Shown one piece after another: positions 1 through 64,000 of a stretch of 64,000 nt of DNA. Both the position numbers and the translations under genes were made by a program. Every line of letters starts with the position of its first letter. The stretch's first letter is position 1. Under the pieces are notes generated by a model, which worked only from the letters and a program-made list of their open reading frames with translations, searched no databases and had not been told where the DNA came from. Source of the stretch: Arthrospiribacter ruber (GTDB lineage Bacteria; Bacteroidota; Bacteroidia; Cytophagales; Cyclobacteriaceae); the NCBI RefSeq assembly GCF_019343195.1, contig NZ_RPHB01000007.1:62001-126000 (forward strand). The letters run 5' to 3'.

Positions 1-10
1 ATTGTAAAGA

Positions 11-868
11 ATGAGATCACCTTTTAGAATGCGTGACCGCTTCAATATCAACAATTACAGCAACCTTGGCCAAAGGATCATCACAGCCATTATCGGAGCC
101 ACCGTGATCATAGCAGGCTCGATTTACAGTCCTTGGATTTACTTTGTGATCTTCGGTTTGATCTTGGGTTTTTCCCAAATGGAATTTTATAAGCTGTCAG
201 GTCTTGACGGAATGTTGCCCCTGAAAAGTTTCGGCACCTTCCTTGGCCTTGTCATTTTCAGTTTGTCATTTTTCATTGAAATAGGACACCTGCCTGACAA
301 ATATTACTTCCTGATTTTCCCCCTAGCTTCTTTGATTTTCTTTATCAAGCTATACCGAAAGTCCGATAAAAAGCCTTTTACAGGTGTAGCCTTTACCTTT
401 TTGGGGATTTTCTATGTGGCTGTGCCATTTGCCATGCTCAATGTAGCTGCTTTTGCAGTGGATGAAAGCTTTCACTACGAAATCATCATTGGCTCACTTT
501 TCATCCTTTGGGCCTCGGATACCGGTGCCTATTTTGCAGGCACCAAATTTGGTAAAACTAAGCTGTTTGAGAGGGTTTCACCGAAAAAATCCTGGGAGGG
601 GTTTCTCGGCGGAGCTGCATCTGCCTATTTGATTGGATATGTACTTTCGAGATATTTCAACTCTTTAGCAGAATGGCAGTGGCTTTGCATCGCGACAATA
701 ATAATTATTGCCGGCACATACGGAGACCTGATTGAGTCGTTGTTCAAGAGAAGTATTGCTATAAAAGACTCCGGAAAAATCCTTCCGGGTCATGGTGGAT
801 TTATGGACCGTTTTGACGGATTGCTATTATCAGCCCCATTTATCGCCACCTTTTTGAAAATCTTTTAA
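11..868 (+). CDS. cdsA: Phosphatidate cytidylyltransferase
   Basis: This integral membrane enzyme makes CDP-diacylglycerol from phosphatidic acid and CTP, the branch point of phospholipid synthesis. The 285-residue protein is a chain of hydrophobic segments ending in the CDP-diglyceride synthase signature. In residues 238-275 one sees SLFKRS, then KDSG, then PGHGGFMDRFD, with the metal-binding acidic residues. An earlier SDTGAYFAGT and SPKKSWEG block is also typical. A stop lies in frame at bases 5-7, so the gene is complete. The ATG at 11 is used, but the ATG at 29 is equally possible because most relatives have shorter N-termini. The psd gene nearby fits a phospholipid role. Confidence 0.95.
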   Translation: MRSPFRMRDRFNINNYSNLGQRIITAIIGATVIIAGSIYSPWIYFVIFGLILGFSQMEFYKLSGLDGMLPLKSFGTFLGLVIFSLSFFIEIGHLPDKYYFLIFPLASLIFFIKLYRKSDKKPFTGVAFTFLGIFYVAVPFAMLNVAAFAVDESFHYEIIIGSLFILWASDTGAYFAGTKFGKTKLFERVSPKKSWEGFLGGAASAYLIGYVLSRYFNSLAEWQWLCIATIIIIAGTYGDLIESLFKRSIAIKDSGKILPGHGGFMDRFDGLLLSAPFIATFLKIF

Positions 869-941
869 AAATGCCTTATCAGAATTAAAAATCTACTTAA
901 TATTGTATCACAATTGAACTATTCAACTAAATAAACCCAAT

Positions 942-2219
942 ATGGCTTACATTGAACCGGCTCCGATCAAAGACAAAGAAAATCCATTGGAGTCAATGAT
1001 GGAAAGATTTAACCTGGCAGCTGAAAAACTTGGACTCTCTGACGAGGTCTACAATGTGCTGAAAAATCCCGCCAAACAAGTGATAGTATCCATTCCGGTG
1101 ACCATGGACAGTGGCAAGATCCAAGTGTTTGAAGGTATCCGAGTGGTACATTCCAATATTCTGGGACCTGCTAAAGGCGGAATCCGCTTTGCCCCAGACG
1201 TACATTTGGATGAGGTAAAAGCTCTCGCGGCATGGATGACCTGGAAATGTGCTGTGGTGGACATTCCATACGGAGGAGGTAAAGGCGGTGTCCGCTGCAA
1301 TCCAAGGGAAATGTCAGCAGGTGAGATCGAACGCTTAATGCGTGGATATACCAAAGCCATGTTGGATGTATTTGGACCTGACAAAGACATTCCTGCTCCG
1401 GACATGGGAACGGGACCAAGAGAAATGGCCTGGCTGATGGATGAGTATTCCAGGGCGAAAGGCACGACCATCAATGCTGTGGTGACAGGAAAGCCTCTTG
1501 TATTGGGAGGATCTCTGGGCAGAACCGAAGCTACCGGAAGGGGTGTAATGGTAACTGCATTGGCTGCCATGCAAAAGTTGAAAATTAATCCTTTCCAGGC
1601 AACCTGTGCCGTTCAGGGATTCGGAAATGTAGGATCCTGGGCAGCTCAGCTTTTGGAAGAAAGAGGACTGAAGATTGTAGCCATTTCGGATATCTCCGGT
1701 GCCTATCACAATGAAAATGGCATCAATATCCAAGAAGCTATCTCGTACAGAGATGGTAATAAAGGAACTTTGGAAGGGTTTGACGGAGCAGAGAAACTCT
1801 CTGACCCTATGGAGCTGTTGGAACTGGATGTAGATGTGCTTGTACCTGCAGCAGTAGAAGACGTGATCACAGTCAAAAATGTAGATAAAATCAAAGCAAA
1901 ACTTATCGTAGAAGGTGCCAATGGGCCTACCTCTGCCAAAGCCGATGCCATTATCAATGAAAAAGGCATAATGGCCGTGCCGGATATCCTGGCCAATGCT
2001 GGTGGCGTGACCGTTTCATACTTCGAGTGGGTTCAAAACCGTCTCGGTTACAAGTGGACTGCCGAAAGGGTCAACAGAAGGTCAGACAGAATCCTAAAAG
2101 ATGCTTTTGACCATGTCTATGAGGCTTCACAGAAGTACAGCGTCCCCATGAGGATCGCAGCATACATCGTTGCCATTGACAAAGTAGCCAAAACCTACAC
2201 ATTCAGGGGAGGCTTCTAA
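942..2219 (+). CDS. gdhA: Glutamate dehydrogenase (Glu/Leu/Phe/Val family)
   Basis: The enzyme interconverts glutamate and 2-oxoglutarate plus ammonia with NAD(P), linking carbon and nitrogen metabolism in the cytoplasm. At 425 residues it has the usual family length. The catalytic-lysine motif PYGGGKGGV places Lys114 in the active site, and the Rossmann dinucleotide motif GFGNVG is at residues 226-231. PAPDMGTG near residue 151 is the conserved substrate-domain segment. It sits between cdsA and psd with gaps on both sides, and psd has its own promoter-like sequence, so co-transcription is not obvious. Whether it prefers NAD or NADP cannot be read reliably from the sequence. Confidence 0.93.
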   Translation: MAYIEPAPIKDKENPLESMMERFNLAAEKLGLSDEVYNVLKNPAKQVIVSIPVTMDSGKIQVFEGIRVVHSNILGPAKGGIRFAPDVHLDEVKALAAWMTWKCAVVDIPYGGGKGGVRCNPREMSAGEIERLMRGYTKAMLDVFGPDKDIPAPDMGTGPREMAWLMDEYSRAKGTTINAVVTGKPLVLGGSLGRTEATGRGVMVTALAAMQKLKINPFQATCAVQGFGNVGSWAAQLLEERGLKIVAISDISGAYHNENGINIQEAISYRDGNKGTLEGFDGAEKLSDPMELLELDVDVLVPAAVEDVITVKNVDKIKAKLIVEGANGPTSAKADAIINEKGIMAVPDILANAGGVTVSYFEWVQNRLGYKWTAERVNRRSDRILKDAFDHVYEASQKYSVPMRIAAYIVAIDKVAKTYTFRGGF

Positions 2220-2240
2220 ACCATCGATATTAATTCTTAG

Positions 2241-2248
2241 TATATTTG
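2241..2248 (+). promoter_or_regulatory. Probable psd promoter -7 element
   Basis: TATATTTG matches the Bacteroidota -7 consensus TAnnTTTG. Transcription would begin near 2255, after the GTG at 2253, which supports the ATG at 2295 as the psd start. No convincing -33 TTTG was found. Confidence 0.45.
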
Positions 2249-2294
2249 GGGTGTGGGAGCAATTGACTTTCACACCCTTTTAAATTTCTATACC

Positions 2295-2954
2295 ATGACT
2301 ATTCACAGAGAAGGAAGACAATTATTGTTCTGGCTATTGCTGATATTGACAGGCCTCAATTATGCCTTGTACCATTATTTCCCTGGCAAAGACACCATGC
2401 TCAACGTAGTGTTGCTGGCTTCAATTATCCTGTACCTGATCATTCTTCAGTTTTTCAGAAATCCCATCATCAAGCTCCCCAACCAAGAGGGTTTGGTTTT
2501 TGCACCGGCTGATGGAAAAGTGGTAGTCATAGAAGAGACAGAGGAGACGGAATACCTCAATGAAAAAAGAAAGCAGATTTCCATTTTTATGTCACCCATC
2601 AATGTCCATGTCAATAGATCACCTGTCGCAGGTATAGTGGAATACTTCAAGTATCACCCAGGAAAATACTTGGTCGCCTGGCATCCCAAATCAAGTTTTG
2701 AAAACGAAAGGACCACGATGGTGATCCAACAGCCCAATGGCACCAAAATACTGGTGAGACAAATAGCAGGTGCTTTGGCAAGAAGAATCAAGTGGTATGT
2801 AGATAAAGGTTCCCCATTGGTTCAGGGAGGTGAGTTCGGGTTTATTAAGTTTGGCTCAAGAGTAGACGTTTTTTTACCCCTGGACGCGGAGGTATTGGTC
2901 GACATTGACCAAAAGACCAAAGGTGGAAGAACCCCTATTGCTAAGCTAAGATAA
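2295..2954 (+). CDS. psd: Phosphatidylserine decarboxylase, pyruvoyl type
   Basis: The enzyme decarboxylates phosphatidylserine to phosphatidylethanolamine, the main membrane lipid of Bacteroidota. The 219-residue protein starts with two hydrophobic segments. Near the end it has the self-cleavage site FGSR, with Gly187 and Ser188, where the proenzyme splits and the serine becomes the pyruvoyl group. The conserved MSPINVHVNRSP block supports the assignment. The frame is open back to a GTG at 2253, but the ATG at 2295 gives the standard family length and lies downstream of a TAnnTTTG element. A bidirectional terminator follows. Confidence 0.93.
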   Translation: MTIHREGRQLLFWLLLILTGLNYALYHYFPGKDTMLNVVLLASIILYLIILQFFRNPIIKLPNQEGLVFAPADGKVVVIEETEETEYLNEKRKQISIFMSPINVHVNRSPVAGIVEYFKYHPGKYLVAWHPKSSFENERTTMVIQQPNGTKILVRQIAGALARRIKWYVDKGSPLVQGGEFGFIKFGSRVDVFLPLDAEVLVDIDQKTKGGRTPIAKLR

Positions 2955-2975
2955 TACCCTTTAAAAGAATTAAAC

Positions 2976-3021
2976 AGATCCGACCATAAATGCCATCAGG
3001 TTCTTACAGTCGGATCTTTTC
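2976..3021. terminator. Hairpin terminator between convergent genes
   Basis: AGATCCGAC (2976-2984) pairs perfectly with GTCGGATCT (3009-3017), followed by a T run on the plus strand. It lies between the ends of psd and the minus-strand gene at 3021-3482 and probably serves psd. Confidence 0.65.
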
Positions 3022-3482
3022 TAAGCCCTTTTTTTCCAAAAGAGGTAACCTAAAGCCACCGTACTAAGAAAAAATAAAAAAGTGGTCCATTCATAGGTCC
3101 TTTTACCTGAAACTTTTTCCTGAATGTCCTGGTCTTTTTCCTGTAAGGCCCTTTTTAAAAGTCCTATTTCTCTTTCCTGCTTCTGGGAGATAAACTTATA
3201 ATCGTTTTTCTCATAGGTGATTTCTGTTTTTTCGATTTCACTGAGCATCTTCAGCTCATCCATGATCTGATTGTCCTTTTGGATAATGCGCTCCATCCAT
3301 TCATTGGTTTCAATCATGTCTTTTTTGGTACGGTTACCGAATATCCCGCTCTTTTTGCTTTCAGAAGCCCTCCATTCCCGGTGCATCTTTTCTCTATCTT
3401 CCAAAAGTCTCTCGAGCTTGGCTTGCGCAAAGCCGAAAACAGGAAGGGTAAGCAATAGCAATAAAATCAATCTCGCTTTCAT
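3021..3482 (-). CDS. Exported coiled-coil protein with C-terminal membrane anchor
   Basis: No specific family is recognised. The 153-residue protein has a clear signal peptide (MKAR followed by a leucine-rich core and a cut after GFAQA). A long charged, coiled-coil-like stretch runs from about residue 20 to 125, and one transmembrane helix near residues 130-148 is followed by KKRA. It would present a periplasmic coiled coil anchored in the inner membrane. The longer reading frame starting MDKKKGKTAKT was rejected because it would bury the signal peptide. A protein of the same design (signal, coiled coil, membrane helix) is encoded at 24062-24658. Confidence 0.6.
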   Translation of the reverse strand: MKARLILLLLLTLPVFGFAQAKLERLLEDREKMHREWRASESKKSGIFGNRTKKDMIETNEWMERIIQKDNQIMDELKMLSEIEKTEITYEKNDYKFISQKQEREIGLLKRALQEKDQDIQEKVSGKRTYEWTTFLFFLSTVALGYLFWKKRA

Positions 3483-3539
3483 TGTCTTGGCTGTTTTACC
3501 CTTCTTTTTATCCAAATAATATGCCGAAAAAGTAGAGGC

Positions 3540-3911
3540 TCACCTGAATTTCCTTTTCGTTTTTCTTTTAAAAGCTCCTTTGCGCCGTTTATTATTGGTA
3601 TAAAAATTATAAAGGAAATTGATGGCAAATACTGTAATGGTGAGGGAAATGAACATTTCGGGAAGCATGAGTTTTACCCCGAGAAGAATTAGCAGTGCAG
3701 CGATCATCCCGCTTTTGAATGTGGAATGGCTTTCAGGATAAACCCCTCCTATCAGGTACAGGCTAAGACCTTCCAAAATCACCATCAGGATAATAAGGTA
3801 GGTCAACATGTCCCTGACTGTGGTGTCGTTGGACCATACGACCCAGGCAAGTCCGGCTACCACAATGATCAAGCTGGCAGACTGCACAGAAGTATTGATT
3901 TTTTCTCTCAT
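3540..3911 (-). CDS. Small four-helix membrane protein, unknown function
   Basis: The 123-residue protein contains about four hydrophobic helices and ends in a very basic tail (KRRKGAFKRKTKRKFR), so the C-terminus is probably cytoplasmic. The arrangement of short helices with a GLSLYLIGGVYPES segment is seen in uncharacterised Bacteroidota membrane proteins, but no function is known. The start at MREKINTS was preferred over the ORF start seven residues earlier. The gene lies just upstream of the preceding minus-strand coiled-coil gene, with about 57 bases between them, so the two may be co-transcribed. Confidence 0.5.
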   Translation of the reverse strand: MREKINTSVQSASLIIVVAGLAWVVWSNDTTVRDMLTYLIILMVILEGLSLYLIGGVYPESHSTFKSGMIAALLILLGVKLMLPEMFISLTITVFAINFLYNFYTNNKRRKGAFKRKTKRKFR

Positions 3912-3987
3912 GTTTAGGTTAGTTTGGAGCAAAATGTTGAATAAGATAGAAAAATTGAACGGAACGGCAAAAAAGGTCTCTTTTCAA

Positions 3988-4020
3988 AATAAAAAACCTC
4001 CGGCTCTTGAAACCGGAGGT
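3988..4020 (-). terminator. Rho-independent terminator of the DPP-IV gene
   Basis: On the minus strand ACCTCCGG pairs with CCGGAGGT (plus 3996-4003 and 4013-4020) and is followed by a T run. It sits just after the stop codon of the S9 peptidase gene. Confidence 0.75.
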
Positions 4021-4027
4021 GATTTTT

Positions 4028-6208
4028 TTAAAGTTTCCTCTTGATAAAATCTGTCATGAGAGAATAAAGGTGCCAGGTAGTATTTCCACCGCTGATCCCA
4101 TGATCTCTGTTGGGATAGAACATGGTCTCAAACTGCTTGTCAGCCCTAATGAGGGCATCAGCCAGGTCCACAGCATTTTGGAAATGAACGTTGTCATCTC
4201 CTGTACCATGAACAAGTAAAAGCTCACCTTTCAGTTTGTTGACATGGGTGATGGGACTATTGTCATCATATCCCGCTGCATTCAGCTGCGGAGTCTGAAG
4301 GTAGCGTTCGGTATAAATGGTATCGTAATACCTCCATGTAGTAACCGGAGCCACTGATATGGCAGCTTTGAACACATCACTGCCAACCATCAGACCCAGA
4401 GAAGACATATACCCACCATAAGACCAGCCCCAGATTCCTATTCTTCCGGAATCCACATAAGGTAGGCTTGCGAGATACTTAGCTCCTGCTATCTGATCTT
4501 CAATTTCATACTTACCCAGATTGGCATAAGTCAAGTGCTTGAAATCCCTTCCCCGGGCTCCTGTGCCTCTGTTGTCAATTGAGACTACCAGATAGCCCTC
4601 CTGCACCAAGTGCTGATGCCAAAAGTCTCTCGCACCGCCCCAGGAATTGTTTACAGTCTGTGAACCGGGTCCGCCATATACATACATGAGTACCGGGTAT
4701 TGCTTGCCTTCCTCAAAATCAGATGGCTTTAGCATATATCCATTTAGTACGGTGCCATCTACTGTTTCAAATTCAAAGAACTCCCTTTTGGCCAAAGCAT
4801 AATTCCTCATCCTGTCCTTCAATGCCTGATTGTCCTCCAGAACTTTTATCTCTTTACCAGAAGCCTCATGCAAAGTGACTTTTAAAGGTGTTTCTGCATT
4901 GGTAAAATCCGCTATATAGTATTTCTTGTCCTTAGACATATTGATGCGGTAAGTTCCTTTGTTACCTGCCAGCAGCTTTTTGCCTTTGCCATCAAGGCCG
5001 ATCACATAAAAATTTCTCTCCATGGGAGATTGCTCCGTAGAGATGAAATAGAGCCTTTTAGCTCTTTCATCCACTGCTACCAAATTGCTCACTTCCCAAT
5101 TTCCCTTGGTGATCTGACGGATCAGGTTACCTTCATTGTCATGGTGATAAATGTGCTTAAACCCATCCTGCTCGGAAGTACGGATGAATCCTTTTCCATC
5201 TTCAAGAAACCTCAGGTCATCATTATAGTTGAGATCCACGTATGTTTCGGATTTTTCCTGAAGCACCAAGTTGCTTGCCCCGGTATTGGTATTGGCATAA
5301 AAAAGGTCAAGTTGATTTTGCAACCTGTTTAGTCTGATGTAAGCCAGCTTTTCTGAACTCCCTGTCCAATAAATCCTAGGGAGATAAATGTCTTTTTCAT
5401 CTCCAGCATCCACGGATACTGTCTGACCGCTATCAAAATCATACACATGGATAGAGACTTCCGCATTTTTCTCTCCGGCTTTTGGGTATTTGAACTTATA
5501 ATCTTCCGGATATAATTTGCCCCAAACCTGCATATTGAATTCTGGCACTTCCGTTTCATCAAAACGGATGAAAGCAATTTTCTTTCCATCAGGTGACCAC
5601 TCAAAGGCCCTGGACATGCTAAATTCCTCTTCATAAACCCAATCCGCAGCTCCGTTGATGATTTTGTTGAATTCTCCATCTTCGGTAATTCTGGTCACTT
5701 GATTATCCGCCAGACTTACCGCATACAGGTCATTGTCTTTGACGAAAGCTACCTTATCATTCCCCGGTGAAAGCGTAGCATACATGATTTTTTCACCATC
5801 CATCAACTTTTGAACCTTACCGCTTTCCATATCCAGCACATGGTTTACTGCCTTGCTGGATCTCCTGTAGATTTTTTCTACTTCTGAGGATAATAGCGCC
5901 TTGCTTTCATCCTGATTGAAAGCATAGCTGCTGAAATTCAGGCCAAGCTTAGCCCCATCTATAAGCACTTCCTCTTCCTCCCCTGAGGCCACATTCACTT
6001 TCACGACCACTGGACCGGTGACACCACGTCGCAAGGAGCTGTAATATTTCCCATCACGCATCCAATTGATGCCATAGACTGCCTTTTGTGAAAAAACATC
6101 TGACTTGAAGACATCTTCCAGGGTCACATGCTTTTGTATTTGGGCGTAAGATTCCCCAAAGGTCAAAAGCAGGGCAAGCATGGCCACTGCCAATCTTAAT
6201 TGTATCAT
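4028..6208 (-). CDS. Dipeptidyl peptidase IV-type S9 family peptidase
   Basis: This exported serine peptidase removes dipeptides from the N-terminus of peptides, typically after proline, probably in the periplasm. The 726-residue protein has a signal peptide ending in SYAQ, a beta-propeller DPPIV_N domain and a C-terminal alpha/beta hydrolase domain. The paired-glutamate motif DWVYEEE, which grips the substrate amino terminus in DPP-IV, is present near residue 190. The catalytic triad is visible as Ser596 in GWSYGG, Asp in GTGDDNVHF (671/672) and His703 in NRDHG. It is transcribed divergently from ddl. Confidence 0.93.
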   Translation of the reverse strand: MIQLRLAVAMLALLLTFGESYAQIQKHVTLEDVFKSDVFSQKAVYGINWMRDGKYYSSLRRGVTGPVVVKVNVASGEEEEVLIDGAKLGLNFSSYAFNQDESKALLSSEVEKIYRRSSKAVNHVLDMESGKVQKLMDGEKIMYATLSPGNDKVAFVKDNDLYAVSLADNQVTRITEDGEFNKIINGAADWVYEEEFSMSRAFEWSPDGKKIAFIRFDETEVPEFNMQVWGKLYPEDYKFKYPKAGEKNAEVSIHVYDFDSGQTVSVDAGDEKDIYLPRIYWTGSSEKLAYIRLNRLQNQLDLFYANTNTGASNLVLQEKSETYVDLNYNDDLRFLEDGKGFIRTSEQDGFKHIYHHDNEGNLIRQITKGNWEVSNLVAVDERAKRLYFISTEQSPMERNFYVIGLDGKGKKLLAGNKGTYRINMSKDKKYYIADFTNAETPLKVTLHEASGKEIKVLEDNQALKDRMRNYALAKREFFEFETVDGTVLNGYMLKPSDFEEGKQYPVLMYVYGGPGSQTVNNSWGGARDFWHQHLVQEGYLVVSIDNRGTGARGRDFKHLTYANLGKYEIEDQIAGAKYLASLPYVDSGRIGIWGWSYGGYMSSLGLMVGSDVFKAAISVAPVTTWRYYDTIYTERYLQTPQLNAAGYDDNSPITHVNKLKGELLLVHGTGDDNVHFQNAVDLADALIRADKQFETMFYPNRDHGISGGNTTWHLYSLMTDFIKRKL

Positions 6209-6374
6209 ACTATTGAGTTTAATTCTGTTAGGCGAAGATAAAGAAATTGATAAAAAGCCAAAGACCTAGTTTGACAGGTGGAGAAAAGGAAAAGAAAATA
6301 AAGCCGAAATTTTCGTTGAAAAAATTACTGCTGAACTCAAAAACCGCTAATTTTCGGATCAGATCCCAAAGATT

Positions 6375-7361
6375 ATGAAGAAAAAAATAGCCCTAATCAC
6401 CGGTGGTTATACTGGTGAGCACGTAGTATCTCTTAAAAGTGCTGCAGTCGTAGAAAAAACCATAGACACTAACCTATATGATGTCTTCAAAATCCTCATT
6501 TACCCCAATGACTGGCACTTCTTAAGTCCTGTAGGGGACAAAATCCCTGTTGACCTGAATGACTTTTCTATCTTGGTAAATGGTCAAAAAATCACTTTTG
6601 ACGGAGTATTCAACATATTGCACGGATCCCCAGGTGAAGACGGAAAAATGGCCGGTTATTTCGATATGTTGGGGCTTCCTTACACCACCTGTGATGCTTT
6701 GACTTCTGCCATCACGATGAACAAGGGCTACACCAAATCCATAGTGAAAGATATCGATGAACTATATGTGGCACGTTCGCTACAACTCTTCAAAAACTCT
6801 GAAGAAAACAGGGAAAAAATTCTGAAAGACCTCCGCCTGCCCTTATTTATCAAACCCAACAGTGGTGGCAGTAGCATTGGGATGAGTAAGGTGAAAGATC
6901 CAAATGAACTTAAAGATGCCCTGGACAAAGCCTTCGCCGAAGACAAGCAAGTTTTGGTAGAGGAGTTTGTTTCAGGAAGGGAATTCAGCATCGGAGTCTA
7001 CCATGCCAAAGGAAAGACAACAGTACTTCCTGCCACAGAGATTGTGAGCAGCAAGGAGTTTTTTGATTTTGAAGCCAAATACTCCCCCGGCGTCACTGAA
7101 GAAATCACCCCGGGCAGGATGAGCGAAGAAGAAGTGGCTCGGGTAAACCGGATCATTGAACAGGTATATATCCGTCTGAATTGCAAAGGTGCCGTGAGGA
7201 TAGATTATTTTCTGGAGCATGAAACAGGCAAATTCTATTTTATAGAAATCAACACAGTCCCCGGCCAAACCGAAACAAGCTTGATTTCACAACAGGTCAG
7301 GGCCATTGGTATGGAAGTAAGGGACTTTTACAATGAGTTGATTGAGGAGATGTTTATTTAG
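6375..7361 (+). CDS. ddl: D-alanine--D-alanine ligase
   Basis: The cytoplasmic enzyme joins two D-alanines using ATP to make the dipeptide that ends the peptidoglycan stem peptide. The 328-residue protein has the ATP-grasp layout: an N-terminal GGYTGEHVVSLKSA segment, HGSPGEDG near residue 83, the PNSGGSSIGM nucleotide loop near residue 160, and a C-terminal block with IDYF, FIEINTVPG and T-E-TSL that supplies the metal ligands. The usual family length and all key motifs are intact. It faces away from the DPP-IV gene, with about 165 bases between them for divergent promoters. Confidence 0.95.
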   Translation: MKKKIALITGGYTGEHVVSLKSAAVVEKTIDTNLYDVFKILIYPNDWHFLSPVGDKIPVDLNDFSILVNGQKITFDGVFNILHGSPGEDGKMAGYFDMLGLPYTTCDALTSAITMNKGYTKSIVKDIDELYVARSLQLFKNSEENREKILKDLRLPLFIKPNSGGSSIGMSKVKDPNELKDALDKAFAEDKQVLVEEFVSGREFSIGVYHAKGKTTVLPATEIVSSKEFFDFEAKYSPGVTEEITPGRMSEEEVARVNRIIEQVYIRLNCKGAVRIDYFLEHETGKFYFIEINTVPGQTETSLISQQVRAIGMEVRDFYNELIEEMFI

Positions 7362-7440
7362 AAAAATTCTCCTAATTGGGTACAGGGATACCCAAATTCA
7401 TTCAATTAATGAGCTTTGAATAATAAAATTTTAGAAAAGG

Positions 7441-7914
7441 CTAATGCGGAGTGAACAACATAAAATTATCACCTTTATAATATAATTTTAACCCTATTGA
7501 TGTCAGTTGATAACGGTAAACACGATTCATTCTATCAAAATAATGGGGATCAAAAGTCTCCAGGGCCTCGGTTCCGACTACAAAATTTTCAATTACAATT
7601 GCTCCTTGCTCAGAATCAGTCAGTGAATAAATTCCGAAAAAAATATTTGGACAAGTACGTCCCTCAATTTCTCCTTTTTCCAGAATCGACAACCTATAAA
7701 CACAATTCTCAGTGGTGATAATTGGCAATTGCAAGCGGTTGTTCCCATCGTTACCATAACCTATTAATTCCCATTCTACTTCAGTTAATGATAAAAAGGT
7801 ATAGGAAGGGTCTGTTTCCAGATCCTTGATCAATATTTCATCATCCGCAATCCCTTGACATGAAATAGCAGCCAAACAAATTAATAAAACCAGTGAAATC
7901 AGAAAAGGCTTCAT
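7441..7914 (-). CDS. Predicted lipoprotein, unknown function
   Basis: The 157-residue protein begins with a lipoprotein signal peptide. The lipobox LAAISC places the lipidated cysteine at about residue 19. The mature part mixes beta-strand-like segments and has only two later cysteines (in ENCVYR and GRTCPN), which could form a disulfide. No recognised domain is seen. The gene is isolated, converging with ddl and separated from metK by about 180 bases. In Bacteroidota such a protein would likely be in the periplasm or at the outer membrane. The function is unknown. Confidence 0.55.
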   Translation of the reverse strand: MKPFLISLVLLICLAAISCQGIADDEILIKDLETDPSYTFLSLTEVEWELIGYGNDGNNRLQLPIITTENCVYRLSILEKGEIEGRTCPNIFFGIYSLTDSEQGAIVIENFVVGTEALETFDPHYFDRMNRVYRYQLTSIGLKLYYKGDNFMLFTPH

Positions 7915-8037
7915 AGAATTACTATAAAAGTAGAATAATTGGGAATTCGATTCAATTTAAAAAAAATCTTAGGTAAAACCAATTGTCACTTCTGAATTGA
8001 CGCTCCTTCAAGAAAAATTCTACTAAAAAGTAATTCC

Positions 8038-8068
8038 AAAAAAAGGTCGACTTCTTCGAAATCGACCT
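8038..8068 (-). terminator. Rho-independent terminator of metK
   Basis: On the minus strand AGGTCGA pairs with TCGACCT (plus 8044-8050 and 8062-8068), followed by seven T residues just after the metK stop. Confidence 0.75.
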
Positions 8069-8094
8069 CTTTCATCATTTTATTTCCTTGGCTC

Positions 8095-9348
8095 TTAAAG
8101 CCCAAAAGCTTTTTTCACCTTATCCACATAATCCAGTTTTTCCCAGGTAAATAGCTCTACATCAAATGTTAGGGATCTTCCGTCAGGTGTAGTGAAGGTT
8201 TTGGTGACTACTTCATTTTCCCTTCCCATGTGCCCATAGGCAGCTGTTTCTTCATAAATCGGATTTCTGAGTTTCAGCCTTTGTTCGATGGCAAATGGAC
8301 GCATATCAAAAAGCTCTTCGATTTTTTTGGCGATCTCTCCATCATTCATGTTGACTTTGGAAGTACCATAAGTATTGACATAAATACCCATAGGCTTGGC
8401 TACGCCAATGGCGTAGGATACCTGCACCAAAACTTCATCTGCCACACCGGCTGCAACCATATTTTTGGCAATATGTCTTGTCGCATAAGCCGCAGATCGG
8501 TCTACTTTAGATGGATCTTTTCCGGAAAATGCCCCTCCACCATGTGCTCCTTTTCCTCCGTAAGTGTCCACGATGATTTTTCTGCCTGTCAATCCTGTAT
8601 CCCCATGAGGTCCGCCGATGACAAACTTCCCGGTAGGATTGATGTGATAGGTAATTTGATCGGTAAACAATTTTTGAATCTCAGGCTTCAGTTGGGCTTT
8701 CACCCTAGGGATCAGGATACTGATGATGTCTTCTTTGATCTTGGCCAGCATAGTGGGCTCATCATCAAAGTCATCATGCTGCGTAGACACCACTATGGCA
8801 TCAATACGCTGAGGTACGTTATCATCCGAATATTCTATGGTCACCTGAGCCTTGGAATCCGGTCTCAAGTATTTGATTTCACTATTTTCTCTCCTTAATG
8901 CTGCCAGCTCTTTCAATATCCTATGGGAAAGATCAAGTGCCAAAGGCATGAAGTTTTCCGTTTCTTTGGTAGCATACCCAAACATCATCCCCTGGTCTCC
9001 GGCACCTTGCTCCTCAGGATGACTTCTGTCCACTCCTTGGTTGATGTCGGGAGACTGCTCATGAATGGCAGACAATACTCCACAGGAATTACCGTCAAAC
9101 ATGTACTCCCCTTTGGTATATCCTATTCTGTTGATCACATTTCTGGCGATCTGCTGTACGTCCAGATAGGTTTCGGAATTTACTTCACCCGCCAAGATCA
9201 CCTGCCCGGTAGTCACCAAGGTTTCACAAGCTACTTTGGAACGTGGATCAAATGCCAAAAAGTTATCGATCAGAGCATCTGAAATCTGATCGGCAATTTT
9301 ATCAGGATGGCCTTCAGAGACAGACTCTGAAGTAAATAAGTATGGCAT
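8095..9348 (-). CDS. metK: S-adenosylmethionine synthetase
   Basis: The enzyme makes S-adenosylmethionine, the universal methyl donor, from methionine and ATP. The 417-residue protein carries all the signature blocks: [13 protein letters not shown] near the N-terminus, [12 protein letters not shown], and the phosphate-binding [19 protein letters not shown] region. The length is slightly above the E. coli enzyme. No SAM riboswitch is recognisable in the short leader before the gene. A terminator hairpin in the upstream gap (9409-9453) belongs to the preceding oxidoreductase gene, so metK appears to be a single-gene unit. Confidence 0.97.
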
Positions 9349-9408
9349 ATATTAATTATTTAATTCGTTTTTTTAACAGGCCGTAAAATTAAGACTTCAA
9401 AGGGAAAT

Positions 9409-9453
9409 AAAAAATCCGGCCAGCGTCATTGCCCCAGCTATTTTATGGCCGGA
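9409..9453 (-). terminator. Terminator of the Gfo/Idh/MocA gene
   Basis: TCCGGCCA (9415-9422) pairs perfectly with TGGCCGGA (9446-9453). On the minus strand the hairpin is followed by six T residues. The loop of about 23 bases is rather long. Confidence 0.6.
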
Positions 9454-9495
9454 AAATTCCCGGATTCATTTCCTCCGCCAGCAATAATTGCCAGA

Positions 9496-10539
9496 TTATC
9501 CTATTGATTTTTTGAATGGAATCCTTCTGCCTTCATGATGGCTTTGAAAAGCCGCCTCAATGATTTCCAAAACGGTAATGGCCTCATCTATGGTCACCCT
9601 CAGCGTATGCTTTTGGATGATGGCATCCGCCACATTTTGATAAAAAAGCCTGTAATCTCCTCTTTCGGTTTCAAAAGCCATTGAGGTGTGTTCCAAATGT
9701 AATTCTCCCCAGGCTTCGGCATTTTCCAAGCCCCAATTAGGTCCTTCTGGCATTTCCCCTGCTTTAAAAGCCTTTTCCTGAACATCCAGACCAAATTTGA
9801 TATAGGACCCTTTTTCTCCCAAAAGCAAAAATCTCGGCAAAGGAGCTTTGACCAATACACTGGCTGTCAAACGGGCCTTTACATTGCCAAACATCAGGGA
9901 AATATCGAAGAAATCGTCCGCCACCGCGCCGGATCTTTGGCTTAGAATTTCGGCGTACACCCAATCCGGTTTCCCAAAAAGCATTACAGCCTGATCAATG
10001 AGGTGCGTTCCCAGGTCATAGGTTATCCCATTGCCAGGCACGTCCTTTTCCCTCCAATTGTCGGCCAAAGCTGGCCTAAACCTGTCAAAGTGGGATTCGA
10101 AATGAACTATTCTGCCCAGACTCTCTTCAGCAAGCAACCTTTGTATGGTCCTGATATCACCATCCCATCTCCTGTTTTGAAAAACTGAAAGAACAAGCCC
10201 CCTTTCCTCTGCAATTTTTTTCAATTCCCTTGCTTCCCGGGCATGTATGGTAACAGGCTTGTCTACCACTACATGCTTACCTGCTTCCAGTGCCATCTTG
10301 GCCTGAGGGAAGTGAAATTCATTGGGCGTCACTATCACAATAAGGTCCGCATCACCTGCCTCCAGCAAATCTTCCAGGCTTCGGTAAATGGTTATGTCTG
10401 GATATTTCTCCTTGGATTTCTCTTGATTTCGCTCCACTACCGCCACCAAATCAAGGTTTGGACAGACGGTGATCAATGGTGCATGCATCTTTTCTCCCAC
10501 TGAGCCATAACCCACCAGGGCAGTTCTTATTTTTTGCAT
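9496..10539 (-). CDS. Gfo/Idh/MocA family oxidoreductase
   Basis: A predicted NAD(P)-dependent sugar or polyol dehydrogenase of 347 residues. The N-terminal Rossmann fold starts KIRTALVGYGSVGEKMHAP. It is followed by the conserved VTPNEFHFPQAKMALEAGKHVVVDKPVT block, whose EKP-like lysine is characteristic of the family. The C-terminal beta-sheet domain contains GNGITYDLGTHLIDQ. The start at MQKIRTAL was chosen because the longer frame would overlap the upstream slyD gene. With the stop of slyD only 13 bases before this start, the two are probably in one operon. The substrate cannot be predicted. Confidence 0.85.
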   Translation of the reverse strand: MQKIRTALVGYGSVGEKMHAPLITVCPNLDLVAVVERNQEKSKEKYPDITIYRSLEDLLEAGDADLIVIVTPNEFHFPQAKMALEAGKHVVVDKPVTIHAREARELKKIAEERGLVLSVFQNRRWDGDIRTIQRLLAEESLGRIVHFESHFDRFRPALADNWREKDVPGNGITYDLGTHLIDQAVMLFGKPDWVYAEILSQRSGAVADDFFDISLMFGNVKARLTASVLVKAPLPRFLLLGEKGSYIKFGLDVQEKAFKAGEMPEGPNWGLENAEAWGELHLEHTSMAFETERGDYRLFYQNVADAIIQKHTLRVTIDEAITVLEIIEAAFQSHHEGRRIPFKKSIG

Positions 10540-10552
10540 CTTATCAGAATTT

Positions 10553-11065
10553 TCAATGATGATGTCCTCCAGGACCATGAACATGGCCATGTTCTATTTC
10601 TTCGGGATCTGCATCCCGGATAGAAACAATTTCTCCCTTAAAAAGCAGGTCAAACCCGGCTAAAGGCGGATTGAAGTCCATGTGTACACCTTTATAGTCA
10701 ATTTTCAATATTTCTCCACGGAATTGATTCCCCTGATCGTCCTGCATGGGAATTACATTCCCTACCTTGAGCATCTCTTTTTGTTTTTTGCCATCTTCTT
10801 TGAAATTTGACTTGGGAAGAATGACTTTTTTACTTTCATCATAATCTCCGTAGCCATTTTCAAAGTCTATGAAAACTTCAAAGGTATCTCCCACCTCCTT
10901 GTCTTCGAGGGCTTTTTCCAGTAGGGGAAAAACACTTCCCGCGCCAAAAAGGAAGAAAAACGGCTCTGACTTTTCGACTTTTTCAAAAAATTCCATTCCG
11001 GATTCCCCGTCATCCACATGCAGCTCATAGGCAAGCCCTATAACTTTATTTTTGGTAATCTTCAT
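10553..11065 (-). CDS. FKBP-type peptidyl-prolyl cis-trans isomerase, SlyD-like
   Basis: The protein combines a proline isomerase with a chaperone flap domain and assists cytoplasmic protein folding. The 170 residues show the SlyD order: an FKBP half-domain with LFGAGSVFPLLEKALEDKEVGD, an insert-in-flap chaperone domain around residues 80-125, then the rest of the FKBP fold with FNPPLAGFDLLF. The C-terminus is histidine-rich (HGHVHGPGGHHH), as in the metal-binding tail of SlyD, so nickel or zinc binding is plausible. It precedes the oxidoreductase gene with a 13-base gap. Confidence 0.88.
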   Translation of the reverse strand: MKITKNKVIGLAYELHVDDGESGMEFFEKVEKSEPFFFLFGAGSVFPLLEKALEDKEVGDTFEVFIDFENGYGDYDESKKVILPKSNFKEDGKKQKEMLKVGNVIPMQDDQGNQFRGEILKIDYKGVHMDFNPPLAGFDLLFKGEIVSIRDADPEEIEHGHVHGPGGHHH

Positions 11066-11240
11066 AGTAATGATTGTTGACTTTCTTTTTCAAAGAAAAT
11101 AAAAACCTTTGGGAAAATGGATTTTTGACGGTGCAATTGATAAAAATAAAATAGGAATACCCGGATCTTTGCACGTTGAACTTTAAGAACCAAACCCTCT
11201 ACTTTACTTCTAACTGTAAATTGAAACTTTGGAGGGTGGG

Positions 11241-11376
11241 AAGAATTTCGACCGGGCCAGCGCAGGCCTTGAGCGTGGATAGAGCCTGTCCCGATTTTTT
11301 TCGGGAATTCGAAATTCTTGATTTTTTGGCTACTTTTTCATCAAAGCCTGTCCCGAAAATCGGGAGAAAAAGTAGC
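11241..11376. repeat. Compound inverted-repeat element
   Basis: Two adjacent nested hairpins. The first has arms AAGAATTTCGA (11241-11251) and TCGAAATTCTT (11309-11319), enclosing CCCGA/TCGGG at 11290-11305. The second has arms GCTACTTTTTC (11329-11339) and GAAAAAGTAGC (11366-11376), enclosing CCCGA/TCGGG at 11352-11364. The phrase AGCCTGTCCCGA occurs in both halves. This resembles a REP- or MITE-like intergenic element. Confidence 0.6.
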
Positions 11377-11638
11377 TTTATAATCAACTTTTGATTAGAA
11401 TTTAGCAAAAAGAACTGGTTCAAAACGATAATTGGCTACGTGCAATTAAGCAGATACTCCTAAAATATAGATATACTAAATGATACCACTAACCAATTTA
11501 AATAAGGACCTAAATTAACCCGATACTAATAGAAATTGGCTAAATATCAACAATTTACTCTGTTGTGAAGATTTTTTGGTCAGACCAAACCGGTTCCTTC
11601 AATCAAGGATGTAAATACTCCAGCACAATGCTACCTTA

Positions 11639-11660
11639 GCGCAAGTCTTCAGACTTGTGC
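11639..11660. repeat. REP-like palindrome
   Basis: A 10-bp stem, GCGCAAGTCT with AGACTTGTGC and a two-base loop. A related motif, AAGTCTGAAGACTT, appears about 90 bases further on, near 11742. Confidence 0.45.
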
Positions 11661-11884
11661 TTCCTATCTTGATGTCTCTGGACTTCTTGTTCTAGTTTCC
11701 TACCAATATTCAATCCGTTTTTTTGAAATGTTAATTAGGTCCAAGTCTGAAGACTTTGAACCAGGGACACAGTAAACTCGAACTAGGGATATTGATAAAC
11801 TTGTACCATGTCTACGACAGACCTGAACCAAGGAGGTATACGCTAAAACTTCCCAACAAATTATCAAATGAAATGTTGATTGGG

Positions 11885-11892
11885 TAACTTTG
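11885..11892 (+). promoter_or_regulatory. Probable uvrA -7 element
   Basis: TAACTTTG is an exact match to the Bacteroidota -7 consensus TAnnTTTG and ends only six bases before the uvrA ATG. If used, the mRNA would be leaderless or nearly so. No clear -33 TTTG was found. Confidence 0.4.
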
Positions 11893-11898
11893 CCATTT

Positions 11899-14715
11899 AT
11901 GAGTGAACGCGCAGCCACAATTTCCGAATCCATAGATCAGCTTGATCCCAAGGAATATATCATTATCAAAAATGCCCGGGTCAATAACCTCAAAAACCTC
12001 AGTGTAGCCATACCCAGAAACAAACTGGTGGTCATCACAGGGCTATCAGGTTCGGGAAAATCGTCCCTTGCATTCGACACCTTGTTTGCCGAAGGACAAC
12101 GCATGTACGTGGAAAGCCTCAGTTCCTACGCCAGACAGTTTTTGGGCCGAATGGAAAAGCCGGAAGTGGAATATATCAAAGGAGTCTCCCCTGCTATCGC
12201 CATTCAGCAAAAGGTATCCACCAAAAATCCCCGGTCGACGGTAGGAACCACCACAGAAATATATGATTACCTCAAGCTTCTTTTTTCAAGAATAGGAAAA
12301 ACCATCTCCCCCATCAGTGGAGAGGAAGTGAAGCACCATACCGTCACCGATGTGGTGGACTACATCCATTCTTTTGAGGAGGGAGACAGGGTGATGATTT
12401 CCTGTCCGCTTCATTTACAAAATGACCGAAACAGAAAACAAGAGCTTGACCTTTTACTTCAAAAAGGTTTTACGAGGGTGCTGGTAAATGCTGAGGTGTA
12501 CTTTGTGGAAGATCTGGTAAATGAAAAAACCCTGCCCAAAGGCGAATATGAAATTCTCATTGACCGTGCCACGGTCCAAAAGGAAGATGAAGACAATCAG
12601 TTCAGGATATCGGATTCGGTACAGACTGCCTTTTTTGAGGGGCATGGAGAATGTACCGTGCTCATTCCTGACAAAACCAAGAGAACCTTTTCGGACCGTT
12701 TTGAGCTTGATGGAATGAGTTTCGAACTTCCATCAGTCAACTTTTTCAGCTTCAACAATCCCTATGGCGCATGTAAAACCTGTGAAGGATTCGGATCGGT
12801 TTTGGGCATTGATCCCGACCTCGTAATCCCTGATAAAAGCCTTTCTGTCTACGAAGGCGCCATTGCTCCGTGGAGAGGAGAAACTACCGGAAAATGGCTG
12901 GAACCTTTAGTCAAGAAAGGAATTTATTTTGACTTCCCTATTCACAGAGCTTATGAGGACCTATCAGAAAAAGAAAAAGCATTGCTATGGACTGGAAATG
13001 AATACTTCAAAGGACTGAATGATTTCTTTGCGGATATAGAATCCAAAACGCACAAGATCCAATACAGGGTCATGCTGTCCAGATTCAGGGGAAGGACAAC
13101 CTGCCCTGACTGTAAAGGTACTCGGCTTCGAAAAGACGCTTCTTATGTAAAAATAGCAGAGAAATCAATTACCGATATCGTCCTGATGCCCATAGGGAAA
13201 GCCTTGGACTTTTTTCAGCAGATCAAACTTTCCGAGGGAGAGCTTAAGGTGGCCAACCGTCTTTTGAAAGAAATCCTTAACCGGCTGGAATACATTGACA
13301 AGGTGGGCCTGGGATACCTGACACTCAACAGACTCACCTCCACATTATCAGGCGGGGAGTTTCAAAGGATCAAATTGGCCACATCATTGGGTTCTGCCCT
13401 GGTGGGTTCCATGTATATTTTGGACGAACCCAGTATCGGACTTCACCCCCGTGACTCTGAAAGACTGATAGAGGTATTGAAAACCCTAAGAGATCTCGGC
13501 AACACCGTAATTGTGGTAGAGCATGAAGAAAAAATCATGAAGGCAGCCGATCAGATCATCGATATTGGACCTGATGCGGGTGTTTTGGGCGGAGAGCTGG
13601 TATTTCAGGGAGACTTGAATGAATTGATTATTCATGGAAAAAGCCATACTGCACGGTACCTCAAAGGAGAAGAAAAAATCCAGGTAAAAGAGAGGAACAG
13701 AAAATGGAAAGACTACATAATGGTCAAGGGTGCCAGAGAAAACAACCTGAAAAACCTATCTGTGAAATTTCCTCTTCATACGCTTACCGTGGTGACAGGA
13801 GTCAGCGGCTCCGGTAAATCCACCTTGATCAAAAAAGTACTTTATCCTGCTTTGGGAAAGACTTTGGGCACGGTGATAGACGAGAGCGGCAAATTTGATA
13901 AAATTGAGGGGGACTATAAATCGGTAAGTCAGGTGGAGTTTGTGGACCAAAATCCCATCGGTAAATCTTCCAGGTCCAATCCTGTCACCTATGTCAAAGC
14001 TTATGACGCCATAAGGTCGCTGTATTCGGATCAAGGGCTTGCAAAACAAAGGGGGTACAAACCGGCATTTTTCAGCTTCAACGTAGATGGAGGAAGGTGT
14101 GAATCCTGTCAGGGAGAGGGCACAGTAACGGTAGAGATGCAGTTTATGGCCGATATTCACCTGACCTGCGAATCCTGTAAAGGGAAGCGCTTCAAAAATG
14201 AGATCCTGGATGTAAAGTATAAGGACAAGGACATTTCCGACATTTTGGACATGACCATCGATGAAGCCATGGACTTTTTCGAAGGCAAGACCCAGATCAT
14301 CAATAAGCTTCAGCCCCTTCAGGAGGTAGGGCTCGGTTACATTGGCATGGGCCAATCTTCCAATACCCTTTCTGGCGGAGAAGCCCAAAGGGTCAAATTG
14401 GCTTCCTTTTTAGGAAAAGGAGGAACCAAAGCAAGCGACCATATCCTATTTATATTTGATGAACCTACCACAGGACTTCATTTTCATGATATCCGTAAAC
14501 TTCTGCACAGCATCAATGCACTTATCGAGCAGGGACATTCTGTGATCATCATAGAGCACAATACAGAAGTCATCAAAGCAGCCGACTGGGTAATTGACCT
14601 TGGCCCTGAGGGAGGAGAAAGCGGAGGAAATATTACCTTTGAGGGAACACCGGAAGCATTGATGGAGGTGCAGGACAATCATACTGCCAAATACCTCAAA
14701 GAAAGCTTCCAATAA
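11899..14715 (+). CDS. uvrA: Excinuclease ABC subunit A
   Basis: UvrA is the damage-recognition ATPase of nucleotide excision repair; it loads UvrB on distorted DNA. The 938-residue protein has two ABC ATPase modules: Walker [13 protein letters not shown] near residue 51 and [13 protein letters not shown] near residue 635. Each module has a signature ([12 protein letters not shown] and [12 protein letters not shown]). The zinc-finger cysteines are in place as CKTCEGFG with CPDCKGTR, and CESCQGEG with CESCKGKR. The ATG at 11899 was chosen over the in-frame TTG three codons earlier. A TRIC-type channel gene follows after 14 bases. Confidence 0.97.
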
Positions 14716-14729
14716 ACCTTTATGCTATA

Positions 14730-15332
14730 ATGGATATCCAATACCCACTCGAACTGGTCGGTACTTTTGTTTTCGCAATTTCCGGAGCCTTGGCGGTGAG
14801 GGATAGAGAACATGACCTATTTGGAGCTGGGTTTACCGGGTTTATCACAGCAATAGGAGGAGGTAGCTTGAGGGATATTTTACTGGGAGCCTATCCACTG
14901 GTATGGATCGGTGATGTCAATTTCCTCTATGCCATATTTGCTGGCATCCTTCTGGCTTTCATTTTCCCTTCCGCTTTATTGAAACTCCGAAAGACCATGT
15001 TTCTTTTCGACACTTTGGGAATTGGTTTTTTTACTGTTTTGGGGGTAGAAAAAGCCATGAGTCTCGGAGTAAGGCCTGAGATCGCTGCCATTATGGGAAT
15101 GTTTTCGGCAGTCATGGGAGGGGTGATCAGGGACACTCTGACCAATGAAATCCCCATTCTTTTCCGTAAGGAAATTTATGCTTCAGCCTGCTTGGCAGGT
15201 GCCATTCTATACCTGGTTCTGAACTATTTTGGATTGGCCAGAGACTACAACATGTTGATTTCTATATCCACTGTGATCAGCATACGTCTGATTGCAGTCC
15301 GGTACAAGCTCAGTCTGCCCCGCTTGGATTAA
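14730..15332 (+). CDS. TRIC-type cation channel family protein (UPF0126/YicG-like)
   Basis: The 200-residue membrane protein consists of two similar halves with about seven transmembrane helices. Both halves carry the glycine-rich kinked helix typical of the family, seen as AIGGGSLRDILLG and MGGVIRDTLTNEIP. Prokaryotic relatives of animal TRIC proteins form trimeric monovalent cation channels, but the physiological role in bacteria is not settled. It begins 14 bases after uvrA and may be transcribed with it, though there is no evident functional link to DNA repair. Confidence 0.85.
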   Translation: MDIQYPLELVGTFVFAISGALAVRDREHDLFGAGFTGFITAIGGGSLRDILLGAYPLVWIGDVNFLYAIFAGILLAFIFPSALLKLRKTMFLFDTLGIGFFTVLGVEKAMSLGVRPEIAAIMGMFSAVMGGVIRDTLTNEIPILFRKEIYASACLAGAILYLVLNYFGLARDYNMLISISTVISIRLIAVRYKLSLPRLD

Positions 15333-15621
15333 GCCAGTTTTTGAATTCTTTGGAATATTTGGATGGAAAATGAGATAAGCATTTTATTCAGTCTTCTTGG
15401 TTCAAATTGGTTTTTATAGCTTGTAAATTGAGCCCAACATGATTGAATTTAAAGAGTACCTCCTTTTGCCAATTAATCAATTGGATAATCCATTGTTTAA
15501 AACTAATTTTGAGCACCTAATAAAATCCGAAATGAAATCGCGCAAATGGCCAATCTCACTAGCCGTGATAATGATCTGAGATGCGAGATTCCATGTGGCC
15601 ACTGAAGAACAATAAAAACAC
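15333..15621. other. Intergenic region before glyA
   Basis: About 290 bases holding the presumed glyA promoter. A 60-codon reading frame on the minus strand lacks protein-like features and was not accepted. No RNA structure is obvious. Confidence 0.4.
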
Positions 15622-16890
15622 ATGAAAAGAGACCAAGTCATTTTTGACCTTATAGCCAAAGAAGAAAACCGTCAAAAAACAGGAATTGAGCTGATCGCTT
15701 CAGAGAATTTCACCAGCAAGCAGGTAATGGAAGCAGCAGGATCGGTACTGACCAACAAGTATGCTGAAGGATTACCTAATAAGAGGTATTACGGAGGTTG
15801 TGAAGTAGTAGATGAAATCGAGCAATTGGCGATAGATAGGGCAAAAGAGCTTTTCGGTGCAAACTGGGCCAATGTGCAGCCACATTCAGGTGCCCAGGCC
15901 AATGCAGCAGTATTCCTTGCCTGCCTCAATGCAGGAGACCCTATTCTAGGTTTTGACCTTTCTCATGGAGGACACCTTACACATGGTAGCCCGGTGAATT
16001 TTTCCGGAAAACTTTACCAACCGCATTTTTACGGTGTGGAAGAAGAAACAGGTCTCATCGATTATGATAAAGTAGAAGCAAAAGCACTTGAAGTAAAACC
16101 TAAGCTATTGATTTGTGGTGCATCGGCATACAGCAGAGATTGGGATTATGAAAGGCTTAGAGATATTGCAGATCAGGTTGGTGCCATTTTATTGGCCGAT
16201 ATCTCCCACCCTTCCGGTCTAATTGCAAAAGGTCTTTTGAACGACCCATTGGAATATTGTCATGTTGTGACCACTACTACTCACAAAACTTTGAGAGGAC
16301 CTAGAGGTGGCTTGATTTTGATGAGAGAAGATTTTGACAATCCTTTCGGTCTGAAAACTCCAAAAGGAGAACTGAGAAAGATGTCCTCGCTATTGGATTC
16401 AGGAGTATTCCCAGGAACTCAGGGAGGTCCTTTGGAACATATCATCGCAGCAAAAGCTGTAGCCTTTCAAGAAGCACTATCCGATGAATACATGGAATAT
16501 GTGCTCCAAGTGAAAAAGAACGCTTCTGTCATGGCAGAAGAGTTTGTGAGCCTGGGCTATAAACTGATTTCCGGCGGGACAGACAATCACCTCATGCTGA
16601 TTGACCTTAGAAACAAAGACATTACCGGTAAACTCGCAGAGGAAACACTCGGTAAAGTTGACATTACCATCAACAAAAACATGGTTCCTTTCGACACAAG
16701 ATCTCCTTTTGTCACCTCAGGTATGAGGGTAGGTACAGCCGCAGTCACCACAAGAGGATTGAATGAAGTAGACATGAAAAAAATTGTCGGCTTTATAGAC
16801 AAAGCCCTGAGCAACCATGACAATGAATCCACACTTGCCGAAATCAAAAAAGAGGTAAATGACTGGATGGTTCAATTTCCATTGTATTAA
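15622..16890 (+). CDS. glyA: Serine hydroxymethyltransferase
   Basis: The PLP enzyme interconverts serine and glycine while charging tetrahydrofolate with a one-carbon unit. The 422-residue protein is of usual length and has the PLP lysine Lys222 in [14 protein letters not shown]. The N-terminal [17 protein letters not shown] and DISHPSGL blocks are also conserved. The ATG at 15622 is followed directly by family-like sequence. The next gene, tatC, starts 15 bases after its stop and rpiB overlaps tatC, so glyA-tatC-rpiB is likely one transcription unit ending at the terminator near 18200. Confidence 0.96.
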
Positions 16891-16905
16891 AAATATCCCT
16901 AAAGC

Positions 16906-17766
16906 GTGGCCTTAGATCAGTATAGAGAAGAAGAGGAAGAAGAGGGCATGTCCTTTTTGGACCATTTGGAGCAATTGCGTTGGCATCTTCTGCGCTCCGT
17001 GGCAGCCGTATTGATATTTACAGTAGCGGCATTCCTAGCCAAAAGCATCGTGTTTGGAAAGGTAATCTTAGGTCCTTCCCGGGTAGACTTTGTCACTTAT
17101 AGGTTGTTGTGTCAGATTGCTGATGCACTTTCCACACCTGTATTGTGCATAGATACTTTGCCCTTTACCATTCAAAGTAGACAGATGACCGGGCAATTTT
17201 CCATGCACCTGACATCCTCTATGGTGGTGGGATTGATTGCTGCTTTCCCCTACCTCTTTTATGAAGTTTGGAAATTCATCAGCCCTGGACTTTATTCCAA
17301 AGAACGGCAGGCGGCACGTGGTGCTGTTTTCTTTGTCAGTCTACTGTTTTTCATGGGTGCATCCTTTGGCTATTTTATATTGGCACCCCTTTCTATCAAC
17401 TTCCTTTCCAATTACCAGCTGGACCCAAGCATTCTGAATGAATTTGATATTACTTCTTATGTGACTACCTTGTCCATGTTGGTTTTGGCATCTGCCATTA
17501 TGTTCCAGCTTCCTGTGGTCATTTATTTCCTGTCTATGTCAGGTCTGGTGACCGCAGCGATGCTGAAAGCTTACAGGAGGCATGCCATTGTTTCGATCCT
17601 TATCCTGGCTGCTGTCATTACCCCGCCGGATGTCATTTCGCAGGTTCTAATTGCTATGCCAATATTGGTACTGTATGAGGCCGGAATACAGATCGCAAAA
17701 AGACTGGAACGAAAAAAAGAAAAACAAGAATTGGAGGACAGACTTAAATACCAAGACGATGAGTAA
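16906..17766 (+). CDS. tatC: Sec-independent protein translocase subunit TatC
   Basis: TatC is the membrane core of the twin-arginine translocase; it binds the RR signal peptide of folded exported proteins. The 286-residue protein shows six hydrophobic helices and the N-terminal MSFLDHLEQLRWHLLRS motif, with the family's conserved acidic/arginine cluster. It has an acidic N-terminal extension before that motif and a charged C-terminal tail. The start used is GTG at 16906; an ATG at the MSFLDHL segment is an alternative. No tatA-like gene is present in the window. Its last eight bases overlap rpiB. Confidence 0.93.
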   Translation: MALDQYREEEEEEGMSFLDHLEQLRWHLLRSVAAVLIFTVAAFLAKSIVFGKVILGPSRVDFVTYRLLCQIADALSTPVLCIDTLPFTIQSRQMTGQFSMHLTSSMVVGLIAAFPYLFYEVWKFISPGLYSKERQAARGAVFFVSLLFFMGASFGYFILAPLSINFLSNYQLDPSILNEFDITSYVTTLSMLVLASAIMFQLPVVIYFLSMSGLVTAAMLKAYRRHAIVSILILAAVITPPDVISQVLIAMPILVLYEAGIQIAKRLERKKEKQELEDRLKYQDDE

Positions 17767-18196
17767 GAAAATTGCTGTAGGTGGCGACCATGCCGGATTT
17801 GATTACAAAGTTAAATTGATCCAAAAACTGGAATCCGAAGGTTACGAAGTCACTGACTTTGGACCTTTCACTGATGATTCTGTAGACTATCCCGATCATG
17901 TGCATCCACTTTGTGAAGCCATAGAAAAAGGAGAGCAAGAAAAAGGAATTTTGATCTGTGGTTCGGGAAATGGTGTAGCCATCACAGCCAATAAACATCA
18001 GGGTATACGTGCAGCACTTTGCTGGAATGAAGAGCTTGCTGCTTTATCCAGACAACACAATGATGCCAATGTGCTTGCACTTCCGGCAAGATTTGTCCCA
18101 TATCATTTGGCAGAAGATATGTCAATGATCTTCCTCGAAACAGATTTTGAAGGAGGACGCCACATGAACCGGGTAGAAAAAATCGCTTGTAAATAA
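17759..18196 (+). CDS. rpiB: Ribose 5-phosphate isomerase B
   Basis: The enzyme interconverts ribose 5-phosphate and ribulose 5-phosphate in the pentose phosphate pathway. The 145-residue protein begins SKKIAVGGDHAGFDYK and carries the active-site cysteine in LICGSGNG (Cys67), together with the NKHQGIRAALCW and HNDANVLALPAR blocks, all diagnostic. The frame is open further upstream, but the ATG at 17759 is the only sensible start. It overlaps the tatC stop by eight bases, which suggests translational coupling. A strong terminator follows directly. Confidence 0.95.
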   Translation: MSKKIAVGGDHAGFDYKVKLIQKLESEGYEVTDFGPFTDDSVDYPDHVHPLCEAIEKGEQEKGILICGSGNGVAITANKHQGIRAALCWNEELAALSRQHNDANVLALPARFVPYHLAEDMSMIFLETDFEGGRHMNRVEKIACK

Positions 18197-18199
18197 TAA

Positions 18200-18230
18200 A
18201 ATCCGGGAGGTACCTCTCCCGGATTTTTTA
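18200..18230 (+). terminator. Rho-independent terminator of glyA-tatC-rpiB
   Basis: A GC-rich stem ATCCGGGAG with CTCCCGGAT around a short loop, followed by six T residues, three bases after the rpiB stop. Confidence 0.85.
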
Positions 18231-18315
18231 TAGCCACTTTTTAACAAGATGAACTGATCGGGGATAATAAAACCTCAAATACTTCCCATTTCCCAAAGTA
18301 CTCATATCCCCAACC

Positions 18316-19317
18316 TTATAAATCTACTTTCTGAAAATCCAGATAATCTTTGCTGAGCCATTTTTCTTCAAAGCCGATCTTGCACCAACCTCCATTTTCT
18401 TCCAAAATAAACACCTCTTCCCCTCTAGGCAGATTTCCTTCTACCGCAAACTCGGTTCCTGGACCTGACCTTACTCTTAAAACATTGGCATTGACTGTTG
18501 CTCTTTTAACTTCCCGTGTATACCTCTCAGAAACCCAGTGCTCCTGGGAATTGGATATTTTCAACCAGCCATCCGTCTTACCATATACCCTTAGAATGGA
18601 CCCAAGTTCAGCAGCATCCCTTCCAATCACCAAAGGTGCTCTACCATGGGGCTGTGACCTGATGTTGAGTCTATTGGCGGTGACAATGACATATTTGATA
18701 AAAGGGTTTTTGGTTTTCACCACATCAAAATCCCCTAACTGTTGTCTGATTAAAGGCAAGAAATGCTCTTCACAATCTTCCACCTTATTCCCTCCAAAAA
18801 AATCCGTCCCAGGACAGGATTTGTTATTCCTGCTTCCGTTATTTCTATGTCCCGTACCCAATTCAAACCAATGGTGATAAATGATTGCATTGTGGTTCAC
18901 CGGGAGATTAAACCTCCTGCACAGGGCCGCTGTCATCCTGATGATCGCTTCCTTCTGCTCCTCCATCATGGTATCGCCGCCTTTATCAAAATTACCTACA
19001 TGCTCTAAGCAAACCGAGTTGGCATTGTGTCCAGTGATGCAGGCAGGAACCCGCTCGAGTGGTCTTCCAGAGACAATCATTCCATCGGGAAATACAGAAA
19101 AATGTTGCCCAATGTCCGCCCAGCCATTGACCCCAACATGGTGGTTTTTCATGGCCAGTTGCCTTTCGAAATGATTCGATCCATTGAAATGGGAATAATT
19201 CGGTATCCAGGTGTGATGCTGCTGCACATTGAGAATAGTCCTGGCTACCCGCTGCTGCCCAAGCCATTGCTCAAATTCATCAATTTTCATTTTGACAAAG
19301 CCAAATCTGGTTTCCAT
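18316..19317 (-). CDS. N-acetylmuramoyl-L-alanine amidase with C-terminal SH3-like domains
   Basis: A predicted zinc amidase of the amidase_2/PGRP fold that would cut the bond between muramic acid and the stem peptide. In the 333-residue protein the amidase domain spans about residues 25-200. Candidate zinc ligands are His34/His35 in QHHTW, the histidine pair in YHHWF near 149, and Cys168 in SCPGTDFF. Residues 208-330 form two bacterial SH3-like repeats (NRLNIRSQP and NVLRVRSGPG), which usually bind cell wall. There is no evident signal peptide, so the export route or target is unclear. Confidence 0.85.
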   Translation of the reverse strand: METRFGFVKMKIDEFEQWLGQQRVARTILNVQQHHTWIPNYSHFNGSNHFERQLAMKNHHVGVNGWADIGQHFSVFPDGMIVSGRPLERVPACITGHNANSVCLEHVGNFDKGGDTMMEEQKEAIIRMTAALCRRFNLPVNHNAIIYHHWFELGTGHRNNGSRNNKSCPGTDFFGGNKVEDCEEHFLPLIRQQLGDFDVVKTKNPFIKYVIVTANRLNIRSQPHGRAPLVIGRDAAELGSILRVYGKTDGWLKISNSQEHWVSERYTREVKRATVNANVLRVRSGPGTEFAVEGNLPRGEEVFILEENGGWCKIGFEEKWLSKDYLDFQKVDL

Positions 19318-19512
19318 GTGATGTTTGTTTTTGAGTTAAAAATCTGACCAAATGTGTTGGCAAGGACAGTTTTTATCTGCTTTTGAAAACATTCATAGTA
19401 CCGCTGTAAAACCGGAAATAAAAAGGCAGTCCATAACCGGACTTAAATTAAACATATGCACCTCAATTTCAAAGTGATATGCAATTTTCATCATACCCCA
19501 AGTCAACAAAAA

Positions 19513-20913
19513 TCAATCTTCCAGAAAATAAAATTTACCCGATTTCCGGTATTTTTCCTGAAGCAGGGGGATTCTCTGTACCAGATTCCTGAAAACCCCA
19601 TCCTCATCAATCACCACTTCAGGTTTTTCCTCCAGAAAATTTTTGTAGGCATCTGCCATGTCTTTGAAATCTTCAAAATCAGAAAGTACTTCTCTGGATA
19701 TATAATAATTCAGGTATGGGGTTACCTGAGTCGCATTTTTATAAAACCCTAAATCATTCCCCAATACCAACACCCTTTTATTCTTACTGATTTCATGTTC
19801 CTGCTTGTAAATTACTGCATACTCTTGCAGTTCATTTCTTTCACTTTTGACGTACCACCAAGCGTATCCTATCAGCGGAATTCCCAAAACAAACACATAA
19901 GCCAAAATCCTGTTCACAAAGCCTCTTTTGGCCACAATAAAAAACATGGAAATAAAATAAGCCATGGAAGGAATAAGGATCAGAAGCTGATAGGGAGTCC
20001 TTCTGTTGATCAGAAATACTGAAGAAGCGGCAAATACCAAGTAAATCATCATCAATTGCAGTTGCTTCTGCTGATTGACCGTCAAAGACTTAAAAAGTGA
20101 ACTGAGAAAAATTCCGATAACCGTAAAAAACAATGGTGTCACATACAGCAGTAGCATATCCCTGAAACCTACATGGACATACACTTCACCCAATCTGCCT
20201 GTCAATATGTATTCGATAACGAATTCCGGCAATGCATCTATCCAGAAATAATACAAAGCACAAATCCCAATGGGTATGGTATAGCCTATCAGCGAAAGTA
20301 AAAGCTGTCTAAAACTAAACCCGCTCACTACAATACCTGCCAATATGAGATAAGGGAAAAAGATCACCAACGGAAAATGGAAACATAATGCAATTCCAGC
20401 GTAAAGACCCACCAATAGAACCGAATCTGAGCCTTCCTTTTGGAGCACTGTCTGGGCAAACAACTGTCCCAATGCAAACACAATGAAAGTACTCCCCAGC
20501 AAAGCAGGGGACAGGGTAACCAGGTCAAAAGAACAATAAAACAAGATCATGACCACAAATGCCGGAATGTAGGTATTCTCGTCGTAAGACTTATACCGCA
20601 TGAAAAGGCCATTTAGATAGGCCATCTGGACAAACACAACCAATCCTGCCAGAATCTTGTACACAATTACAGACCTGCCAAAAACAAGATGAAGCAACCA
20701 ATAAACCCCTCCTGCCAATGGGCCGGTGTCGTCCAGAATGTCTTTATACATATGCTTACCCTCGGCCATCCTTTCCCCTAGAAGCATCCAGACCATCTCA
20801 GGTTGTAACAGAGGCATGTCCAGCAACCAGATATAAATACCACTCATCAAAACCATCAAAGCCAATAGGGCCAAAAGGCGAAAAGGATCGTTTATTCTAA
20901 AAAAGCTTATCAA
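19513..20913 (-). CDS. Polytopic membrane protein with GT-C-like features
   Basis: The 466-residue protein has about ten transmembrane helices and a soluble C-terminal tail of around 90 residues. An N-terminal loop reads EGKHMYKDILDDTGPLAG. It resembles the first luminal loop of GT-C/PMT-type glycosyltransferases, where an acidic residue is catalytic, so a lipid-linked sugar transferase is possible. This is inference from one motif and topology, and it could instead belong to an uncharacterised Bacteroidota membrane family. It is a single gene, transcribed away from rbfA. Confidence 0.5.
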   Translation of the reverse strand: MISFFRINDPFRLLALLALMVLMSGIYIWLLDMPLLQPEMVWMLLGERMAEGKHMYKDILDDTGPLAGGVYWLLHLVFGRSVIVYKILAGLVVFVQMAYLNGLFMRYKSYDENTYIPAFVVMILFYCSFDLVTLSPALLGSTFIVFALGQLFAQTVLQKEGSDSVLLVGLYAGIALCFHFPLVIFFPYLILAGIVVSGFSFRQLLLSLIGYTIPIGICALYYFWIDALPEFVIEYILTGRLGEVYVHVGFRDMLLLYVTPLFFTVIGIFLSSLFKSLTVNQQKQLQLMMIYLVFAASSVFLINRRTPYQLLILIPSMAYFISMFFIVAKRGFVNRILAYVFVLGIPLIGYAWWYVKSERNELQEYAVIYKQEHEISKNKRVLVLGNDLGFYKNATQVTPYLNYYISREVLSDFEDFKDMADAYKNFLEEKPEVVIDEDGVFRNLVQRIPLLQEKYRKSGKFYFLED

Positions 20914-20981
20914 AATCTATTTGTGGATGAGTGGTGGTACAATCAGAACTCCCGAAATTAAAGGTTAGTCATTTAATTCAC

Positions 20982-20989
20982 TAAATTTG
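20982..20989 (+). promoter_or_regulatory. Probable rbfA -7 element
   Basis: TAAATTTG matches TAnnTTTG and lies 19 bases before the rbfA ATG, giving a short leader of about 10 bases. Confidence 0.4.
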
Positions 20990-21007
20990 TTCCAATTTTA
21001 ATCTGAT

Positions 21008-21388
21008 ATGGAAAGTAAAAGACAACAGAAATACAGCAAGCTGATCCAAAAGGAACTTGGAGAGATTTTTCAGAAAGAAGCCAAGCACCTGATAGGCAGT
21101 GCCTTTATCACGGTAGCAAGGGTTTTGGTAAGCCCTGATCTCGGTCTGGCAAAAGTATACCTCAGTTTTCTGATGGAAAAAGACAAACCTGTATTTGAAA
21201 AGCTGAACGACAAGAAAAGCGAGCTGCGCAAACATTTGGGAAACAGAATCGGAAAAAGTGTCCGTATAGTTCCGGAAATCGCATTATTTATGGATGACTC
21301 TGCCTCCTATGCCCAGCACATGGATGCCGTTATCTCCAAATTAGACATCCCTGAGTCTTCTGAAGAAGACGAAGAGGAAGAAGATTAA
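21008..21388 (+). CDS. rbfA: 30S ribosome-binding factor A
   Basis: RbfA binds the immature 30S subunit and helps mature the 5' end of 16S rRNA. The 126-residue protein starts with ESKRQQKYSKLIQKELGEIF and contains the KH-type segment VSPDLGLAKVYLSF, followed by RKHLGNRIGKSVRIVPEIALFMDDS, all family hallmarks. The C-terminus ends in a run of acidic residues. A permease gene begins 12 bases after its stop, so the two are probably co-transcribed. Confidence 0.93.
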   Translation: MESKRQQKYSKLIQKELGEIFQKEAKHLIGSAFITVARVLVSPDLGLAKVYLSFLMEKDKPVFEKLNDKKSELRKHLGNRIGKSVRIVPEIALFMDDSASYAQHMDAVISKLDIPESSEEDEEEED

Positions 21389-21399
21389 CCTGCCATCTT

Positions 21400-22626
21400 T
21401 TGAACGTATCCTATTTTATAGCCTCTAGGTATTTCCGTAGCAAAAAGAAACGGAATTTCATCACCATCCTTTCCAGAATTTCTATGATTGGAGTGGCAGT
21501 GGGTACTATGGCCCTGGTCGTAGTGCTTTCTGTATTCAATGGTCTGGAAGATCTGGTAAGAGGCCTATATGCCTCCTTTGATGCTGAGCTGAAGGTAGAA
21601 CCTGCACTGGGCAAGTCATTTGAAGCTGATCCGAAATGGATTGAAGGGATACGAAAGGTAGAAGGTGTGGCATTGTTGACCGAAGTGATAGAAGACAATG
21701 CATTGTTCAGGTATCGGGACAACCAACACCTTGCTAAAATAAAAGGCGTATCAGAAGCCTATCTGGAAGATCCTGACAGGTTTGCCGAAGGCTATGTATG
21801 GGGCAATCTTGATCTTGGAACAGATGTACAGCCTAAAGCTATCATTGGAAGGGGGGTTGGCTTTTTCCTGTCTGTGGATTTGGACAATGATTTTGAACTG
21901 CTTCAGGTATATTATCCCAAAGCCCCAAGGAGTGCCGGGTCTATTGACCCAAACCAACTCTACAACAGGGATATCATCAAACCTGCGGCATTTTTCAGCA
22001 TTGAAAAGGACTTTGACGACAACTACATCATTGCCCCCATTGCTTTTGTCAGCAAGCTACTCAATTACGGACAGAAAAGAACCTCACTGGAAATCAAAGT
22101 GGCGGATGGGTACCGGATTCAAGGAGTGAAAAATAAACTTAGGGAGCATTTAGGTGAGGATTTTTTGGTCAAAGACACCGACGAACAACACGCAGGTATA
22201 CTCAGGACCATCAAGATTGAAAAACTTTTTGTCTTCATTACCTTAAGTTTTATACTGGCTATTGCTTCATTTAACATTTTCTTTTCATTGAGTATGATGG
22301 CGATAGAAAAGAAAAAAGATACTGCCATTCTGTTTGCCATGGGTGCAAGAGAAAAGCTTGTCAAACAGATCTATATCAAACAAGGTGCGATCATCGCCCT
22401 GTCCGGGGCATTAATAGGACTGATGGCAGGCTTTGCCATAGTTTGGGTTCAGGACAATTTCGGCCTGGTTTCGCTGGGAATCAGTTCCTCCGTCATTGAC
22501 AGCTATCCTGTGAAAATTGTCTGGACAGATTTTTTATGGACAAGCTTGGCAGTGATCACCATTACATTTTTGGCATCTTATAGACCTGCGCTTATCGCTT
22601 CCAAAGTAAAATCTACGGACCTTTGA
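21400..22626 (+). CDS. LolC/LolE-family ABC transporter permease
   Basis: The 408-residue protein has the architecture of LolC/E permeases, which help extract lipoproteins from the inner membrane for transport to the outer membrane. One N-terminal transmembrane helix near residue 25 is followed by a large periplasmic domain and a FtsX-type unit of three helices from about residue 270 to 405. The N-terminus NVSYFIASRYFRSKKKRNFI is typical. TTG at 21400 is taken as start because the conserved N-terminal residues begin there. The LolD-type ATPase is not in the window. Confidence 0.88.
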   Translation: MNVSYFIASRYFRSKKKRNFITILSRISMIGVAVGTMALVVVLSVFNGLEDLVRGLYASFDAELKVEPALGKSFEADPKWIEGIRKVEGVALLTEVIEDNALFRYRDNQHLAKIKGVSEAYLEDPDRFAEGYVWGNLDLGTDVQPKAIIGRGVGFFLSVDLDNDFELLQVYYPKAPRSAGSIDPNQLYNRDIIKPAAFFSIEKDFDDNYIIAPIAFVSKLLNYGQKRTSLEIKVADGYRIQGVKNKLREHLGEDFLVKDTDEQHAGILRTIKIEKLFVFITLSFILAIASFNIFFSLSMMAIEKKKDTAILFAMGAREKLVKQIYIKQGAIIALSGALIGLMAGFAIVWVQDNFGLVSLGISSSVIDSYPVKIVWTDFLWTSLAVITITFLASYRPALIASKVKSTDL

Positions 22627-22793
22627 TGGACTTAAGTTTAAATTCAATCTTAGCAGTATGAATAATTTATAATTGAAATTTTTCTTAAAAAAACCGGTCC
22701 GCTGATCACAGTCAATAGACTACAGAAGAAGTGAAAATATTGCTGGCATTACCTTAAGTTCTTGATCATTGAAAACTGGATAATCATAAAAGT

Positions 22794-22823
22794 AAAAAAG
22801 CCGTGAATACACTTCACAGCTTT
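22794..22823 (-). terminator. Terminator downstream of the tRNA-like pair
   Basis: Read on the minus strand, AAAGCTGTGAA pairs with TTCACGGCTTT (11 bp including one G-T pair) around a five-base loop, then a T run. It lies about 30 bases after the second tRNA-like gene and would end their transcript. Confidence 0.7.
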
Positions 22824-22854
22824 AGTCAATTAACAATAAACCCAAAATAACCAG

Positions 22855-22979
22855 CTGTAGGAGAAGGATTCGAACCTCCACGGAGAAGTTAGGCAAAAAT
22901 ACGAGCTCGCTATTCGCTTTATCCTTTGGTCTCCACCCCCGAGACAGGAGGGCTTGTCTGCCAATTTCAACATCCTACA
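22855..22979 (-). ncRNA. tRNA-like RNA with extra-long variable arm (copy 1)
   Basis: A 125-nt sequence folds as a class II tRNA. The acceptor TGTAGGA pairs with TCCTACA (7 bp). The D arm has TTG/CAA with a Leu-like AAATTGGCAGA loop, the anticodon arm has CCCTC/GGGGG with loop CTGTCTC (anticodon position GTC), and the T arm has GGAGG/CCTTC with the invariant TTCGAAT loop. The base after the acceptor is G. The region between anticodon and T arms is 56 nt, against about 12-20 in normal class II tRNAs. It can form GGAGA/TCTCC outside and GCGAA/TTTGC inside. No CCA is encoded. It is not a standard tRNA for any amino acid that I recognise. Confidence 0.7.
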
Positions 22980-23030
22980 GTATAAATTTTTCAAACTTTG
23001 CCAACAGTCGTTTACTGTTAGTAATTTTGG

Positions 23031-23154
23031 CTGTAGGAGAAGGATTCGAACCTCCAAAGGGCAGTTAGGTAAAATACGAGCTCGCTATTTACTTTATTCC
23101 GAAATCCCCACCCCCGAGACAGGAGGGCATGTTTGCCAATTTCATCATCCTACA
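23031..23154 (-). ncRNA. tRNA-like RNA with extra-long variable arm (copy 2)
   Basis: A 124-nt second copy lies 51 bases upstream of copy 1 in the direction of transcription. The acceptor, anticodon arm and loop, T arm, discriminator G and the AGCGAGCTCGTATTTT block of the variable region are identical to copy 1. Differences keep pairing: the D stem is ATG/CAT instead of TTG/CAA, and the inner variable stem GTAAA/TTTAC replaces GCGAA/TTTGC. The three bases after the discriminator are CCA, which may be an encoded tail or chance. The variable region is 55 nt. Confidence 0.7.
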
Positions 23155-23195
23155 ATTCTGTGTTTCAATAAGACCTTTTGTCTTTGTTGATGATT

Positions 23196-23203
23196 CAAAG
23201 TTA
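23196..23203 (-). promoter_or_regulatory. Probable -7 element for the tRNA-like pair
   Basis: TAACTTTG on the minus strand matches TAnnTTTG exactly and ends 41 bases before the 5' end of copy 2. A -33 element at the expected distance was not found. Confidence 0.4.
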
Positions 23204-23414
23204 ATAAAACATCTTACTATTTAAAATTATTTCAATGAATTAGCCGTTTTTTTACATTATATTTAATTTTCAAATTATTTCATTATCAAATCGTTAAAAG
23301 TTAAGCTAAAATCAAAGTGGGTTTTAAGGATTTAAAAATTATTAGGCAGGAATCGGTTTAAGACATGGTATTTTCTACTAAAAAAAGTCGACAGGACAGT
23401 TATAAATGATAGAT

Positions 23415-23804
23415 TTAGCCTCTTTTCTTTCTGAAAAAATTCAAATAAACAGATAATACCAAAGCCAGTAGGGAAAATACCAACGTCAATGTATCTACTA
23501 CATTCTCGGGAAGATGAATTCCAAAAACCCTTTGGAGCAAAAAACTGATGTAAGAATTGGGAAGGTCAGACTCACCCAGCTGTCGCAAAATCTCAAAGTG
23601 CCAATCTGTCAATGGACAATACCCCAAACCATACCATATTCCCAGAATACCCCATGAGGCAAATGTAATCCCAATGGTAAACAGGTGCCATCTTAGTAAT
23701 GGTTTGTATATCCATGCAAATAGGTTGAACAGAATCAACGCAGTATGAAAAGTAAGGAAGAAGTAATCTCCGACTTTCAATAACAATTCATTTCCCTCCA
23801 TCAT
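23415..23804 (-). CDS. DUF2784 family membrane protein
   Basis: The 129-residue protein has four predicted transmembrane helices. It carries the features I associate with DUF2784: WHLFTIGITFASWGILGIWYG followed by GYCPLTDWHFEILRQLG, with the conserved Cys-Pro-Leu-Thr next to a tryptophan and an ELR-like segment. The function of the family is unknown. The frame is open to a GTG at 23822, but the ATG at 23804 (or 23801) gives a better start directly before the first helix. The gene stands alone between the tRNA-like genes and a divergently read coiled-coil gene. Confidence 0.7.
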   Translation of the reverse strand: MMEGNELLLKVGDYFFLTFHTALILFNLFAWIYKPLLRWHLFTIGITFASWGILGIWYGLGYCPLTDWHFEILRQLGESDLPNSYISFLLQRVFGIHLPENVVDTLTLVFSLLALVLSVYLNFFRKKRG

Positions 23805-24061
23805 CCATTTTTTTTGTCTCACCTGATAATAACAAGATATCCCCGATTTTGCAAAAATTGAAATGAATAGAAACTAAAGACTTATTGGAAAAGTAATATT
23901 TTTACCTCATATACCTGAGTCTTTGAACAAAAAATATATTTTTCTCCGGTTATTTTTTGATAATTTACTAATAAACAGGCATATTTATTGCTAACCCTAC
24001 AAAATCAGGATAAAAACTGAAAAAAAACTTCATTAAATAGTACAAAATACACCAATCTCTA

Positions 24062-24658
24062 ATGAAAAAAGCCACAATTATCGGACTACTCACTTTTTTT
24101 GCATTTACTACTTATGTAGTTGGCCAACAGGAAGAGCCCGCTCCCTCTTTGAATTCAGGAACCATCTCAAGCCAGTTTGACTATATCAACTCTGTTTCAA
24201 ATAATTTTCAGGAATATAAAGTGGTCAAGCGCACCAATTTGGATAAGATCAGAAAAAACGTAACCGATTCCCTTAATGTCTTCAAGGATCAACTGGTCAC
24301 TGTGAAAAAAGACCTAAAAGAAAGACAGGAACAAATTGCCGGTCTGGAAGCACAAATGTCCGAATTGCAAGATCAACTTACTTTAGCTGTTTCTGAAAGG
24401 GACAGCTTTGAATTTTTGGGTATGCCCATCCATAAATCTGCCTATAGCAGCATCATGTGGACAATAGTCCTGATATTGACCGGTGCACTTCTATTTTTCC
24501 TGTTCCAGTACAGTCAGAGTCACAAAGTAATCTCCAAAGCAAGGAAAGACCTTGAAGATACAATGGAAGAGTTTGAGCAGCACAGGAAAAACACCTTGGA
24601 AAGAGAAAGAAAACTAAAACGAGAATTGGTAGACGCCATGAACAAAAGACCTGTTTAA
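24062..24658 (+). CDS. Exported coiled-coil protein with internal membrane helix
   Basis: The 198-residue protein has a signal peptide (cut after VVGQ), a periplasmic coiled coil around residues 55-120 rich in heptad Leu/Ile with KKDLKERQEQIAGLEAQM, one transmembrane helix at about residues 138-158, and a second, cytoplasmic coiled coil to the end. Proteins of this kind are common in Cytophagales but have no established function. I believe some carry a tRNA methyltransferase label in databases, and nothing in this sequence supports that. It has the same overall design as the protein at 3021-3482. Confidence 0.65.
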   Translation: MKKATIIGLLTFFAFTTYVVGQQEEPAPSLNSGTISSQFDYINSVSNNFQEYKVVKRTNLDKIRKNVTDSLNVFKDQLVTVKKDLKERQEQIAGLEAQMSELQDQLTLAVSERDSFEFLGMPIHKSAYSSIMWTIVLILTGALLFFLFQYSQSHKVISKARKDLEDTMEEFEQHRKNTLERERKLKRELVDAMNKRPV

Positions 24659-24671
24659 GACAGGTTTTTTT
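24649..24671 (+). terminator. Short terminator overlapping the stop codon
   Basis: ACCTGT (24649-24654) pairs with ACAGGT (24660-24665), followed by a T run. The stem begins inside the last codons of the coiled-coil gene. Confidence 0.6.
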
Positions 24672-24705
24672 ATGTCTTTCCTGAATCAGTTTTTTATATT
24701 TCGGG

Positions 24706-25293
24706 ATGAAAAAACTAACTGTTTACTGCGGATCCAATAAAGGGAAAGATAAAAAATATGCTTCAGCCGCACTCAAGCTGGCTGAAGAGATGGCAAAAAG
24801 AGAACTTGACCTGGTATATGGTGCAGGTAATGTTGGACTTATGGGAGTGATAGCAGACCAAATGCTGCAATCAGGAAGGAAGGTTTTTGGCATCATTCCC
24901 CAGAAATTAGTAGACATAGAAGTAGCACATACGGGCTGCACAGAACTTACTGTGGTGGAAACCATGAGGGATAGGAAGTGGCTGATGGCAGAAAGGGGAG
25001 ATGGTTTTATCGCCATGCCCGGAGGGATTGGTACTTTTGAGGAGCTTTTTGAAATCATGACCCTCAATCAGCTAGCCTATATCAGCAAGCCTTTGGCCCT
25101 CTACAATGTCAATGGCTATTATGACAAACTGATAGATTTTTTAAATCATTCTGTAAATGAAGGTTTTCTCCATCAGTCCCAGTTGCAGGTATTGATCATT
25201 TCTGATGACCCAGTACAGCTTTTGGACAAAATGGAGGCATTTCAGCCCAAAAAGATGGACAAAAAGGAAATTGACAAATGGGAAGTGAAATAG
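24706..25293 (+). CDS. LOG family protein (nucleotide 5'-monophosphate phosphoribohydrolase-like)
   Basis: The 195-residue protein belongs to the LOG/Rossmann family that in plants and some bacteria releases cytokinin bases from their riboside monophosphates. In many bacteria it acts on other nucleoside monophosphates. The defining motif PGGIGTFEEL is at residues 105-114, and the conserved RDRKWLM precedes it by about 15 residues. The N-terminal VYCGSNKG and YGAGNVGLMG loops complete the nucleotide site. The length is normal. The true substrate is unknown. Confidence 0.88.
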   Translation: MKKLTVYCGSNKGKDKKYASAALKLAEEMAKRELDLVYGAGNVGLMGVIADQMLQSGRKVFGIIPQKLVDIEVAHTGCTELTVVETMRDRKWLMAERGDGFIAMPGGIGTFEELFEIMTLNQLAYISKPLALYNVNGYYDKLIDFLNHSVNEGFLHQSQLQVLIISDDPVQLLDKMEAFQPKKMDKKEIDKWEVK

Positions 25294-25302
25294 TCCTGAT
25301 GA

Positions 25303-25803
25303 TCAGGGTGTAAAATCAGGTGCACAGTGCCGGTCAAGCATGTTCATCATTTTTTCAAGGTAAACCTGATCTTCTTGGTCAAAATCGTCAAGCTGATCGC
25401 TGTCGACATCCAACACTATCCATACTTCATCCTTAAAAAAACCGGGAACAACAATCTCTGATTTAGAAGCCGAACTACAGGCAATATGACCTGGGAAAGC
25501 TTCTACATCGGGGACAAGTTGGGTAAACCCCTTCTCCCAAGCGGTTCCGCATACGCCCTTTCCTTTACGGATTCTTGTACAGGCTAGAGGACCTTGAAAA
25601 GGTCCCAATACCAACTCGCTGCCCTTCACCAAGTAAAATCCTACCCAAAAAAAACCAAACCCTTCCTTCAAGACTGCGGCAACATTAGCAAGGTTGGCAT
25701 AAGTATCTTTCTCACTCGATATCAAAGCTTCAATCTGAGGCAAGATGGCTTCGTACTTTTCTGATTTTGTAGCTGCTTCGGGGATATATATGGATTCTGC
25801 CAT
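25303..25803 (-). CDS. msrC: Free methionine-(R)-sulfoxide reductase, GAF domain
   Basis: The enzyme repairs oxidised free methionine using a GAF fold with catalytic cysteines. The 166-residue protein has the diagnostic segments GPFQGPLACTRI, GKGVCGTAW and FPGHIACSSASKSEIVVP, placing Cys75, Cys85 and Cys109 where the three redox-active cysteines of fRMsr occur. It starts immediately at the ribD stop codon (bases 25803 and 25804), so it is translated from the same message as ribD. There is no signal peptide; it acts in the cytoplasm. Confidence 0.92.
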   Translation of the reverse strand: MAESIYIPEAATKSEKYEAILPQIEALISSEKDTYANLANVAAVLKEGFGFFWVGFYLVKGSELVLGPFQGPLACTRIRKGKGVCGTAWEKGFTQLVPDVEAFPGHIACSSASKSEIVVPGFFKDEVWIVLDVDSDQLDDFDQEDQVYLEKMMNMLDRHCAPDFTP

Positions 25804-26841
25804 TTACTTTTCTGTATGATTTTTAAAGATTTTCAAATGGTCTCCCTGCATGCTGATTTGATCAAAAGACCTTCCTTTCATTTGAGGAGCATGGATTCCT
25901 GTACCAAAACAAACATTTGAAGTAAAAACCCTCGCTTCGTCCCAAAGGTTCTTTGAAATGAGCTTATTTAATATTTTGGCACCCCCTTCTATGATGATGC
26001 TCTGGATTTTTTTTGAATAAAGATCCTGAAGTACATCCTCCAGGTCAAAACCATCTTTCAATTTTATAAATGAAAGGTTTTCTTGATCCGACCGGTCAGA
26101 TTGATGGTAGCAAAGCGTAGGTATTTTTTGGTCAAATAAATGCAAATCATTGGGCAAACTGAGGTTTCTGTCTATCAGCACTCGGATAGGGTTTTTTCCG
26201 GTCCACTCTCTTACATCCAACCTGGGATTGTCATATTTTGCCGTAAGGGTACCCACCATGATGGCATCTTCCTCGCTTCTCCATTTGTGCACCAATTGTC
26301 TGCTGTAAGGATTGCTGATCCACTTACTGTCATAATTCTCTCTTGCCACAAAACCATCTTGGGTTTCTGCCCATTTCAGGATGATAAATGGTCGCTTTTT
26401 TTGAATGAAAGTAAAAAAGCGCTTATTGAGCTCAATTGCTTCTTTTTCCATAATCCCCTGCACCACCTCCACGCCAGCATCACGGAGTTTCTGAATTCCC
26501 CTTCCGCCAACCAATGGATTGGAATCTACAGCAGCTATGATTACCTTTTTTACTTTTCTTTCTATCAAAAGGTCTGCACAAGGAGGTGTCTTCCCCCAGT
26601 GTGAACAGGGCTCCAAGGTTACATATACAGTAGATTTGGAAAGAAGCTCTTTGTTTTTGACAGAGGCAATGGCATTGGGTTCTGCATGCGGGCCTCCATA
26701 CTTCATGTGGTATCCCTCCCCAATTATTCTGTCCTGATGTACCACTACACAGCCTACCATAGGATTAGGACTAACAGAACCTCTGCCCAGTTCAGCCAGG
26801 TCCAAAGCCCTCCTCATGTATTGTACATCTTTGTCCATCAT
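25804..26841 (-). CDS. ribD: Bifunctional riboflavin biosynthesis deaminase/reductase
   Basis: RibD performs two steps of riboflavin synthesis: deamination of the pyrimidine ring and NADPH-dependent reduction of the ribose side chain. In the 345-residue protein the N-terminal deaminase carries the zinc site His52-Ala-Glu54 and Cys79/Cys88 in PCSHWGKTPPC. The C-terminal reductase domain begins around residue 150 with RPFIILKWAETQDG and includes the IIIEGGAKILN block. Two adjacent ATGs make the exact start uncertain by one codon. No FMN riboswitch is seen upstream. It is coupled to msrC. Confidence 0.93.
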   Translation of the reverse strand: MMDKDVQYMRRALDLAELGRGSVSPNPMVGCVVVHQDRIIGEGYHMKYGGPHAEPNAIASVKNKELLSKSTVYVTLEPCSHWGKTPPCADLLIERKVKKVIIAAVDSNPLVGGRGIQKLRDAGVEVVQGIMEKEAIELNKRFFTFIQKKRPFIILKWAETQDGFVARENYDSKWISNPYSRQLVHKWRSEEDAIMVGTLTAKYDNPRLDVREWTGKNPIRVLIDRNLSLPNDLHLFDQKIPTLCYHQSDRSDQENLSFIKLKDGFDLEDVLQDLYSKKIQSIIIEGGAKILNKLISKNLWDEARVFTSNVCFGTGIHAPQMKGRSFDQISMQGDHLKIFKNHTEK

Positions 26842-26843
26842 GC

Positions 26844-27632
26844 TTATTCTCCTCTAGGTCTCAAAGTAACATTACCCACCTGAGTGGTCTGCCTGGGCCC
26901 TACGTTAACATTATTCAAAGTATCTGAAAAAAAATCCGGATTCAATGGTTGAATGATAAGTCTATAGTTTCCACTTAACCCTCTAAGACGAAAGTCGCCG
27001 GAATTGGCAACTACACCGGTGGAAGCGACAGTATCCCTACCTTGAACTGCATAAAGCACAGCTCTTTGATTTTGCGGTCTGATAGACCCTGAAATACTCC
27101 CTGTATTAAGAGATGAAAAGGCCCTTAGTCTAGGGACTAATTCAAGATTGTCACCATCCCCTTCAAAAATAGAGCGGTACACTTCAAAATCAATGAACAC
27201 ATCCAAGGACAATCCCGGCTCCATGGAAAGGCTGAAACTGACAGATGGGGAATTGTCAGCAAGATTAAGGTTTGTCCTTTCTTCACCCCTTTTAATAAAA
27301 TTATCAGCGCCGAGCTTCAAAGTAAGTCCTGTGATATTGCCTGCAGGCAGTTCTCCCCTACCGACCAAATATTGACTCTCACCTACAAGTGCTGCAACAT
27401 TTACTTTTTTGTCAACCACTTCATTAGGGAAAAATTTTGGATCTGCATTATCCTGCCCCCTTGTCCCTGTTGCCTGTACTTCTACACCCAACACTTCTAC
27501 CCAGACTTCATCAAAATCTCCTGGAGCATCTATCAAAAATACATTTACCAAAGCTGTGGTTCTTTCTGTCTGATCCGTACAGGAGATAATAAGACAGCAA
27601 ATCAAAATCAGAGAAATTCCTAGTTTATTCAC
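26844..27632 (-). CDS. DUF4382 lipoprotein (paralog 1)
   Basis: The 262-residue protein starts with a lipoprotein signal; the lipobox LIISC puts the lipidated cysteine near residue 18. The mature part begins with the DUF4382 pattern VNVFLIDAPGDFDEVWVEVLGVEVQ and continues into an all-beta region; the C-terminal third (from GSISGSIRPQ) looks like a carboxypeptidase-regulatory/transthyretin-like domain. DUF4382 proteins are surface or periplasmic lipoproteins of unknown role. It lies two bases from the ribD start, but whether it shares that promoter is unclear. Confidence 0.8.
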   Translation of the reverse strand: MNKLGISLILICCLIISCTDQTERTTALVNVFLIDAPGDFDEVWVEVLGVEVQATGTRGQDNADPKFFPNEVVDKKVNVAALVGESQYLVGRGELPAGNITGLTLKLGADNFIKRGEERTNLNLADNSPSVSFSLSMEPGLSLDVFIDFEVYRSIFEGDGDNLELVPRLRAFSSLNTGSISGSIRPQNQRAVLYAVQGRDTVASTGVVANSGDFRLRGLSGNYRLIIQPLNPDFFSDTLNNVNVGPRQTTQVGNVTLRPRGE

Positions 27633-27659
27633 ATGACAAATTTAAAAAAGAATATGAAA

Positions 27660-27686
27660 AACAAAGCCACCCAAAGTGGATGGCTT
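27660..27686 (-). terminator. Terminator of DUF4382 paralog 2
   Basis: AAAGCCA (27663-27669) pairs with TGGCTTT (27680-27686); on the minus strand the hairpin is followed by GTTTTTC just after the stop at 27697. Confidence 0.55.
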
Positions 27687-27696
27687 TAAAATTTCA

Positions 27697-28506
27697 TTAT
27701 TCAGTCTCTAAAGTAACCGTGTCCAATGTCAGGGATTCGCCATCCCCTAAATTCACTCCTTCTATAGTCACAGGTAGATAAGGCTCTTTTGGCTCAATTA
27801 CAATATTGTAAGTTCCGGCAGGAATTCCCCTCAACCTGTAAAATCCATTTTCATCTGTAAAAGTTGAGAAGCTGTCTCCATTTCTCACAGCCGTGACCCT
27901 TGGCTCAGCTTCTACAGGAAGAATGGTACCTTGAATGGAGGAAGCTGTTTCTGCCACAACTCTCAGAACCGGCTTCAAAATATAATTACCACTGTTACCA
28001 GCCCTAACGATAGACCTGCCGGCATCGAAATCTATGACCAAGTCATATTCCCTACCAGCTTCAAATTCTTTATTTACCTGCAGCTTCAAACCACTTTGCT
28101 GTGCGCTCGGCGTCTTGAGGTCTATTCTGTTGCCATCTTTGACCAGATAATTGTCATCTCCCAAGATCAATCTGATTTGAGAAACCCTTCCTGCAGGAAC
28201 TTCTACACTTCCTAAATGAGCATCATTATTACCCACAAGTGAAAGAAGATTGATTTTTCTGTCATTGGACTCATGGGGAATCGAAATCCAGGCAGACCCT
28301 GAATTTTCGTCTCTGTCGCTTGGCAATATCCTCACTTCCAAAACTTCGACCCAGACCTCATCATATTCTGCCGGAGCATCTACCAGCAGTACATTAACTT
28401 TAGCGTTTCCTTCTGAAATGGTATTGTAATTTTCCTGCTGATCACAGGAACTAAGCCCTGAAAATGCCAGACATGCCAGCATCATGATAAATAATGTGTT
28501 TTTCAT
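27697..28506 (-). CDS. DUF4382 lipoprotein (paralog 2)
   Basis: The 269-residue lipoprotein has the lipobox GLSSC near residue 20. It then has the DUF4382 core VNVLLVDAPAEYDEVWVEVLEVRI and a C-terminal carboxypeptidase-regulatory-like domain with DENGFYRLRGIPAGTYNIVIEP. It shares length, order and several phrases with the neighbour at 26844-27632 (DAP, DEVWVEVLxV, RLRGxxGxYxxxI.P), which points to a local duplication followed by divergence. Each gene seems to have its own regulation because a terminator-like hairpin separates them. The function is unknown. Confidence 0.8.
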   Translation of the reverse strand: MKNTLFIMMLACLAFSGLSSCDQQENYNTISEGNAKVNVLLVDAPAEYDEVWVEVLEVRILPSDRDENSGSAWISIPHESNDRKINLLSLVGNNDAHLGSVEVPAGRVSQIRLILGDDNYLVKDGNRIDLKTPSAQQSGLKLQVNKEFEAGREYDLVIDFDAGRSIVRAGNSGNYILKPVLRVVAETASSIQGTILPVEAEPRVTAVRNGDSFSTFTDENGFYRLRGIPAGTYNIVIEPKEPYLPVTIEGVNLGDGESLTLDTVTLETE

Positions 28507-28615
28507 CTTTTTAATAATTTGGTGTTTGACAGCTAAAATCTTTTCAAGTAAAGTGCCAAAAATTATTCTCGGTATATTTTCCCCCTATTTCTGGACCTAT
28601 GACCATTAGCTTTAG

Positions 28616-28623
28616 TATTTTTG
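28616..28623 (+). promoter_or_regulatory. Probable dgt -7 element
   Basis: TATTTTTG matches TAnnTTTG and ends three bases before the ATG at 28627 (six before the ATG at 28630), so the mRNA would be nearly leaderless. Confidence 0.35.
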
Positions 28624-28626
28624 GGC

Positions 28627-29979
28627 ATGATGAATTGGCAAAAACTTTTGACCGGAGGAAGATTTGAGCACAAAGACGGTTCGATCGCAACGGAAACCCA
28701 AAATAGGAGTGAGTTTGAAAGGGACTATGATCGGGTAATTTTCTCAGCCCCATTCCGTAACCTTCAGGATAAGACACAGGTTTTTCCCCTACCAGAGCAT
28801 GATTTTGTACATACCCGACTGACCCACAGTCTAGAAGTATCCAGTGTGGGCAGGTCATTGGGAAAAGCCGCAGGTGATTTTTTATTGTCAAAATACCCTG
28901 AACTACACCAATCCGGGATTTCGGCATCTGACTTGGGAGCTATAGTGGCTGCGGCGGCGCTTTCCCATGACATAGGCAATCCACCTTTTGGGCATGCAGG
29001 AGAAGAGGCCATTTCGGATTTTTTCAAACACCATCCTTACGGTTACATCTGGCAACCTTTTGTAAGCCATCAGGAATGGGAGGACCTTTGCCAATTCGAA
29101 GGAAATGCCCAAGGGTTCAGAATGCTGGTATCCCAACACAATGGACTTAAGCTTACATTTGCTACCCTTGCAGCTTTTACGAAGTATCCAAGGCCCTCAT
29201 ACATTTTTGAGAAAGATTCCAATAGAAGAAGCCACAAAAAATTCGGATTTTTCATTGACCAAAAGAAAGATTTCGAGATGCTGGCTAGCACCTTGGGCTT
29301 AGAAAAATCAAGTCCTGAATGCTACTTCAGGCATCCTTTGGCATTTTTGGTAGAAGCAGCTGATGATATTTGCTACAGTATAATTGACTTGGAAGATGGG
29401 GCAACACTCGGACTGGTCAGCTTTGAGGAAAGTGTGGATCTGTTGGGGGAAATCCTTGGTCAGAGATACCAGCCGGATAAACTGAAAAAATATGCTACTC
29501 CTACGCAAAAACTCGCTGTACTAAGGGCCATGGCTATAGGCCAACTCATAGAAGAAACTGTGGAAGCTTTTTGCCAAAGTGAGGAACAGATGTTGAGCGG
29601 AGAATTTGACCAGGCTTTGACAGAGATAATTCCATCAGCCAAAGCCCTAGGAAAAATATCCAGGCTATCGGTACAAAAAATCTATAGGTCCAAGCCCGTT
29701 TTGGAAAAAGAAGCCGCAGGATATCAGGTTTTGGAGGGACTCTTGGAGGTATTTTCCAAAGCGCTCAACCATAAGTTTTATCAGACCGAGATGTATGCCG
29801 GAAAAGACAAAAGCATTCTCCGTCTACTTCCTGAGGGATTTCCAATGGAGGGTTGGGGCAATTCTCAGAATGCATACCCCATGCTGCGGGCTTTGGTTGA
29901 TTTCATATCTGGAATGACGGACAAGCATGCACTTTCTCTTTACAGGAAAGTAAAAGGAATAGCTCTTCCGGGAGTTTGA
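28627..29979 (+). CDS. dgt: Deoxyguanosinetriphosphate triphosphohydrolase-like HD protein
   Basis: The enzyme hydrolyses dGTP or other dNTPs to the nucleoside and triphosphate, affecting nucleotide pools and phage resistance. The 450-residue protein has the dGTPase N-terminus with ETQNRSEFERDYDRVIFS, the first metal histidine in TRLTHSLEV (His67) and the HD pair His114-Asp115 in SHDIGNPPFGHAGE. A later ADDICYSIIDLEDG segment supplies another conserved aspartate. The ATG at 28627 was preferred over the TTG two codons before; the ATG at 28630 is equally possible. Confidence 0.9.
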   Translation: MMNWQKLLTGGRFEHKDGSIATETQNRSEFERDYDRVIFSAPFRNLQDKTQVFPLPEHDFVHTRLTHSLEVSSVGRSLGKAAGDFLLSKYPELHQSGISASDLGAIVAAAALSHDIGNPPFGHAGEEAISDFFKHHPYGYIWQPFVSHQEWEDLCQFEGNAQGFRMLVSQHNGLKLTFATLAAFTKYPRPSYIFEKDSNRRSHKKFGFFIDQKKDFEMLASTLGLEKSSPECYFRHPLAFLVEAADDICYSIIDLEDGATLGLVSFEESVDLLGEILGQRYQPDKLKKYATPTQKLAVLRAMAIGQLIEETVEAFCQSEEQMLSGEFDQALTEIIPSAKALGKISRLSVQKIYRSKPVLEKEAAGYQVLEGLLEVFSKALNHKFYQTEMYAGKDKSILRLLPEGFPMEGWGNSQNAYPMLRALVDFISGMTDKHALSLYRKVKGIALPGV

Positions 29980-30061
29980 CAATTACTAAGGTAATTAAAA
30001 AGCTGATTTTTGCTATTTTACTTAGCATTTTTTCTTATTTTTGCTAAATAAAATAGCAGAA

Positions 30062-31255
30062 ATGGAAGCCTTGAATCAAAAATCTAAGTTGATAATTGGC
30101 TCTACCAACTTAAAAACAATCAGAAATAAATATGAAGAAATCGATTGGGAAAGTAGGTTGGTCGGGATTTTAGGGGCTAGAGGTACGGGAAAATCAACCT
30201 TAGTATTGCAATATCTCCGAAAAACCTATGGTTTGAGTGATCAAGCTGCATATTGGTCTTTGGATGATATTTATTTTGGCAATCATACTTTAATAGAAAC
30301 AATAGAAAGTTTTTATTTTTCTGGAGGTAGATTTTTGGTGTTGGATGAAGTACACAAATATCCCACTTGGGCCAGAGAGCTGAAAAATGCCTACGACTTT
30401 TATAAAAAATTGAAAATAGTCTTTACTGGTTCATCCGTAATTGACATGCTAAGACTGGACGTTGATCTAAGCAGAAGAGCCATCCTTTATAATTTAAGTG
30501 GTCTTTCCTTTAGGGAATATTTGAACTTTACAAATAACCTAGAGCTACCTCTGTTTTCCCTTGGGGAAATCCTTTCCGGGCATATAGATTTGGCCAACAT
30601 GGTCTTGTCTAAGATCAATCCACTGACCGAATTTAATAATTATCTCAAGTTCGGGTATTATCCATTTTTTCTGGAAGGGACAAAAACTTATCACTTGAGA
30701 ATTGAGCAAATCATCCGTTTGATAATAGAAACAGAGCTTCAATTTATCGAGGGAATGGATATTCATAAGACAAAAAAAATACATCAATTATTGGGCTTAA
30801 TTGCCCAAAGTGTTCCTTTCAAACCCAATGTGGCTAAGTTGAGTGAAAAGATTGGGATTCACAGAAATACGCTAACTACATACCTTCACTATTTAGAAAA
30901 AGCGAAAATCATCAACAGTCTTTTTGCAAAGGGTAAAAGCACGAGTATCCTTCAAAAACCTGATAAGATTTTTTTAGAAAACACCAATATCAGTTATGCC
31001 TTGGCAGGTGCGAATCTAGATGTTGGTAATCTTCGAGAGACATTCTTTTATTCTCAAGTAGCCGAAAAACATCAATTAAGTCTTCCGGATAAAGGAGATT
31101 TCTTAGTTGATGACAAGTATATTTTCGAAGTGGGAGGGAAAAACAAATCAAATTTTCAAATTAAGGATGAACAAGGCTCTTATTTAGCAATCGCCGATTT
31201 ACAATTCGGTACTTCCAATAGAATCCCGCTTTGGCTGTTTGGATTTGTAAGGTGA
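30062..31255 (+). CDS. AAA family ATPase with DUF4143 domain
   Basis: The 397-residue protein has an AAA_14 ATPase domain with Walker A GARGTGKST (residues 38-46) and Walker B FLVLDEVH (91-98). An arginine-rich helix (LSRRAILY) and a C-terminal DUF4143 region with a winged-helix-like segment follow (SEKIGIHRNTLTTYLHYLEKAKII). A restriction-endonuclease-like core is possible in residues 340-397 (FLVDDKYIFEVGG) but not certain. Such genes are frequent, solitary accessory genes in Bacteroidota and archaea without an established role. The base composition is more AT-rich than in the neighbouring dgt gene, which suggests transfer. ATG at 30062 is used instead of the TTG seven codons earlier. Confidence 0.8.
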   Translation: MEALNQKSKLIIGSTNLKTIRNKYEEIDWESRLVGILGARGTGKSTLVLQYLRKTYGLSDQAAYWSLDDIYFGNHTLIETIESFYFSGGRFLVLDEVHKYPTWARELKNAYDFYKKLKIVFTGSSVIDMLRLDVDLSRRAILYNLSGLSFREYLNFTNNLELPLFSLGEILSGHIDLANMVLSKINPLTEFNNYLKFGYYPFFLEGTKTYHLRIEQIIRLIIETELQFIEGMDIHKTKKIHQLLGLIAQSVPFKPNVAKLSEKIGIHRNTLTTYLHYLEKAKIINSLFAKGKSTSILQKPDKIFLENTNISYALAGANLDVGNLRETFFYSQVAEKHQLSLPDKGDFLVDDKYIFEVGGKNKSNFQIKDEQGSYLAIADLQFGTSNRIPLWLFGFVR

Positions 31256-31291
31256 TTTGCTGCATCACAATAAAAAACCCATTCATCCCCC

Positions 31292-31744
31292 CTAAAGCCC
31301 AAACTGTCTAAGGTGATGATCGGCATGCCTCCAGACAAATATTCCCCATTCCTTATGATTGAGCGGGCCAAAACGAGGATGAAAACCAGCCAACTTTTGA
31401 TCCAATTTGGCATATTTCCCTATAATATGTATGTATTTGGATTTTTCTTCTTCAAACAAACTTATGTCCACTTTGTCTTTCATGTCAAATCGCCCGGGGC
31501 CTTTTGCTCCTTTTGGAAATTCCTTCATCCAATATATGAAGTACAATTTTGTCAACCATTTTTTAAAACCTCCCCCCTTTTCGGCTTTTGGGGCTTTGAG
31601 AATTGACTGATGAGCAAGGTTACAATGCGCCAACATTTCAGTAGCAGTCATCCTTCCCCAGTTGGCCTGATCGCTTGCACTGAGCTTTTCCACTCTGGAA
31701 ATGACTTCATCTACAGCATTTTGATCAAATATGGATTTGTTCAT
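31292..31744 (-). CDS. DUF1569 / DinB-like protein
   Basis: The 150-residue protein looks like a four-helix DinB-type fold of the DUF1569 group. It has WGRMTATEMLAHCNLAHQSIL near residue 30 and a C-terminal HPRFGPLNHKEWGIFVWRHADHHLRQFGL. Histidines at these positions form the metal site in the DinB superfamily. Members may act as metal-dependent thiol transferases, but no substrate can be predicted here. It converges with the ATPase gene and reads away from ileS. Confidence 0.8.
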   Translation of the reverse strand: MNKSIFDQNAVDEVISRVEKLSASDQANWGRMTATEMLAHCNLAHQSILKAPKAEKGGGFKKWLTKLYFIYWMKEFPKGAKGPGRFDMKDKVDISLFEEEKSKYIHIIGKYAKLDQKLAGFHPRFGPLNHKEWGIFVWRHADHHLRQFGL

Positions 31745-31840
31745 AGGTATTGATTTACTTAAACTTAATCAATAAAATGCATGCAGTAATGCTTTGGTAT
31801 CAATTTTCTGTTTCTCTACCTCTATTCCTCCAAAATATCT

Positions 31841-31848
31841 TAACTTTG
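31841..31848 (+). promoter_or_regulatory. Probable ileS -7 element
   Basis: TAACTTTG matches TAnnTTTG exactly and lies 118 bases before the ileS start, leaving a leader of about 110 bases. No T-box-like structure was recognised in that leader. Confidence 0.35.
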
Positions 31849-31966
31849 CGCCTGCTTACTTTTTAGGCATGGCCAGAAATTCTGAAAATTGAATGACATG
31901 GCTTCCTTAGGGTAAGTCAAATATCCAGACAGATCACTACAGGTAAAAAAAACACCAAGGAATACT

Positions 31967-34900
31967 GTGAAAAAATATCAGGAGTACAAGCAGGTTAATT
32001 ATCCCCAAATAGGAGAAGATATCCTGCAATTTTGGAAAGAAAAAGACATTTTCAGCAAATCAGTAGATAACAGAACAGGAGCCGAAACCTTCACCTTTTT
32101 TGAAGGCCCTCCCTCTGCCAATGGCACACCGGGAATCCACCATGTGATGGCCCGTACGCTCAAGGATATTTTCTGTAGGTACAAAACCCTTAAGGGATTC
32201 CAGGTCAAAAGAAAAGGTGGATGGGATACCCATGGCCTTCCGGTAGAGCTTCAGGTTGAAAAAGAGCTTAACATCACCAAAGAGGACATAGGCAAAACCA
32301 TCTCAGTAGAAGAGTACAATAAAAAATGTAGGGAAACAGTCATGCGTTTCAAAAACGAGTGGGATGACCTTACGGAAAAAATAGGCTACTGGGTGGATTT
32401 GGATGATCCTTACATCACTTTTGACGCCAAATACATAGAATCTCTTTGGCACCTTTTGAAAAGGCTTTACGAAAAAGACCTATTGTACAAAGGATACACC
32501 ATACAGCCATACTCTCCTGCTGCCGGCACGGGCTTGAGTTCTCATGAACTCAATCAGCCTGGTTGTTACAGAGATGTAAAAGACACCTCAATCACGGCGC
32601 AGTTTAAGCTGAAAGATCATGAGAATACTTATATCCTTGCATGGACAACCACTCCCTGGACACTTCCGTCCAACTCTGCCTTGGCCATAGGAGAAAATCT
32701 GGACTATGTCAAAGTCCGGACCTTTAATCCCTACACATTTGATCCGATGATAGCCATTTTGGCAAAAGCCAGAATGGGCTCTTATTTCAACCCCAAAGCC
32801 AAGGATATTTCGCTGGAAGACTTTAAACCAGGAGATAAGTTGATTCCTTTCGAAATCATCGAAGAATTCAAGGGAAAAGACATGTTGGGCTGGGAATACG
32901 AGCAGCTTTTTCCGATAGCTGGCATAGCATTGCCACATCCGGCATTTACAGTGGTGTCAGGAGACTATGTGACTACAGAAGACGGTACCGGTATAGTCCA
33001 CCTTGCCAAAGCATTTGGTGCGGATGACTTTAGGACACTTGTCCAAAACAATGTTCCCGGTGTTTTTGTACAGGATGAGCAAGGCAATGACATCCCAGTA
33101 GTAGACAGGCAAGGCAAGTTTTTGCCCGTAGTGGGAGAATATCTTGCTTCAAAAATGGAAGAACATGGCATTCAGGCGCACAAAACCTTTGGTGCGGATG
33201 ACTTCTATGTAAAAAACTATACCAATGATGATGAAAATGCCGCTGACTACAAGAACACGGATATCATCATTTCCATTATCCTGAAAAATGAAAATAAGGC
33301 TTTCAAGGTTGAAAAATACGAGCACAGCTATCCACACTGCTGGAGAACGGACAAGCCTATTCTTTACTATCCCCTTGAAAGCTGGTTTATCAAAACTACC
33401 GCCTACAAGGACAGGTTGGTAGAACTGAACAAGACCATCAACTGGAAGCCGGAGGCGACAGGCACCGGCCGCTTTGGCAACTGGCTTGAAAACCTGGTGG
33501 ACTGGAACCTAAGCCGCTCAAGATTCTGGGGAACCCCACTTCCTATCTGGAGGACTGAGGATGGTACAGAAGAGAAATGTATTGGTTCGGTAGCAGAACT
33601 TCAGGAAGAAATCCAAAAATCCATTGCGCATGGTTTCATGGAAAAATCACCTTGGGAAGGCAAGGAAATGGACTTGCACCGACCTTATGTGGATGATGTG
33701 GTCTTGGTCTCTTCCAAAGGAGAAAAAATGAAAAGAGAGTCCGACCTGATAGACGTATGGTTTGATTCAGGAGCTATGCCTTATGCGCAATGGCACTATC
33801 CATTTGAAAACGAAGACATTTTTAAAGCCAATTATCCTGCAGACTACATCGCAGAAGGAGTAGATCAGACCCGTGGCTGGTTCTTTACCTTGCATGCTAT
33901 AGCAGGAATGCTGTTTGATTCAGTAGCATTCAAAAATGTGATTGCCAATGGGCTTGTTCTGGACAAAAACGGCAACAAAATGTCCAAACGACTGGGCAAT
34001 GCCATTGATCCATTCAAGACCTTGAAAGAATACGGTCCTGATGCATTGAGGTGGTACATGCTGAGCAATGCCAACCCTTGGGACAACCTGAAATTCAACC
34101 TTGAGGGTGTAGCCGACGTGCAAAGAAGGTTTTTTGGTACATTGCAAAACACCTATAATTTCTTTGCACTTTATGCCAACTTGGATCAATTTGCATACGA
34201 CAAATCCAATGTGATTCCTGTAGGCCAAAGGGCTGAACTTGATCAGTGGATCATATCCAAGCTACAGTCACTTATTGCAGAAGTAGAATCCTCTATGGAC
34301 AATTACGATGCCACCAAAGCCACACGTGCCATCATGAACTTTACCGTGGATCAGTTGTCCAATTGGTACGTGAGATTGGCAAGGAAAAGGTTTTGGAGAG
34401 GAGATATCAATGCGGATAAGCAGGCTGCTTATGAGACTTTGTACGAATGTCTTTTCAGTCTTACCCAGCTGATGTCCTCATTTGCTCCATTCTATGCAGA
34501 GTGGTTATATAAAAACCTGACAGCTTCCAATGCTGATGCGCTTGATTCCATTCACCTTACCGACTGGCAGTCTGCGGACAGCAATCTGATCAATAAGGAT
34601 TTGGAAGAAAGTATGGATCTGGCACAGAGAACATCTTCTTTGGTGCACTCCTTGAGAAAGAACCCCAAAATCGGCATCAAAGTAAGACAGCCCTTGCAAA
34701 GAATCATGATCCCGGTACTTTCGGAGAAGACCAAGTCCCAAATTCAGCATGTAGAGGAATTGATAAAGTCTGAAGTAAATATCAAGGAAGTCGAATACAT
34801 CGATGATACTTCTGGCATTTTGGTGAAAAGCGTCAAGCCAAATTTGCCTGTGCTTGGCAAAAAACTGGGACCCAAAATGAGATTTGTAGTTGCCTCCATC

Positions 34901-35347
34901 AAAAACTGGGGACAATCAGAAATAGCCGAAATAGAAAAAGAAGGCAAAATAGCTGTAGAGGCGGATGGGGAATCTATAGAACTTCTATTGGAAGAAGTAC
35001 TGATCAGCTCAGAAGACATCCCCGGATGGTCAGTAGCGACAGAGGGTGGACTTACGGTCGCTTTGGACATTACACTTACCGAGGAGCTGAAGCAGGAAGG
35101 GATTGCGAGGGATTTGGTCAATAGAGTCCAAAACCAAAGGAAAGACATGGGCTTGGAGGTTCAGGACAAAATCAAAATTGAAGTAGCCAAACACTCAGAT
35201 CTGACCGATGCAGCCATGAAAAACTTTGCGTCCTATATCCAAACCGAAACCCAAGCACTTTCGTTGGAGCTTAAAGATTCTGTTCAGGATGGAACGGTTT
35301 TGGACATGGATGAATTTGAATTAACAGTAAGGATCACAAAGGCCTGA
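31967..35347 (+). CDS. ileS: Isoleucyl-tRNA synthetase
   Basis: The enzyme charges tRNA-Ile and edits misactivated valine. At 1126 residues it is longer than the E. coli type (about 940) and resembles the second, eukaryote-like class. The HIGH-type motif appears as GTPGIHHV near residue 53. The CP1 editing domain occupies about residues 190-400, the KMSKR motif is near residue 671 (NKMSKRLGN), and a long C-terminal domain follows. The start is GTG at 31967, where the family-like N-terminus KKYQEYKQVNYPQIGEDIL begins. lspA follows after 72 bases. Confidence 0.96.
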   Translation: MKKYQEYKQVNYPQIGEDILQFWKEKDIFSKSVDNRTGAETFTFFEGPPSANGTPGIHHVMARTLKDIFCRYKTLKGFQVKRKGGWDTHGLPVELQVEKELNITKEDIGKTISVEEYNKKCRETVMRFKNEWDDLTEKIGYWVDLDDPYITFDAKYIESLWHLLKRLYEKDLLYKGYTIQPYSPAAGTGLSSHELNQPGCYRDVKDTSITAQFKLKDHENTYILAWTTTPWTLPSNSALAIGENLDYVKVRTFNPYTFDPMIAILAKARMGSYFNPKAKDISLEDFKPGDKLIPFEIIEEFKGKDMLGWEYEQLFPIAGIALPHPAFTVVSGDYVTTEDGTGIVHLAKAFGADDFRTLVQNNVPGVFVQDEQGNDIPVVDRQGKFLPVVGEYLASKMEEHGIQAHKTFGADDFYVKNYTNDDENAADYKNTDIIISIILKNENKAFKVEKYEHSYPHCWRTDKPILYYPLESWFIKTTAYKDRLVELNKTINWKPEATGTGRFGNWLENLVDWNLSRSRFWGTPLPIWRTEDGTEEKCIGSVAELQEEIQKSIAHGFMEKSPWEGKEMDLHRPYVDDVVLVSSKGEKMKRESDLIDVWFDSGAMPYAQWHYPFENEDIFKANYPADYIAEGVDQTRGWFFTLHAIAGMLFDSVAFKNVIANGLVLDKNGNKMSKRLGNAIDPFKTLKEYGPDALRWYMLSNANPWDNLKFNLEGVADVQRRFFGTLQNTYNFFALYANLDQFAYDKSNVIPVGQRAELDQWIISKLQSLIAEVESSMDNYDATKATRAIMNFTVDQLSNWYVRLARKRFWRGDINADKQAAYETLYECLFSLTQLMSSFAPFYAEWLYKNLTASNADALDSIHLTDWQSADSNLINKDLEESMDLAQRTSSLVHSLRKNPKIGIKVRQPLQRIMIPVLSEKTKSQIQHVEELIKSEVNIKEVEYIDDTSGILVKSVKPNLPVLGKKLGPKMRFVVASIKNWGQSEIAEIEKEGKIAVEADGESIELLLEEVLISSEDIPGWSVATEGGLTVALDITLTEELKQEGIARDLVNRVQNQRKDMGLEVQDKIKIEVAKHSDLTDAAMKNFASYIQTETQALSLELKDSVQDGTVLDMDEFELTVRITKA

Positions 35348-35419
35348 TGTAAAATAATACAGCCACAGATTGGGGATTAGCTAAAAATTCCTTAAATCTG
35401 TGGCTTTGAATTGATATAA

Positions 35420-36088
35420 ATGAAGTATTTCAAATATTTTGGGATTGCTCTTTTGGTTATTCTGATCGATCAGGCAGTCAAGCTAATGGTTCATTATCAG
35501 ATGGACTTCGGAACTCCCGGTCAGATCAAGGTGATCGGAGACTGGTTTAAGCTACACTATACGACCAACCCTGGCATGGCATTCGGCATGCAGCTTGGTT
35601 CTGAATATGGCAAACTCATTCTGACTTCATTCAGATTGGTGGCAATGTTCGGTATTGGTTATTACCTGTACTACATCATCAAAAAGAAGATGCATCCCGC
35701 CTACATTGTCTGTATTTCTATGATATTGGGTGGTGCTATAGGTAATCTGATTGACAGTATTTTTTACGGTGTTTGGCTCAACAATGCGCCTTATAACGCC
35801 CCTAGCCCTTGGTTTCATGGTCAGGTAATCGACATGTTTTATATTGATATCTGGGAAGGGTATCTTCCGGAATGGATGCCTTTCTTCGGTGGTAGTTATA
35901 CAGCACTTTGGCCTATTTTCAATATTGCCGATGCCTCTATCTTTGTCGGAGTGGCCATTATCCTGATTTTCCAGAATAAATTTTTTAAGGAAAACGAAGA
36001 AAAGAAAACTATAGAGGAAGAAGAAGTAGATGAAATCCAAAAGCAATTTATAGAGGGTGAAGAAAAAACCTCTACCAGTAACCAATGA
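35420..36088 (+). CDS. lspA: Lipoprotein signal peptidase (signal peptidase II)
   Basis: LspA cuts the signal peptide from prolipoproteins after lipid is added, so it serves the many lipoproteins encoded in this window. The 222-residue protein has four transmembrane helices. The catalytic aspartates are Asp112 in GGAIGNLIDS and Asp171 in FNIADASIF. TTNPGMAFGM is the conserved substrate-site segment. Compared with E. coli (164 residues) it has a longer loop before the second aspartate and an acidic C-terminal tail of about 35 residues, both common in Bacteroidota. Confidence 0.94.
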   Translation: MKYFKYFGIALLVILIDQAVKLMVHYQMDFGTPGQIKVIGDWFKLHYTTNPGMAFGMQLGSEYGKLILTSFRLVAMFGIGYYLYYIIKKKMHPAYIVCISMILGGAIGNLIDSIFYGVWLNNAPYNAPSPWFHGQVIDMFYIDIWEGYLPEWMPFFGGSYTALWPIFNIADASIFVGVAIILIFQNKFFKENEEKKTIEEEEVDEIQKQFIEGEEKTSTSNQ

Positions 36089-36091
36089 TTT

Positions 36092-36114
36092 AAAGGCTCT
36101 AGTAGCCTTTTTTT
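36092..36114 (+). terminator. Rho-independent terminator of ileS-lspA
   Basis: AAAGGCT (36092-36098) and AGCCTTT (36104-36110) form the stem, followed directly by a T run. Confidence 0.75.
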
Positions 36115-36130
36115 ATGCTTGTTAGGGCGA

Positions 36131-36161
36131 TTGATAAACCGCTTTAATATTGTTAACTTTA
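36131..36161 (+). promoter_or_regulatory. Probable promoter of the lipoprotein gene
   Basis: TTG at 36131 and TAACTTTA at 36154 have the 20-base spacing expected between Bacteroidota -33 and -7 elements; the last base of TAnnTTTG is A instead of G. The lipoprotein ATG is at 36182. Confidence 0.4.
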
Positions 36162-36181
36162 GTCCAAATAGGGACTTGGCT

Positions 36182-36778
36182 ATGAAATCAATTGCTGTTT
36201 TTGGGATTTTGCTATTTTTATCCGCTTGCGGGGCGATCGATGAACCTCCCTACAATGAGGAAATAACAGAAGATATTTCTCCAAGAAAAAACAGGGATAT
36301 CTGTCAATTTGATCTTTCTGATAAAGATGGGGATTTTGATTTGTTTGGAAAATGGGAATTTGTTGCTTTTCAGAATATCCAGGATAAAAAGCTAGATCAA
36401 CTTACCTGCATGGCAAGATGGGCTGAATTTGCTTTAGCTGGAGAAGATTATGAGAATGTTTATAAGATCACCCTTGACATTTTGGAACCTCATGTAAATA
36501 CTGAAGATAAATCTAAGTTTGATTTTAATATCAGAACATTTTCTTTTGAATACTCAGGTCAAATTGAGCTTTCAGATGAGACGCTCTTATTTTTGATCGA
36601 TTCGGCTTCAACAAAATATAGCCCAAGCTCGGCTTCAACTACATTACCTGCTCACGAGTTTGAAGCAAAGTTTTTAAAAAGTTTAAAAGCAGCCAAAGTT
36701 TATCATTTGGAGAATAACAAATTATACTTTTATGGGAGTGGTAAGGAAAGGATGACATTCCTTGCTTTGGAAGATTAA
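36182..36778 (+). CDS. Predicted lipoprotein, unknown function
   Basis: The 198-residue protein has a lipoprotein signal peptide with lipobox FLSAC. The mature region contains [19 protein letters not shown] and ends in [20 protein letters not shown] segment beginning with a GKW motif and ending with a strand that reads 'xMTFLALE' is reminiscent of META- or lipocalin-like small lipoproteins, but the match is weak. The frame is open upstream to 36119; the ATG at 36182 was chosen because it starts the signal peptide. Its stop overlaps the end of the convergent channel gene by four bases. Confidence 0.6.
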
Positions 36779-37197
36779 AGGCTTTCCCCACAAAATTTGC
36801 AAAATGCAGCATCCAGGTCAAGCCCTTTACTCTTACAGTTTCGGCAGGTTTTTCCCTGCTTCTTTTTACTCTTGGAATTCGCTAAAGTAAGTTCCGAAGT
36901 GACTATCCCAGTTGGTACAGCGATAATGGCATAACCCAAAAGCATGATGACAGAAGCCAAAAATTTCCCATAAGGAGTAATAGGTGAAATGTCTCCGTAT
37001 CCCACAGTAGTCAAGGTCACGATGGCCCAGTACATGGACATACCTATGCTGGTAAAGCCATTTTCAGGCCCCTCAACAAGAAACATTAAAGTACCTGCAA
37101 TCAAGATTAGAATCGCCAAATCAAAATATTTGGAAGCCTTGTCATCATGTTCGAAAACGATATGGGCAAGTCGGGACTTGGAGGGGAAAATAGGCAT
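36775..37197 (-). CDS. Potassium channel pore protein with internal deletion of S2-S5 (two-helix ion channel)
   Basis: The 140-residue protein has a perfect potassium selectivity filter TTVGYGD (residues 63-69), a following S6 helix ([20 protein letters not shown]) and a zinc-ribbon-like tail with Cys118, Cys121, Cys133 and Cys136. Relatives I know in Bacteroidota are 6TM ion transporters of about 270 residues. Their N-terminus (RLxxIIFExDTKxGKxFDIxLL, start of S1) is also present here, as [22 protein letters not shown], but it runs straight into the end of S5 ([17 protein letters not shown]). The voltage sensor and most of S5 are thus missing without a frame break. The ATG at 37197 is used; TTG at 37227 is an alternative. 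Confidence 0.75.
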
Positions 37198-37270
37198 CGT
37201 GGTTAAAAGAAATAGGTAAAGTGTCAATATAACAAAAATGGTTGACCAAACGACTGTAGAAGACTAAGAC

Positions 37271-37299
37271 ACCTGTCAGGTTTTCAAAACCTGACAGGT
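37271..37299. repeat. Perfect REP-like palindrome
   Basis: ACCTGTCAGGTTTT and AAAACCTGACAGGT form a 14-bp perfect inverted repeat with a single-base centre, in the gap between the channel gene and the accessory module. I recall palindromes of this type recurring in Bacteroidota genomes. Confidence 0.7.
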
Positions 37300-37332
37300 C
37301 TGACACTAGATCAATGGGCCAAAAAATTCTAA

Positions 37333-37686
37333 TCAGGCAGCTTTACTAAGATTCCTAGCTTGGCCGTTAGTTAGCTCAATTTCTGATTCACTTCTGTGAA
37401 TTTCTGCATGTTCAGGTTGGTTAGGTAATGATTTACCAATTGGATATGTATTAAACTCCCTGCATTCAGCTACTGAAATGGAAACTACCGCTCTTACAGA
37501 AAACCGATTTCTTAATTCCTTAACAACCACATCGCTTGTTCTCCTTGCATCCCGATCAACTGACACACCTCTTGAATCTTTAAATGCAGCTGAGGAAGGG
37601 CGCTTTATCTCCGATTTCCACCAATTGGGAAACGGTTTGATTGCCCTATATAAAATTTCATCATCAAACAGGTATGGTGAAAGCAT
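37333..37686 (-). CDS. Small accessory protein, unknown family (RPSSAAFKD type)
   Basis: The 117-residue protein has the conserved-looking pieces LYRAIKPFPNWW, RPSSAAFKDSRGVSVDRD and PNQPEHAEI. I recall similar small proteins in bacteria encoded after a protein of the WNGKG type, as here, but they have no assigned function. A toxin or defence role is only a guess. The start at 37686 (ATG for MLSPYLF) overlaps the upstream gene by 23 bases, pointing to translational coupling; a TTG at 37698 is the alternative. The C-terminal part beyond residue 95 looks poorly structured. Confidence 0.5.
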   Translation of the reverse strand: MLSPYLFDDEILYRAIKPFPNWWKSEIKRPSSAAFKDSRGVSVDRDARRTSDVVVKELRNRFSVRAVVSISVAECREFNTYPIGKSLPNQPEHAEIHRSESEIELTNGQARNLSKAA

Positions 37687-38143
37687 GAAAATCTTCAATT
37701 AGTTTAAAAATTTCTTCCTCCAAAACCTCTCTTTCTTCATCCTTACCATCATACTGAATCAGGGCTACAATCTTTTCTTCAAAAATCTCAAATTCAAGAT
37801 ATTCATTTCCGATTTCATACTCCAGCTGAATGCTATTTCTCCCTGTTGGAAAGATATCAGGCTGATAAGTAAGCTCACGTACAATTATAAAAACTTTTTG
37901 AATCAATGATTCAGAAAACGGCATAGACCCTTTACCATTCCAATCTACTGGCAGCTTTCTCAAAGTCCGTAACGTTTGAAGGTTTTTTAACAAAGGGTCT
38001 TCATATCTCTTTACCAAATCTTTAGTAAAATGATTTTCAGGAGTGACTGGTCTGCTATCGTCTAAGGCCCAGCCAATGGAACTTGTACCTAGATCAAGAC
38101 TAAGTGTCCTAGTGCTCGTATTTTCAAATATTTGATTATTCAT
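37664..38143 (-). CDS. Fusion ORF: Cas9 RuvC-I-like N-terminus joined to a WNGKG-type accessory protein
   Basis: The 159-residue product has two unlike parts. Residues 13-27 read TLSLDLGTSSIGWAL, which matches the RuvC-I motif at the start of type II Cas9, with Asp17 at the catalytic position. From about residue 45 it becomes a small protein with LPVDWNGKGSMPFSESLI and FPTGRNSIQLEYEIGNEYLEFEI, a pattern I recall from unassigned small proteins (WDGxGAxPx and ISLEW-like blocks). No other Cas9 region, cas1/cas2 gene or CRISPR array is visible in the window. It overlaps the downstream gene by 23 bases and the upstream pseudogene by eight (ATGAATAA). Confidence 0.6.
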   Translation of the reverse strand: MNNQIFENTSTRTLSLDLGTSSIGWALDDSRPVTPENHFTKDLVKRYEDPLLKNLQTLRTLRKLPVDWNGKGSMPFSESLIQKVFIIVRELTYQPDIFPTGRNSIQLEYEIGNEYLEFEIFEEKIVALIQYDGKDEEREVLEEEIFKLIEDFHAFTIPV

Positions 38144-38478
38144 TCTTCAAAAAGTTTTGTTCGAAAGTTTTAAGATGCTCTCCCAACCATCTATGAATTT
38201 TCTTTGGCATGTTGGTAATCCATGATAATACCATTTTCTACGACCCTAACCAGACTTTGTTCATGATCAGAGGGCTTTCTTTCCTCCTAAATCTCCCGTA
38301 TTCGCTTCCCTTCTTGGATCTCAAAAGTCTGTGAGTTTGGCAAAGCTACTCTTTCCAAATAAAAATTGACCATAAACTCACCTTGTGGCCCAATCCCTCC
38401 AAAGGCACCATTAACGTATTTTGGGTTATAGTCTTCTTTGAATATGTATTTGGAAATTATCTTTTTATTTTTTTCCAT
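38136..38478 (-). pseudogene. Broken first gene of the accessory module (NGAFGG / NFYLER type)
   Basis: The intact part (ATG at 38478) encodes EDYNPKYVNGAFGGIGPQGEF and VNFYLERVALP, then stops at a TAG (38287-38289). Reading through that stop continues as RKPSDHEQSLVRVVENGIIMDYQHAK. A one-base insertion in an A run near 38195-38210 then shifts the frame, after which IHRWLGEHLKTFEQ and the natural stop at 38136-38138 follow. So one nonsense mutation and one frameshift separate three pieces of what seems a protein of about 115 residues. Its original stop overlaps the start of the next gene, consistent with an operon. Confidence 0.6.
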
Positions 38479-38529
38479 TTTAAACAAAATTGAATTTCAA
38501 TTTATGCAAGAAAATTGAATTTTAAAACA

Positions 38530-39180
38530 CTACTCATCCCCCTCTTCATCAATCCAGCCATTCCAAAGTACATCCAGATTGTCATTGATTTCATCTAAAT
38601 CTACTTTTTCGAAATCAATTTTTTTCTTTCCTTTGATTCCCAGCCACTCTCTGTATTCTTTATATTCGGGATGCTTGGGTTCATTAATTGCTTCTTCCAG
38701 ATTCGCAAAGCCCCAAGGTCCTCCACAATCCTCCGGAGGACAAAGTCCTTTTGCCTCAGTACAAAAAGGTGTGTCACCAAAAGTATCAGCCAAGTCTTTT
38801 TTAGTGACTTTCTGAATAGAAATCTTATGCCACCAGTCATCTCCAAAGTCATACCAGTACCAGAAGGTTTTTCCATCTGTATACGCTAAAAATTCCATAA
38901 GTGAGATTTCATCAGCATTAAATTCATCGCCATGAAGACCGCCCCAAAATTCATCTTTTTCTACCTCCCTCTGAACCATAATTTTCGACCTTCCCTTCTT
39001 ATCACTGAATTGATATAAGTGAGCATTTTCCCAACCCATGGCTACCTGTATCACCAAGTGAAGTTCATCCATCTGTATGTCCGAAGGTACCAGCACTTTC
39101 CTGTAGATTGGAAAGGGCATATTTTCCAAGTTGATCTTCAGCTTGAGGGGAATTTGGTGAAGAGGGATTATTTTTGTCAT
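38530..39180 (-). CDS. Plasmid pRiA4b ORF-3-like protein
   Basis: The 216-residue protein fits the pRiA4b ORF-3 family (also annotated as IS1096 passenger TnpR-like). N-terminal IPLKLKINLENMPFPIYRKVLVPSDIQMDELHLVIQVAMGWENAHLYQF and central WYDFGDDWWHKI are hallmarks. The cysteine-containing GLCPPEDCGGPWGF segment is also typical. The family occurs on plasmids and in mobile regions; its function is unknown. The ATG at 39180 is used in place of a start four codons earlier. It is upstream of the broken three-gene module. Confidence 0.85.
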   Translation of the reverse strand: MTKIIPLHQIPLKLKINLENMPFPIYRKVLVPSDIQMDELHLVIQVAMGWENAHLYQFSDKKGRSKIMVQREVEKDEFWGGLHGDEFNADEISLMEFLAYTDGKTFWYWYDFGDDWWHKISIQKVTKKDLADTFGDTPFCTEAKGLCPPEDCGGPWGFANLEEAINEPKHPEYKEYREWLGIKGKKKIDFEKVDLDEINDNLDVLWNGWIDEEGDE

Positions 39181-39718
39181 GATTAAACACATTTATTTAT
39201 GCATATGCGAAATGATGCTAGCAGGTTAATTAATAACTACTTTTTGATTCACTTCGATACTAATTGATATTTAGATATTAGTAGATATTGATCAAATACA
39301 AGCATTAATTTGAAATTACTGGCAAACAAGCGTATAATCACATATTTATTTCAATATTCCATAAATATCAAAAAGGATCTTCAGAATACCTTGTCGGGCT
39401 GAGCTTTTCTTCCTTTACCCTAAAGCCATAAAATCAACATTCTATCAAAGCAAACTGACACTCTAAATTCATAATTAAATTACAAGACAATCGAATTTTA
39501 GGTTTTTAACCTGTTTTTCAAAATGAAAATATAAAAAAGAATGAATAAAATTCTGTTTCATGAGTTAAACAGGTAAACTTGCGACTTGTAAAAAAAATCC
39601 CTATCCACACCTGTCCCCTCTATCTGAATCGATTTTTTTGAATCCCTTAATAATCAAAATACAGCCAAAAAAGCTACTTCTTCTATAGTGGACTAATTTA
39701 AATACTTATTCTAAAATT
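39181..39718. other. AT-rich intergenic region before the SulP gene
   Basis: About 540 bases with no accepted gene, CRISPR-like repeat or clear RNA structure. It must contain the divergent promoters of the pRiA4b-like gene and the SulP gene. Composition is strongly AT-biased relative to housekeeping regions. Confidence 0.4.
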
Positions 39719-41272
39719 ATGACTCAGCTATTTTACAGCCTATTTAAACCAACACAGGCAAATTTGAAAGACGAAGTTTTGTCCGGTTTGACTGTTGCTT
39801 TGGCCTTGGTACCGGAAGCAGTTGCCTTTTCTTTGATCGCGGGTGTGAGTCCTCTAATAGGCCTTTATACAGCATTTATCATTGGATTGATCACCTCTAT
39901 CCTAGGAGGTAGGCCTGGAATGATATCTGGCGCAACAGGTGCGATTGCAGTGGTGGTGGTAGCTTTGGTGGTTTCCCATGGAGTGGAATACCTTTTTGCA
40001 GCTGTAGTATTGATGGGTTTGATACAAATTGCTGTGGGCCTGCTCAAATTGGGAAAACTGATCCGTTTGGTACCACATCCCGTCATGTTTGGTTTTGTCA
40101 ATGGATTGGCAATCGTGATAGGAATGGCACAATTTGAGCAGTTTAAGTTCACAACACCAGAAGGCACAAGCCAATGGATGAGCGGTAGTCCGCTATACCT
40201 GATGATAGGACTAGTAGCGTTGACTATGGCAATCATCAAGTTTTTCCCAAAACTGACTACAGCTGTCCCCTCCGCATTGGTTGCTATTTTGACCCTATCT
40301 GCAATAGTGATATTGGGAGGAATCGACACCAGGACAGTGGGTGATCTGGCATCCATTAGTGGTGGACTTCCCGAATTTCATATTCCGATGGTACCGTTAA
40401 ACTGGGAAACCTTTATGGTCATTCTTCCTTATTCCGCCATCATGGCAGGGGTAGGATTGATTGAGAGTTTGCTGACATTGACTTTGATTGACGAAATCAC
40501 CGAAACCAGAGGACATGGCAATAAGGAATGTGTGGCTCAGGGAGTGGCCAACTTGACTACCGGTTTCTTTGGTGGTATGGGAGGCTGTGCTATGATCGGG
40601 CAGTCCTTAATTAATGTCAATGCAGGCGGCCGAAACAGGATTTCAGGCATAGTGGCATCGGTAGGTCTGCTGATTTTTATCCTTTTTCTTTCCAGCTATA
40701 TTGAAATGATTCCAATGGCAGCATTGGTAGGACTTATGTTTATGGTGGCCATCGGCACTTTTGAATGGGCTTCTTTGAAAGTATTTAGAAAAGTACCTTT
40801 CCACGATGTTTTGGTGATGGTGACGGTTACTTTAGTGACGGTGTTTCTGCATAATTTGGCTTTGGCCGTATTGATCGGTGTCATTATTTCGGCCCTAGTA
40901 TTTGCATGGCAAAATGCAAAGATGATCAGAACCAGAAAGCATGTGGATGAAAACGGAGTGAAACATTACGAAGTCTTTGGTCCCTTATTTTTTGCATCAG
41001 CAATGACTTTTGGACAAAAATTTGACCCGATCAACGATCCTGACGAAATCATCATTGACTTTGCAGAAAGTAGGATTGTGGACCATTCCGGAATTGATGC
41101 CATCCATAAAGTCACTGAACGATACCACAAATTAGGCAAAACGGTATATATCCGTCACTTAAACAGCTCTAGCCGTGTATTATTAAACAAAGCAGAAAAA
41201 ATCATTAATGTGAATTATACAGATGATGATCCAAGTTTTAAGATTGTTTTGGATGAAAAACTCACAAATTAA
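39719..41272 (+). CDS. SulP family inorganic anion transporter
   Basis: The 517-residue protein is a SulP transporter for sulfate, bicarbonate or related anions. It starts with FKPTQANLKDEVLSGLTVALALVPEAVAFSLIAGVSPLIGLYTAF, the conserved SulP N-terminus, and has 10-14 predicted helices. It ends with a cytoplasmic STAS domain from about residue 415, with IIIDFAESRIVDHSGIDAIHKV. The absence of any sulfate-assimilation genes nearby leaves the substrate open; bicarbonate uptake is another option. It stands alone between AT-rich gaps. Confidence 0.93.
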   Translation: MTQLFYSLFKPTQANLKDEVLSGLTVALALVPEAVAFSLIAGVSPLIGLYTAFIIGLITSILGGRPGMISGATGAIAVVVVALVVSHGVEYLFAAVVLMGLIQIAVGLLKLGKLIRLVPHPVMFGFVNGLAIVIGMAQFEQFKFTTPEGTSQWMSGSPLYLMIGLVALTMAIIKFFPKLTTAVPSALVAILTLSAIVILGGIDTRTVGDLASISGGLPEFHIPMVPLNWETFMVILPYSAIMAGVGLIESLLTLTLIDEITETRGHGNKECVAQGVANLTTGFFGGMGGCAMIGQSLINVNAGGRNRISGIVASVGLLIFILFLSSYIEMIPMAALVGLMFMVAIGTFEWASLKVFRKVPFHDVLVMVTVTLVTVFLHNLALAVLIGVIISALVFAWQNAKMIRTRKHVDENGVKHYEVFGPLFFASAMTFGQKFDPINDPDEIIIDFAESRIVDHSGIDAIHKVTERYHKLGKTVYIRHLNSSSRVLLNKAEKIINVNYTDDDPSFKIVLDEKLTN

Positions 41273-41757
41273 TTTAATTGTCAGCAATGCTAGCAGCTTT
41301 AATTTTTGGTTTTATTCTCTAATAATCCGACACCAATCCTTGTTGGAAATTGACTTTGGAGAACAATATTTTTTTTGAAATAATGGATAAACTGGATTTC
41401 AGATTTACAATAAAAATTAAAGACACAAAAAGCCCTAAGAAAATCTGGCCAAATACAAAAACCCAAACAGCCACAAAGGAATTGACTTCCCTATAGGGTA
41501 TTCTATATCATCTTTGACAATCCAGCCTTGGGTTGAATCAGAGATTTGATTACGAGACTTGCTTTTCCCTCCAATTTCAAATAGGTGTTTTCCAATTTAT
41601 GCACATTTACTTGTGCAAAAGCACTGTGTTTTTGTACTTCTACAAGTGCATATTTTTTAAATTAGAATTTGTTAGATACAGACTCATCACGCCCACTAAC
41701 CATTACTCAAGTTGCTGGTTTTGAATTCGCTTAAAATTGTCCAATTTGTGATCCAAC
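41273..41757. other. Intergenic region before the AraC-type regulator
   Basis: About 485 AT-rich bases. A 63-codon frame (41533-41724) encodes a run of aromatic and hydrophobic residues with no start context and was not accepted. No repeat or RNA structure was identified. Confidence 0.4.
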
Positions 41758-42585
41758 ATGATACCTGCATCCTCCATATCCACCAAAAGCAAGCTTGAAT
41801 CCCAAGAGCTATTAAAAATCTCCCGCTTCAAGCCTTTGATCAAAAAGACCATACCCCATAAACATGAGGGATATTTTGAGCTTATTTATATCGCCGAAGG
41901 AGAAGGGTTTCATTGGATAGAGACTGAAAATTTTCAAATACAAACGCCTGATTTTTACTTTTTGAAACCTGGGCAGTTACACTTCTGGCAGTTTACGGCC
42001 ATTCCCAAAGGCTATGTGATGATGTTCAAGGAGGAGTTTATCGATGCAGTCAAGGAGGTCAAAATCCTTCAGCAAATGCAGCAAATGGGAGAGCTGACCA
42101 GGATCTCCAATTGGCAAGATCCTATGGTAAGGCATATATTTGAAGACATCCTTCAGGTCTACAAATCAGACACAAAAAACACAGAAGATGTGATCAAAGG
42201 TTATCTCAGGGTTCTTTTTGCCAAAATTTCGGAACACACTGCTGATAAAACAACCAGCATTGAAAATCCACTTTGTGATCGGTTTTTGAGTTTGCTTTCA
42301 CAGCAGAGTCCAATCCTCCATAAAGTAGTTGATTATGCAACCATACTACAGACAACTCCCCAAAACCTAAATCAAGCCTGTAAGAAAAAAACAGGGAAAA
42401 CAGCCTCCGATCACATCAATTCCCAACTGATTCTGGAAGCCAAAAGGAATATCCTCCATACCGACCAAAACATCAACCAAATCGCTGATCTGCTCCAATT
42501 CAACGATGCCTCCTACTTCGTCAAGTTTTTTAAAAAGCATACCGGCGAAACCCCTCATCAGTTTAGGGGAAGGTATTTTGGGTAA
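41758..42585 (+). CDS. AraC family transcriptional regulator
   Basis: The 275-residue protein has an N-terminal cupin-like sensor (HKHEGYFELIYIAEGEGFHWIE at about residues 38-60 and LKPGQLHFWQF at 76-86). Its C-terminus is the double helix-turn-helix AraC domain (about 175-275), ending with IADLLQFNDASYFVKFFKKHTGETPHQFR, a perfect family signature. Such regulators usually bind a small ligand and activate a neighbouring gene. The SulP gene upstream is transcribed in the same direction across a 485-base gap, and the genes after it are mobile debris, so the target is not evident. Confidence 0.93.
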   Translation: MIPASSISTKSKLESQELLKISRFKPLIKKTIPHKHEGYFELIYIAEGEGFHWIETENFQIQTPDFYFLKPGQLHFWQFTAIPKGYVMMFKEEFIDAVKEVKILQQMQQMGELTRISNWQDPMVRHIFEDILQVYKSDTKNTEDVIKGYLRVLFAKISEHTADKTTSIENPLCDRFLSLLSQQSPILHKVVDYATILQTTPQNLNQACKKKTGKTASDHINSQLILEAKRNILHTDQNINQIADLLQFNDASYFVKFFKKHTGETPHQFRGRYFG

Positions 42586-42599
42586 AAAAGATAGTTTCT

Positions 42600-42715
42600 C
42601 GCAACGACCGCAACGGTAACGCAACGATCGCAGCGATCGCAGCGAAGAAAAACATAAAAGTAAAACCCACGTTGCGATCGCTGCGAATATCTTTGCGCTC
42701 GCTGCGTGAAAAATT
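42600..42715. repeat. GATCGC-rich inverted repeat cluster
   Basis: CGCAGCGATCGCA (42629-42641) is repeated inverted as TGCGATCGCTGCG (42673-42685). Around it are further CGCAACG, GATCGCAGCG and GCGCTCGCTGCG copies. It is GC-rich in an AT-rich setting and lies just upstream of the transposase-derived gene, as REP elements do. Confidence 0.6.
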
Positions 42716-42758
42716 AAAAACCGAGGTGCTAAATGACCTCAAAGGTTAGCGATCACCC

Positions 42759-42790
42759 GACCTTTGGGGTTTCCAAAAACCCCGAAGGTC
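42759..42790. repeat. REP-like palindrome
   Basis: GACCTTTGGGGTTT and AAACCCCGAAGGTC pair over 14 bp with one G-T. It is 54 bases before the REP-associated transposase start and resembles the palindrome at 37271 in layout. Confidence 0.65.
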
Positions 42791-42843
42791 TTTTAGTTTT
42801 GAGAAGATTTGAATAAATTACTGTCCATTAAACTTTTATCAAT

Positions 42844-43836
42844 ATGACAGATATTTTTGAACCTGAAGGAATTTACCACATCTACAATAGGGCTATTGGA
42901 GATGAAAAACTATTCAAATCAGATGATAACTATTTTTATTTCTTGGAGAAATTCAACACCTATTTGGGAAATAAAGTAGTAACTTTAGGTTATTGTTTGA
43001 TCCCAAACCACTACCATTTCTTAGTAAAAGTCAATTCTGACATCTCTGATGAACAACTTGTAAAAGCATTTTCCGACTTTCAGAATTCTTACTCCAAGAG
43101 CTATAATAAAGTCTTTTCAAGAAACGGATCACTCTTTCAAAGAAAGTTCAAGCGAAAAAAAATCAAGTCCGAAGAATACCTTACTCGAATAATCATTTAT
43201 ATCCATCAAAACCCTGTAAAGCACCAGTTGACCAAAAGCCCTTTTGATTGGAGATTTTCATCTTTTGCACAAGTTAAAAAAGGCGATCAATTACTAGGTG
43301 TCCAATCAGTTTTTGTCAAAAGCTTCCCTAAGGACAGTTACACCTACGATACCAGGATATATAATATTGATTTTTCTGTCTTTCATATATTCATGGTCAA
43401 TGATGGTCTCGGTCTAGGGTATTTTAACAATATAAATATATCAGGATCAAACGCAACTAGTAAAGACTCAGGTGTCCGTAGTCAAGTGCACAGCAACATA
43501 AACATAATGGGACATCTTGGTCCAATGGTTCGATATGCTATACCTATAAGTCCTACGAGCTACGTTTTTCCTCAGTTTTTAACAGGTTTGGGTCGGAATT
43601 GGTCAAATTATAGAGGATCGGGATATTATAATGGCACCAGAAAGTCTGTAAATGGATCTTCTATAACAGAGCTTCAATTTGGAATGGCAAATTTTGTAAA
43701 TCAAAAGGTGGCATTTGAGACAAAAGTTGGATATGGTTGGGCCAAAACAAAAGAAAACGGTGAAAAAAATTCCCTTAAAGCTCTAGGAGCAAGCTTTGGT
43801 GCAGTATTGTACTTCGAAAGAAAATCAAAAATTTAG
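42844..43836 (+). CDS. Chimeric ORF: REP-associated tyrosine transposase joined to an outer-membrane barrel C-terminus
   Basis: The 330-residue reading frame joins two unrelated parts. Residues 1 to about 165 are a REP-associated tyrosine transposase (RAYT, IS200-like Y1 family): the HUH motif is His56-Tyr-His58 in GYCLIPNHYHFLV, and the catalytic tyrosine is probably Tyr119 in IIYIHQNPVKHQL. From about residue 178 the sequence (FMVNDGLGLGYFNN, MVRYAIPISPTSYVFPQFLTGLG, MANFVNQKVAFETKVGYGW) alternates like an outer-membrane beta-barrel and ends in LYFERKSKI. The transposase lacks its last residues and the barrel lacks its signal and first strands. A deletion or recombination is likely; function of the chimera is doubtful. 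Confidence 0.7.
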   Translation: MTDIFEPEGIYHIYNRAIGDEKLFKSDDNYFYFLEKFNTYLGNKVVTLGYCLIPNHYHFLVKVNSDISDEQLVKAFSDFQNSYSKSYNKVFSRNGSLFQRKFKRKKIKSEEYLTRIIIYIHQNPVKHQLTKSPFDWRFSSFAQVKKGDQLLGVQSVFVKSFPKDSYTYDTRIYNIDFSVFHIFMVNDGLGLGYFNNINISGSNATSKDSGVRSQVHSNINIMGHLGPMVRYAIPISPTSYVFPQFLTGLGRNWSNYRGSGYYNGTRKSVNGSSITELQFGMANFVNQKVAFETKVGYGWAKTKENGEKNSLKALGASFGAVLYFERKSKI

Positions 43837-44163
43837 CTTTTAGCCCAAACAGAACCCAATATTTGAAGTGGTAATTAAAGAATATGTGTATCCGCCTCAA
43901 AGCCATATTTTAAATAAATTCTATTTTGGGAAGATATTCAGTCAATACCAGGCCGATACCTGCCGGCCTGACTGGTAGTTTTGCATATTTTTCTTCTTGA
44001 TTCCAATCTGGTGCGAAGGACAATTTGTTTACTCATTAATTTTCCCCATAAAAAAACAATTATCAAGTTTAAAAAGATTTAATTAGTTTAAAGAATTATT
44101 TTTCTGTACCTTCCCAAGGTTAATTTCTTGAAATTTGTAGTTTCAATTCAAACCATTAGGAAA
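43837..44163. other. Intergenic region after the chimeric ORF
   Basis: About 325 AT-rich bases. A short stretch near 43953 (GCCGATACCTGCCGGCC) is palindrome-like. No gene or RNA was identified; the promoter of the following lipoprotein gene is expected here. Confidence 0.35.
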
Positions 44164-45504
44164 GTGAAAAGTAAATTTACAAAATCATTCATTTTAGGGA
44201 TACTTGTTTGTATCGTTGCATGCCAGGTCGAGGAAAGTCCTTCAATAGAAGAAACAGACGATCCTGAAATTGTCGTTCAGACTGATCCACTTTATTTTTC
44301 AACCAATCCCCAGTCATCCACTGTTGTCAATTTTCTATTCCCCCAGTTACCTGAAAATAATCAGGACCAAAGCCGGATGTATTTACTCAATCAGGCAGGT
44401 GATACCCTTGCAACATGTGCTTTGGTAGATTGGCCTCCCCGAGCAAGAGATGAATTTGCTACGATAGAATATTCCTTTGATCCAGAAGAAAATTATCAAC
44501 TATGGTTAGACCTAGCTGTTGAAGGAAATAAAATACACCGGTACCAAATTCCAGACTACAGTCATACTTTTGAAAATCAATTAAAATCTGAATCTATTGC
44601 TAAGTTTGACATTATCCAGAATTTTGACTTTACGCCTGATAGAAACTATTTGTTTTTAAACAACTATAAATCAAACTCCCAAAATCTTGTAAGGATAGAC
44701 CTCAATACTGGGGAAACTAAAGCAATAGGAGGTATTAATTCAAGTATATTTCGGGCAATTGATGAGGAAAACCTGCTCTATATAGAAAGTGGCTATCCTA
44801 CATCCGAAATATTCAGATTTGATGTAAGCACGCAAAGTTCAACTTCATTTGGATACACAAGACAAAATGGAGGTGACCTATCTGCAGTGATTAAAAATCA
44901 CGTAGTGTACTCCAACCCCATCGAAGACGATTTGAGAACTTTAACTATAGTTAATCTGGAAACAGAACAAAAGTCTATTATAGAAGATTTTAGTTTTGGG
45001 AACAGGTTGAGACCCTATATTCTAGGTCAAATGGTCTTTGGAAATTCCGTTCTAGAGCCTGAATCAGCCACTTTGAGTGAGGAACTGACTCCTTTTGTAG
45101 GCACTTCACTGTTACAATACTTAGCCGATGAAGATTTGGTCTTTTTCAACAAAGGAGAGTTAGTTGAAGGGGATAATGAGGAAGGACTTAGAAGCTTTGG
45201 GGTTCAAAAATCCAATGGCCTGCTTGTATATGAGTCTGAACCAAAGAAATTAGGTGAGGTTAACCATATCCTTCCTTCTGAAACCCAACTTTCAAACAAT
45301 AATTTGCTGATTTACCTCCAACACAGCCATAATCAATTTGAGCACCGAATAAGTGGTTTTTATGAATTAAACCTTACTGATGGTACGATGAGACTAGTTG
45401 CCTCAGAACCCAAGTTCTCACCGGCGATAAGTGGAATTATCCAATTGTCAAGCAATAGCTGGTTGACAATTTATGGGGATGAAATTGTCCTAATGAGCTT
45501 ATAG
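44164..45504 (+). CDS. Predicted lipoprotein with beta-propeller-like repeats
   Basis: The 446-residue protein has a lipoprotein signal (KSFILGILVCIVAC, lipidated cysteine near residue 21). The mature part has repeated strands such as VRIDLNTGETKAIGG, IFRFDVSTQSSTSFG, LTIVNLETEQKSIIEDF and FYELNLTDGTMRLVAS, which look like blades of a beta-propeller. No enzymatic motif is visible, so a binding or scaffold role is likelier. GTG at 44164 was chosen because it starts a compact lipoprotein signal; TTG at 44128 is an alternative. It converges with the next gene. Confidence 0.6.
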   Translation: MKSKFTKSFILGILVCIVACQVEESPSIEETDDPEIVVQTDPLYFSTNPQSSTVVNFLFPQLPENNQDQSRMYLLNQAGDTLATCALVDWPPRARDEFATIEYSFDPEENYQLWLDLAVEGNKIHRYQIPDYSHTFENQLKSESIAKFDIIQNFDFTPDRNYLFLNNYKSNSQNLVRIDLNTGETKAIGGINSSIFRAIDEENLLYIESGYPTSEIFRFDVSTQSSTSFGYTRQNGGDLSAVIKNHVVYSNPIEDDLRTLTIVNLETEQKSIIEDFSFGNRLRPYILGQMVFGNSVLEPESATLSEELTPFVGTSLLQYLADEDLVFFNKGELVEGDNEEGLRSFGVQKSNGLLVYESEPKKLGEVNHILPSETQLSNNNLLIYLQHSHNQFEHRISGFYELNLTDGTMRLVASEPKFSPAISGIIQLSSNSWLTIYGDEIVLMSL

Positions 45505-45573
45505 GGGTATTTATGGCTATTTGGAGGCTACTAAAAAATCAAGGAATTTTGACTCCACAGCCAACAAACGATT

Positions 45574-46344
45574 TCACTCAACAAAAACGGTCTTTTTCAC
45601 ACTCGAAAAAGGACCATCTAACTCTTTGCCATCCCTTCTCAGCAGATTTAAAGTCAGGAGATATTCCCCTTTCGGCAAATTGGCTACCCTCACAGGAGTC
45701 ACTTCCTGTATTTCATATTGGTATTCATTAAGACTGATCTGTATTTTCAGCCTATCAAGATCAATGTCTCCACCCATCAATAAAAAGTCAATCGTCAACT
45801 CCTCTCCTTCTTTAAATTTATCATTGTTGTGCGGTACATTCAAAGCCAGGTAAGGTTCTGCCTGATATGGAAATGCGCGTGTTTCCCCTACCATGAAATC
45901 CCTGTCCACGGAATTCCCAAACTCTTTTAATGCCAAGCCTTCCTCATCTACCAAGTATGCCACTACCCTGTAGGTGCCTTCATTGAGCTCCCGCTGAAAA
46001 ATCGGAGAATTATAACCCACCGGATCTCCTGAGTTCAGAATCATCTTCAACTGAAAGCCTCCCATACCTGACTCAAAGGGGTAGTTTTTGATATTGAATT
46101 CAAATGGAACCCGACCAGGCCTGAATTTTTGATTACCCAGAGGAGAATACATTTCTATCACGGCATCAGGGTAGTCGTTTTTTTCTTCATAGAAATAAAA
46201 ACTGATTTCCGGTTTTTCGATAGCAAGACTATCTTCTGAAGGTTCGTTTAGGATCACCATTTCTTCCTTTTTCTCACGAGGTGATTCACAGGAGAATGCC
46301 AACATGCAGGCAGCTATCAGACCGAGAAGGGTTTGTTTTTTCAT
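45574..46344 (-). CDS. Predicted lipoprotein, unknown function
   Basis: The 256-residue protein begins with a lipoprotein signal ending in LAFSC (cysteine near residue 19). The mature part is all-beta in character with phrases MYSPLGNQKFRPGRVPFEFNIKNYPF, YRVVAYLVDEEGLALK and LPKGEYLLTLNLLRRDG, which recall immunoglobulin-like folds. The order, 'properties of a thing not yet present, then what the molecule would gain', is seen in Bacteroidota surface lipoproteins of unknown role. It is divergently transcribed from the oxygenase gene at 46423. Confidence 0.6.
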   Translation of the reverse strand: MKKQTLLGLIAACMLAFSCESPREKKEEMVILNEPSEDSLAIEKPEISFYFYEEKNDYPDAVIEMYSPLGNQKFRPGRVPFEFNIKNYPFESGMGGFQLKMILNSGDPVGYNSPIFQRELNEGTYRVVAYLVDEEGLALKEFGNSVDRDFMVGETRAFPYQAEPYLALNVPHNNDKFKEGEELTIDFLLMGGDIDLDRLKIQISLNEYQYEIQEVTPVRVANLPKGEYLLTLNLLRRDGKELDGPFSSVKKTVFVE

Positions 46345-46422
46345 GGATTCTAAGGCTAGGGGGCTAAATTATTTAATTTTAGGCGAAAATGGCGTACCTT
46401 TCGGGGTAAAATAAACCAAAGT

Positions 46423-47403
46423 ATGACAGAGATTTTATACGATGAGGTCCCTTCACTGGATTTGGCGGACTTCACCTCAGGAGACGCAGCCAAAAAAGCA
46501 GCTTTTGTCAAAAAGCTGGGAGATGCTTATCAAAACATTGGCTTTGTAGCTATCAAAAACCACGGCCTTAGTAAGGATTTGCAGGACAGGCTATATGCCG
46601 TGATCAAAAAATTCTTTGGTCTCGAAGATGACATCAAGACCAAGTATGAAAAGCCCGAGATCGGCTTTCAGAGAGGCTACACAGGTAAAGGAAAAGAACA
46701 CGCAAAAGGTAGAAATACCGGAGACCTAAAAGAATTTTACCATGTAGGTCAGGAACTTTCAAATATTCCGGACAATGATCCGATCAAATCTGAGTACCCG
46801 GCCAATGTGTGGCCTGAGGAAATACCGGAATTTAAAGAAATCGCCCTCGATATTTACAGGACTTTGGAAAATGCGGGCAAAAACATGCTCAAGGCCATTG
46901 CTTTGCACCTGGAACTGGAGGAGGACTATTTTGAAGATAAAGTAGCACATGGGAACTCCATTTTGAGACAAATCCATTATTTCCCAATTGAAAACCCTGA
47001 TGAAGTACCTGCCGATGCAGTACGCGCAGCAGAACATGGAGATATCAACCTGATCACTTTGCTGATGGGCGCTTCTGCGGATGGTCTTCAAGTATTGAGA
47101 AGAGATGGAAAATGGATTCCTATTACCGCACTTCCTGATCAACTGGTTGTCAATGTTGGGGACATGCTTGAAAGGTTGACCAATAAAAAACTGAAGTCAA
47201 CCATTCACCGGGTAGTCAATCCTCCCCGTGAATTGATGAATACCAGCAGGTATTCAATTCCGTTTTTTATGCATCCTAGATCCGAAATGGACCTTACTTG
47301 CCTCGAGAGCTGCGTAGATGCTGACAATCCTAAGCAATTTGAAGATGCTACCGCCGGGGAATTTCTGGAAGAAAGGCTTCGCGAACTTGGGTTGAAAAAG
47401 TAA
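46423..47403 (+). CDS. Isopenicillin N synthase-family 2-oxoglutarate/Fe(II) oxygenase
   Basis: The 326-residue protein has the DIOX_N region (YDEVPSLDLADFTSG to about residue 120) and the 2OG-Fe(II) oxygenase core. The iron triad is His205, Asp207 (AEHGDINLITLL) and His262 (STIHRVVNP), and Arg276 in RYSIPFF would bind 2-oxoglutarate. Family members oxidise many substrates, so no substrate can be named; calling it an antibiotic enzyme would go too far. The chromate transporter gene starts only four bases after its stop, which suggests a shared transcript. Confidence 0.9.
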   Translation: MTEILYDEVPSLDLADFTSGDAAKKAAFVKKLGDAYQNIGFVAIKNHGLSKDLQDRLYAVIKKFFGLEDDIKTKYEKPEIGFQRGYTGKGKEHAKGRNTGDLKEFYHVGQELSNIPDNDPIKSEYPANVWPEEIPEFKEIALDIYRTLENAGKNMLKAIALHLELEEDYFEDKVAHGNSILRQIHYFPIENPDEVPADAVRAAEHGDINLITLLMGASADGLQVLRRDGKWIPITALPDQLVVNVGDMLERLTNKKLKSTIHRVVNPPRELMNTSRYSIPFFMHPRSEMDLTCLESCVDADNPKQFEDATAGEFLEERLRELGLKK

Positions 47404-47406
47404 GCC

Positions 47407-48603
47407 GTGTCGGTAAAAAGCGTACGATATTATATCTATCTCAAAGACGTACTGCTTCTTTCAGTAACTGCATTTGGAGGCCCACAGGCTTTTCTCGCCA
47501 TGGTATTGGATATCATGGTGAGAAAGCGGGCCTACATCTCCGAAGAAGAACTCTGGGAACTTAATGCCCTTTGTCAGGTATTGCCCGGGCCGACCTCTAC
47601 GCAGACCATTTCTGCTATAGGATACAGAATCGGAGGCCCCAACCTTGCCTATCTTTCACTTTTTGTATGGATTTTGCCTGCGACTCTATTGATGATATCT
47701 GCGGCATTTTTGATAGATTTTTTACAGGAAAACACTCCCGGAGCACTTAATTTCGCAAAGTTTATCCAGCCCATGGCGATAGGTTTTATCATTTATGCCG
47801 CACAGAAGACTATTTTCAAAATGGTGAGGACTCCGGAAGCCACCATGCTGATGATGTTTTCTGCCTTTATCTCCTTTTTTTACAATTCCCCCTACGTTTT
47901 CCCCTTGCTGTTGGTAGTAGGGGGTGTAACGACCTCCTTGAAATTCCGTTCCCAACCTGTGGAAGAGGGCGATAAAAAACTTGTGATATCCTGGTCCAAC
48001 TTCTTTCTTTGGGCGGGAGTCTTGGTATTTGCAGCCCTTTTGGGAGCCCTGACCAAAAACCAATCTGTCTTACTTTTCGAGAACTTCTACCGAAACGGAT
48101 CCTTGATTTTTGGCGGTGGGCAGGTGTTGGTACCATACTTATACACAGAATTTGTAGAGTTCAAAAAATTCCTCAGTTCACAGGAATTCCTGACAGGCTA
48201 TGGTATCTCCCAAGGTATCCCAGGTCCCACATTCAGCATCAGTTCTTATGTGGGTGCATTATCCATGAGAGAATACGGGATCCCAGGTTTACTTACAGGC
48301 GGATTTATTGCCGCGGCAGGAATATTCCTTCCCGGTACATTTTTGATATTCTTTGTGATCAGATTTTGGGATCAGCTCAAAAAATATAGACCTGTTCGGG
48401 CTGCCTTGGAAGGAATCAATGCAGTGAGTTGCGGGATGCTGATTGCGGCTGCTTACCTGCTTTTTGAACCTTTGGACAATAACCTTTTCAATGTCATGGC
48501 CATTTTTGGCACTTATTTGTTACTTCAATTCAGCAAACTGAGTTCACCTGTCATTATCATTATCGGGGTTCTTGCCGGAATTGGGTATAATTGGGTATTT
48601 TGA
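47407..48603 (+). CDS. chrA: Chromate transporter, ChrA family (two CHR domains)
   Basis: The 398-residue membrane protein has two homologous CHR halves of about six helices each. The halves start with KDVLLLSVTAFGGPQAFLAM and (after residue 210) NGSLIFGGGQVLVPYLYTEFVEFKKFL. QVLPGPTSTQT and GISQGIPGPTFSISSYVGAL are the paired conserved loops. Members export chromate or sulfate-like anions, so either could be the true substrate. GTG at 47407 was taken as the start. It is coupled to the upstream oxygenase gene by a three-base gap, an unusual partner. Confidence 0.92.
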   Translation: MSVKSVRYYIYLKDVLLLSVTAFGGPQAFLAMVLDIMVRKRAYISEEELWELNALCQVLPGPTSTQTISAIGYRIGGPNLAYLSLFVWILPATLLMISAAFLIDFLQENTPGALNFAKFIQPMAIGFIIYAAQKTIFKMVRTPEATMLMMFSAFISFFYNSPYVFPLLLVVGGVTTSLKFRSQPVEEGDKKLVISWSNFFLWAGVLVFAALLGALTKNQSVLLFENFYRNGSLIFGGGQVLVPYLYTEFVEFKKFLSSQEFLTGYGISQGIPGPTFSISSYVGALSMREYGIPGLLTGGFIAAAGIFLPGTFLIFFVIRFWDQLKKYRPVRAALEGINAVSCGMLIAAAYLLFEPLDNNLFNVMAIFGTYLLLQFSKLSSPVIIIIGVLAGIGYNWVF

Positions 48604-48727
48604 AAGTATTCCCACTGAGAATATACAAAAATCATTTTATCAAAAAAAAGTCCTTTTAAAATCCGAAAGCATTTGTCATTTTAGCAGCCTGAAAGGGACG
48701 TTTTCGAAGCGTTGCAGTATTTCTATT

Positions 48728-48802
48728 GGAACTTTAGCTCAGTTGGTTTAGAGCGCTGCCTTGACAGGGCAGAGGTCGTGGGTTCGAATCCCTCAAGTTC
48801 CA
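48728..48802 (+). tRNA. tRNA-Val (anticodon GAC)
   Basis: The 75-nt gene folds into a normal cloverleaf: acceptor GGAACTT/AAGTTCC, D arm GCTCAGTTGGTTTAGAGC, anticodon arm CTGCC/GGCAG with loop TTGACAG, T loop TTCGAAT, discriminator A. The anticodon GAC reads valine codons GUC and GUU. The T stem has one T-T mismatch. No CCA is encoded, so tRNAs here depend on CCA addition. It serves as a size and form reference for the two tRNA-like genes at 22.8-23.2 kb. Confidence 0.9.
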
Positions 48803-49167
48803 CTTTTTTAGTTTCCCCTCTCATAAGTCCATCCCTCCATTGGATTTGATATAAGAGAAAGCGATAGGTACAGGTCATACAAAATATACTAAAAAACCTT
48901 AAAGTTTGAATCCTCGAAATTCTATTCAGAGCTGCTTAACTTAAACCACTCCATGGCATAAAATTATGCTTCCAGTATGATTATTGCACAAATGTGAGTA
49001 AACTGTTGCCAAGAGGCGAGTAATCTTTCTCAATTTAAGATATTTGGGAGCCCAAAATTGGGCATTATAAATATCCTTATTGGTTGACCAGTATAATACG
49101 TCAAATCCGTCTTTTGCTTTACAAAGCACATACGGCGGCATTTTTAAAACCTTTTGAAAAACAATTC
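48803..49167. other. Intergenic region between tRNA-Val and the AI-2E-family gene
   Basis: About 365 bases. The frame open from 49084 is upstream of the probable start of the next gene. No further RNA gene or repeat was identified. Confidence 0.4.
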
Positions 49168-50193
49168 ATGACCGACATCAAAACCCTCATGCAAAAAACC
49201 CTCGCCATTACTTTTGTTGTGGCCCTTTTTGTTTCAGTACTTTATATTCTTACCGCCTCATTCACTATTTTATTACTCGGGTTTGGTGGTATTCTTTTCT
49301 CCTTATTTTTTGAATCCATAGCAGGTAAAATCAATCAATGGACCGGTTGGAACAGAGCCATTTCCTTAAGTTTATCAATAATTTTTATCATTTTGTTCTA
49401 TTCCGGAATATCTTTTCTGATAGGCAATCAGGTAGCCCAGCAATATGATGAACTGGAAGAAAAGCTGCCTGAGATGGTGGAAACCTTCAAATCACAGATT
49501 GAGGATACGGCTATAGGAGAAAGGTTAGTGAAAAAACTGGATGACATGGAGTCCTCAGATTTTGACCTTTTTGACAATGCAGAAATGCTGTTCAAATCCA
49601 CCTTCGGGTTTTTGGGTGATATATATGCCCTCTTATTTTTTGGAATATTCATTTTGGTCAATCCAGCAATGTATGTGAAAGGTTTTGCAGCTTTGACTCC
49701 CAAATCTGAAAGAAAGCACACGGTTGAATTTTTGAATGAGACGGGTGAAAACCTTAAGATTTGGCTGAGGGCCATTGTCTTGGAAATGATCTTTGTCTTT
49801 ATCCTTACGGCCATTGGACTATTGATCTTGGGAATAGACCTATGGTTAATTTTGGCCATCATAGCGGGCTTTCTGACTTTTATTCCAAACATCGGTCCTG
49901 CTCTGGCTATTATACCGGCATTTTTGGTAGGACTATTGAGTGGTTTGCAGACAGCATTGATAGTAGTGGCCCTGTATTTGGTAGTGCAAGCAGTGGAAAC
50001 GGGGATTTTTGGCCCCTTTATCAGGCAAAAATTACTCTCTCTACCACCTGCTTTGGTTTTGCTGTTCCAGTTGATTATGGGAGTTTTTACCGGAGGCTGG
50101 GGTGTTTTGCTGGCCACTCCATTGCTGGTCGTAGTGATCAATGTGGTGCAGGAATATTACATCAAAGGGGCTTTGGAAGAAGGGGCTCAATAG
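49168..50193 (+). CDS. AI-2E family transporter (PerM/TqsA-like)
   Basis: The 341-residue membrane protein has seven or eight helices: two or three before the soluble stretch QQYDELEEKLPEMVETFKSQIEDTA and the rest after it. The C-terminal half has the conserved GFLTFIPNIGPALAIIPAFLVGLLSG and the terminal GVLLATPLLVVVINVVQEYY. The family was named for autoinducer-2 export but many members transport other solutes, and some act in Na+ or Li+/H+ exchange. The frame is open further upstream; the ATG at 49168 begins the expected MTDIKTLMQKTLA-like end. Confidence 0.88.
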   Translation: MTDIKTLMQKTLAITFVVALFVSVLYILTASFTILLLGFGGILFSLFFESIAGKINQWTGWNRAISLSLSIIFIILFYSGISFLIGNQVAQQYDELEEKLPEMVETFKSQIEDTAIGERLVKKLDDMESSDFDLFDNAEMLFKSTFGFLGDIYALLFFGIFILVNPAMYVKGFAALTPKSERKHTVEFLNETGENLKIWLRAIVLEMIFVFILTAIGLLILGIDLWLILAIIAGFLTFIPNIGPALAIIPAFLVGLLSGLQTALIVVALYLVVQAVETGIFGPFIRQKLLSLPPALVLLFQLIMGVFTGGWGVLLATPLLVVVINVVQEYYIKGALEEGAQ

Positions 50194-50341
50194 CAATCCT
50201 ATGAAAACCAGGCATAGAATGGCAGGGATTTTGGGACGAGTTAACCATCATTGGTATCATTAATCAGGCTATAACGTAACCCTGACGATCGATATCAGTT
50301 CAATAGTATAGCATTGTAGAACTTTTAAACAGAAAATCATC

Positions 50342-50551
50342 ATGGATTTAACTAGAAAAGCTAAAGAAGAAATAGATGCGAGACTCGACAAGATCGAAAA
50401 TTTTATCGCTAAAAACGGAATTGGGTCGAAGTATCTTCAAAAAGCAAAAAAAACGCATAGAGATGTAAATCTTGCCCTGGCAGCTAGCGGGCTGGTGGCG
50501 ATTGTAGGGATAGCCCTCTGGTACAAGTTTAAAGGAAAAAAAGAAGAGTAG
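50342..50551 (+). CDS. Small single-helix membrane protein
   Basis: The 69-residue protein has a charged, helical N-terminal half (RKAKEEIDARLDKIENFI, perhaps a coiled coil), a spacer with KYLQKAKKTHRD, then one transmembrane helix (LALAASGLVAIVGIALWY) and a basic end. It is a type of small anchor protein found in Bacteroidota; the function is unknown. A strong terminator follows about 35 bases after the stop, and the ATG at 50342 lies behind a 148-base gap, so it is likely transcribed alone. Confidence 0.6.
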   Translation: MDLTRKAKEEIDARLDKIENFIAKNGIGSKYLQKAKKTHRDVNLALAASGLVAIVGIALWYKFKGKKEE

Positions 50552-50585
50552 ATTTAGGCTTTTTCTTTAGACATTAACAAATTTT

Positions 50586-50612
50586 GCCCGGCACTTTGCT
50601 GGGCATTTTTTT
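50586..50612 (+). terminator. Rho-independent terminator
   Basis: GCCCGGCA (50586-50593) pairs with TGCTGGGC (50597-50604, one G-T) around a three-base loop, followed by ATTTTTTTT. It ends the small membrane protein transcript. Confidence 0.8.
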
Positions 50613-50713
50613 TACACGCAAGCCAATTTTGTCCCTTCCCTTTACCTTCTGCTGATATTCTCTTGCCACCTTCTTCATTTACTTCTATCTTGGAAGATTA
50701 TTAAAGAACGTAT

Positions 50714-53239
50714 ATGAGAAAAATTTACCTCTTCATGATAGCTGTACTATGCGCAAGTACGGCTATTGCGCAAAAAAGCCCGGAAGAATTCCTTGGCTAT
50801 AAGCTGGGCGATCGGTTTACACCCCATCACAAAGTGGTGGCATATTTTGAGCATCTTGCAGCAAGCCTTCCCAATGTAAAGTTGGAGCACTATGGTGAGA
50901 CCTATGAACACAGACCTCTTTTCGTGGCCATCATTTCTTCTGAGGAGAACATGCAAAACCTGGAAAATATACGCATGGACAATCTCAGACGAACCGGGAT
51001 GGAGCAAGGCAATCCTACTTCCAAGGTCGCCATCAACTGGATGCAATACAATGTGCATGGAAATGAGGCTGTAGCTACTGAAGCAGCAATTATGACATTT
51101 TGGGAAATGGCAGACCCTTCCAATGCCCAAGCAAAGGAGTGGTTGAAAAACCAGGTGCTGATCATAGACCCATGCGCCAATCCTGATGGAAAGGACCGCT
51201 ACACCATATGGTACAACCAAAAGCAAAACAACAGGCTACAGCCTGATCCGCAATCAGCTGAACACATCGAACCTTGGCCCGGGGGAAGACCTAACCATTA
51301 CATGCTTGACCTCAATAGGGACTGGGCCTGGCAGACCCAAAAGGAATCTGAGCAAAGGATCGACCTGTACCACCAATGGATGCCCCATTTGTTTGTGGAC
51401 TATCATGAGCAGGGGATCAACGAGCCCTTTTATTTTGCTCCTGCAGCCAAGCCTCTACACGAATTGATTTCTCCTTTCCAGTATGAATTTCAGGAAATTT
51501 ACGGTAGAAATACCGCGGAAAAATTCGACGAACAGGGTTGGTTTTACTTCACCAAAGAAAGGTTTGACCTACTTTACCCTGCTTATGGAGACACTTGGCC
51601 AACTTACAATGGTGCCATAGGAATGACCATAGAAAAAGGCGGTTCAGGAAGAGCAGGGCTCGGTATGTTGGACGCCATGGGTGATACTGTGACACTCAGA
51701 GAAAGAATCGAGCATCAGCATGTAGCAGGTATTTCTGCCATCGAAGTCACTTCCCAAAATGCGGAAAAACTCGCAGATGAATTTGCAAAATACTTCAAAA
51801 ATAACAGCTCCAACCCCACTGCAAAATACAAAAGCTTTGTCATCAAAGGAGACCAACATCCTGAACGGGTAAAAGCATTGCTCAGCTTGCTTGACAAGAA
51901 TAAAATCCAATATGGTATGGCCGGAAACAGAAGCGGGCTAAGAGGTATGGACTACGAAACAGGAAAGTCTGCCAACTTCAGCACTTCTGACAAGGACATC
52001 ATTGTCAATGCCTACCAACCCAAAGCTGTATTGACTGAAATTCTTTTTGAGCCGGAAGCCAAGCTACAGGATAGCTTGACTTATGACATTACAAGCTGGG
52101 CACTTCCCTATGCCTACGGTGTAAAAGCTTATGCTATGGAGAGTAGACTGGACGCAGCTAAGCCTTTTGAAGCTGCGGTTTTTGAAGAAAACAAAGCACC
52201 TGGTAAAGCACTGGCTTACATCGCACCTTGGAATGCAACAGTACATGCCAAGTTTTTGGCTGCACTGCTCAATGAAGGCATAAGACCGAGATTTGCCGAG
52301 TTTCCATTCGAAATAGGAGGTAACAAATTTGAAGCAGGTACATTGATCATACACAGAAATGGCAACCAGTATGTGGCAGACTTTGACCAGAAGGTAGCCG
52401 ATCTTGCCAACAGATTTGAAATCAAGCTCACTGCCTCCAATTCAGCTTATGTGGATGCCGGAAAAGATTTTGGGTCCCCTGATGTAAGGCCTATCAAAGC
52501 ACCAAAAGTAGCATTGATCGGTGGCTCAGGTGTTTCATCCCTTAATTTTGGGGAAATCTGGTACTTTTTTGAGCAAGAGCTGGACTACCCGGTGTCTATA
52601 TTGGAAGCCGAATACTTGGGCAGGTTTGACCTGAGCCAGTATGATGTCATGCTGTTGCCATCCAGCTGGGGTTCTTCTTTGAACGGATCTGCCAAAAGCA
52701 AAGTAATGGACTGGATCAAAGCCGGAGGTAAGTTGATTGCCTTTGAAAACGCCCTGAATGCATTTGCAGATCAGGAAGGTTTTGATCTACGCAGGTATGA
52801 TACTGAGGAAGAGAAAAAAGCAGCCGAAAAAGTTAGCCAAGAGATTCAAAGTTCAGAAAGGTTAGAGCCTTATCAGGAAAGAGAGCGTCTTTACATTTCC
52901 AACACCGCAGCAGGAGCCATTTATGAAGTAAAAATAGACGGCACCCATCCTCTTGGCTTTGGATTGGGAGGGAAATTCTACACCCTCAAAAACAACGGAT
53001 CAAGATATGCCTACCTCAATAATGGGGTCAATGTAGGAACCATACCTTCTACAGATGCATATAGATTTGGCTATATTGGTAAAAATATCAAGCCTAAAAT
53101 GGCCGACACCATGGTGTATGGTATAGAAAACCAAGGACGTGGACAGGTAATTTACATGGTGGATAACCCAATGTTCAGGGCATTCTGGGAAAGTGGAAAA
53201 CTTCTCGTTGCCAATGCAGTATTTTTGGTAGGCCAATGA
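50714..53239 (+). CDS. M14-family zinc carboxypeptidase, exported
   Basis: The 841-residue protein has a signal peptide (cut after ASTAIAQ) and an N-terminal M14 domain. The zinc ligands are His115 and Glu118 in NVHGNEAV and His231 in VDYHEQG; a later GMTIEKGGSG supplies a glutamate that could be the catalytic base. The C-terminal half (from about residue 400) has a glutamine-amidotransferase-like or mixed alpha/beta region with VALIGGSGVSSLNFGE and LLPSSWGSS. Large M14 peptidases of this kind occur in Bacteroidota and likely act on peptides in the periplasm. Confidence 0.9.
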   Translation: MRKIYLFMIAVLCASTAIAQKSPEEFLGYKLGDRFTPHHKVVAYFEHLAASLPNVKLEHYGETYEHRPLFVAIISSEENMQNLENIRMDNLRRTGMEQGNPTSKVAINWMQYNVHGNEAVATEAAIMTFWEMADPSNAQAKEWLKNQVLIIDPCANPDGKDRYTIWYNQKQNNRLQPDPQSAEHIEPWPGGRPNHYMLDLNRDWAWQTQKESEQRIDLYHQWMPHLFVDYHEQGINEPFYFAPAAKPLHELISPFQYEFQEIYGRNTAEKFDEQGWFYFTKERFDLLYPAYGDTWPTYNGAIGMTIEKGGSGRAGLGMLDAMGDTVTLRERIEHQHVAGISAIEVTSQNAEKLADEFAKYFKNNSSNPTAKYKSFVIKGDQHPERVKALLSLLDKNKIQYGMAGNRSGLRGMDYETGKSANFSTSDKDIIVNAYQPKAVLTEILFEPEAKLQDSLTYDITSWALPYAYGVKAYAMESRLDAAKPFEAAVFEENKAPGKALAYIAPWNATVHAKFLAALLNEGIRPRFAEFPFEIGGNKFEAGTLIIHRNGNQYVADFDQKVADLANRFEIKLTASNSAYVDAGKDFGSPDVRPIKAPKVALIGGSGVSSLNFGEIWYFFEQELDYPVSILEAEYLGRFDLSQYDVMLLPSSWGSSLNGSAKSKVMDWIKAGGKLIAFENALNAFADQEGFDLRRYDTEEEKKAAEKVSQEIQSSERLEPYQERERLYISNTAAGAIYEVKIDGTHPLGFGLGGKFYTLKNNGSRYAYLNNGVNVGTIPSTDAYRFGYIGKNIKPKMADTMVYGIENQGRGQVIYMVDNPMFRAFWESGKLLVANAVFLVGQ

Positions 53240-53272
53240 TCTAAAAAGTAATATAGTTTCTAAAGAGCAAAG

Positions 53273-53306
53273 AAGCCCGATGAACCTGAGTTCACCGGGC
53301 TTTTCT
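53273..53306. terminator. Bidirectional terminator between convergent genes
   Basis: AAGCCCG-a-TGAAC pairs with GTTCA-c-CGGGCTT across a four-base loop (53273-53302), followed by T residues on the plus strand. It lies between the M14 peptidase and the symporter gene and may serve both. Confidence 0.75.
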
Positions 53307-53336
53307 ATTTTTATCCGCCGATCAATTCTAATGGTA

Positions 53337-54692
53337 TCAGTCCTGCTGCGCTTCTTCTACTTCCGCTTCCGTATTGGTAAATGGATTGCTCTGACGGATC
53401 AAGCCATCCGGCAATTCACCTTCGGTACTTGCCACCACGCAGCAAACCGTAGCATCACCGGTCACATTCACCACAGTCCTGAACATATCCAATATCCTAT
53501 CCGGTGCAATAATCAACGCCACACCTGCACCTGGTACTCCAATGGCCTCCAATACGATGATCAACATGATCAGTCCCGCACCCGGCACACCTGCCGAACC
53601 AATCGCCGCTAATGTAGCTGTCAAAACGATGGTCAATTGCTGAGAGAGTGTCAGGTCCATTCCCAATGCCTGTGCAATAAAAACTGCCGCCACTGCCTGG
53701 TAAAGACTGGTTCCGTTCATATTTATCGTAGCACCTAAAGGCAATACAAAACTACTTACCTGCTCAGAAACGCCGATTTCTTCCTCCACCAACTTCATGG
53801 TGACAGGAAGAGTAGCTGAACTGGATGAAGTAGAAAATCCCAGTAACATGGCCGGCCTCAAGGCCTTTAAAAAATGGCTGAAAGGTATTTTGGTAAAGGA
53901 TTTCAACATCAAGGAATAGACGCCTACAATGATCAAAACCAATCCTCCCATTACTACCAAAGTGTACTTCAGAAGAGCCAAAAGCAACTCTACAGCAGAA
54001 TCGGGATTATCTCCCGCTATTTCCACTATCAATGAAGCCATCAGGGCAAACACGCCATAAGGAGCTATCATCATGATGTACTCGACTATTTTGATGATCA
54101 CATCGTTCAGCGCATCAAAGAAATCTGTAAATGTTTTCGCTTTGTCCTTAGGAATCTGGAGCAAGGCTATTCCTGCAATGATGGCAAAAAACACCACCTG
54201 CAGCATACTTCCGTTATCAGCTGCCGCTGCAAATAGATTTTCCGGCACGATATCCACCAAAGGTTGTAAAGGGCCTTGATCTTTGATGGCAGCGGCTGTA
54301 TCCGCCTTGGATCCTGCCTGAGAATCAAATTGGGCCATCAGCTTGTCCCTAGTATCCTGTGGCAATTGATTGCCCGGTTTGAAAAAATTAACCAGCAAAA
54401 GGCCCAATGTAATGGCAATCACCGTGGTGATCAGATATGCCAAAATGGTCTTCCCTCCAATTCTCGAAAGTTTTGAAATATCGCCAAGGTTGGCCACTCC
54501 CACAATCAATGAAGCCAATACCAGAGGTACGGCAATCATTTTAAGGGCATTGATAAATACAGTCCCAATAGGTTTGATATAGAATACTGTGAACTCAGGT
54601 GAGAACCCAAACTGGATAATCACCAAACCAACTACGAGACCAAGAACCAGCCCCAAAATGATCTGGGTATGTAATGGTATTTTTTTGAACAT
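53337..54692 (-). CDS. Dicarboxylate/amino acid:cation symporter
   Basis: The 451-residue membrane protein belongs to the GltP/DctA family that takes up glutamate, aspartate or C4-dicarboxylates with sodium or protons. The conserved re-entrant loop SSSSATLPVTMKLVEEEIGV and the LPLGATINMNGTSLYQAVAAVFIAQALG helix are intact. The third signature, PGAGVALIIAPDRILDMFRTVVNVTGD, carries the substrate-binding arginine and aspartate. A glutamate-rich C-terminal tail follows. Which substrate is used cannot be decided from the sequence. Confidence 0.95.
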   Translation of the reverse strand: MFKKIPLHTQIILGLVLGLVVGLVIIQFGFSPEFTVFYIKPIGTVFINALKMIAVPLVLASLIVGVANLGDISKLSRIGGKTILAYLITTVIAITLGLLLVNFFKPGNQLPQDTRDKLMAQFDSQAGSKADTAAAIKDQGPLQPLVDIVPENLFAAAADNGSMLQVVFFAIIAGIALLQIPKDKAKTFTDFFDALNDVIIKIVEYIMMIAPYGVFALMASLIVEIAGDNPDSAVELLLALLKYTLVVMGGLVLIIVGVYSLMLKSFTKIPFSHFLKALRPAMLLGFSTSSSSATLPVTMKLVEEEIGVSEQVSSFVLPLGATINMNGTSLYQAVAAVFIAQALGMDLTLSQQLTIVLTATLAAIGSAGVPGAGLIMLIIVLEAIGVPGAGVALIIAPDRILDMFRTVVNVTGDATVCCVVASTEGELPDGLIRQSNPFTNTEAEVEEAQQD

Positions 54693-54710
54693 ATTATTTG
54701 GGTTAGCTTA

Positions 54711-55787
54711 TTACAACTTATTTGTTCTGCTGATCAAAAGGTAATCAGCAAGTACCAAGGCGCACATGGCCTCCACTATAGGTACAGCCCTGGGGACTAC
54801 ACATGGATCATGTCTTCCTTTGCCCGAAACCGTAACCGACTCACCTAGCTCATTGACCGATTCTTGGTCCTGCATGATCGTAGCCACTGGCTTAAAAGCA
54901 ACATTAAAGTATATATCCTGCCCATTGCTGATACCACCTTGAATACCTCCGGAATGATTGGTTTTGGTCTTGACCAGATCACCTTCTCTGTAAAAAGCAT
55001 CATTGTGATCCGAACCTCTCATTTTGACCCCTTCGAAACCTGATCCATATTCAAAACCTTTGACTGCATTGATGCTGAGCATGGCTTTGCCTATTTCTGC
55101 ATGCAAGCGGTCAAAGACCGGCTCACCCAAACCTGGGGGTACTCCTTTTGCAACACAGCTCACAATACCACCTACGGTGTCCCTGCTTTTCCTTACTTCA
55201 TCTATGTACGCGATCATTTGCTCGGCCATTTCCCCATCCGGGCATCTTACAATGTTTTCTTCAGTATGCTCAAGGTTCAGTTCCTGATAGGTCTTGTCCA
55301 ATCTTAAGTCTCCTACCTGACTTACATAAGCCTGAACAGAAATTCCAAAATGCCTTAGCATCATCTTGGCAATGGCCCCGGCAGCTACTCGGGCAGCCGT
55401 CTCTCTGGCGCTACTTCGCCCGCCGCCACGGTAATCCCGTATGCCGTATTTTTCAAAATAGGTGTAATCCGCATGAGAAGGCCTGAATTTATCAGCAATA
55501 TGGCTGTAATCTTTACTTTTCTGATCGGTATTCATGATCACAATACCTATGGGTGTTCCTGTAGATTTGCCCTCAAATACTCCTGAAAGAATCTGGAACT
55601 CATCCTCTTCCTTTCTTTGAGTGGTTATCTTAGATTGACCAGGCTTTCTTCTTTGCATTTCCTGCCAGATGAAATCCTCATCTATTTCCAAACCTGCCGG
55701 ACAGCCGTCTATCACTACACCCAGACCTTTACCGTGAGATTCGCCAAAGGTGCTGATCCTGAAAATTCTACCGAATGAATTACCCAT
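54711..55787 (-). CDS. aroC: Chorismate synthase
   Basis: AroC makes chorismate from EPSP, the last shared step to aromatic amino acids and folate; it needs reduced FMN. The 358-residue protein starts [31 protein letters not shown], holds [23 protein letters not shown] in the middle and ends in the family motif with [17 protein letters not shown]. All are diagnostic, and the length is normal. Its first codons overlap the end of batD by eight bases (start 55787, batD stop at 55780), so it is translated from the batD message. The pairing of the two functions is not understood. Confidence 0.96.
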
Positions 55788-57237
55788 TACTGTTTTTTCT
55801 GATAATCATGATGGCCAACAGTACCACTGATGCCAACAACAACAAATTGATAAAGATGGAAAAATAATACTTATATCTCTGGTATGAAAGTTTATTGCTT
55901 TCTACCTCAATTAAATCATACAAACCACCTAGGCGCTGTCTTGAAATGGCTTGATTGACTTTGGATTCCCCTACCACATTGATCACAGCGGATGGACGCA
56001 AGGTGTCGTACCTGGCTTCCACTGGATTAAAGTAAATCCATTCAAAATGGTCTCTGAGGTTTACCTCGCCAGGTTCATTGACCGTGAGGTAATAATTGTA
56101 CTCTTTGATTCCGGTGACCTTTCCACCACCCCTGTTGATCTGCTGCCTTACATTGGGGTCAAAGGTGTTCAATTTATGGATTTGCTTAGTTCGGGGCGGA
56201 GAAATGGCACTGATATTTCCCTCTCCGCTGATGCCAAAGTTATAGGTAAACCCTTCCCCGGTCTGGGCTTCGGTTTCCCTGATGTTTTCCCTCAATTGAA
56301 ACACACCCACACTGACTTCATTTCTGAGAGGATGCTGAGGCAAAGGTTTAACTTTGACAGCTTTTGCAGAGGAGTAGAAAGTCTTAAAATCCTCCATCCT
56401 ATTACTTCCGAAAAAAGTAGGATTTCTGGCTACACGGTACTTTATCATTTCCCAAGCGATAGAAGGTATGGTAATTTCACCATCAGAAAAAGGAAAGAAA
56501 GTCGCCTCGTAAACTTTGTACTTCACCCAGTTTTTACCATTGATGGTAACTCTTTCGGGTTGGATATTGGTAATGTTGAAATTCTCTTCCCAAGCATTGG
56601 AAGGTTTCATTTTTTTGAGGATATCATCCAGCTGTCTTCCAGGTTCATAAAATTGAAAAGGAGCCTGATTGGTTTCGGACATGTAAAATGCCAGACTTAC
56701 ATTGAAGCCTTCACCCACAAATACCTCCGACTTATCCACCGAAGAAGCAAAGAAAGCATCATCCTCTATTTCTATAAATTCAGGTTCTTCTTCCCTCCTG
56801 TCCCTCCCAAACATATCATCAAAAGCATCAAAAGCCCCTGACCTTCTTTGGCTGGACCTTGGATCACCGACAGTGATGGTTTTGCCAGGGCTTCTTACAT
56901 CTGACCCATTGACTTTGATAGTAAAAGCATCAAGCGTAAATGTTCCTTTTCGGGCAGGTTTATAGTACTGAATAACACTGTTGGTACTCGTAACCTGCCC
57001 ATTGATCACATTCATGGACGAGGACTGGGAAAGTCCTTGTTTTTGAAACCCTGTGATCTCCGGAAACTCATCATACGACTTTATTTTGTCGTTAGAAATA
57101 GTTACTTTTATACTGAATGTTTCATTGAGTCCGATTTCCTCCGGACCAAGTTCTATGGTCACTTCCTGTGCCTGAATATTATGGAAATTAAATCCCATCA
57201 GGCATACAAGAAAAAGGGTGACAGCCGTTCTTATCAT
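55780..57237 (-). CDS. BatD family protein
   Basis: The 485-residue protein resembles BatD of the Bat (Bacteroides aerotolerance) operon: a signal peptide, several immunoglobulin-like domains with [27 protein letters not shown] and an internal FDDMFGR-type loop, and one C-terminal transmembrane helix (near residue 455-480) with a short basic tail. BatD is thought to act in the periplasm with von Willebrand-type BatA/B proteins and a MoxR ATPase, none of which occur in this window. It is upstream of aroC and overlaps it. Confidence 0.88.
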
Positions 57238-57355
57238 AACTAGGTGTTCAACTTAGTGCCGCAAATTAACTTTATATTTTAAACGCAACAAACCATTCAT
57301 AGTATCGTATCAATGCTTAATGTTGTTTTAACTAACCTTAATAAATTCTTTAACT

Positions 57356-57547
57356 ATGCTAGAGTATGTGAAAACCATTTTAATGAAAGTCAGCTTTGAC
57401 GGGAGGCTCTTCGAGAAAGAGTTGCGAAAGGCACTGAATCTACTTATCCCTGATGAGATTCAGTTATTCAAAGAATGGTGTTACAGTAAGTTTTCCAGCA
57501 AGTATGAGCCGGTCTTGAATAAATACTTTATAGGCTTGGCCGGATAA
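57356..57547 (+). CDS. Small conserved-looking protein, unknown function
   Basis: The 63-residue protein is compact and likely helical, with VSFDGRLFEKELRKALNLLIPDEIQLFKEWCYSKFSSKYEPVLNKYF. It has an ATG start, an isolated position and its own strong terminator right after the stop, which argues for a real transcript. It has no signal peptide or membrane helix. I recall short proteins of this form in Cytophagales but no function is known. It is divergent from batD, with about 118 bases between them for promoters. Confidence 0.6.
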   Translation: MLEYVKTILMKVSFDGRLFEKELRKALNLLIPDEIQLFKEWCYSKFSSKYEPVLNKYFIGLAG

Positions 57548-57553
57548 AATTTC

Positions 57554-57580
57554 AAAACCCCGCTCGTCGGGGTTTTTTTA
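57554..57580. terminator. Bidirectional terminator
   Basis: AAAACCCCG (57554-57562) pairs perfectly with CGGGGTTTT (57568-57576) around a five-base loop, followed by T residues on the plus strand and preceded by A residues that serve as a T run on the minus strand. It overlaps the end of queG. Confidence 0.85.
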
Positions 57581-58513
57581 TTCTTTTTTGAGAAACCTGA
57601 CATTCCGCATCAATCCCTCATATTTTGTCCTTTTTAATGCTGATTTTTGAAAAACCTTCCCAAAAGTTTCTTTTGTCATTTCTTCCCAGTCCCTTTCCCC
57701 AAAATTCTTCAGCTCAGGGTGTGGAAGGAATTCATCTTCCTGATGTGGCTTAGAAAAGCGGTTCCATGGACACACATCCTGACAGATATCGCAGCCGAAA
57801 ACCCAATTTTCCATTTTTCCCTTAAATTCTTCCGGAATAGCTTCTTTCAGCTCTATGGTCAGGTAAGAAATACACCTGGACCCGTCCACTACTCCGGCCT
57901 GCACAATAGCATCTGTAGGGCATGCATCCAGACATTTGGTGCAGGTTCCACAATAATCCTTTGCCATTGGAGGATCGGGGCTGACCTCCAGATCAATGAT
58001 CATTTCTGCCAAAAAAAAGAAACTTCCCATTTTTCTGTTCAAAAGAAGGCTGTTTTTGCCCAGCCAACCCAAACCTGATTTCTGGGCCCACTGCCTCTCC
58101 ATCACCGGAGCCGAATCCACAAACACCCTACCTCCAAAGTCACCTATTTCCTCCTGTAGTTTTTTCAGCAGTAATTTCAGCTTGTCTTTAATGACAAAAT
58201 GATAGTCCTTTCCATAAGCATATTTGGCTAGCTTCAGGTCTTCCTTTCCTTCAGGTAGTTGATCTTGAGGATAATAATTGTACATTAGGCTGACTACAGT
58301 TTTGGCACCCTCGACCAGCTTGGTGGGATCCAATCTTTTGTCAAAATGGTTGGCCAGATACGCCATTTGCCCATGATAATGCTGATTCAGCCAGTTTTCC
58401 AGCCTAGGAGCCTCATCTTCTAAAAAACCTGCCTCCGAAATCCCACAAAAATCAAAGCCCAGAAGCTTGGCCTGGGATTTTATAATCTGGGCATATTTTT
58501 CTTTTTTCATCAA
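57578..58513 (-). CDS. queG: Epoxyqueuosine reductase
   Basis: QueG reduces epoxyqueuosine to queuosine in the wobble position of tRNAs with GUN anticodons, using cobalamin and two 4Fe-4S clusters. In the 311-residue protein the DUF1730/cobalamin region is followed by [23 protein letters not shown], which holds the candidate catalytic aspartate (near residue 133). The cluster cysteines are Cys188, 191, 194 and 198 in [12 protein letters not shown], and Cys241, 244 and 248 in CDICQDVCP. It lacks the C-terminal HEAT repeats of longer forms. Confidence 0.94.
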
Positions 58514-58527
58514 TACTATCTTGCGGG

Positions 58528-58855
58528 ATTTACGATGTACGCATTACGATTTACGAGGCCTTCCGATTAACATACCCTTTTCTACCTACTCCAACCGTCT
58601 TAAATCTTAAATCTAATGTCTTATATCTCACGTCTCATGTCTGGACAATTTACGATTTGCGATATACGATTTACGAGGCCTTTCGATTATCAAACCCTTT
58701 TCTACCTACTCCAACCGTCTTAAATCTTAAATCTAATGTCTTATTTCTTAATAATTTACGATGTACGCATTACGATTTACGAGGCCTTCCGATTATCACA
58801 CCCTTTTCTACCTACTCCAACCGTCTTAAATCTTAAATCTAATGTCTTATATCTC
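58528..58855. repeat. Three direct copies of an intergenic repeat
   Basis: Copies start at about 58528, 58648 and 58754. A 49-base core is identical in all three (58575-58623, 58695-58743, 58801-58849). It is preceded in each by a variable stretch of TTACGATTTACGAGGCC type and followed by TTATATCTCA or a variant. Spacing is 120 and 106 bases. It fills the 350-base gap between queG and ruvB and has no coding content. Confidence 0.85.
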
Positions 58856-58866
58856 AAACCTCGCCT

Positions 58867-59898
58867 CTAAAAAAGACTCCCCGTCTCTCCTCCAAAATTA
58901 GGTTTTAACTTCAAATGCTTATAAGCAAGCTCTGTGGCCATCCTTCCTCGAGAAGTCCTCTTCATATAACCTTCCTGAATCAAAAAGGGCTCATAAACTT
59001 CCTCAATGGTCTCCGCTTCTTCCCCACAGGCTGTTGCGATGGTGCTCAGGCCTACTGGACCTCCTTTGAACTTTTCTATGATGGTCAGAAGGATCCTGTT
59101 GTCCATTTCATCCAAACCATTTTCATCTACATCCAGGGCATCTAGTGCTATTTTAGCAATTTCCAGAGTGATCTTGCCATTTCCTTTGATTTCTGCAAAA
59201 TCCCTTGTTCTCCGGAGCAGCATGTTGGCGATTCTTGGTGTTCCTCTACTTCTTCTGGCTATTTCATAAGCAGCCACATCATCTATAGGAGTTCCTAAAA
59301 TCCCTGCTGACCGACCTACAATATCTGTGAGTAATTTGGCATCATAGTATTCCAGACGGGAATTGATCCCAAAACGGGCGCGAAGCGGTGAGGTAAGCAA
59401 GCCTGATCTGGTTGTTGCCCCGATCAGCGTAAAAGGATTGAGGGAAATCTGCACAGACCTGGCATTAGGACCTGAGTCCAGCATGATGTCAATCCTAAAA
59501 TCTTCCATGGCAGAATAGAGGTATTCTTCTACCACCGGGTTTAGCCGGTGAATCTCATCTATAAACAGCACATCTCCATCTTCCAAATTGGTCAATAGCC
59601 CAGCCAAATCTGAGGGCTTATCCAGTACCGGCCCAGAAGTAATTTTGATCCCAGCTTCCAGTTCATTGGCAATGATATGGCTGAGGGTCGTTTTCCCCAA
59701 ACCGGGAGGCCCATGAAGGAGTACGTGATCAAGAGGTTCCTGCCTTCTCTTGGCCGCCAGCACAAAAATCTTCAGGTTTTCCACAATTTTGTACTGACCT
59801 GTAAAGTCATCGAAACTCAAAGGACGCAAAGCCCTTTCGATCTCTTTGTCCGAGGAGTTCATCCCCTCTTTGTCTCCGCTCAAATAATCTTCTCTCAT
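58867..59898 (-). CDS. ruvB: Holliday junction branch migration DNA helicase RuvB
   Basis: RuvB is the ring ATPase that, with RuvA, drives branch migration of Holliday junctions in recombination and repair. The 343-residue protein has [19 protein letters not shown], Walker [15 protein letters not shown], Walker [17 protein letters not shown], the GATTRSGLL sensor and a C-terminal winged helix with the [19 protein letters not shown] block. All are diagnostic. The ATG at 59898 was preferred, since 30 extra residues from the ORF start do not look like RuvB. It is divergent from apbE. Confidence 0.96.
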
Positions 59899-60050
59899 GT
59901 GTTTTTTCGGCTCTCGTACAAAGATAGGAAAATAGAATAAGGCTAAAAGTCGTGGAGAAAGATCGGTATTTTTGCAATTTTGTTGCAAAAATGAGAAAAT
60001 GGAACTTTATTTTGAAAATAAGCTTTAACTTTCGGGAAAATTACCGATTC

Positions 60051-61112
60051 ATGCGCAGTACCGCCAATAAAAACATCATATATTCTATAATTCTTCTTTT
60101 ACTTGTCTCTGTGGTTTACCTGTATAGGCAAAATCAGCAACAGCCAGATGGAGAAGAAACAGTTGAGGAAACTTCAGGGCGTATCACTTTTTCGGGTAAT
60201 ACCATGGGTACTTCTTACAGGGTAGTTTACTTGGATGGTGGCGAGAGAAATTTCAAAGGAGAAGTTGATTCTTTGTTAAAAGTCTTCAACCAATCCCTGT
60301 CTACCTATATTGACAACTCTGAAATAAGCCGATTCAACAGGCAGGATACTTTACAATTTGAATCTCCTTTCTTCCTCAACGTCCTAAAATCCAGCAAAGA
60401 GGTCTATGAAAAAACTTCAGGGGCATTTGATCCTACAGTAGGCCCTTTGGTCAACCTTTGGGGATTTGGGCCAGGTGGTCCACAACTAAAAGACAGCGTC
60501 AATATCAACCAAATGCTTCCTTTGGTCAATTTCAGAGCGGTGGATTTTGACTCTTCTGAGGTGAGGAAAAAAACCGGAATGTACCTGGACTTTAGCGCTA
60601 TTGCCAAAGGTTATGGTGTGGATGTGGTAGCGGATTTCCTGACCGATCAGGGCATTGACAATATGCTTATAGAAATCGGCGGAGAACTGGTAGCCAAAGG
60701 TACCAATGATAAAGGTGAAATCTGGAAAGTAGGGATCAATAAACCAGAAGAACTTGGACGAGCTGACCAATTGGTCAGTATCATAGCTTTGGACAATAAA
60801 GCTTTAGCCACATCGGGCAATTACCGCAATTACTATGAAGCCGATGGTATGAAAATTTCCCATACCATAGATCCATCCACAGGAAGACCCGTGAGACATG
60901 GACTCCTGAGCGCTACTGTGATAGCCAAAGACTGCATGACTGCTGATGCCTATGCCACCGCGATGATGGTCATGGGAACTGAGAAGTCCATAGCCCTTCA
61001 AAAAAATATGGAAGACCTCGAGATATTTTTGATTTTCAACAATGAAGACGGAGAGTTGGATTTTTATGCCAGCGAAGGCATCAAACCCTACCTTTCCTTT
61101 ATAGAAGACTAA
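60051..61112 (+). CDS. apbE: FAD:protein FMN transferase
   Basis: ApbE attaches FMN through a phosphodiester bond to a threonine in proteins such as Nqr/Rnf subunits. The 353-residue protein starts with a membrane helix (NIIYSIILLLLVSVVYLY) acting as an uncleaved anchor, then GNTMGTSYRVVY, FDPTVGPLVNLWGFG, DFSAIAKGYGVDVVADFL, IEIGGELVAKG and the HTIDPSTGRPV block with the metal-binding residues. The frame is open further upstream, but the ATG at 60051 gives the best N-terminus. A ZIP transporter gene starts five bases after its stop. Confidence 0.93.
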   Translation: MRSTANKNIIYSIILLLLVSVVYLYRQNQQQPDGEETVEETSGRITFSGNTMGTSYRVVYLDGGERNFKGEVDSLLKVFNQSLSTYIDNSEISRFNRQDTLQFESPFFLNVLKSSKEVYEKTSGAFDPTVGPLVNLWGFGPGGPQLKDSVNINQMLPLVNFRAVDFDSSEVRKKTGMYLDFSAIAKGYGVDVVADFLTDQGIDNMLIEIGGELVAKGTNDKGEIWKVGINKPEELGRADQLVSIIALDNKALATSGNYRNYYEADGMKISHTIDPSTGRPVRHGLLSATVIAKDCMTADAYATAMMVMGTEKSIALQKNMEDLEIFLIFNNEDGELDFYASEGIKPYLSFIED

Positions 61113-61117
61113 TACAA

Positions 61118-61906
61118 ATGGCATTTAATTTCACACTACTCTTTCTTACCGCTATCATTGCAGGCGGACTTGCGTATTTCATACCCAATTGGGAAGAAAG
61201 ACTTTTCAAACTCGTTTTGGTTTTTGCAGGTTCGTACCTCTTTGCTATCACCGTATTACACATCCTTCCGGAGCTGTTTGTAGAAACCGAAGCCCCAACC
61301 AAGATGGGACTTTATATTTTGATGGGCTTTTTGTTGCAACAAATTCTTGCCCTTCTTTCCACAGGAGTAGAGCATGGACACATTCACCATCCCAGCCATG
61401 TGCATCAAGGTGCCAATTTAGGAGTATGGACGATTATGATCGGTCTTTTCATGCATGCATTTCTGGAAGGCACTTTACTGTCCCATGATGGCGCATTGGT
61501 TCATCACATGCACGACCACTCTCATGAAGGCCACTCCCATCACCATCACCACCATCATGGTAACAATAACCTTCTTTTTGGCATCCTATTGCACAAAGGT
61601 CCCGAAGCTTTTGCTCTTGTTGCAGTATTGATGACTGCCTTGAAAAAAAGGTGGGTTTTTGCGTTACTGATAATATTTGCTTTAGCCTCACCCGCAGGTA
61701 TGCTACTAAGCCACTACTTGTACGAGAGCAAAATTCTTGGAGGGGAAACCCTAAATGTATTCTATGGAATGGTTGCCGGAGGATTTTTGCATATTTCCAC
61801 CACCATTTTCTTTGAAAGCAGTCCGGACCACCGGTTTCATTTCAATAAGGTTTTGGTGAGTATTTTAGCCTTTGGCTTAGCCATATCGCTGGAAATGTTA
61901 CTTTGA
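61118..61906 (+). CDS. ZIP family divalent metal transporter
   Basis: The 262-residue membrane protein has seven or eight helices and a histidine-rich loop (HDHSHEGHSHHHHHHHG at about residues 130-150) between helices III and IV, typical of ZIP transporters for zinc, iron or related metals. The later HKGPEAFALVAVLM (helix IV, with the metal-binding histidine and glutamate) and the GGFLHISTTIFFESSP (helix V) support this. It follows apbE after five bases and probably shares its transcript, with no evident functional link. Confidence 0.9.
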   Translation: MAFNFTLLFLTAIIAGGLAYFIPNWEERLFKLVLVFAGSYLFAITVLHILPELFVETEAPTKMGLYILMGFLLQQILALLSTGVEHGHIHHPSHVHQGANLGVWTIMIGLFMHAFLEGTLLSHDGALVHHMHDHSHEGHSHHHHHHHGNNNLLFGILLHKGPEAFALVAVLMTALKKRWVFALLIIFALASPAGMLLSHYLYESKILGGETLNVFYGMVAGGFLHISTTIFFESSPDHRFHFNKVLVSILAFGLAISLEMLL

Positions 61907-62038
61907 AATTTTTGTTGCGTTTTCAATTGATTTCCCCTTATTTTATTTGGATAAGACATACATTAAGGTAGCAGGAAGCATTTATTGCTAATATGATATA
62001 CTTTCGCTAAATTGGTATATCAATCCAAATAAACCCAA

Positions 62039-62461
62039 ATGGAGAAGCCAATCTGTCCCAAATGTGAAAACGTCAAAGTAGTAAAAAGTGGAATTCTAGG
62101 TGGTAGACAACGATTCAAATGCAAAAAATGCGGCTACCACTTCACGGTAAACAAACTTGGCAAATCCATTGATAAATACTACGTAGTCAAGGCACTTCAA
62201 CTTTATATTGAAGGGATCTCTTACAGAGAAATCGAAAGAATATTGGGTGTGAGCCATGTTTCGGTCATGAACTGGGTGAAACAATACAAAATTAAAGCTC
62301 CGGAAAACTACGACTACCGTCCAACTTACAAAGTACTCAATCATACAGAATTGGTAAAATACATGGCCCAGAAAGAAAATCTGACTGATACGGGTATGCT
62401 CATCACCGAACTGGGAGATAAATTTATGATCATCAAGTGGGAAAGGTTTAAAAACCGTTAA
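62039..62461 (+). CDS. InsA-like zinc-ribbon/HTH protein
   Basis: The 140-residue protein has an N-terminal zinc ribbon with Cys6, Cys9, Cys28 and Cys31, as at the start of the IS1 InsA family. A helix-turn-helix (IEGISYREIERILGVSHVSVMNWVKQYK) follows. The DDE transposase part (InsB) that InsA relies on is not present after it, no terminal inverted repeats were seen, and the C-terminal residues 85-140 are unlike InsA. It may be a domesticated regulator. A porin gene begins 141 bases after its stop, making it a candidate target. Confidence 0.7.
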   Translation: MEKPICPKCENVKVVKSGILGGRQRFKCKKCGYHFTVNKLGKSIDKYYVVKALQLYIEGISYREIERILGVSHVSVMNWVKQYKIKAPENYDYRPTYKVLNHTELVKYMAQKENLTDTGMLITELGDKFMIIKWERFKNR

Positions 62462-62602
62462 ACCAAATTTTATTTTATTAGCTATAATTTTTTTACGAAT
62501 ATATATGTCCACTTTTTCTTTTGTCAATCATCTTTTCAAATTGGATGCGTCTTATCCGGGATTCGCTCAAGGGTAAGAAATTGACAAAAGACCCAAATAC
62601 CC

Positions 62603-64000
62603 ATGCTTGCCAAATCTAAATGGATTATCACCCTCTTGACTTCCAGCCTACTGGCATTCAATGCCTTTAGTCAGGATACACTTGCTTTTTTCAGCACGGC
62701 CAAAGATGAAATGATGGTAGACCATTCATACAAGCCCTTGACTTTGAACCTATCCGATGATGGATCCAAATATGTCAGGTTTTTGATTTGGAACCAGATG
62801 TGGGCAAGGGCCACTCAGAATAATCCCGGAACCCTTGATGTCGCCGGTAATCCTTCTTCATTCAGCACAGATATCGGCATCAGGAGGGCTAGGTTTTTGG
62901 CATTTGCACAAGTATCACCCAGATTTTTGGTATTGACCCACTGGGGCATCAACAATCAAACCTTTACCAATGGAGGTGTGCCCGGCGGGGGAATAACCGG
63001 AAATCCAGGACAAATCCCTGTCTCGGTCAACCCTGAAACAGGGCAAGGAACTGCCGCAGGCATGTCAGCCAAAAAACCTCAACTGTTTTTCCATGACATC
63101 TGGACTGAATTTAAAGTAACAGATGCGATTTACATAGGAACGGGATTGCACTATTGGAACGGGATCTCCAGAATGAGCAGCCATAGTACACTTTCCTTTA
63201 TGACCATAGACGCACCCATCTTCAACTGGCCGCTTATTGAGCTCACCGATCAGTTTGCCCGACAGTTTGGATTTTATGCCAAAGGCCAGTTTTCAAAATG
63301 GGATTACCGGATTTCTTTAAACAAACCCTTTTCAGTGGGCGCAGGCGGAAGATTTGACGAAGGCAGGCAAGTCCCGGTGGCAGCCAATATTGTCAATGAC
63401 AACTGGGCCACACAAGGATATATTGCCTATCAGTTTCTGGAGACCGAGAACAATAAACTTCCATTTTTTGTAGGCTCTTATCTTGGAACCAAAAAGGTAT
63501 TCAATATCGGAGCAGGCTGGCACCATCATCCAAAAGCTACATCCTCTCTAAGCGAAAGAGGAGATAGAAAGCTCCATGACATCGCCCTTTTTGGCTTGGA
63601 TTCCTTTTTGGATCTCCCAATTAATCCTCTAAAAGGAACTGCATTGACAGCCTATGCTGCACTCTATCACTTTGACTTTGGACCCAACTATATCCGAAAT
63701 ATAGGAATTATGAATGTCGGCTTTGGACCGGGATCATCACAGAACGGCGCAGGAAACAGCCAACCTACTATCGGCACTGGGCAGATTTTCTATACCCAAG
63801 CAGGTTACCTTCTTCCCAAAAGTATCCTGGAAGAAAAAGGCAGGCTTCAACCTTTCGGCGCTTTTACCTACAAAAACTTTGAATACTTTGACACTGGCAA
63901 CGCACAGTTTGATATAGGCCTGAACTATTACATTAATGGGCATCAGGCTAAAATCACTGCTCAGTACAGCAACAGACCGATTTTTGAGAATTACCGAAAA
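62603..64000 (+). CDS. Outer membrane porin (phosphate-selective porin O/P-like), 3' end outside the window
   Basis: The reading frame is open from the ATG at 62603 to the window end (466 codons so far). A signal peptide ends near AFSQ, then strands of amphipathic beta structure follow, with phrases like VRFLIWNQMWARATQN, GIRRARFLAFAQVSPRFLVLTHWGINN, YIGTGLHYWNG, FGFYAKGQFSKWDYRISLNKPF and FYTQAGYLLPKSILEEKGRLQPFGAFTYKNFEY. The latter recurs in porin O/P-like barrel ends. It probably forms a channel in the outer membrane, but the substrate is not known. The C-terminus is missing here. Confidence 0.8.
   Translation, partial: MLAKSKWIITLLTSSLLAFNAFSQDTLAFFSTAKDEMMVDHSYKPLTLNLSDDGSKYVRFLIWNQMWARATQNNPGTLDVAGNPSSFSTDIGIRRARFLAFAQVSPRFLVLTHWGINNQTFTNGGVPGGGITGNPGQIPVSVNPETGQGTAAGMSAKKPQLFFHDIWTEFKVTDAIYIGTGLHYWNGISRMSSHSTLSFMTIDAPIFNWPLIELTDQFARQFGFYAKGQFSKWDYRISLNKPFSVGAGGRFDEGRQVPVAANIVNDNWATQGYIAYQFLETENNKLPFFVGSYLGTKKVFNIGAGWHHHPKATSSLSERGDRKLHDIALFGLDSFLDLPINPLKGTALTAYAALYHFDFGPNYIRNIGIMNVGFGPGSSQNGAGNSQPTIGTGQIFYTQAGYLLPKSILEEKGRLQPFGAFTYKNFEYFDTGNAQFDIGLNYYINGHQAKITAQYSNRPIFENYRK

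Follow-up and report, generated by a model that had tools for sequence, protein, structure and literature searches.

A conserved family of tRNA-like noncoding RNAs with an aspartate-type anticodon loop in Bacteroidia and their phages

In Staphylococcus, tRNA-derived tRNA-Gly species that serve the cell-wall bridges occur in several copies, are charged by the normal synthetase and evade translation. In tmRNA and the bacterial Y RNA (YrlA), tRNA mimicry is found within a longer noncoding RNA. Decoding, for its part, needs U33 and a purine at position 37. The allo-tRNAs are unusual class II tRNAs found by sequence search; they have a long variable arm, are of the G73 type, frequently carry the anticodon GUC and are not called as ordinary tRNAs, and they are listed for Clostridia, Proteobacteria and Acidobacteria (Mukai et al. 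2017; PMC7609411). As to identity elements, the strong determinants of aspartate are G73, G34, U35, C36 and C38, with G2-C71 as a minor one; A73 is the crucial determinant of leucine, serine identity is independent of the anticodon, and the change of A73 to G73 is known to turn Leu tRNAs towards serine (PMC9976931).

The window analysed here, 64,000 nucleotides of the Arthrospiribacter ruber genome, contains two tRNA-like genes on the minus strand (Table 1). A sequence-only reading had taken them for intact class II tRNA-like genes of 124 and 125 nt, which direct reading and genome searches confirm, the extents from both being the same. Each copy has a 7-bp acceptor stem (TGTAGGA/TCCTACA) followed by U8, a Leu-like D loop on a 3-bp stem (ATG/CAT in one copy, TTG/CAA in the other), the anticodon stem CCCTC/GGGGG with the loop CTGTCTC, a variable region of about 55-56 nt, and a T stem with the loop TTCGAAT, followed by G73. 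The upstream copy is followed by an encoded CCA and the downstream copy by CTG; this difference had been noted correctly, as had the TAnnTTTG element ahead of the pair and the strong terminator behind both genes. A third copy of the family was found by DNA search on the same contig, about 58 kb away. The flanking genes, encoding an FtsX-like permease and a DUF2784 protein, are not conserved as neighbours of the family. ARAGORN calls neither copy. Its only tRNA call in the window is an ordinary tRNA-Val (gac) at 48728-48803. A search of Rfam 15, as the sequence-only reading had proposed, gave no family above the gathering threshold at either copy and, at E up to 5, only chance matches. Single-sequence folding does not set the two copies apart from shuffles (z +1.19 and -0.78), so the reality of the RNA rests on comparative evidence.

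Table 1. Features of the two-gene locus, in window coordinates
Feature	Position	Strand	Details
tRNA-like RNA gene, upstream copy	23031..23154	-	124 nt; G73 at 23031; direct reading; model R1 139.2 bits
tRNA-like RNA gene, downstream copy	22855..22979	-	125 nt; G73 at 22855; direct reading; model R1 137.9 bits
Promoter-like TAnnTTTG element, Bacteroidota type	23196..23203	-	TAACTTTG; direct reading
Leader, from promoter element to first copy	23155..23195	-	with AAGACAAAAGGTCTT hairpin; direct reading
Spacer between the copies	22980..23030	-	51 nt; direct reading
Intrinsic terminator	22793..22820	-	hairpin GCTGTGAAGTGTATTCACGGC and T-run; direct reading

Comparison places these genes in a conserved family of tRNA-derived noncoding RNAs that occurs in the class Bacteroidia and in phages. 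When 98 relatives were searched at the DNA level, 76 genomes gave matches, often as tandem copies. Model R1, built from aligned copies (alignment A1) and used with a cut of E 1e-14 that sets aside its matches to ordinary tRNA-Leu (82-86 nt, 52-59 bits), identifies a clear copy in 74 of these 98 genomes of the same order; the other 24 have none, and the RNA is therefore not essential. In a class-wide sample, long, high-scoring copies clearly apart from ordinary tRNA-Leu were found in many further families. Carriers made up 24 of 247 genomes in a sample drawn from the phylum, all of them inside the class among the matches listed. The named groups with copies are Cytophagales, Chitinophagales and Saprospiraceae, and the hosts found by pattern scan include Algoriphagus, Cyclobacterium, Dyadobacter, Belliella, Marivirga, Emticicia, Chitinophaga, Segetibacter, Flavihumibacter, Portibacter and uncultured Saprospiraceae. 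The plasmids of PLSDB gave zero matches to the family. No description of the RNA was found in the literature searched, which lay outside most subscription papers and preprints; within these sources the family appears to be undescribed, and it is absent from Rfam 15.

The fold is conserved together with the sequence. Among 121 distinct copies, pairing is present in 96.7% of helix cells and drops to 53-61% when the structure is slid by 1-3 columns, and two-sided changes occur at 19 of 28 pairs compared with 11.1 in shuffles; this alignment was fitted to the model and hence leans towards it, whereas the first set, of 31 copies, is a MAFFT alignment with no structure fitted. Compensatory changes are seen in all helices, apart from pairs that hardly vary, and the 7-bp acceptor, the 5-bp T stem and the outer 4-bp stem of the variable arm all covary. 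The proposal of selection on structure, based on the two window copies, is thus borne out by the shared architecture of 74 of the 98 relatives and by covariation in both sets against shuffled and slid controls. An absence of covarying homologs outside this genome would have counted against it, and such homologs were found far outside. What had been seen in the sequence was correct, and indeed understated.

The variable arm is the least uniform element. Beyond the outer stem, most cellular copies have an internal loop GGAUAAA/CUAAC, followed by an apical part of very variable length, so that the total RNA ranges from 108 nt to more than 180 nt. The centre of the arm, AGCGAGCTCGTATTTT, had drawn attention by its identity in both window copies; it is not a conserved core, the apical arm being the most variable part of the family. 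Moreover, one relative (L298, G071:C23:55338-55413) has a copy of 76 nt with a 7-nt variable loop in place of the arm, which retains U1-A72, G73 and the loop CUAUCUC (U35, C36 and C38 kept, G34 not); the long arm is therefore not an invariant part of the family. Dimerisation through the arm palindrome GAGCTC was rejected, since the loops of other lineages are ordinary and in one lineage the apical stem has two pairs and a GAAA loop. The word GGGUUGACCAC is conserved apically in many long-armed copies (L079, L082, L084, L090 and phage copies), and phages also have GGGGUAGACCACC. The palindrome TCCCGATAGCTATCGGGA occurs at L002:1674-1985 and L081:1501-1637: one copy has it as an insertion within the variable arm, and in two others, which look damaged, it has taken the place of D-arm and anticodon-stem sequence.

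The strongest constraint lies in the anticodon loop. In a census of 126 copies found without fixing the loop, two of which are unreadable because a palindrome has destroyed the stem, the loops were CUGUCUC (65), CGGUCUC (20), UUGUCUC (14), CUAUCUC (6), UGGUCUC (5) and others with at most 3 copies each. U35, C36 and C38 are present in all readable copies and G34 in about 93%, A or C taking its place in the other 7%. By contrast, the features needed for decoding are not maintained: U is found at position 33 in about 76% of copies, the rest having G, C or A as replacements seen in several separate families, and position 37 is almost always U, C or G being rare there and a purine occurring in 3 of the 126 copies. 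G73 is invariant in alignment A1, and G2-C71 and U1-A72 are invariant among the 121 distinct copies (U1-A72 in 121 of 121); position 10 is mostly A or U, U11-A24 is found in 110 of 121 copies, and the pair 30-40 is mostly U-G. The nucleotide after G73 (C74) is an encoded C in 200 of the 202 copies with downstream sequence. Set against known identities, the family carries the strong determinants of AspRS but not the class I variable loop, G1-C72 and G10 of tRNA-Asp. Instead of the A73 and anticodon of tRNA-Leu it has G73 and a GUC-type loop. From the tRNA-Ser set it shares G73, the large variable region (with the one arm-less exception), G2-C71 and R4-Y69, and lacks C72, C11-G24 and G30-C40. 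The host's own tRNA-Asp has the loop CTGTCAC, G73, G1, G10 and a short variable loop. Conservation of the loop for the sake of a queuosine transglycosylase was rejected, as U33 is not kept.

The RNA is apparently expressed, to judge from its flanking signals. Of 211 leaders (60 nt), 86 contain TAnnTTTG, compared with 7.2 in shuffled leaders, and 37 contain the boxA-like GTTCTT, compared with 3.5 expected; these counts are indications, since the shuffles keep base composition only and relatedness makes the sequences dependent on one another. In the host rrn leader stands AAGTTCATTGAA, with similar words in some leaders of the family. Terminator-like sites follow 115 of 205 copies, compared with 9-17 in shuffles. 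The commonest site of the family is divergent from an Lrp/AsnC-family gene (Pfam), which lies upstream at 101 of 159 loci across many families, mostly 122-184 bp away, and is followed at a number of loci by sufB, sufC, sufD and sufS. In the genome of the window, unlike in most relatives, the Lrp/AsnC-sufB-sufC-sufD-sufS locus stands on another contig (L300, G000:C12:591500-598500) without a copy of the RNA, implying that the window copies are relocated paralogues.

The family is also carried by more than 40 viral contigs, 35 of which were identified by a pattern scan of IMG/VR and the remainder by a second, looser scan; the known phage records of INPHARED gave zero matches. Genes for the portal and the terminase large subunit lie near the RNA on one carrier contig, and another encodes a relative of the T4-type RNA ligase. 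On several phage contigs the RNA adjoins 14 to 25 ARAGORN-called tRNAs, tRNA-Asp included, and two carriers have a tmRNA call. GUCUC and U33 are retained without exception in the 35 distinct phage copies. Extra D-loop sequence, hairpin-like where read, is present in the phage copies L223, L224, L229, L233-L236, L239, L240, L249, L254 and L255. Three phage contigs (L226:5130-8251, L227:4332-5973 and L248:5065-5412) each hold several cassette-like tRNA-Leu-like shells that ARAGORN does not call, with a near-identical acceptor and D arm (AGTCAGGTGGCG...GGTAGACG) and an identical T arm, ATACAGGTTCGAATCCTGTCCTGACTA, around wholly different centres of 60-100 nt that have no normal anticodon arm.

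The reading we prefer, with a probability of about 0.4, is that the RNA is a non-decoding tRNA which is charged by AspRS and acts off the ribosome. A Leu-type tRNA body would have taken on aspartate determinants while decoding constraints relaxed, exchanging the Leu discriminator A73 for G73 and gaining the Asp-type anticodon loop Y-N-G-U-C-U-C together with an enlarged variable arm. The transcript would mature in the manner of a tRNA, by RNase P, RNase Z and CCA addition, and AspRS would recognise it through G34-U35-C36, C38 and G73 and load it with aspartate. As U33 and purine-37 are not maintained, the charged RNA would not decode; it may donate its aspartyl group in a transfer reaction, or it may sense AspRS or act as a sink for it, and its expression is probably adjusted by the linked Lrp/AsnC regulator via the divergon. 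The full tRNA sets of phage carriers, which already include tRNA-Asp, count in favour of a non-decoding RNA charged by AspRS. Counted against it are U1-A72 and the mostly A or U position 10, where bacterial tRNA-Asp keeps G1-C72 and G10, and the roughly 7% of copies with A34 or C34. MprF/ErdS-type transferases were dropped as partners on distribution: LPG_synthase_C (PF09924), the fold of known Asp-tRNA-dependent lipid transferases, is found in 1 of 98 relatives, which makes a lipid-transferase route unlikely. Ro60, the partner in YrlA-type systems, was likewise dropped, a TROVE/Ro60 gene being found in 12 of 98 relatives and not in the genome of the window.

Rated second, though unlikely in itself, is an RNA for which aminoacylation is irrelevant, namely a structural or base-pairing regulator or a protein-binding RNA, which would make contact with an mRNA or a protein through its GUCUC loop and might belong to the Lrp/AsnC regulon. 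The tight divergent linkage to the Lrp/AsnC gene, the tandem, multicopy genes and a conservation that is strongest in a single-stranded loop all speak for such a regulator, but it leaves unexplained the whole tRNA frame, G73, the encoded C74 and the coincidence of the five most constrained sites with the Asp determinants; furthermore, the RNA is carried by phages with full tRNA sets, and many copies lie away from Lrp. Charging with serine fits less well. SerRS would read the long arm and G73 while ignoring the anticodon, as in allo-tRNAs, giving a seryl donor or a mistranslating tRNA, and the sequence-only reading had pointed in this direction. The large variable region, G73, G2-C71 and R4-Y69 agree with the bacterial serine set and the A73 to G73 switch leads Leu tRNAs the same way (PMC9976931), while GUC is often carried by known allo-tRNAs (PMC7609411). 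However, SerRS needs no anticodon, so that invariant U35, C36 and C38 would have no explanation, and C72, C11-G24 and G30-C40 are missing. It is the conserved set of G34, U35, C36, C38 and G73, and the arm-less relative that keeps all of these apart from G34, that favour AspRS over SerRS.

Phage carriage might be explained by a mimic that absorbs or survives an anticodon nuclease, as a decoy or replacement against tRNA-cutting defence or toxins. Arrays of up to 25 ARAGORN-called tRNAs around phage copies, the T4-type RNA ligase relative of one carrier and the tandem, multicopy host genes agree with this role, which is nevertheless still more doubtful than serine charging: vertical conservation beside Lrp/AsnC over many families looks like that of a housekeeping gene, a decoy need not retain the determinants of one synthetase, and no nuclease gene recurs among the neighbours. 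A special decoding tRNA, as the sequence-only reading had suggested, is improbable, whether it is taken as an unusual isoacceptor that reads GAC/GAU as aspartate or as a recoding tRNA; the 7-nt loop with GUC and the frequent U33 agree with it, but U33 has been lost in separate families, 37 is nearly always U, and ordinary tRNA-Asp is already present in hosts and carrying phages. In phages decoding is less clearly excluded, because every distinct copy there keeps U33. Finally, decay of ordinary Leu or Ser tRNA copies that had taken up an insertion might account for the tRNA-Leu-like body, for the 52-59 bits that ordinary tRNA-Leu scores with the model and for the two copies of one relative that seem damaged by a palindrome; this is ruled out by the presence in 74 of 98 genomes and the compensatory changes, along with class-wide conservation, promoters and terminators. 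The other two options of the sequence-only reading, a tRNA-derived regulatory RNA and a non-translational aminoacyl donor, are both still plausible.

A structured RNA found in the majority of genomes of one order, and in several groups of phages, escapes Rfam 15 and a standard tRNA finder. If it is charged with aspartate, it would be an example from nature, in a large environmental clade, of an aminoacyl-tRNA kept apart from decoding, and one open to genetic testing, since some culturable hosts, for example Dyadobacter or Chitinophaga, have a single copy. More tentative still is the idea of a dedicated non-proteinogenic Asp-tRNA, class-wide, phage-borne and used only outside decoding, which would be controlled by an Lrp/AsnC regulator with links to the genes of iron-sulphur cluster assembly and would serve a target reaction or a regulatory circuit of a new kind. 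Phages that bring nearly all tRNAs carry the RNA as well, which suggests that tRNA-like RNAs working outside decoding are of importance during infection.

Among known systems, the allo-tRNAs share with the family all the general traits by which they were introduced above. They differ in their 12-bp acceptor branch of 8/4 or 9/3, compared with 7/5 here, and in their diverse anticodons and serine identity, whereas the present family has one loop sequence with Asp determinants, a variable arm of up to about 100 nt and a distribution in Bacteroidia. Bacterial tRNA-Asp(GUC) has G73, G2-C71, G34, U35, C36 and C38 in common with the family, and the host loop CUGUCAC differs from CUGUCUC at position 37 only; however, it is a class I tRNA with a short variable loop, G1-C72, G10 and A37, in contrast to the Leu-like D arm, U1-A72, U37, relaxed position 33 and giant arm seen here. 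With bacterial tRNA-Leu the family shares the class II frame and an almost identical D arm (phage tRNA-Leu, GATGGAATTGGTAGACATGCC; this family, GATGAAATTGGCAGACATGCC); it departs from tRNA-Leu by replacement of A73 and the Leu anticodons, by the length of the variable arm and by U1-A72. The non-proteinogenic tRNA-Gly of Staphylococcus concerns another amino acid in another clade, its arm is not enlarged and it works with a cell-wall transferase. Unlike tmRNA and YrlA, the family has no tag reading frame and retains a closed anticodon arm and a full acceptor stem.
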